DNA of 23,422 nucleotides, from the IMG/VR virus record IMGVR_UViG_3300017719_000211, positions 1-23,422 of that record. The stretch is one strand, 5' to 3'. The translations under genes and the position numbers were made by a program. Source of the stretch: a virus. Below, in pieces: positions 1 through 23,422 of this stretch; the first letter of the stretch is position 1, and each line of letters begins with the position of its first letter. The notes beneath the pieces are model-generated. The model worked only from the letters and a program-made list of their open reading frames with translations, made no database searches and had not been told where the DNA came from.

Positions 1-3
1 GCC

Positions 4-1269
4 ATGAGCACGACAGGTACGATTGCTGCTAACTCTCCTTTTGCTGCAGGTCAAATAGGTGCACAACAAGCTAGTAAACAAATGATGTTAGCAAATGCAA
101 ACAAAGCTAAAGAGGGTCTGACCATGGGTCAGAAATTAGAAAAAGCTTTTACGGCAATTGAAAAACCATTTAGAGACCCAAAGACAGGAGACATTTCATC
201 ATTTAGAGTTGGATTAGGATCAGCTGGTCTGGGGGGTGCTGCTTACGCTGCAGGATTATTCGACCCTAAAGATCCACCAGATCCAAAGTATCCAGGATTT
301 AATAAATATTATGCAGCTAATCCAGAAATGTTTCAACCAGGTTCAGGTCAATACGGCCCTGATACAGATCAGTATCCTGAAGGGTCACCTTATTCTGGTT
401 TACAAGAAGGTGGTATTGCGGATGCAACTATGATGTCACCAGACGATGAAATGTTACAATACGATATGCAACAACAAAGCATGGACGACGGACCAGGGAT
501 TGTTGCAGCTTTAGAAGCAAGATTTAAGGAATCTTTTTTAGACCCAGATAAAAAATCTATGAGAGGTGCTATGAGGAAATCAATTCCATCTGGTAAAACT
601 CCAGTTTCAAAAATGACAAATGTAACTCCTATGGCTGCTGAACTTACAACAGCATTACCTGAAAGAATTAAAAGAGATTTTGTTATGAAATTTAAACAAG
701 ACCCTGATAAGACTGCAATTGAATATGCAACCACTATGAGGGACAAAGATAGATTGACTATCGCTGATGTTCAAAAAGCTAAGGAAGCATTAACACAAAT
801 GACGAATGAAACTGAAATGGACGTAGGTGAAATAGAAGGTATTATGGGTTTAATGGGACAGCAACAAGGAGAGGATGTGAGAATACCTCAAGCTCCACCA
901 CCTCCTGCACTTCAAAATATATTAGATACATTTAGATCAAGAGCAACTAATGAACCTAGAACTCAAGAGTTTAACAAAGGTGATTTAGTTGATGTGTTAC
1001 CATCTAAATTAAAAAGAGATGAGAATGATACATCAAATTACAAAAGAACTTCTGGTAAAATGGTTACTGATGAAACAGGCAAAGGATCAGGGAGCAAGGA
1101 CACTATGCTAGCTCAGTTAGCAGATGGAGAATTTGTAACTAAAGCTAAGTCAGTATTAGGTGCTGGTAAAGCAATGGGTGGTAAAAATAAACAAGAACAA
1201 AGAGAATTAGGAGCTAAGTTTTTTTATAGTCAAATGAGTGAATTAGAAAAACTAGCGGAAAGTGCTTAA
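4..1269 (+). CDS. Phage structural protein, 421 aa (possibly 5'-partial)
   Basis: I do not recognise a named family, but the composition and position fit a virion protein. It has a Gly/Ala/Met/Gln-rich N-terminal half, a Pro-rich stretch near residues 297-303, and a C-terminal segment around residues 363-390 (DTMLAQLADGEFVTKAKSVL) of the kind common near the C-termini of marine phage tail and internal virion proteins. Residues 246-263 (RDKDRLTIADVQKAKEAL) closely resemble a segment of the 626-aa protein at 2527-4407. The frame is open through the first bases of the window, so the ATG at 4 may be internal; no ribosome binding site can be seen. It is coupled to the next gene by a TAATG overlap, which supports co-translation in a late operon. 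The virion role is inferred. Confidence 0.7.
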   Translation: MSTTGTIAANSPFAAGQIGAQQASKQMMLANANKAKEGLTMGQKLEKAFTAIEKPFRDPKTGDISSFRVGLGSAGLGGAAYAAGLFDPKDPPDPKYPGFNKYYAANPEMFQPGSGQYGPDTDQYPEGSPYSGLQEGGIADATMMSPDDEMLQYDMQQQSMDDGPGIVAALEARFKESFLDPDKKSMRGAMRKSIPSGKTPVSKMTNVTPMAAELTTALPERIKRDFVMKFKQDPDKTAIEYATTMRDKDRLTIADVQKAKEALTQMTNETEMDVGEIEGIMGLMGQQQGEDVRIPQAPPPPALQNILDTFRSRATNEPRTQEFNKGDLVDVLPSKLKRDENDTSNYKRTSGKMVTDETGKGSGSKDTMLAQLADGEFVTKAKSVLGAGKAMGGKNKQEQRELGAKFFYSQMSELEKLAESA

Positions 1270-1703
1270 TGTATTTAATACAATTCAAACCAGAAGAGAT
1301 AGATAAAGTGTGGCCATTAGTTAAGGATAAAGTTCAATCTGCTTTAGAGAGAAATCATGAAGGAAAAACTTTGATGGACAATCAACATATAAAAGAAATG
1401 TGTAAGCAAGGTAAAAAACAATTATGGGTCACTGTAGACAAAGAAGATAATTTTAAAGGAGTTTGTATTTCAGAAATAGTTAAATATCCAAACTATAATG
1501 TTGGAGTTGTAAACATTGCAACTGGTAATGATTTACCTCAGTGGATAGATAAAATAAATGTATTTGAAAAATGGGCATTTGAAAATTGTGGTTGTAAGAA
1601 AATTGAAGTGTATGGAAGACCAGGATGGAAAAAAATGTTAGAACCTTTAGGTTTTCAATTTAATCACGTACAAATGGATAAATTTATAGGAGGGCACGCA
1701 TAA
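1269..1703 (+). CDS. GNAT-fold phage protein, T7 gp13-like position
   Basis: This 144-aa protein looks like a degenerate GNAT N-acetyltransferase fold of the type found in phage internal virion blocks. Visible features are a helical N-terminus, a strand with QLWVTVDKEDNFKGVCI around residues 51-67, and a C-terminal YGRPGWKKMLEPLGF segment near residues 116-130 that matches the last strand/helix of GNAT proteins. The canonical acetyl-CoA loop (Q/RxxGxG/A) is not visible, so catalysis is doubtful. It starts at the ATG overlapping the previous stop (TAATG). It sits directly before the 271-, 626- and 968-aa virion proteins, the place where T7-like phages carry gp13, an internal virion protein. 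The fold call is pattern recognition; the gp13 relation is inferred from position. Confidence 0.6.
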   Translation: MYLIQFKPEEIDKVWPLVKDKVQSALERNHEGKTLMDNQHIKEMCKQGKKQLWVTVDKEDNFKGVCISEIVKYPNYNVGVVNIATGNDLPQWIDKINVFEKWAFENCGCKKIEVYGRPGWKKMLEPLGFQFNHVQMDKFIGGHA

Positions 1704-2518
1704 TGTCAGGAGGAGGAGGTGGAGGCGGTACACCCGCGGACACTACAAACGTACAAACTATTAGGGAAGCACCAGAAATAGAAGCTAGAAGATTAGGTCT
1801 TATGGATGCTGCAGGTAAACTTGCGGACAAACCATTAGGGTTACCTGATTTTCAAGTAGCTGGATTAACTGGGGCAGAAACACAAGGTATTACTCAAGCT
1901 CGTCAAGGGACAGGTGCAGGTCTATCTTCTATTGCTGCTGCTGAATCGGCTGCTGCGTTAGATCCTTCATCACAACAATTTCAAAATTATTTTAATCCTT
2001 ATCAATCTTTTATAACTGATGAAATAAATCGACAAGCACAACTAGGCCAACAACGAGTTGCTAACCAGGCAATTTCTGCTGGAGCTTTTGGCGGTGGAAG
2101 AGAAGGAGTGCAAAGAGCAGAAGCGGAAAGAGCAAGATTATCAGAAATTGGAATGGCACAAGGAAGAGCATTTCAAGGAGCTCTAGGTGCATTTCAACAA
2201 GGACAACAATTACAAGCACAAACTGGATTAGCTGCGGCTGATGCAAAAATGAGACAGCAACAAGGAGACATTAGTACTTTATTTGCAGCAGGAGGATTGG
2301 AAAGAGGAGTAACTCAAGCACAACTTGAAGCGGATAGACAAAGTAAAGTTCAAGCAATTACTGATCCTTATCAAAGATTGTCTTTTGTGTCTGATATTCA
2401 AAGAGGGGCACCTTCAACACAATCTACAGTAACTCAGGGCTTCGCACCAACAGCTTCACCTTTTGCTCAAGCAGTAGGAACTGGTATAGGAGCTTATGCT
2501 GCGTTGGCTCCTAATTAA
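1703..2518 (+). CDS. Gly-rich N-terminus virion protein, 271 aa
   Basis: The protein opens with a poly-glycine run (residues 3-9) and continues as a Gln/Ala/Gly-rich, mostly helical chain with many small residues. This type is frequent in marine phage late regions next to internal virion or tail proteins. The C-terminal 30 residues are apolar and Gly/Ala-rich. The start is fixed by a strong ribosome binding site (AGGAGGG at about 1689) and a TAATG overlap with the GNAT-like gene. By order it could be the counterpart of T7 gp14 (internal virion/DNA-ejection protein), but no sequence motif proves this. No enzyme motif is seen. Confidence 0.6.
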   Translation: MSGGGGGGGTPADTTNVQTIREAPEIEARRLGLMDAAGKLADKPLGLPDFQVAGLTGAETQGITQARQGTGAGLSSIAAAESAAALDPSSQQFQNYFNPYQSFITDEINRQAQLGQQRVANQAISAGAFGGGREGVQRAEAERARLSEIGMAQGRAFQGALGAFQQGQQLQAQTGLAAADAKMRQQQGDISTLFAAGGLERGVTQAQLEADRQSKVQAITDPYQRLSFVSDIQRGAPSTQSTVTQGFAPTASPFAQAVGTGIGAYAALAPN

Positions 2519-2526
2519 GGAGAACA

Positions 2527-4407
2527 ATGGCAAAGTTAAAAGATAGAAAATTATATATAAAAGGTATCCTTAAACTTAATAGTGGAGGAATGGTTCCTCA
2601 ATCACCTTTTACGTCTGCTGGGTTAAAACAAGCAGGAATAACTGCTTTGAATCAAATTAAAGATCCAAAAACATATTCACAGTTTGCAAAAAAATTACCA
2701 ATGAGAACTTTAGGTGTAATGGGTCTGACAAATCCATATACATTACCTATTGCTGGTCCTGCTGTTATGTATTCAATAGCAGATACATTTACTCCTCAAT
2801 CTGTAAAAGATAGAGCTGAGTTAATGAGACAAGTACGAGGGCCTTATGAAGGTATACAAGACTATGATGAGGTTCCAGATAGTCCGTCTACTGTAGACTT
2901 ATTAAAAGAAGCAAAAAAATTAAATTTAAACACACCACTTACTCAAAGATTATTTGATAAATTTAAAGATCAAGTTAAGGTTGATGACAGAGAAACAGGG
3001 CCTGAAGTTGTAGAAAAAGGTGGATCTGAATTAGTAAAAAAAGAACCTACTCAAGTTGAAAATAAACAACCCGAAACAAATCAAAACGATGCGATTGTTC
3101 AAGTAGATAATCAACAAAAAAGTATAAAAAATTCAGAAAAAGTATTTAATGCTTTAGAGGCAGAAGCAAGAAAACAAGGTAAAATGACTGAATTGTCTGC
3201 AGCTATGGATGCTGCGAAAGAGGTTATGGGTGAAAGAGGATATAACAAATCTGGAAAATTATTATTACTTCAATTAGCATCTAATTTATTATCTGGAAAA
3301 AGTATGCAATCAGGTATACCAGGATTTTTGGATGTTCTTGGTCAAGCAGGTAAAAATGTAATTCCTATGGCAATTGCACTTGAGAGAGAAAGAGAAAAAG
3401 AGGAATTAGGTTTAGCAAAAGTTTTATTACAAACAAATGCAAAAAGAAAAAATACAAAAATTAAAGCACCTTCAATAAAAATTAGATATAAAAAACCTAA
3501 CGGTGACATATCTGATCCTATACCAGCTTCTCAAACTGAAGAAGGGTTTTACATAGGTTATGAAATGATTGGAGACAAGCCTGAAAAAATAAGAATTGAA
3601 CCTAGCATGGTAATTGGTCAAGCTCCAATTGCTGATAATGTTGCTAATAAAGCAAAAATACTAAATGAATATAAAGCTGTTAAATCAGGTGATTTATATA
3701 CTAATTTATTTATTAAAGTTGCAGCTGAAAACCCTGACCTTATTGGTGTACAAGGAGGTTGGAAAAAACTTACACTTAAATTTGGTGAGCTAGCTAGTAT
3801 TGCTACAGGATCTAAAACTTATAAAGAAACTATTTTAAAATTAAAAGATAGAGAAGAAACTAATTTTCAAAATTACAAAACTTTTGGTGAAGTAGAAGAT
3901 GGTGTAGATAAAAAACTAACTAGTATATTTCAAAAAATTGAAGATAAAGCTCAAGATTTAGATTCAGCTTCAGAAGAAATTCAAGCACAAGCATTGTTAG
4001 AAACACTAGAGCTTTTATCTACTTATTCATTGGCACAAACACTTAAAGACAAAGACCGTTTGGCTGTAGCCGATATTGAAAGAGCTGAAAAAAGGTTAGG
4101 CGGTACTGTTGGTTATGTTCCTTTCTATGATCAAAACCCCTTAGAAATTTTAACTGCTTACAAGACTGTAAATGAAACTTTTAAAAATAGATTAGGTGGT
4201 ATTAGAAATCAATGGAAAGATGTTTACTATTACAATCCAATGGAACTAGACGCTATTGATAAAGATTTTGCACAACAAATGATTGATAAAAATCAAGAAA
4301 ATATAAATAAATTTGTTGATGGATATACTCCTGAAAATAATCAGGATGTTGATGTATTTGGTAAAATGTTTAATGAAGACAACTTACAAGGAATTATTAA
4401 AGAATGA
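2527..4407 (+). CDS. Large virion or internal protein, 626 aa
   Basis: I do not recognise a named family. It is soluble-looking, Lys/Glu/Gln-rich and helical. Short apolar Gly/Pro segments lie near residues 60-85, a charged linker near 150-205, and Ala/Glu-rich helices around 210-300. Residues 507-524 (KDKDRLAVADIERAEKRL) mirror residues 246-263 of the first protein in this window, suggesting a shared interaction element. AAGGAG lies just before the ATG, 8 bases after the previous stop. Its stop overlaps the next start (ATGA), so it is co-translated with the 968-aa protein. By position it is a candidate gp15-like ejection protein; this is inference. Confidence 0.6.
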   Translation: MAKLKDRKLYIKGILKLNSGGMVPQSPFTSAGLKQAGITALNQIKDPKTYSQFAKKLPMRTLGVMGLTNPYTLPIAGPAVMYSIADTFTPQSVKDRAELMRQVRGPYEGIQDYDEVPDSPSTVDLLKEAKKLNLNTPLTQRLFDKFKDQVKVDDRETGPEVVEKGGSELVKKEPTQVENKQPETNQNDAIVQVDNQQKSIKNSEKVFNALEAEARKQGKMTELSAAMDAAKEVMGERGYNKSGKLLLLQLASNLLSGKSMQSGIPGFLDVLGQAGKNVIPMAIALEREREKEELGLAKVLLQTNAKRKNTKIKAPSIKIRYKKPNGDISDPIPASQTEEGFYIGYEMIGDKPEKIRIEPSMVIGQAPIADNVANKAKILNEYKAVKSGDLYTNLFIKVAAENPDLIGVQGGWKKLTLKFGELASIATGSKTYKETILKLKDREETNFQNYKTFGEVEDGVDKKLTSIFQKIEDKAQDLDSASEEIQAQALLETLELLSTYSLAQTLKDKDRLAVADIERAEKRLGGTVGYVPFYDQNPLEILTAYKTVNETFKNRLGGIRNQWKDVYYYNPMELDAIDKDFAQQMIDKNQENINKFVDGYTPENNQDVDVFGKMFNEDNLQGIIKE

Positions 4408-7310
4408 CCCCGCAAGAAGTAGCAGATTTAATAAATTCTAACCAACTCGATTTGAGAGCTCTTGATAAAGATCGTTTACAAATATTAGATGGTCTTCAAA
4501 AGAAAGGTGTATTACAAACAAAACCAATTGGTGAAATTTTAGAAAGACAATCACAAGTTGCTGATGAATTAGCAAAAGAAAAATCTTATCAAGAAGACCC
4601 TATAAGAGCTAAAACAGGAGATATTTTAAACAGAGATACGGTAAAAACAATATTTGATATGGGTTTCTTTGCTACACAATTAATGATGGACCGTAAAAGA
4701 TTAGCACAAGTTTTAGTAAATCCAAGTAAGTATTCAGGTCAAATTGGTAAACTAAAACAAGTCTTCTCTAAGAAAAGCACTAATCAATTTGCATCTACTC
4801 TTAAAAATTTAAGTAACTCTGCTAAGAATTTACCTGAGCCTGTATCTGCAATTTTAAGACCAGTAGTAGCAGGATCATTAGGGTATTCTGCAGGTGGTTT
4901 AGCATATGATGTAGCCGATGATATTATTAGAGCTAAGGAAGGCATAACTTCTGCAGGCTATAAAGAAGATTTAGAAAACAATTCTTTTTTAAGAGCAGCT
5001 GATGATTTTGCTGTTGGACTTGCTTGGAACGGAGGCGCAGAACTATTAGCTCCTGCTGCATTTGGTGCGGGTCATTTAGTAAGAAAGTTTTTAGGTTTAG
5101 AAGGAGACTACGCAAAAACTATAAAACAAATAGCACAAAATAATGGATTGGAAGCATCTTATTTAGAAATGGCTGATCCAACATCAATTGGTGGTAGAGT
5201 CGTTAAAGCATTTAACAAAGTATTTGGTCAATTACCTTTTGTAGGTAATCCTGCTTTAGCCGCAAAAGAATCAAGGTACAGAGAGTTTACTCAAGCATTT
5301 GAAAAGAATTTTAATTTGCAACCCAATATGCATATGGCTGAATTAGCTACAGTATCAGATGATATAGCAAAACAAATGGGAGATAACTTTGTAAGATTTA
5401 GAGGAGTATCTGATTCTATGTATGAAAGTTTTAGATCTATGTCTAAACAATTTGGTGACCCTATGATGATAGATCTTAATTTTTCAAGAAAATATTATAA
5501 TTCTTTATTAGCTAACAATTTTTCACCAGCAGAGTTTAAAATGACAATTGACAATGATTTATTACAAACTCCAATTGGTAGATTTAGACAAGCTTACGAA
5601 TCATTAGTAAAAGCAAATAGAAAAATATCACCTAATGAATTTTTAGAATTACAGATAATGTTAAACAGAGCTGTAGCAACTTCTCCTAAAAATTTAGAGT
5701 TGATTGGTACATACAAAGATATGAAAAAAGCTTTAGAAAAAGATTTTTCTTCTACCAAGTTAAATCCAGCTGATGAAATTTATTTAAAATATCCACCGCA
5801 AGATGCAAACATTGCTAATAATATTTTACAACCTGCAGATCCTACTAAAGTTAAAATAGGAGATATTGAAGGTGCGAGAGGCATGAAGTTAAATGAGGAA
5901 GCAATAAAAAGATTAAGAACTCAATTATTAGATGCTAATAATTTTTATCAAACTAATATTGTTTCATTTCAAACTGCTTTAGCTAATAGATTTGCAAACG
6001 CATTTGATAAAAATTTATTTAGTGAAAAACAATTAGCAGGTTTTTTTGAATCAGGAAGAATAAATAAAGATCAATTAGCTCAAATGATTTCAAAAAACGT
6101 ATTTCAATCAGGAGCTGGGAGACAGAGTTTTGATGCTATAACTGATTTACAAAAATTAGTAGAAGCTGATGTTTATAAATTTAATCCTAAAACACAAGGT
6201 TTTGAATTTGTTAAAAAAGGAACTAAAGCAGGTAATGATTCATTAAGAAGATTGTTCAGTTCTTATCTTGCAGATTCATATCAAAAATCATTTAAGGTAG
6301 CGCAAGGAGATAGTTTTATCGAACAAATGCTTGGTAAAGAAAAGCAAATGGAGTTGCAAAGACTTCCAGGTAGAACGTTAGATCAGATAAAACAAGGTGC
6401 AGATATTGGTCAAGACTTTGCATATTATGGTAATTTAAAATTTGATCCTGATGAATTTAGAAAATTAGTATTTCCTACTAATGAATACAAAAATAAAATT
6501 AATATGATTTTTGGAGAACAAGCAGGAAAAAAAATGACTAACAAAATTGATGAGTTATTAACTTACGTTGACGCACTAAATAGTTATGATATTCCAAATG
6601 CATCTACGTTTTTAGCAAGAAGACTTGTATTAACAGGGCCTGGTTCTATTGGTGCGGCAGGAGCTATGTATGGCATGGGTTTACCTGGTACAGCTTTAAT
6701 GTTGTTTTTAGGTAACAGAGCCAATAGAATTTTATCATCACCTAAAGTAATGGATAAGGTAGGCTCAACATTTAAAACATATTTACAATTATTAGATGAA
6801 GGTAAAATACCTAGTGTTGGATTACCTTTAATGAACAGAGCTATTATTGATATGATTTCAACTTTTGGTAATGAGTATCCTAATGATCCTATTGCTTATG
6901 GTGGAGATGACGTAGGAACTCAAAAATTATTAGAAAGACTAATTAACATGCAATATGATTCGGCTCCGCCAAAAGATTTAAACATGAATAAAGAAGACTA
7001 CGAAAGGTTATTTCCTGAAGTACCAGAAAAAGATTTAGCAAGAGTATTACCTCCACCAGAAATGGAGGACGTTGTTTCAATTATAGGTGGTGCACCTGTA
7101 AATGAAAATGAAGCACAAATTATGGCTCAAGGACTTGAGACCATGGACGAAGGCCCACTAACAGCAGCATTACCTAAATTACCAGGATTACCTGTAGCTC
7201 AACAAGCACCGCAAATGACAGCGCAAATAGCACCCCAAGACTATCAAGCAGCATTTCCTAGAGATGAATTAGGTCAATTGATTGCAACTAGAAGGGGACA
7301 GAATGCCTAA
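4404..7310 (+). CDS. Very large virion protein, candidate ejection protein, 968 aa
   Basis: The largest protein in the window. A short Gly/Ala-rich apolar stretch lies near residues 143-170, a long helical region with many Asn/Lys/Phe fills the centre, and a clear hydrophobic Gly-rich segment lies at about residues 748-775 (it includes GSIGAAGAMYGMGLPGTALM), able to insert into a membrane. The C-terminal 100 residues are Pro/Gln/Ala-rich. The size, the late apolar region and the last place in the block fit the gp16-type ejection proteins of podoviruses. I see no transglycosylase signature (no ES...GNx...Y pattern), so it is not the classic T7 gp16. It starts in an ATGA overlap with the preceding gene and ends inside the start of the 58-aa gene. 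Confidence 0.6.
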   Translation: MTPQEVADLINSNQLDLRALDKDRLQILDGLQKKGVLQTKPIGEILERQSQVADELAKEKSYQEDPIRAKTGDILNRDTVKTIFDMGFFATQLMMDRKRLAQVLVNPSKYSGQIGKLKQVFSKKSTNQFASTLKNLSNSAKNLPEPVSAILRPVVAGSLGYSAGGLAYDVADDIIRAKEGITSAGYKEDLENNSFLRAADDFAVGLAWNGGAELLAPAAFGAGHLVRKFLGLEGDYAKTIKQIAQNNGLEASYLEMADPTSIGGRVVKAFNKVFGQLPFVGNPALAAKESRYREFTQAFEKNFNLQPNMHMAELATVSDDIAKQMGDNFVRFRGVSDSMYESFRSMSKQFGDPMMIDLNFSRKYYNSLLANNFSPAEFKMTIDNDLLQTPIGRFRQAYESLVKANRKISPNEFLELQIMLNRAVATSPKNLELIGTYKDMKKALEKDFSSTKLNPADEIYLKYPPQDANIANNILQPADPTKVKIGDIEGARGMKLNEEAIKRLRTQLLDANNFYQTNIVSFQTALANRFANAFDKNLFSEKQLAGFFESGRINKDQLAQMISKNVFQSGAGRQSFDAITDLQKLVEADVYKFNPKTQGFEFVKKGTKAGNDSLRRLFSSYLADSYQKSFKVAQGDSFIEQMLGKEKQMELQRLPGRTLDQIKQGADIGQDFAYYGNLKFDPDEFRKLVFPTNEYKNKINMIFGEQAGKKMTNKIDELLTYVDALNSYDIPNASTFLARRLVLTGPGSIGAAGAMYGMGLPGTALMLFLGNRANRILSSPKVMDKVGSTFKTYLQLLDEGKIPSVGLPLMNRAIIDMISTFGNEYPNDPIAYGGDDVGTQKLLERLINMQYDSAPPKDLNMNKEDYERLFPEVPEKDLARVLPPPEMEDVVSIIGGAPVNENEAQIMAQGLETMDEGPLTAALPKLPGLPVAQQAPQMTAQIAPQDYQAAFPRDELGQLIATRRGQNA

Positions 7311-7479
7311 AAAATCTGCACTACAAAAAATAGAACATCATGAAAAAATTTGTAGGTATATGCAGAAACAAACATTTGAAAGAATAGATAGAATGGAAGC
7401 TAGAATTGCTAGAATGGAAAAGTTTATTATTTGTGGTATGGGTGCAATTCTTTTAGCTGTACTTTCAAACCATATGTAG
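7303..7479 (+). CDS. Coiled-coil plus C-terminal membrane helix protein (holin-like candidate)
   Basis: This 58-aa protein starts at the ATG at 7303, preceded by GAAGGGGA, in preference to an upstream in-frame TTG at 7282 with no binding site. Residues 1-40 are charged and heptad-like (KSALQKIEHHEKICRYMQ onward). Residues 41-57 are apolar and end in a short tail, forming one membrane segment. This N-terminal coiled coil plus C-terminal membrane anchor is the architecture of the XhlA hemolysin/holin-associated family and of some small phage holins. It follows the last virion gene with an 8-base overlap, where lysis genes often sit. No endolysin is visible, so the lysis role is a guess from architecture. 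Confidence 0.6.
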   Translation: MPKKSALQKIEHHEKICRYMQKQTFERIDRMEARIARMEKFIICGMGAILLAVLSNHM

Positions 7480-7491
7480 TATATCTACTGT

Positions 7492-8247
7492 GTGCTTACA
7501 AAAAAATACGACTACGAACATTACGATAGAGAAACTAAAAAGACAGGACGCTCTTATTTAGTTGGTGAAAAAAAATTACCTTCAGTTACAACAATTTTAG
7601 ATAAAACCAAAGACAAAGAATGGTTAAAAAAATGGCAAGAAAAAATTGGTATTGAAGAAGCAGAGCGAATAAAAAACGAAGCATCTTTAATTGGTACTGA
7701 GATGCATAAATATTTAGAATACTATGTTGAAGGAAAGAGATACGAATCATTATCTCCTCAAGGACAACAAGCTAGATTAATGGCATTAGAGATAGTTAAA
7801 CATGGTTTCAAACCTATCACAGAAGTGTGGGGGTCTGAAATATCTTTAAGACATACTGATAAGTATGCAGGTGCAACTGACCTTGTTGCAGTTTATAATG
7901 GTAAACCTGTTATCGTCGACTTTAAACAAAGTAACAAACCTGCTCAAGAACACTATTCTAAAGTACAAGATTACTATACGCAGTTAGCAGCATATGGAGA
8001 AGCACACTCAGAACACTACGGACCAATCGAAGGCGGTGTAGTTTTGATGTGTACTAGAGGATTATTATTTCAAAAGTTTGAAGTATTTGGAGATAGATAT
8101 GAACAAGCTAAAAAAGATTGGTGGAAAAAATATGATGACTATCTTGCTATAACCAAGTCCGAACAACTTCACCAAGAGTCTGAGCAGAAAGACGAAACTT
8201 CGACTTTAGAGAAAGAACAATCTTCTCATCAACAGTCCCCTCAGTAA
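7492..8247 (+). CDS. PD-(D/E)XK exonuclease (PDDEXK_1/Cas4-like, MGME1-like)
   Basis: A 251-aa nuclease predicted to degrade DNA ends during phage recombination or host DNA breakdown. The family motifs are in order: GTEMH with His72, GATD with Asp130, the VDFK core with Asp143 and Lys145, and DYYTQLAAY with Gln164 and Tyr168. These match RecB-family exonucleases as found in many phages. The start is GTG at 7492; a stop lies 5 codons upstream in frame and there is no ATG before residue 71. No good Shine-Dalgarno is seen. The last 33 residues are a polar Gln/Glu/Ser tail encoded opposite the 3' end of the helicase on the other strand, so it is probably not part of the fold. Confidence 0.85.
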   Translation: MLTKKYDYEHYDRETKKTGRSYLVGEKKLPSVTTILDKTKDKEWLKKWQEKIGIEEAERIKNEASLIGTEMHKYLEYYVEGKRYESLSPQGQQARLMALEIVKHGFKPITEVWGSEISLRHTDKYAGATDLVAVYNGKPVIVDFKQSNKPAQEHYSKVQDYYTQLAAYGEAHSEHYGPIEGGVVLMCTRGLLFQKFEVFGDRYEQAKKDWWKKYDDYLAITKSEQLHQESEQKDETSTLEKEQSSHQQSPQ

Positions 8248-9571
8248 TTAAATCTACATAAGTAACTTTTTGAGTCTGACCTATACGATGTGCTCGTTCT
8301 TCAGATTGCAATCTATGTTCAGCATCAAAGCTGTTAGAATAATATATGACTAATGTTGCAGCTGTAAGAGTTAAACCATAACCACCTGTAGATGGATTGG
8401 CTACAAAGAATCTACATTTAGGATCGTTTTGAAATAGTTTAATAGCCTTAGATCTATCTTCACTACTAACGGCACCATAAAAATTGACCACGGACTCAGG
8501 CCCATATTTTTGTCTAAGCTCTGAAGTAATATCTTCTATGTTGTGCACCCAGTTAGCCCAAATAATTGTTTTAGCATCTGATTCATCTAATATTTCAAAC
8601 AAAGTCTTCATCTTATTGTTTTCTAATTTTTTAATAATAGAAGATTCACCTTTAAAAAAACCAGCAGTAATTTGATGTAGTCTTATTATTTCAGTCATTG
8701 CATTATTAACAGTCATATAATCACCTTGTAGATTAGTATGTGCTTGTTGTTTTAATTCATTGTATAAAATTCTTTGCTCATCTGTTAAATGAACTACACG
8801 TTTTTGATACAATTTAGGAGGTAAATCTAAACATTCGTCTTTACGTACTCTAAATGAAAATTGTTTTATTTTATTTTCTAACTCTTCAAGATTTTTAAAA
8901 CCCACTGGTATGGCTATTTGTTTATCTCCATATGAATGCATCATTTCAAAAATACAATATCTATTTTTAAATGCAGTAAATGTAGGGAAATTTAAAAGCT
9001 TAGGATCTAAAAATTCACATTGGCTATAAATATCAATTGGTGATTTAGTAATTGGTGTACCCGTTAGTATACGTCTATATTTAGCAAGTGGTCTAATCTT
9101 AATAAGATTCTTAGTCCTCATAGCTTTGATATTTTTAATTGTAGACGATTCGTCTATACCAACTAACGCATCATGTTTATGTAAAAAATCACAAGCAATA
9201 TTATATCCTTTTTTAGTTGAGAAGGCTTCTACGTTCATAACTAATATTTTACATTTTTGAGAAGGTGTTTGAATAAATTTTTTTACTGTTTTTTCTAACG
9301 TAGGTTTCCATAAACAAACTTCATGAGGTATGTTAATATGTTTTGGAATCTCATCATTAACCCAAATAGTATAGACAGATTTAGTAGCTATTATAAGAGC
9401 ACTATCTATATCTTGTGTTGTGTATAAAACTCCTATGTTATCAATAAGTACTTTTGTTTTACCTGTACCCATCTCCATAAATAAAGCGTACGACTCTTTA
9501 TTCCAACAAGCCTCTAATGCTTTACGTTGGTGATCAAACGGTTCAGTCTTAAATTTATACTTAGCTACCAC
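8147..9571 (-). CDS. SF2 DEAD/SNF2-like DNA helicase
   Basis: A 474-aa ATP-dependent DNA translocase of superfamily 2. Motif I is MGTGKT (residues 34-39) after an N-terminal Q-motif-like FDHQRKAL. Motif II is DESS (140-143), the variant seen in many phage SNF2-like helicases. Motif III is LTGTPI (169-174), and motif VI lies near residues 424-435 (SEERAHRIGQT). The SNF2-type RAHRIGQ motif is diagnostic. It starts at GTG 9571 with no ATG nearby and no clear binding site. It is the only - strand gene in the replication block and converges with the exonuclease, overlapping it by 101 bp. It shares a 65-bp divergent spacer with the 177-aa gene. It probably acts in replication or recombination. Confidence 0.88.
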   Translation of the reverse strand: MVAKYKFKTEPFDHQRKALEACWNKESYALFMEMGTGKTKVLIDNIGVLYTTQDIDSALIIATKSVYTIWVNDEIPKHINIPHEVCLWKPTLEKTVKKFIQTPSQKCKILVMNVEAFSTKKGYNIACDFLHKHDALVGIDESSTIKNIKAMRTKNLIKIRPLAKYRRILTGTPITKSPIDIYSQCEFLDPKLLNFPTFTAFKNRYCIFEMMHSYGDKQIAIPVGFKNLEELENKIKQFSFRVRKDECLDLPPKLYQKRVVHLTDEQRILYNELKQQAHTNLQGDYMTVNNAMTEIIRLHQITAGFFKGESSIIKKLENNKMKTLFEILDESDAKTIIWANWVHNIEDITSELRQKYGPESVVNFYGAVSSEDRSKAIKLFQNDPKCRFFVANPSTGGYGLTLTAATLVIYYSNSFDAEHRLQSEERAHRIGQTQKVTYVDLITEGTVDEKIVLSLKSKFRLSAQTLGEVVRTWL

Positions 9572-9590
9572 AAAAAAGTTTTTAATTTAC

Positions 9591-9618
9591 TTGACAAAGA
9601 AAATCAATAGTTTAATTA
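9591..9618 (+). promoter_or_regulatory. Weak sigma-70-like promoter before 177-aa gene
   Basis: A perfect -35 (TTGACA, 9591-9596) is followed after 16 bases by TAATTA, a poor -10; TTTAAT at 9611-9616 is a better hexamer but only 14 bases away. It lies in the divergent spacer, 20 bases before AAAGGAG and the ATG at 9637. The -35 reads as TTGTCA on the other strand, toward the helicase, but no convincing -10 follows there. Confidence 0.4.
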
Positions 9619-9636
9619 CAAATCAAAGGAGAAAAA

Positions 9637-10170
9637 ATGGTAGATCCTATAATAAAAGCACTTGAAAAAGTGGATAAAGAAAAAACATCAACACTTGTTG
9701 ATATGGCTAGAAACTTAGTTGATACTAAGAAGGCTATAGAAGAATCTGAAAAGAAAACAAAGGAATTGAAAGAAAAAGCTAGACTTTTATCTGAAGAACA
9801 AATTCCTAATTTTCTTCAAGAAATGGGTGTAGATGCTATAAAAACTCCCTTTGGTACTATTGGATATGATCTGAAGTATAGAGGGCATATTTCTAAGGCT
9901 AATCAATCACAAGCTCATGATTGGTTAAGAAAAGAAGGCCATGGAGATATTATCAAAACTGAAGTGTCAGCTAGTTTTGGAATGGGCGAGACTGACAAAG
10001 CGCAAAACATGTTAGCGTCTTTGCGTGATAATGGTATGAATCCAAACTTTAAAGAAGGCGTTCATCACTCAACTCTATCATCTTGGATAAAAGATATGAC
10101 CGAGAAAGGTAGAGATATACCTGATGAAATGTTTGGAGTTTATATAGCTAACACAACAACTATAAAATAA
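9637..10170 (+). CDS. Conserved phage protein with N-terminal coiled coil, 177 aa
   Basis: I recognise the general type (found beside replication genes of marine and other phages) but no named function. Residues 20-65 are a Lys/Glu coiled coil, followed by a segment around residues 64-77 (MGVDAIKTPFGTIG) that recalls the layout of Gp157-like phage proteins. A second domain begins at about residue 88 (ANQSQAHDWLRKEGHGDIIK). The ribosome binding site AAAGGAG is strong. It is the first gene of the + strand replication operon after the divergent helicase and lies 8 bases before the next gene. A role in recombination or single-strand DNA handling is possible but unproven. Confidence 0.65.
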   Translation: MVDPIIKALEKVDKEKTSTLVDMARNLVDTKKAIEESEKKTKELKEKARLLSEEQIPNFLQEMGVDAIKTPFGTIGYDLKYRGHISKANQSQAHDWLRKEGHGDIIKTEVSASFGMGETDKAQNMLASLRDNGMNPNFKEGVHHSTLSSWIKDMTEKGRDIPDEMFGVYIANTTTIK

Positions 10171-10178
10171 GGAAACGT

Positions 10179-10991
10179 ATGTCACAAGTACAAAAGAAGT
10201 CCAGTAAGGCTGAAGTAATACAGAAGCCTAACTTCTCTGTAGCTACAAACTACTTAGATGAGTTTGGAGGTGCTGGATTGGAAAATATTACCTCCGATAA
10301 TATGTCGATGCCTTTTATCAAATTGATATCTGATGCATCGCCAGAACGTAAAAAGATGAATGAGAAATACATTGAAGGTGCTGATACAGGAATGATCGCA
10401 AATACAATTACAAAAAAATTGTATGATGGTTCTAAAGGTATCTTATGTGTTCCTTGTTTTTATAAATTTGAATATGTGGAATGGCAGCAAAGGGGTCAAG
10501 GTCAAACGGCTCCTGTAACAAGCTATCCTGCTGATTCTGATATTTTATCAAAGACAACTAGAAGTATGGATAACAGAGATGTATTGCCTAGCGGTAACTA
10601 TATTGAAGGGACCAACTATCATTTTGTTTTGGTATTAAATGAGGATGGCACACCAGATACAACTGGGCTTATTACAATGTCAAGAACACAATCAAAGAAA
10701 TCTAGAAAATGGAATTCTATGATGAAAGCTATGCCAAAAATTAAAAATTCGAAAGGGGACTTATTAAGTCAACCATCATTTTTTAATTCTTATAGACTTT
10801 CAACAACTCAAGAAACCAATTCAAAAGGTTCTTGGACTAGTTGGATAATCAATCATGCGGGTAGGGTTGAAAATGAATTAGTACTACAAACTGCGTCGGA
10901 GTTTTATAAAACTTGCGCAAAAGGTGTAGTGGTAAAACATGAAGAAGAAAACGATCTTACTATGCAGGGAAATACAAACCAGCCATTTTAA
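10179..10991 (+). CDS. Conserved phage protein, candidate DNA-binding, 270 aa
   Basis: A conserved phage protein type with an N-terminal disordered Lys/Ser tail, then a core with MPFIKLISDASPERKKMNEKY (about residues 45-64), a YDGSKGILCVPCFYKFEYVEW strand region and a TTGLITMSRTQSKKSRKWNS segment rich in basic and aromatic residues. The strand-rich core, the acidic C-terminus (EEENDLTMQGN) and its place between a coiled-coil protein and the primase suggest a single-stranded DNA-binding protein, but no OB-fold signature can be proven by eye. AAGGAAA precedes the ATG. Its stop overlaps the primase start (TAATG). Confidence 0.6.
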   Translation: MSQVQKKSSKAEVIQKPNFSVATNYLDEFGGAGLENITSDNMSMPFIKLISDASPERKKMNEKYIEGADTGMIANTITKKLYDGSKGILCVPCFYKFEYVEWQQRGQGQTAPVTSYPADSDILSKTTRSMDNRDVLPSGNYIEGTNYHFVLVLNEDGTPDTTGLITMSRTQSKKSRKWNSMMKAMPKIKNSKGDLLSQPSFFNSYRLSTTQETNSKGSWTSWIINHAGRVENELVLQTASEFYKTCAKGVVVKHEEENDLTMQGNTNQPF

Positions 10992-12526
10992 TGCTGGACA
11001 AGTTCATAGAGGTCTTTCAAGGTCTTGATAGTGCTTATGGTGAGTACTTTCTTGAAGGTTTGAAAGATAATAGAACTGGAAAAGAAAAGGGGCGCGCTAC
11101 AACTAAGCGGGCCCCTGTCACAAAAGAATTATTTCAACAACATTTAAACGGACAGATTAATTTAGGTGTCATACCTATACGAGAAGACAACACCTGTTTT
11201 TGGGGTTGTATTGATGTAGACAAGTATGACCAGGATTTTAGACAATTATTAGTAAAAATAAGGGAAAGAAACTATCCTATGGTGCCATATCGCTCCAAAT
11301 CAGGCGGTATACACCTATTCTTGCATGTTTTGACCCCAATCCCTGCATCTGACATGATCGAAAAATTAGGGCTATTAGCGACCGATCTAGGGCTATCTAA
11401 CTGTGAAATCTTTCCAAAACAACGTCAAATCAAAGTTCATAAGAATGACTTAGGAAATTGGTTAAATATACCCTATCAACAGGCCGTAAGGACTACTCGA
11501 TACGCGCTCAACGACAACGGAACAGGGATCACGATTAGTGATTGGTTTGAGTGGATACAACAGTATCGTCTAACAACAGAACAATTCCATGCAATTCAAG
11601 TGCAGGATCAACATATTGCGGAAGAAGGCTTTGACCAGTACCCGCCGTGTCTTCAAGCCTTAATTCGTAATGGTTGTGAAGGTGGTTATCGTAATAATGC
11701 TTTAACTGCCTTTGCAACCTTAGCGAAAAAGAAAAGTCCAGACGGTTGGCAAAAAGAAGTGTGGGATAGAAACGAAGAGTTTAATGAACCTTTACCAAAA
11801 CATGAAGTGCAAGGACTCATAAAACAATATGAGAAAAAAGACTACGCATACAAATGTTCTGATTTACCTATGAAGAATCATTGTAATGCAGAATTATGTA
11901 AAACTTTAAAACATGGAATTGATACAGCTTCGTATGTACCCAAGGTAGATTCTTTTCAAAGATTAAAAACAAATCCTCCAATTTATTATCTTACGATTGA
12001 AAAGAAAACTATAGAACTAACAGGTAAACAATGTAACCAACAACAACTGTTTGCAGAATCTTTATTTGATCAAGCAGATATTGTTTGGCAAAAACTAAAA
12101 GATAGAGATTTTAGACAATTCTTGATTACTCTTAAAACTATGCAACAAGATATAGAAGGCTATGATGAAGAGGCAGAAGCACAAGAAGAGTTTAAAGATA
12201 TGATGATACAGTTTACTCAAGAGACACAACAAGCAGAAAACTCATCGCAAGTTGAGGCGGACATGTGGTATCTGTTTGATGATAAAATAGTATTTAAATA
12301 TAAAACATTCGAACGATTTATAAAAAAATCAAACAAAGCTATTAAAAAATTTGAATTAATTAACTTTCTTAAAAAGAATGGCGCAATCAAAAAAGATTAT
12401 TTTGATAAAATTAAAATTAAAAATATCTGGTATTGTCCAAAATTTATAGAACCAGTTATTGAGAGATCTACAAATATATTTAAAAAGGATAAGAAAGCAG
12501 AATTTGATGAACCAGTTAGCAAATAA
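10991..12526 (+). CDS. Archaeo-eukaryotic-type primase (TOTE/PrimPol-like)
   Basis: A 511-aa primase predicted to start DNA synthesis. The AEP catalytic pattern is clear: IDVD with Asp75 and Asp77, RSKSGGIH with His108, a downstream EIFPKQ, and the GNWLNIPY segment typical of the TOTE-associated primase branch found in marine phages. A Cys cluster (C289, C298, C303, with a nearby His) looks like the zinc knuckle that follows the catalytic domain. The C-terminal part (about 320-511) is charged and unassigned, and no helicase P-loop is present, so the helicase activity must come from a separate protein. It starts by TAATG overlap; its 3' end overlaps the UvrD-like gene by 20 bases. Confidence 0.85.
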   Translation: MLDKFIEVFQGLDSAYGEYFLEGLKDNRTGKEKGRATTKRAPVTKELFQQHLNGQINLGVIPIREDNTCFWGCIDVDKYDQDFRQLLVKIRERNYPMVPYRSKSGGIHLFLHVLTPIPASDMIEKLGLLATDLGLSNCEIFPKQRQIKVHKNDLGNWLNIPYQQAVRTTRYALNDNGTGITISDWFEWIQQYRLTTEQFHAIQVQDQHIAEEGFDQYPPCLQALIRNGCEGGYRNNALTAFATLAKKKSPDGWQKEVWDRNEEFNEPLPKHEVQGLIKQYEKKDYAYKCSDLPMKNHCNAELCKTLKHGIDTASYVPKVDSFQRLKTNPPIYYLTIEKKTIELTGKQCNQQQLFAESLFDQADIVWQKLKDRDFRQFLITLKTMQQDIEGYDEEAEAQEEFKDMMIQFTQETQQAENSSQVEADMWYLFDDKIVFKYKTFERFIKKSNKAIKKFELINFLKKNGAIKKDYFDKIKIKNIWYCPKFIEPVIERSTNIFKKDKKAEFDEPVSK

Positions 12527-14075
12527 AACTGTAAAGATATACGGTCCACCTGGGACAGGTAAGACTACAACTCTTTTAAATAAATTAGATAAACTGTTTG
12601 CAAGAGGTATAATGCCCTCAGATGTTGCTTACTTATCTTTTACAAACAAAGCAGTAAATGAGGCAAAGAGTAGAGCTGAAAAACAATTTAAAAAACTAAA
12701 CGATGAGGATCTTAAAAACTTTAGAACCATACATAGTTTTTGTAGACAAAACTTTAAAACAAAACCTGTCATAGACCCTGAAATAGATATGGTTGAGTTT
12801 GCACAAGTATTGGGATTACCTAAATTACAATTTGAAAAGTATAATGGCCAACGTGTTTGGAATGATTGGTCTTTAAGAGTGTATGATAAGGCAAGAAATA
12901 TGCTTAAACATCCAGACGATGCCTACAAAGAAGAAAAAATGAAACGTGTAGTATTTGCAAAGTACAAATTAATTATAGAAGCTTATCAAGAATTTAAAGA
13001 AGACCATAGGGTAGATTTCACAGATATGATTGAGGAATACATAGAAAACGGTGTACCGCCTAGACTTAAAGTTTTAATTGTAGATGAAGCTCAAGACTTA
13101 ACACCATTACAATGGAAATTAATTTATAAGTTAGCTGCATTTAGTAAAAAAATATTTTTAGCAGGAGACGATGACCAGGCGATCTATGAATGGAATGGTG
13201 CGGATGTAGAAGAGTTTAATGAATTTCCAGGTAGAGATTACATACTGAGAAAATCATACAGGATTCCTTCAGACATACACGATTACTCTCAATACATTGC
13301 GAGTTACATTCATGGTAGAAAACGTAAAGAATTTATACCTCAAGAAAATGTGGGTAGTATAAATACTTATAATAGATTGAAAGACATACCCTTCAGCGAA
13401 CACGGATCATGGATCATGTTAGGTAGAACTAATGACATAGTAGATGAACTAAGAATGAAAGCAAGAGAAATGGGATTATTCTTTCAAGACTCAAAAGGTA
13501 GAAAATCATTTGATCTTAACAAATGGAAAGCAATACAAATTTGGTTACGTTTAATGAAAGGAGAAAGTATAGATAGAGAAGAAGTTCAAATTATATACAC
13601 CTTTATAAATGAAATAGGATTTGGTTGGCGAAACATAGAATCAAAACGATGGTACAACATACATAATAGCCAAGAATTAAATTATGATTATTTAAATGTT
13701 TGGTGTGGCCTGGGATCATTAAAAAAACCATGGACAGATGTATTTAATAGAAATTTCCCAGAAAAAGAAAAGTTTTATTTTGAAAAACTTATTGATTCTG
13801 GCATAGATATTGTTAAAAATTCAGAGATGATAATTGATACGATACATTCGATCAAGGGTGGTGAAGCTGATAACGTAGTTATTTATGAAAAAACTAATTG
13901 GATTGCTTCAATACAAAATAAAATTGGTTTAGATAGAAGTTCAGAATATAGGGTATGGTATGTGGGTGTGACTAGAGCAAAACAAAATATTCATATATTA
14001 AGAAGTGTTAGTGAGTATTTTTTTCCACTATCTAGAATGTTAAATGAAGTAAGGAGAGTTAAACATGTCAGCTGA
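12507..14075 (+). CDS. UvrD/Rep-type SF1 DNA helicase
   Basis: A 522-aa 3'-5' type SF1 helicase. Walker A is GPPGTGKT (residues 13-20), then LSFTNKAVNEAKSR (motif Ia), RTIHSF, Walker B VLIVDEAQDL (189-198), motif III AGDDDQAIYEWNGA (about 219-232), motif V DTIHSIKGGEADNVV and motif VI YVGVTRAKQNIHIL near the C-terminus. I start it at ATG 12507 because it places the P-loop 12 residues from the N-terminus; an in-frame TTG at 12459 is deep inside the primase gene. With no DnaB-like helicase visible, it is a candidate replicative or recombination helicase working with the primase. AAGGAGAG within its 3' end serves the next gene. Confidence 0.88.
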   Translation: MNQLANKTVKIYGPPGTGKTTTLLNKLDKLFARGIMPSDVAYLSFTNKAVNEAKSRAEKQFKKLNDEDLKNFRTIHSFCRQNFKTKPVIDPEIDMVEFAQVLGLPKLQFEKYNGQRVWNDWSLRVYDKARNMLKHPDDAYKEEKMKRVVFAKYKLIIEAYQEFKEDHRVDFTDMIEEYIENGVPPRLKVLIVDEAQDLTPLQWKLIYKLAAFSKKIFLAGDDDQAIYEWNGADVEEFNEFPGRDYILRKSYRIPSDIHDYSQYIASYIHGRKRKEFIPQENVGSINTYNRLKDIPFSEHGSWIMLGRTNDIVDELRMKAREMGLFFQDSKGRKSFDLNKWKAIQIWLRLMKGESIDREEVQIIYTFINEIGFGWRNIESKRWYNIHNSQELNYDYLNVWCGLGSLKKPWTDVFNRNFPEKEKFYFEKLIDSGIDIVKNSEMIIDTIHSIKGGEADNVVIYEKTNWIASIQNKIGLDRSSEYRVWYVGVTRAKQNIHILRSVSEYFFPLSRMLNEVRRVKHVS

Positions 14076-14895
14076 TTTAAGAATATTATCATTAGGTGCA
14101 GGAGTACAAAGTTCAACCCTTGCATTAATGATTGAAAAGGGTGAGATACCAATGGTAGATTATGCTTTATTTTCGGACACGGGTTCGGAGCCTGCGAAAG
14201 TATATGAGTGGTTAGAGTGGTTGACTAAACAACTGTCTTATCCTGTTAATATAGTATCTGCTGGGTCATTAAAAGAAGGTATGGTCAAGTCAAATGAAGG
14301 AACATATGTAAGAGGGTCTACAGTACCAATGTATGTAAGACACAAGATAACTGGTAAAAAAGGTATATTAAGGCGTATGTGTACCGCAACATATAAAATA
14401 GAACCAGTCACAAAAGAAATACGAAGATTACTTGGAGTAGGGTATAAACAAAGAGTTCCAAAAGATAAAAAAGTTCAACAAATATTTGGAATATCAAACG
14501 ATGAATCTATTAGAATGAGAGTATCTCAATATCATTATATAGATTTTGAATATCCGTTAATTGATAAAAGAATGTCTAGAGCTGATTGTTTTAAATGGAT
14601 GAAAGCTAATAACTTTCCCGAACCACCAAGATCTGCATGTACGTTTTGTCCATACCACTCTGATGCAGAATGGTTAAGAATTAAAACAGAAACACCCGAT
14701 GAATTTGAAGAGGTGGTACAGTTAGATAAAAAACTTAGAACAGGTTTTAAAGGATGTAAGCCTGAAGAAAATGATTATTTTTTACATAGATCTGGTAAAC
14801 CTTTATCTGAAGTTGATTTTAAAAAGAAAGATGATAAACAAGGAGACTTGTTAGAAGGTTTTGACGGGGAGTGCGAAGGAATGTGTGGAGTGTAA
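14065..14895 (+). CDS. PAPS-reductase-like PP-loop protein with Cys motifs
   Basis: A 276-aa member of the adenine nucleotide alpha-hydrolase (PP-loop) superfamily, PAPS reductase/DndC-like branch, common in phages but with no settled role. The PP-loop SLGAGVQSST lies at residues 9-18 and is followed by FSDTGSEP. Cys106 (RRMCTATYKIEPV), Cys175, a CTFC pair (Cys192, Cys195), Cys231 and a C-terminal CEGMC (Cys270, Cys274) suggest an iron-sulfur or zinc site. Such proteins activate a substrate by adenylation and often move sulfur. Strong AAGGAGAG precedes ATG 14065; it overlaps the helicase by 11 bases and the next gene by TAATG. The context (helicase before, polymerase after) suggests nucleic acid modification rather than sulfate assimilation; this is inference. 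Confidence 0.8.
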   Translation: MSADLRILSLGAGVQSSTLALMIEKGEIPMVDYALFSDTGSEPAKVYEWLEWLTKQLSYPVNIVSAGSLKEGMVKSNEGTYVRGSTVPMYVRHKITGKKGILRRMCTATYKIEPVTKEIRRLLGVGYKQRVPKDKKVQQIFGISNDESIRMRVSQYHYIDFEYPLIDKRMSRADCFKWMKANNFPEPPRSACTFCPYHSDAEWLRIKTETPDEFEEVVQLDKKLRTGFKGCKPEENDYFLHRSGKPLSEVDFKKKDDKQGDLLEGFDGECEGMCGV

Positions 14896-15098
14896 TGTTT
14901 AGAAAATTAATATTAGATGCATTAGAAGATAAATATAATTCACAAATTAGTGAAGCGGAGGCAACTTTAAAAATTTATTTAGAAAATCCTGTAGCAATTG
15001 GTGAACATCCTCAACATGTAGATGAGGCTGATAAATTAATAGAAAAAATTGCGACTGCTGAAGAGAAGTTAGAAATATTGAGGGCTTTTAGATTATGA
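14895..15098 (+). CDS. Small conserved phage protein, 67 aa
   Basis: A short, acidic, two-helix protein: residues 1-30 form one helix, a YLENPVAIGEHPQHVDE linker follows, and a second Glu/Lys-rich helix closes the chain. The PVAIGEHP linker is familiar from small proteins beside replication genes of marine phages, but I know no function. The start at 14895 (TAATG overlap, with TGGAG a few bases before) is preferred to the in-frame GTG at 14871 inside the PP-loop gene. Its stop overlaps the next start (ATGA). Confidence 0.65.
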   Translation: MFRKLILDALEDKYNSQISEAEATLKIYLENPVAIGEHPQHVDEADKLIEKIATAEEKLEILRAFRL

Positions 15099-15370
15099 TA
15101 GATGATAACGATTTTAAAGAAGCTTTTCCTTTAGATCACCAGGAGGGTGGTGAGCATTATAAACAATTACCTATTCAACCTTTTACATATTGTAGAAAAA
15201 ACAAATTAAACACAACGCAGTCTAATATTATCAAGTATGCATCTAGATTATATACAAAGGGAGATCCAATAGAACAATTGAATAAAATAATTCATTACTG
15301 CCAGCTTGAAAAAGATTTTATAAGAAATGACAAAAGTAATAAAAAAACAAATAGAAATAAAAAAACATAA
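15095..15370 (+). CDS. DUF3310-like phage protein
   Basis: This 91-aa protein carries the DUF3310 pattern: HYKQLPIQPFTY (about residues 21-32), then NIIKYASRLYTKGDPIEQLNK (about 44-64) and HYCQLE. This small family is widespread in phages near DNA metabolism genes; its biochemical role is unknown. It is translationally coupled to the previous gene by ATGA. The last 15 residues are a Lys/Asn run that overlaps the start of the 80-aa gene and may be dispensable. Confidence 0.75.
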   Translation: MIDDNDFKEAFPLDHQEGGEHYKQLPIQPFTYCRKNKLNTTQSNIIKYASRLYTKGDPIEQLNKIIHYCQLEKDFIRNDKSNKKTNRNKKT

Positions 15371-15569
15371 ATTTACTTTAGAAGTATATCCTCATTTGGA
15401 GGGGACTAAAGATGTTACTTGGGAAGTCTTTCCTGTAAATTATAATGCAGCACTTTATGCATTTAGTAACAAAGATCAATTGAACAAACATATAGAGGAC
15501 AAATATATTTATGAGCCAACAAATAAACTTAGCGTACCAAGAAAGTTCAGACTGGAAAACACCAACTAG
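15327..15569 (+). CDS. Small overlapping protein, 80 aa
   Basis: An unrecognised small protein with alternating strand-like residues (HKFTLEVYPHLEGTKDVTWE) and a helical end. It overlaps the DUF3310-like gene by 44 bases and the polymerase by 59 bases, but its middle 140 bases are not covered by another gene on this strand, and its codon use looks like that of its neighbours. No strong binding site precedes ATG 15327. A - strand frame in the same place encodes an apolar Cys/Phe-rich product that I treat as a shadow. Moderately sure it is real. Confidence 0.55.
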   Translation: MTKVIKKQIEIKKHKFTLEVYPHLEGTKDVTWEVFPVNYNAALYAFSNKDQLNKHIEDKYIYEPTNKLSVPRKFRLENTN

Positions 15570-17382
15570 TTTTCCTGATCTTAAAACAGCTAAAGAAATA
15601 GCTATTGACTTAGAAACTAGAGATCCAAACATTAAGAATAAGGGCCCTGGTTGGCCTACAATGGATGGTAATATTGTTGGAGTTGCTGTAGCTGCAGATG
15701 GTTTTGTGGGATACTACCCAATTGCTCATGAAAATGGATCTAATATGGATCTAAAAATGGTGCTTGATTGGATACAAGATGTAGTGTCAGGGCCTGGAGA
15801 TAAAATATTTCATAATGCACCGTACGATGTAGGATGGCTCAGGGCTCACGGCATACGGATCAAGAACGGTAGAATTATAGACACAATGATTGCTGCTGCT
15901 TTAGTAGATGAAAATAGATTTTCTTATTCATTAAATGCTTTAGGTTTTGATTTACTAGGAGAAACAAAATCAGAATTAGAGTTGAGGCAAGCTGCTGATG
16001 ATTGGGGAGTAAATGCAAAAGGCGAATTGTATAAACTACCTGCTAAATTTGTAGGTGCTTATGCTGAACAGGATGCATCCTTAACATTAAAACTTTGGCA
16101 ATATCTAAAAACAGAAATAATGAAACAATCTCTTACAGATATATTTAACACGGAGACAGAATTACTACCTATTCTAATTGAGATGAGAGCTGTAGGTGTT
16201 AGAGTAAATTTAGAGGAAGCTGAAAAATTAAAAAAAGAATTTGTTACTAAAGAAGATAAAATACTTTTAAAGATTAAAAAAGAAGCAGGAGTAAATGTAG
16301 ATATATTTGCTGCAAGATCTATTGCAAAAGCTTTTGACAAATTAAAAATAAAATATCCTTTAACTGAAAAAAGTAAAGAACCAAGCTTTACAGCTAATTG
16401 GTTACTTAACTGTGAATTTCCAATTGCAAAATTAATAAGAGAGGCAAGAGAAGTTCATAAGTTTCATGCAACATTTATTGATTCTATTTTAAAATTCCAA
16501 CACAATGGAAGAATACATGCTGAAATACATCAACTAAGAGGTGATGGAGGCGGTACAGTGTCAGGAAGACTGAGCTATTCTAACCCAAATCTACAACAAG
16601 TACCCGCCAGAAATAAGGAATTAGGGACAAAGATTAGGTCTTTATTTAAACCTGAATCTGGGTTACAATGGGGTTCGTTTGATTATAGTCAACAGGAGCC
16701 CAGACTTGTAGTTCATTATGCATCTTCAATTGGATTCCCAGGATCAGACAAACTAGTAGAGGCTTATGAAAAAGAAAACGCAGACTTCCACCAAACAGTT
16801 GCAGAAATGGCAGGAATCCCCCGATCCCAAGCAAAGACAATTAACTTGGGAATCTTTTACGGTATGGGCGCGAGAAAACTTTCCAATGAGTTGGGAATCG
16901 AAACCAACGAAGCCAAGTTACTTTTACAAGAATATAATCAGAGAGTTCCATTTGTTAAACAACTAGCTAACCGATGTATGGAATCTGCTGAGAAGTACGG
17001 ATCTATACGGACCATACGTGGTCGTAAGTGTAGATTTGATAAGTGGGAACCAATGGCCTGGGGTTTGTTTAAATCAGAGACCTATGAATCTGCAATAGAA
17101 AAATACGGAAAGAATAATATTAAACGAGCAGGTACTTACAAATCATTGAACAGATTAATTCAAGGATCAGCTGCAGACCAAGTTAAAGTGGCTATGATTG
17201 AATGTTACAAAGCTGGATATCTACCTCTAATTCAAATACATGATGAATTATGTTTTAACGTTAGACCTGCAAAAGATGCAGATGAAATAAAAAAGATAAT
17301 GGAAGATTGTATAAGTGAACTTAAAGTTCCCTCTTTAGTCGATGTTGCAATTGGTAAAGACTGGGGATCGGCTCAAGATTAA
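15511..17382 (+). CDS. polA: Family A DNA polymerase with 3'-5' exonuclease
   Basis: A 623-aa replicative polymerase. The DnaQ-like exonuclease has the DEDDy residues: Asp33 and Glu35 (AIDLETRDP), Asp106 (HNAPYDVGW), and Tyr184 and Asp188 (YAEQDAS). The polymerase domain has motif A DYSQQEPR (391-398, Glu396 in place of E710 of E. coli Pol I), motif B RSQAKTINLGIFYGMG (438-453) and motif C QIHDEL (575-580). Leu446 is at the position of E. coli Phe762. No 5' nuclease domain is present, as usual for phage enzymes. ATG 15511 has GAGGAC about 10 bases upstream and lies inside the 80-aa gene. It closes the + strand replication operon. Confidence 0.95.
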   Translation: MSQQINLAYQESSDWKTPTSFPDLKTAKEIAIDLETRDPNIKNKGPGWPTMDGNIVGVAVAADGFVGYYPIAHENGSNMDLKMVLDWIQDVVSGPGDKIFHNAPYDVGWLRAHGIRIKNGRIIDTMIAAALVDENRFSYSLNALGFDLLGETKSELELRQAADDWGVNAKGELYKLPAKFVGAYAEQDASLTLKLWQYLKTEIMKQSLTDIFNTETELLPILIEMRAVGVRVNLEEAEKLKKEFVTKEDKILLKIKKEAGVNVDIFAARSIAKAFDKLKIKYPLTEKSKEPSFTANWLLNCEFPIAKLIREAREVHKFHATFIDSILKFQHNGRIHAEIHQLRGDGGGTVSGRLSYSNPNLQQVPARNKELGTKIRSLFKPESGLQWGSFDYSQQEPRLVVHYASSIGFPGSDKLVEAYEKENADFHQTVAEMAGIPRSQAKTINLGIFYGMGARKLSNELGIETNEAKLLLQEYNQRVPFVKQLANRCMESAEKYGSIRTIRGRKCRFDKWEPMAWGLFKSETYESAIEKYGKNNIKRAGTYKSLNRLIQGSAADQVKVAMIECYKAGYLPLIQIHDELCFNVRPAKDADEIKKIMEDCISELKVPSLVDVAIGKDWGSAQD

Positions 17383-17402
17383 AAAAAGGGCAGAAAACCC
17401 TT
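17381..17402 (-). terminator. Rho-independent terminator for the - strand genes
   Basis: On the - strand a 5-bp stem (AAGGG/CCCTT, 17398-17402 with 17386-17390) with a 7-base loop is followed by seven T. It lies 40 bases after the stop of the 68-aa gene. The + strand has no T-run after the hairpin, so it should act mainly against - strand transcription running into the polymerase gene. Confidence 0.6.
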
Positions 17403-17441
17403 GTATCAAATTAATGATTTTGTAAAAAATGTTAGTAAAGA

Positions 17442-17648
17442 CTAAGTATCTGTTTTGTCTTCGTCTTTATCTACATCTAAAAGACCAGCTCTAGCGTCAA
17501 TCTCACTTTGCTCATTAATCTTGACTCTAATATTTTTGATCTTTATGTCTATCCACTTCATGTCAGTAGTCACTCTACCCTGAGCTAACGCTTTGTTGGC
17601 CCATTGTGACTCCAACTGTAGTTTCTCCGATATTAACTTTTGTAACAT
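17442..17648 (-). CDS. Small coiled-coil phage protein, 68 aa
   Basis: An unrecognised helical protein: residues 1-50 are one amphipathic Lys/Gln/Leu-rich helix with a coiled-coil look, followed by an acidic tail (DVDKDEDK). The start is well supported by a near-perfect Shine-Dalgarno (GAGGAGGT, at 17654-17661) lying inside the 3' part of the 85-aa gene. The two genes overlap by 74 bases and should be on one transcript, ended by the terminator at 17381-17402. Confidence 0.65.
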   Translation of the reverse strand: MLQKLISEKLQLESQWANKALAQGRVTTDMKWIDIKIKNIRVKINEQSEIDARAGLLDVDKDEDKTDT

Positions 17649-17832
17649 CGTTGACCTCCTCTAAAGTAACAAAACAACAATTTGGATCACAGAATCCTTC
17701 ATCTTTAGGTTTTATTTGGCCTTCAAAACCTTGTTTAAAGAACTCAACCAATGCTCCAAAATCGTCATCAGCTTTAACTTCCGCATCGTAATAATTACTT
17801 TTATAACGAACTTGTATACGATACGTCTTCAT
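17575..17832 (-). CDS. Small phage protein with Cys cluster, 85 aa
   Basis: An unrecognised protein with a strand-rich N-terminus (MKTYRIQVRYKSNYYDAEVK), an acidic helix, and a CDPNCC cluster (Cys48, Cys52, Cys53) that could bind metal. There is no Shine-Dalgarno before ATG 17832; instead a promoter-like pair ends 6 bases upstream, so the mRNA is probably leaderless. The C-terminal 25 residues overlap the 68-aa gene and contain its binding site. Moderately confident from length, N-terminal pattern and the promoter. Confidence 0.6.
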   Translation of the reverse strand: MKTYRIQVRYKSNYYDAEVKADDDFGALVEFFKQGFEGQIKPKDEGFCDPNCCFVTLEEVNDVTKVNIGETTVGVTMGQQSVSSG

Positions 17833-17838
17833 GTATGT

Positions 17839-17867
17839 AGATTAATGAAAATGGGAGGAAAAGTCAA
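17839..17867 (-). promoter_or_regulatory. Sigma-70-like promoter, leaderless, before 85-aa gene
   Basis: On the - strand TTGACT (17862-17867), a 17-base spacer and TAATCT (17839-17844), with 6 bases from the -10 to ATG 17832, place the start of transcription at about the start codon. The -10 is weak (3 of 6). Confidence 0.45.
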
Positions 17868-17870
17868 GTG

Positions 17871-18122
17871 TTATGCAGGATCACCCTTTTTATCAGCACT
17901 TGGTACTGCTCTGCATTCAAATTTAACAACTATTTTGTTGTTTTCTACGTATTCTTTATCAAATTCTTCAGTTTCTTCTAATGATCTAAACGCATTATGA
18001 GCAACTCTGTAACCCATTTCAACACAATCTGAATGACTGTTAAAAGTGTATCCTGGTATAAAATTACTTGGACAATCGTTTGATACCATGCTGCACATAT
18101 ATAAAACTAAAATATATTTCAT
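17871..18122 (-). CDS. Small Cys-containing, possibly exported phage protein, 83 aa
   Basis: The N-terminus (MKYILVLYMC) is Lys followed by an apolar run, like a short signal or anchor. Four Cys (10, 17, 33, 70) are spread along a small domain with GYTFNSHSDCVEMGYRVAH, followed by a Glu-rich helix and a KFECRAV strand. Small proteins of this pattern are frequent in marine phage genomes; function unknown. Export and disulfides (or lipid attachment at Cys10) are possible, although the apolar stretch is short. No Shine-Dalgarno is seen; a promoter-like pair ends 6 bases before ATG 18122, which points to a leaderless mRNA. Confidence 0.65.
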   Translation of the reverse strand: MKYILVLYMCSMVSNDCPSNFIPGYTFNSHSDCVEMGYRVAHNAFRSLEETEEFDKEYVENNKIVVKFECRAVPSADKKGDPA

Positions 18123-18128
18123 AAAGCT

Positions 18129-18157
18129 ACCATACGAGTTATTTTATTACTTGACAA
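18129..18157 (-). promoter_or_regulatory. Sigma-70-like promoter, leaderless, before 83-aa gene
   Basis: On the - strand TTGTCA (18152-18157), 17-base spacer, TATGGT (18129-18134), then 6 bases to ATG 18122. The -35 is the other face of the + strand TTGACA at 18151-18156, so the two promoters share it. Confidence 0.5.
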
Positions 18158-18178
18158 TCGTCATGTCAACACTATATT
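18151..18178 (+). promoter_or_regulatory. Strong sigma-70-like promoter, near-leaderless, before 86-aa gene
   Basis: TTGACA (18151-18156), 16-base spacer, TATATT (18173-18178). The expected start is about 18185, two bases before the ATG at 18187. It is divergent with the promoter of the 83-aa gene and overlaps its -35. Confidence 0.65.
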
Positions 18179-18186
18179 CATGGGAC

Positions 18187-18447
18187 ATGAAGAAATTGGT
18201 AGCTGAACAAACAACTATAGATACGGAAGTAAAAACCACCGACCAAGGATCAAGGTTAGATCTTAATGATGGTAATATCGAACGTTTCTCAGTTGAAATA
18301 GATAGGGATTCAAAACAAATAAAATTATTTGTTGGAACTAAAACAAATGATGTCATAACTATGGACGATCACACACGGTTAGAGAGAATCTTTAACACTT
18401 TGCTTAGTACCGTAAAGCAGAAGATAACTTTTTGGAAAGTAAATTAA
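18187..18447 (+). CDS. Small phage protein, 86 aa
   Basis: An unrecognised protein of strands and one helix: KKLVAEQTTIDTEVKTTDQ, then RFSVEIDRDSKQIKLFVG as a likely beta hairpin, then a C-terminal helix with TRLERIFNTLLSTVKQK. The frame is open upstream to 18046, but the promoter at 18151-18178 lies inside that extension, so I take ATG 18187 as the start; the mRNA would be leaderless or nearly so. First gene of a + strand run of small genes; its stop directly abuts the next ATG. Confidence 0.6.
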   Translation: MKKLVAEQTTIDTEVKTTDQGSRLDLNDGNIERFSVEIDRDSKQIKLFVGTKTNDVITMDDHTRLERIFNTLLSTVKQKITFWKVN

Positions 18448-18654
18448 ATGAATGTATATAGTTGGAAAGAACTAAATCTAAAAGTTGATAGTCTTATTAA
18501 ATCTGTGAAAGAATCAGAATTTAAAGATAAGGCGTTCATTGATATTATTGCTGGGCGTATAGCAGATATTACGTTAGTGCTTGGCGAAACTGGATATAAT
18601 TTATTTGATAAGACAATTGCCAAAAGGATGATTGATGCAGAAATTGAGAAATGA
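18448..18654 (+). CDS. Small phage protein, 68 aa
   Basis: An unrecognised all-helical protein (WKELNLKVDSLIKSVKESEF, then FIDIIAGRIADITLVLGETG, then a charged final helix). It begins on the base after the previous stop and overlaps the next gene by 20 bases, which suggests a co-translated set. No strong binding site is seen. Confidence 0.6.
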   Translation: MNVYSWKELNLKVDSLIKSVKESEFKDKAFIDIIAGRIADITLVLGETGYNLFDKTIAKRMIDAEIEK

Positions 18655-18988
18655 TGAAGATATTATTAATTTTAGTCGTTATGTTTGTTTTGCTATGGCT
18701 ATCTTTTCCGCGCACGATTTCAATCTTGGTTCTAGCTCTATTGATAGGACTGACATGAGTTTAGGTAAAGGTATAGATCTTAATCACCCTGTCATAAAAT
18801 GGGTAAAAATGTTAATGGAAAATTATGACATTGGAGATTTAATAGACGAACATATTGTAGGTGAAGACCCACCACTTAACGATGCAGAATGTCAAAAAAG
18901 ATTAAAACAGTTTTTTGAAGCTTTTGAAAAAAAGACTGGGTACACACCAGAAAAAGCCATTAGAGATATACGTGGTTTCATGAATTAA
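18635..18988 (+). CDS. Conserved-looking phage protein, 117 aa
   Basis: Unrecognised. Helical, acidic C-terminal half; a Met/Phe/Ala-rich helix near residues 12-26 (FSRYVCFAMAIFSAHDF) looks buried rather than membrane-spanning. The start ATG 18635 has AAAGGA 6-7 bases upstream inside the previous gene, preferred to the adjacent TTG at 18632. The following gene begins 13 bases after its stop with its own AAGGAG. Confidence 0.6.
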   Translation: MQKLRNDEDIINFSRYVCFAMAIFSAHDFNLGSSSIDRTDMSLGKGIDLNHPVIKWVKMLMENYDIGDLIDEHIVGEDPPLNDAECQKRLKQFFEAFEKKTGYTPEKAIRDIRGFMN

Positions 18989-19001
18989 CAAGGAGAAAAC
19001 A

Positions 19002-19328
19002 ATGACAAAAGAAAATAAACCAAGATCAGAAACAAAAAAGGTAGTAATTCAATTAGAAGATTGGATTGATAACGTAGAAGCTTGGGAAGAAAACATCTAT
19101 GCATTCATGGTGTATGGAAAAGATCTTCTAAAGTTTATGGTAGAGCAGCATCCTGAAACTAAAAAGGCATTTATGGAGGCACGAAAAACACCGAAAGGTA
19201 AAATGGAAAGGTCTCCAGACTATCCTTGTATGGTTAGTTTTACTGATGGTGAATATTTTGATCAACAAATTGAAACAGGGAAAAGACAAGCTGAGATTAA
19301 AGCTTTAACAGAACTTAAAAATGGTTGA
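19002..19328 (+). CDS. Small phage protein, 108 aa
   Basis: Unrecognised. It has a Lys-rich start, an aromatic/acidic segment (QLEDWIDNVEAWEENIYAFM, about residues 17-36), a central helix, and a Pro/Lys stretch (ARKTPKGKMERSPDYP) before a last strand and helix. A strong AAGGAGA precedes the ATG. It overlaps the 58-aa gene by 8 bases. Confidence 0.6.
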   Translation: MTKENKPRSETKKVVIQLEDWIDNVEAWEENIYAFMVYGKDLLKFMVEQHPETKKAFMEARKTPKGKMERSPDYPCMVSFTDGEYFDQQIETGKRQAEIKALTELKNG

Positions 19329-19497
19329 TCAAACTTTAGACGAGGTAAGGGCGGTGCAGGAGGCCAACAAAGGCCGACGGCACCAGGAGATTAAAAATGC
19401 CTACAAAAGAAAAATAACTAACTTCACTAAAGATTGTTCTGTTCAAAGTTTAGAAAAAATAGTAACACTAATTGAGAAAGAAGAGGAAAAATTATGA
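19321..19497 (+). CDS. Short basic/acidic helical protein, 58 aa
   Basis: A short gene that fills the gap between two clearer ones. It starts at the ATG overlapping the previous 3' end and stops in an ATGA overlap with the next gene, so its ends fit the local coupling pattern exactly. The product is mostly helical and highly charged (LDEVRAVQEANKGRRHQEIK; ending VTLIEKEEEKL). The first third (19340-19395) is richer in GC than its surroundings. No function recognised. Confidence 0.5.
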   Translation: MVDQTLDEVRAVQEANKGRRHQEIKNAYKRKITNFTKDCSVQSLEKIVTLIEKEEEKL

Positions 19498-19691
19498 ACG
19501 TGATGAGACATAAATCAGTTGCGGTACGCAAACCAGACTACGATGTTTTAAAAGGATTATGTGGCAAGGAACACAGAGGGCCTAGCCAGTACATATCGTT
19601 ATTGATTAAAAAAGAAGTTGAACGACGGGCGAAGGATCGTAAAATGACTCCAGAAGCTTATGTTAAGAAGATATTAGTCGATAAAAAATAG
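19494..19691 (+). CDS. Ribbon-helix-helix-like DNA-binding protein candidate, 65 aa
   Basis: A small basic protein with KSVAVRKPDYDVLKGLCG (residues 8-25) as a likely beta strand plus first helix and GPSQYISLLIKKEVERRAK (about 29-47) as a turn plus second helix. This is the layout of Arc/MetJ-type ribbon-helix-helix regulators, which dimerise and bind palindromes. It begins in an ATGA overlap; GAAGAGGA lies upstream. A 6-bp inverted repeat (TTGTAT/ATACAA) lies 4 bases after its stop, over the -35 of the next promoter, a possible target. The family assignment is a judgement by eye. Confidence 0.5.
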   Translation: MNVMRHKSVAVRKPDYDVLKGLCGKEHRGPSQYISLLIKKEVERRAKDRKMTPEAYVKKILVDKK

Positions 19692-19694
19692 CAC

Positions 19695-19723
19695 TTGTAT
19701 TGATATACAATTAAGAGTATAAG
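19695..19723 (+). promoter_or_regulatory. Promoter-like pair with palindrome over the -35
   Basis: TTGTAT (19695-19700), a 17-base spacer and TATAAG (19718-19723). The -35 forms the left arm of a perfect inverted repeat TTGTAT-4 bases-ATACAA (19695-19710), which could be an operator. The predicted leader to GTG 19807 is about 75 bases and AT-rich. Confidence 0.4.
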
Positions 19724-19806
19724 CGAGATAGTTGACGTACAACTATAAAAACGAATCATTTTATATTTACATTTTTCATTTTAATAACAATAATTTAGGA
19801 GTATTT

Positions 19807-20019
19807 GTGGCTGAACTAGACAACGCAATAAAACTAATCGCTTCTCGTACTAATCGTGAAGAGTTTAAAAAAATTAAATCTGTTATGTACGGATTATTTT
19901 GTGGAGCTAGTTTTGGATTTGATGATAGTGGCATGGCCTTCAGAGTCCACCTTGATCAGATTCGTAATAAAACAGATAAGGAGAAACTTAATGCGAGAGT
20001 ATTACGCGTAGTTAAGTGA
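19807..20019 (+). CDS. Small phage protein, 70 aa
   Basis: I choose GTG 19807 because AGGAG (19797-19801) lies 5 bases before it. An in-frame TTG at 19732 would add 25 residues of Tyr/Asn/Phe-rich sequence with no binding site. The product has a helix (ELDNAIKLIASRTNREEFKK), a Gly/Phe-rich segment (GLFCGASFGFDDSGMAF) and a basic helix. Family not recognised. A long perfect hairpin follows its stop at once. Confidence 0.5.
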   Translation: MAELDNAIKLIASRTNREEFKKIKSVMYGLFCGASFGFDDSGMAFRVHLDQIRNKTDKEKLNARVLRVVK

Positions 20020-20020
20020 C

Positions 20021-20088
20021 TTAAATGAGGGCTGGGTGATCTCTTTTGTCATCTACAGAGCTACCATTCTGGCCCAGTCCTCGTTTAA
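20021..20088 (+). other. Long hairpin: 16-bp stem, 36-base loop
   Basis: TTAAATGAGGGCTGGG (20021-20036) pairs with 20073-20088 over 16 positions with two G-U pairs when read as RNA. The loop contains CTCT/AGAG arms for a small inner stem. It begins right after the 70-aa gene and ends 9 bases before ATG 20098, which lacks a Shine-Dalgarno. No T-run follows, so it is not a classic terminator; an RNase III site, a translation control element or a leader RNA are possibilities. Confidence 0.6.
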
Positions 20089-20097
20089 TTCATTACC

Positions 20098-20433
20098 ATG
20101 TTAATCGAGGAGCTAAAAACAGGATATGAGTCTAAAAAAATATTACCAGAACAGAAATTATGGAGGGCTGTTCTCCAACGCGCTTTTGAAGATGTTATAT
20201 ATCCTGGTTTGGAAAGACCGTTGGTGGTACAGAAGTATAAGGCACACGGTTGGTTCTCTGATGGGGGCGACGATTTTAATACTGTGTGTTCTTTGGCTGG
20301 GTTTGATTACACTTACGTATACGACACTTATCAACGAATGGTAGATAATGAACAGGTCTACTTCTCAAAAGATCAGATCAAATACATTAATTGGCGAAAA
20401 GAATATAATAGAAAAAGAAAAATACGACTTTGA
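20098..20433 (+). CDS. Conserved phage protein, 111 aa
   Basis: A protein type I have seen in phage genomes without a function: a WRAVLQRAFEDVI helix (about residues 22-34), a GWFSDGGDDFNTVCSLAGFD motif (51-70) in which the acidic-FxxVCxLAGxD part is the hallmark, and YVYDTYQRM. The final Lys/Arg-rich tail is encoded in the 86-base overlap with the HNH gene. No Shine-Dalgarno is seen; translation may depend on the hairpin just upstream. Confidence 0.6.
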   Translation: MLIEELKTGYESKKILPEQKLWRAVLQRAFEDVIYPGLERPLVVQKYKAHGWFSDGGDDFNTVCSLAGFDYTYVYDTYQRMVDNEQVYFSKDQIKYINWRKEYNRKRKIRL

Positions 20434-20998
20434 ATTAAAATATAGAATAGTTAGACGGTCCGCTAAAAAATGTAGTAAATGCGGTAAAACACAAAATTTA
20501 CAAGAATTTTATTTTAAGGCTGGGAAACGAAGACTCCAGGCAGAATGCAGGACGTGTTTAAATACTAGTCGTATTAAAAAACACTCATCTAATCCAATTG
20601 AATATATTGACTATCTTACAAAAAATTTAAGAAATAATAGTATTCATAAAAAACGTAAAGAGTCTAAACTTCAACGTCATGAATATTTAGAGATATTTAA
20701 GTTGCAGCATGAAAGGTTCGGTGTCCGTTGTCCATACTCAGGCATAGAGATGACCTGGGAGCTTGGTTTAGGTAAGGCTAAAGAAACTAATATAAGTATT
20801 GATAGATTCGATTCTAAGAGGCCGTATGAGTGGGGAAACGTGGTGTTTTGCTGTTGGTTTGTAAACCGAATGAAATATGATTATACGGACTTAGAGTTCA
20901 TTGGTGCGTGTGAGCATATTGCTAAAAATAAGGAAGGGTTTACTCAAGTGAGAAAGTATCTTAAAGAAAAGGCCCAGTGGGCGAAAAAAATCAACTAA
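20348..20998 (+). CDS. HNH-type endonuclease with N-terminal zinc ribbon
   Basis: A 216-aa predicted nuclease. A four-Cys zinc ribbon (CSKCG at 42-46, CRTC at 67-70) is followed by a basic helical linker and a His-Me/HNH-like core: CPYSGIEM (128-135), ISIDRFDSKRPY (149-160), WGNVVFCCWFVNRMK (162-176). This matches phage HNH enzymes with an SxDRxDs core, although the usual first His is not obvious, so activity is not certain. The only reasonable start is ATG 20348, deep inside the 111-aa gene. HNH genes in phages can be homing elements or packaging/replication accessories. A perfect 10-bp inverted repeat spans its stop codon. Confidence 0.75.
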   Translation: MNRSTSQKIRSNTLIGEKNIIEKEKYDFELKYRIVRRSAKKCSKCGKTQNLQEFYFKAGKRRLQAECRTCLNTSRIKKHSSNPIEYIDYLTKNLRNNSIHKKRKESKLQRHEYLEIFKLQHERFGVRCPYSGIEMTWELGLGKAKETNISIDRFDSKRPYEWGNVVFCCWFVNRMKYDYTDLEFIGACEHIAKNKEGFTQVRKYLKEKAQWAKKIN

Positions 20999-21013
20999 AA
21001 AAACCACTGGGCC
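20971..21013 (+). other. 10-bp perfect inverted repeat across the HNH stop codon
   Basis: GGCCCAGTGG (20971-20980) and its exact complement at 21004-21013 enclose a 23-base A-rich loop with the HNH stop. No T-run follows on the + strand; on the - strand the stem is followed by TTTTCTTTAA. It shares the 8-mer GGCCCAGT with the right arm of the hairpin at 20021-20088. Confidence 0.65.
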
Positions 21014-21366
21014 GAGAGGGAGTTATCGATACCCAGTTATGTTTTATTCATGTGCTACCTCCATGTCAACAATTTATCATGGATCACGGACGACGGCAAA
21101 CAATATAACTTAGAACGATTCTAAATTATAGGATCTTATAAGGTACAGTAAGGTACGAACAGTTATGATGTGAAAAATAGTACCGAGTACACTGAAACCA
21201 TGAAAATAGACTATTATCCTTATATATCAATGGTTATTCTTTCAGTGTAGTACCCTGAAAGTACACTGAATTTCAGTCTACTAAAGGTAACTCTACTGGT
21301 TAGCTGACCTTTTTTGTGGTAAGTATATATATTTAGATTATTATACCTATATAGATATTGAAAATT
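21014..21366. other. Intergenic region between HNH and small terminase
   Basis: About 350 bases with no credible gene on either strand. The first part (21014-21120) holds scattered short stops and no pattern I can name. The rest carries AGGTAC direct repeats (21141 and 21151) and the ACTGAAA/TTTCAGT cluster listed separately. The last 60 bases are AT-rich (TATATA steps) and may contain a promoter, but no clean -35/-10 pair is visible. Confidence 0.5.
21187..21277. repeat. Cluster of ACTGAAA/TTTCAGT inverted and direct repeats
   Basis: TACACTGAAA (21188-21197) is the exact inverse of 21240-21249, and just inside these arms CCAT/ATGG extend the pairing after a 4-base bulge. A direct copy GTACACTGAA lies at 21261-21270 and a second TTTCAGT at 21271-21277, making the small palindrome ACTGAATTTCAGT. 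This looks like a set of protein-binding sites (operator or origin iterons) about 100 bases before the small terminase gene. Confidence 0.5.
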
Positions 21367-21882
21367 ATGAATACTGTTGGAGCACTAAAGAAACGTTTAA
21401 AAGGAGCAGAGTTCTTAACACCGAAACAAAGAACATTTGCCGAGTATTTTGTATCTAGGTATCCAGACGTAACAAAAAAAGAAGCAGCTAAAGCTGCAGG
21501 GTACGCTGACAAAATTTGTGAGAAGACAGGTAGTTTATTAACTAATCCTGATAAGTATCCTCATGTGGTTGCTTACATTGAGAAGTTAAGAGATTCAGCC
21601 GCTAAGACTTATAAAGATCATTACAGGCATTTAAGAAGATTAGATGATTTATCAAAAATTGCAGAAGGTAAAGGACAGATAGCTGCTGCTATCAATGCAG
21701 AGTTTAGATTAGGTCAATCTGTTGGTTTATATGTTGACAAGAAAGAGATTAAAGTTCAAGACCTTTCAGCAATGTCAAAAGACGAATTAATAAAACAGAT
21801 AAATGAGTTGCGTGATGAAATACCAAACAGCAAAGTCCTTGAAATCGAAGCCGAAGAAGGCGACGATTCGTTGGAAGACTGA
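21367..21882 (+). CDS. terS: Phage terminase small subunit
   Basis: A 171-aa DNA-recognition subunit of the packaging motor. The pattern is typical: LTPKQRTFAEYFVSRYPD (residues 17-34), then a helix-turn-helix TKKEAAKAAGYADK (36-49), GSLLTNPDKYPHVVAYIEKL, a helical oligomerisation region, and an acidic C-terminus (EIEAEEGDDSLED). The start ATG 21367 is preferred to the TTG at 21358; no Shine-Dalgarno is visible, unlike most genes here. The large subunit is not in the window and is expected downstream. The repeat-rich intergenic region before it and the GC-rich island after it are both candidate recognition sites. Confidence 0.8.
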   Translation: MNTVGALKKRLKGAEFLTPKQRTFAEYFVSRYPDVTKKEAAKAAGYADKICEKTGSLLTNPDKYPHVVAYIEKLRDSAAKTYKDHYRHLRRLDDLSKIAEGKGQIAAAINAEFRLGQSVGLYVDKKEIKVQDLSAMSKDELIKQINELRDEIPNSKVLEIEAEEGDDSLED

Positions 21883-21953
21883 GAAACAATTTTGGAACGC
21901 TTTTCATAAGCATCACAATTCTCATTTAATCTCAACTAATGTAGGAGTGGTAA

Positions 21954-22415
21954 GTGTCCATATTGAAAAAAAAGATAAGAGTTAATTACGAAGATGTTCA
22001 AATTGATCTTGTTTCACCTTCTAATGATAACGACAATCATTATTTTGGGGAGTATGATTCTGTAAAAAATGTTATTCAATTGGATAAGACTCAATCATCT
22101 AGATCACTTGCTAATTCACTTTTACATGAAGTATTACATTCAGTTATTTATCATACTGGTCTTAACTCAGACGGTAATTGTTTAGCTGCAGACAAAGATG
22201 AAGAGCTTGTAGTTAATAATTTAACTAATACTCTTTCCCAAATAATTAGAGATAATAAATGGTTCTTACCTTACATACAAAAGAATATAAATTCAGGAGA
22301 CAAAACTAATGAAAAAACAGGAATCAAAATTATACGAAGAGCTAAGAAAAGCGTTACCAAACGTACACTTTCAAAGAATAGAAACAAACGTAGGACTAGG
22401 AGTTCCAGACGTTAA
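21954..22415 (+). CDS. HExxH metallopeptidase-like phage protein
   Basis: A 153-aa protein with a zinc-protease-type motif: LLHEVLHSVIYHTG, with His58, Glu59, His62, and a downstream acidic pair (Glu83, Glu84) that could be the third ligand. The N-terminal part reads as two strands (IRVNYEDVQIDLV, SVKNVIQLDKT). Such short HExxH proteins are common in phages next to terminase or nuclease genes; substrate unknown. The start is GTG 21954 with AGGAG 6 bases upstream. From about residue 119 the sequence becomes an Arg/Lys-rich tail encoded in a different frame over the start of the VRR-NUC gene, so the functional protein probably ends near there. Confidence 0.65.
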   Translation: MSILKKKIRVNYEDVQIDLVSPSNDNDNHYFGEYDSVKNVIQLDKTQSSRSLANSLLHEVLHSVIYHTGLNSDGNCLAADKDEELVVNNLTNTLSQIIRDNKWFLPYIQKNINSGDKTNEKTGIKIIRRAKKSVTKRTLSKNRNKRRTRSSRR

Positions 22416-22725
22416 TGGGTGTTGTAAAGGTATAGAGTTTTGGTTAGAGCTAAAGGTAAGTACTGGTACAGCCCTTCGGTTATCTAAGTTCCAAAAATCG
22501 TGGATTATCAGACGTGGTAGAGAAGGTGGAAGAGTATTTATCTTGCGAAAGGCCCTCCCGCAGAGAGCTTTGAAACTGTACCAGTGGACATCGGCCATGA
22601 TCCATGAGCCATCAACCCCCGTCCCGTTTGCCATCTTCCATTATCCCGTTGACTACGGCCACCTTTTACAGACCATCCTGAAGAGTCCTTCACCTGCAGC
22701 GCGGACCGTGCAGCTGGATCCGTGA
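22309..22725 (+). CDS. VRR-NUC nuclease with island-encoded C-terminus
   Basis: A 138-aa nuclease of the VRR-NUC branch of PD-(D/E)XK enzymes (Holliday-junction or flap cutting in relatives). Motifs: Glu25 (RIETNVGLGVPDV), Asp34 in GVPD, Glu47 and Lys49 in WLELK, and Gln62 in SKFQKSW. AGGAGA precedes ATG 22309 inside the metallopeptidase gene. Residues 1 to about 80 give a complete domain with AT-rich codons. From about 22550 the DNA becomes GC-rich and the last 57 residues are Pro-rich and unlike the family, so the original end has probably been replaced by sequence of the repeat island. Confidence 0.8.
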   Translation: MKKQESKLYEELRKALPNVHFQRIETNVGLGVPDVNGCCKGIEFWLELKVSTGTALRLSKFQKSWIIRRGREGGRVFILRKALPQRALKLYQWTSAMIHEPSTPVPFAIFHYPVDYGHLLQTILKSPSPAARTVQLDP

Positions 22726-22728
22726 TTT

Positions 22729-22752
22729 CCCATCTCCCAACTCCCACTTCCC
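22729..22752 (-). other. G-quadruplex motif 1 (C3N4 heptads on +)
   Basis: Four CCC runs at 22729, 22736, 22743 and 22750, exactly 7 bases apart, give G3-N4-G3-N4-G3-N4-G3 on the - strand, a canonical G-quadruplex pattern. It starts 3 bases after the VRR-NUC stop. Confidence 0.6.
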
Positions 22753-22932
22753 ACTGCAAATCCAACACTTTTTAACCATCGACCCCGAGCCCTTCAGGAG
22801 CTGGTACCGCGAAACCTGTGGTGAACTCCCATTTCCCATTGGTAATTCACACTTTTGTTGAGGAAAGCAGGACTGCAGCATCAGGATGCGGACCCCGCAG
22901 CTGGATCCAGGTGAAGCTGGGAAAATAAATAC

Positions 22933-22960
22933 TTGACATCAGCGTGGGATAATATATATA
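22933..22960 (+). promoter_or_regulatory. Strong sigma-70-like promoter without a following gene
   Basis: TTGACA (22933-22938), 16-base spacer, TATATA (22955-22960) in a short AT-rich patch inside the GC-rich island. The predicted start is about 22967. The nearest ATG (22966) opens only 9 codons before a stop, so the likely product is RNA. Confidence 0.6.
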
Positions 22961-23100
22961 CGCACATGGTAGCTCAATCATCTCAAACTTGTTAGCTCCT
23001 GTTTGTCCGTTGGGCTACCGTCATCGTGGGGTACTCGAGAAAAAGCTTACCACTGTAGTCAAAGACTAGTCGCTCGGTGTTTATTGCGAAACCTATGATA

Positions 23101-23125
23101 CCCCATTTCCCATCTCCCACTTCCC
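23101..23125 (-). other. G-quadruplex motif 2 (C3N4 heptads on +)
   Basis: CCC runs at 23102, 23109, 23116 and 23123, again with a strict 7-base period and 4-base gaps; the first is a run of four. It lies inside the proposed RNA gene, where its first bases (TACCCC) can also pair with GGGGTA at 23028-23033. Confidence 0.6.
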
Positions 23126-23225
23126 ACCGCAGAACCAAGAACTGTGGTTTGTAAACTAAGCATCAGGAGGAGCTGGTACCGCCCGCTGGTCCGCAGGTCA
23201 GGGATCGGTAGATTACCTACGCACA

Positions 23226-23252
23226 CACACGCATGTGTGAAAAATTTTTTTT
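23226..23252 (+). terminator. Rho-independent terminator
   Basis: CACAC (23226-23230), loop GCAT and GTGTG (23235-23239) form a 5-bp stem followed by AAAAA and eight T, then TTTT after one A. It ends transcription from the upstream promoter just before the promoter of the last gene. The stem is short, so efficiency may be moderate. Confidence 0.5.
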
Positions 23253-23262
23253 ATTTTATGCA

Positions 23263-23291
23263 TTGACTTCTAATGCTAAACATCCTATATA
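23263..23291 (+). promoter_or_regulatory. Sigma-70-like promoter for the last gene
   Basis: TTGACT (23263-23268), 17-base spacer, TATATA (23286-23291), leading to a leader of about 20 bases with AAAGGAG before ATG 23318. Confidence 0.65.
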
Positions 23292-23317
23292 CATGGGATA
23301 ACCAAAGGAGAACAACG

Positions 23318-23422
23318 ATGACAAAAGAAACACAAGAAGACAAAAACAATTTATTGTTTAGCTGTCCAGAGCATGGAAAAGAAGCATACTTCAGTATTAA
23401 AAAATTTGAAAAGCACCCGAGA
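23318..23422 (+). CDS. Unknown protein, 3'-partial (35 codons visible)
   Basis: The start is well supported by AAAGGAG (23304-23310) 7 bases before the ATG and by a promoter directly upstream. The visible part is a charged N-terminus followed by LLFSCPEHGKEAYFSIKKF, where CPEHG could be half of a zinc site. It is not enough to name a family. The gene runs out of the window. Confidence 0.65.
   Translation, partial: MTKETQEDKNNLLFSCPEHGKEAYFSIKKFEKHPR

Follow-up and report, generated by a model that had tools for sequence, protein, structure and literature searches.

The window, which is the whole stretch of DNA analysed here (G000, a virus record of 23,422 bases), encodes an AEP-type primase, a UvrD helicase, a PAPS reductase and a family A DNA polymerase. 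The window has the gene order primase-helicase-polA and, after it, small divergent genes, a feature of the HTVC023P type. The window DNA polymerase is closest to that of Pelagibacter phage HTVC023P (60.0% identity over 99% of the protein), and the layout after polA is shared as well: gp09(-), gp10(-) and gp11(+) in HTVC023P, and likewise two small genes on the minus strand and a divergent one on the plus strand in the window. For these two reasons the window is taken as a pelagiphage of the HTVC023P type, and its host is probably to be sought among the abundant SAR11 marine bacteria. Comparison of positions 15500–20500 with annotated phages found no DNA similarity, a search of the window against Rfam gave no structured-RNA match, and the window contains no tRNA. 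Elsewhere in the window, the phosphoadenosine phosphosulfate reductase gene (14065–14895, plus strand) lies within the replication region, and a second divergent pair, a SNF2-type helicase gene (minus) and a Pam3 gp33-like gene (plus), occurs at 9571–9637 with a TTGTCAAG/CTTGACAA stretch between the two. The features of the small-gene locus are as follows.

17442–17648, minus: 68-aa ORF in a different frame from the 85-aa gene, whose end it overlaps; strong Shine-Dalgarno (SD) site (GAGGAGG)
17575–17832, minus: 85-aa gene of the MKxYR family, an intact ORF represented by a 39-row alignment (A1); best leaderless candidate
17839–17844, minus: -10 box TAATCT of the 17832 promoter, 6 bases before the ATG
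17862–17867, minus: -35 box TTGACT of the 17832 promoter, read in the sequence, with a 17-base spacer to the -10
17871–18122, minus: 83-aa gene of the PHROG 19893 family (phrog_19893, E = 6.1e-21), found in many pelagiphages; 20 phage records
18129–18134, minus: -10 TATGGT first assigned to 18122, 6 bases before the ATG with a 17-base spacer; TAAGGT or TAATGT in many relatives
18152–18157, minus: -35 TTGTCA first assigned to 18122; 9/12 consensus match together with its -10
18141–18146, minus: stronger -10 box TAAAAT of 18122, 18 bases before the ATG, with a predicted leader of about 11 nt
18164–18169, minus: stronger -35 box TTGACA of 18122, 11/12 consensus match with its -10; TTGACA or TTGACT in relatives
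18151–18169, both strands: 19-base shared segment TTGACA-N7-TGTCAA, holding both -35 boxes, each within the spacer of the other promoter
18151–18156, plus: -35 box TTGACA of the 18187 promoter, invariant in 14/14 distinct sequences
18173–18178, plus: -10 box TATATT of the 18187 promoter, 8 bases before the ATG, invariant in 14/14 distinct sequences
18187–18447, plus: 86-aa gene (MKKLVAEQ), intact in 13/13 relatives read; predicted to be leaderless or to have a 2-nt leader

The initial annotation described the starts at 17832 (-), 18122 (-) and 18187 (+) as lacking an SD site and as preceded by -35/-10 pairs with 16–17-base spacers that end 6–8 bases before the ATG. Both descriptions are accurate: an SD-like 4-mer is found at none of the three starts, and all three pairs are present where they were placed. 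The further proposal that transcription begins at or near each ATG agrees with the conserved geometry of 17832 and 18187; at 18122 it gives way to a stronger promoter with a putative leader of about 11 nt. A scan of related phages for the same -10-to-ATG distance, suggested there as a check, shows it kept at 17832 (85/85 and 48/48 upstream regions in two samples) and at 18187 (14/14), whereas 18122 keeps TAAAAT at 17–18 bases instead.

The most extensive evidence comes from the family of 17832. Its 119 members in the sampled loci, most of which begin with MKxYR, provide 85 distinct upstream regions. Each of these (85/85) contains a sigma70-like promoter (score of at least 7) whose -10 box ends 5 (77 cases) or 6 (8 cases) bases before the ATG, and none (0/85) has an SD-like 4-mer in the last 20 bases. 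The promoters themselves differ, with TTGACT/TAATCT, TTGCAA/TATAAT, TTGCAA/TAAGAT, TTGACG/TATACT and TTGAAA/TATAAT all occurring at the kept distance. Within the class with an 18-base spacer (72 upstream regions), the -10 box hardly changes, the centre of the spacer is variable, and the five bases before the ATG take 26 forms. Several promoter sequences keep the same -10-to-ATG distance, a pattern that selection on the distance itself would be expected to leave. Transcription start sites prefer a pyrimidine at -1 and a purine at +1, and the usual distance from the -10 box to the start is 7. The base preceding the ATG in the MKxYR family is C (49) or T (36) and never a purine (0/85), as against 49–50% pyrimidine in other genes, which fits transcription starting at the A of the ATG. 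It should be noted that five bases between the -10 box and the ATG make the A the sixth base, a little closer than the usual 7, and this counts against a leaderless reading. The exact start base is thus something we infer from the -10 distance and the pyrimidine at -1.

Most of the MKxYR loci (L055–L174) had been retrieved through a DNA motif beside the neighbouring gene, and a separate sample was therefore selected by protein pattern. It comprised the best 80 of 304 relatives, of which one was dropped for its short upstream region and 79 were used, giving 48 distinct upstream regions. The promoter geometry, a pyrimidine before the ATG and the lack of an SD site were each found in 48/48, counts that, like those of the first sample, are not independent, the sampled phages being related within each sample and some contigs being common to both. 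Of these 48 upstream regions, 23 are from loci in which the neighbouring-gene DNA motif was not found. The family also includes HTVC023P gp09, the syntenic homologue of 17832, with TTGACC-N17-TATACT-N5-ATG upstream; tblastn of the phage collection with the 17832 family gave no match, yet gp09 joins the family in blastp clustering. Taken together, the conservation strongly supports a leaderless placement of the 17832 promoter.

Expression of 17832 could also be explained by read-through: a long mRNA starting upstream of 18122 would carry the gene, translation would rely on coupling or on initiation without an SD site, and the local promoter would play a minor part. The two genes are indeed arranged head-to-tail in the window as well, and in HTVC023P and contigs L049/L054 the promoter of the 17832 homologue falls within the 3′ part of the gene before it, and the stop codon of that gene overlaps the ATG, so that translational coupling is possible there. 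In most of the 85 upstream regions, however, the preceding stop lies 34–47 bases upstream, and the gap contains just the promoter, keeping the -35 box, the -10 box and their distance to the ATG while the other bases vary. We therefore consider read-through improbable. The 68-aa ORF at 17442–17648 would share one transcript with the 85-aa gene, so that an SD-led and a leaderless start would be combined on the same RNA.

Analogously, TTGACA-N16-TATATT-N8-ATG upstream of 18187 is unchanged in 14/14 distinct sequences, while its spacer holds a hypervariable stretch and the encoded proteins fall to 62% identity across sequences with the invariant promoter. For this comparison the tblastn start was used, several 18187 homologues having been mis-started by the first-ATG rule. 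The conservation extends into the first codons, and the base preceding the ATG is always C or T among the 14 sequences. A transcription start 7 bases past the -10 box would leave a 2-nt leader, and a start at the ATG none; a leaderless placement in this sense (leader of 0–2 nt) is strongly supported by the conservation.

The situation at 18122 is different. The best-scoring promoter of this gene is TTGACA-N17-TAAAAT (18169–18141), located 12 bases upstream of the pair first assigned to it; the initial annotation missed both this promoter and its overlap with that of 18187. TAAAAT is kept 17–18 bases from the ATG in 13/13 relatives read, with TTGACT as the -35 box in L016. Since this stronger and better conserved promoter would leave a short leader, a leaderless reading is not the best one for 18122, which is more likely a short-leader gene (about 11 nt) transcribed from TTGACA/TAAAAT. 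AAGGT stands at SD distance upstream of the homologue in several relatives, and most members of the family in other pelagiphage contigs have an SD-like site.

These observations bear on a second alternative for the locus as a whole, namely that the promoters are real and produce short leaders, with ribosomes starting by a non-SD or weak-SD route. It accommodates 18122 well, given the position of TAAAAT in 13 relatives, the AAGGT at SD distance in several and the SD-like sites of the same gene in other pelagiphage contigs, and a 2-nt leader at 18187 would also agree with it. At 17832, by contrast, there is no room for such a leader, the -10 box and the ATG being 5–6 bases apart in 85/85 upstream regions. 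For the locus as a whole we regard this alternative as unlikely, though less so than read-through.

The divergent promoters of 18122 and 18187 overlap, and the variable bases sit between their -35 boxes. The same DNA should therefore not fire both ways at once; judging from this geometry, the two promoters would be mutually exclusive.

Several further sequence features were seen around 18122 and its counterparts. Upstream of HTVC027P gp35 (L191, 6185–6219), TTGACTATCCCATTGTCAAGTAGTAAAAC-N6-ATG is like the promoter region of 18122 in the window, and the genes themselves are unrelated by clustering. In many pelagiphage contigs (L026–L034, L038 and most of L055–L174), ATGGGATATGCAAG is located shortly upstream of an SD-led 18122 homologue, and in 89/97 distinct contexts a -10-like hexamer of the TATAAA type ends 7 bases before it. 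ATGGGATATGCAAG encodes a micro-ORF such as MGYASK* or MGYARKK*. A similar sequence, TTCATGGGACATG, is present in the window at 18178–18189 (+), on the opposite strand and overlapping the 18187 start.

The generality of this geometry was assessed by counts against chance, with a generic, approximate sigma70 matrix and with hits defined as scores of at least 8 ending 5–8 bases before a start. Among 201 starts from the window, HTVC023P and HTVC027P (96 without and 105 with an SD site; HTVC027P gp24 and gp25, neither of them among the hits listed, are counted twice in overlapping pieces), such promoters precede 10/96 SD-less starts, compared with 0.67 after shuffling and 1.08 in the remaining 4-base bins, and 1/105 SD starts, compared with 0.62. 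Three of the 10 SD-less hits are the window trio, and 7 are from the isolates HTVC023P and HTVC027P. The candidates in HTVC027P are gp15, gp31, gp35 and gp53. In 1,174 non-redundant phage upstream regions, the geometry is found at 55/648 SD-less starts versus 5.0 (maximum 9) in other bins; SD starts show no excess (2/526 versus 4.6). The MKxYR family supplies 34 of the 55 hits, and after its removal 21/612 SD-less starts remain versus 5.0 (maximum 9), or 19 families versus 4.4 (maximum 8). The starts behind these 1,174 regions and the 85 MKxYR upstream regions are uncurated first ATGs of ORFs of at least 50 aa (at least 60 aa for bacterial genomes and loci), so some genes are mis-started.

Two statements of the initial annotation need revision in this light. 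The trio had been viewed as set apart in a phage otherwise driven by SD sites, whereas other SD-less genes of HTVC023P, HTVC027P and related contigs also show an excess of this geometry. Moreover, good SD sites had been ascribed to most other genes of the window, and even by a loose criterion an SD-like 4-mer is present at only 15 of 32 hand-listed window starts.

The same counts address the possibility that chance produces -10-like hexamers close to ATGs where the intergenic DNA is AT-rich. Promoter matches across 15000–20500 as a whole show no clear excess (26 versus 20.8, sd 5.3), as such an origin would predict. Both the position-specific tests and the conservation, however, exceed chance expectation, SD-bearing genes lack the excess, and for 17832 and 18187 the conservation tests already refute this explanation, which we consider very improbable. 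In bacteria, two small AT-rich genomes presumed to be SAR11-like gave 9/331 versus 2.8 (maximum 6) and 8/326 versus 2.3 (maximum 5), and SAR86 loci gave 8/358 versus 3.1 (maximum 9). The host-like signal is thus weak and non-specific, and because the SAR86 loci show an excess similar to that of the presumed SAR11-like genomes, a weak excess alone is not diagnostic of leaderlessness.

The explanation we favor, and consider quite probable for 17832 and 18187, is that the two genes are transcribed by host RNA polymerase into leaderless mRNAs. Under this model, the intergenic segments 17833–17870 and 18123–18186 would carry host-type sigma70 promoters, and the ribosome would bind the 5′-terminal AUG directly, presumably by 70S-type initiation. 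The -10 box of 18187, fixed 8 bases before the ATG, would give a leader of 0–2 nt, while 18122 would receive its leader of about 11 nt from the TTGACA/TAAAAT promoter. According to the available part of PMC12753301, HTVC027P lacks an RNA polymerase and depends on that of the host, which suits consensus sigma70 promoters and makes early expression of the small-gene cluster plausible by analogy with this relative. The same part of PMC12753301 gives the functions of the HTVC027P early genes as all unknown. A search for phage RNA polymerase (PF00940) found 0 in 9 related records and likewise 0 in a 14-genome control, so that absence is not demonstrated by this search.

The 85-aa protein is predicted to fold as strand-strand-helix-strand, the model being confident at residues 1–63 only, with a low-confidence tail. 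VIA-align matches it to T7 Gp2 (4lk0_M) with Z 5.2 and rmsd 3.5 over 49 residues, and ribosomal protein chains score equal or higher (Z up to 6.1); all these Z scores are within the range that the tool marks as common, and the Foldseek E-value is 0.39. Profile A1 had no match up to E 10 among solved chains, Gp2 included, a search that distant relatives can escape. For the MKxYR family, Pfam gave weak scattered matches only (DUF3906 in 9/39, best E 0.0026), PHROGs a match in 1/39, and NCBIfam weak matches only. T7 Gp2, ribosomal proteins, PurS and others were considered as identities for 17832 and set aside as tied or near-tied matches without sequence support; no function is claimed. The resemblance of the predicted fold to both T7 Gp2 and a ribosomal protein does raise the idea, which we consider improbable, that the 85-aa protein, expressed from a host sigma70 promoter through direct 70S initiation, is the first one produced and targets the transcription or translation apparatus of the host. 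The 86-aa protein of 18187 is predicted to be a beta-sheet with a C-terminal helix.

Leaderless phage mRNAs are already known elsewhere. In telomere phage PY54, as described in the accessible part of PMC4488713, cI and cro are divergent and each is leaderless by RACE, transcribed from a strong promoter immediately upstream of the start codon. The likeness lies in the divergent leaderless phage genes, with the RNA ends deduced from DNA in our case; the difference is that cI and cro are repressor genes of a temperate phage, whereas the window genes encode unrelated small proteins and the relative HTVC027P is described as lytic. The lambda cI mRNA also begins at its AUG, according to the parts available of PMC4488713 and PMC9031893, but it is made from a regulated repressor promoter and has no sequence relation to the window genes. 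Alphaproteobacteria, the presumed class of the host, routinely translate leaderless mRNAs, to judge from the accessible portions of reports on Caulobacter (375 leaderless mRNAs; PMC4117421) and Sinorhizobium (171; PMC3616915), although these are host genes and the portions in question hold no SAR11 or pelagiphage data. HTVC023P and HTVC027P share the replication gene order with the window, and HTVC023P shares the gp09/gp10/gp11 layout too; the 86-aa gene 18187, in contrast, was unmatched in the phage collection by tblastn. Searches of an open-access library brought up no account of leaderless genes in pelagiphages, which is not proof of absence; the word "leaderless" occurs in PMC2704228, PMC7892664 and PMC9004378 in the reference lists only, and "promoter" does not occur in the main text of PMC9599517.

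In the 17832 family, the leaderless geometry read from the DNA is family-wide. Because it is the distance rather than the sequence that is conserved, the DNA allows an unusually confident prediction of leaderless starts here, and this prediction is directly testable with HTVC023P on strain HTCC1062, which can be cultured. If true, it is also a warning that pelagiphage genes are misjudged by gene finders and promoter scans that depend on SD sites. The MKxYR family, in our opinion, is a conserved gene deserving a functional test.
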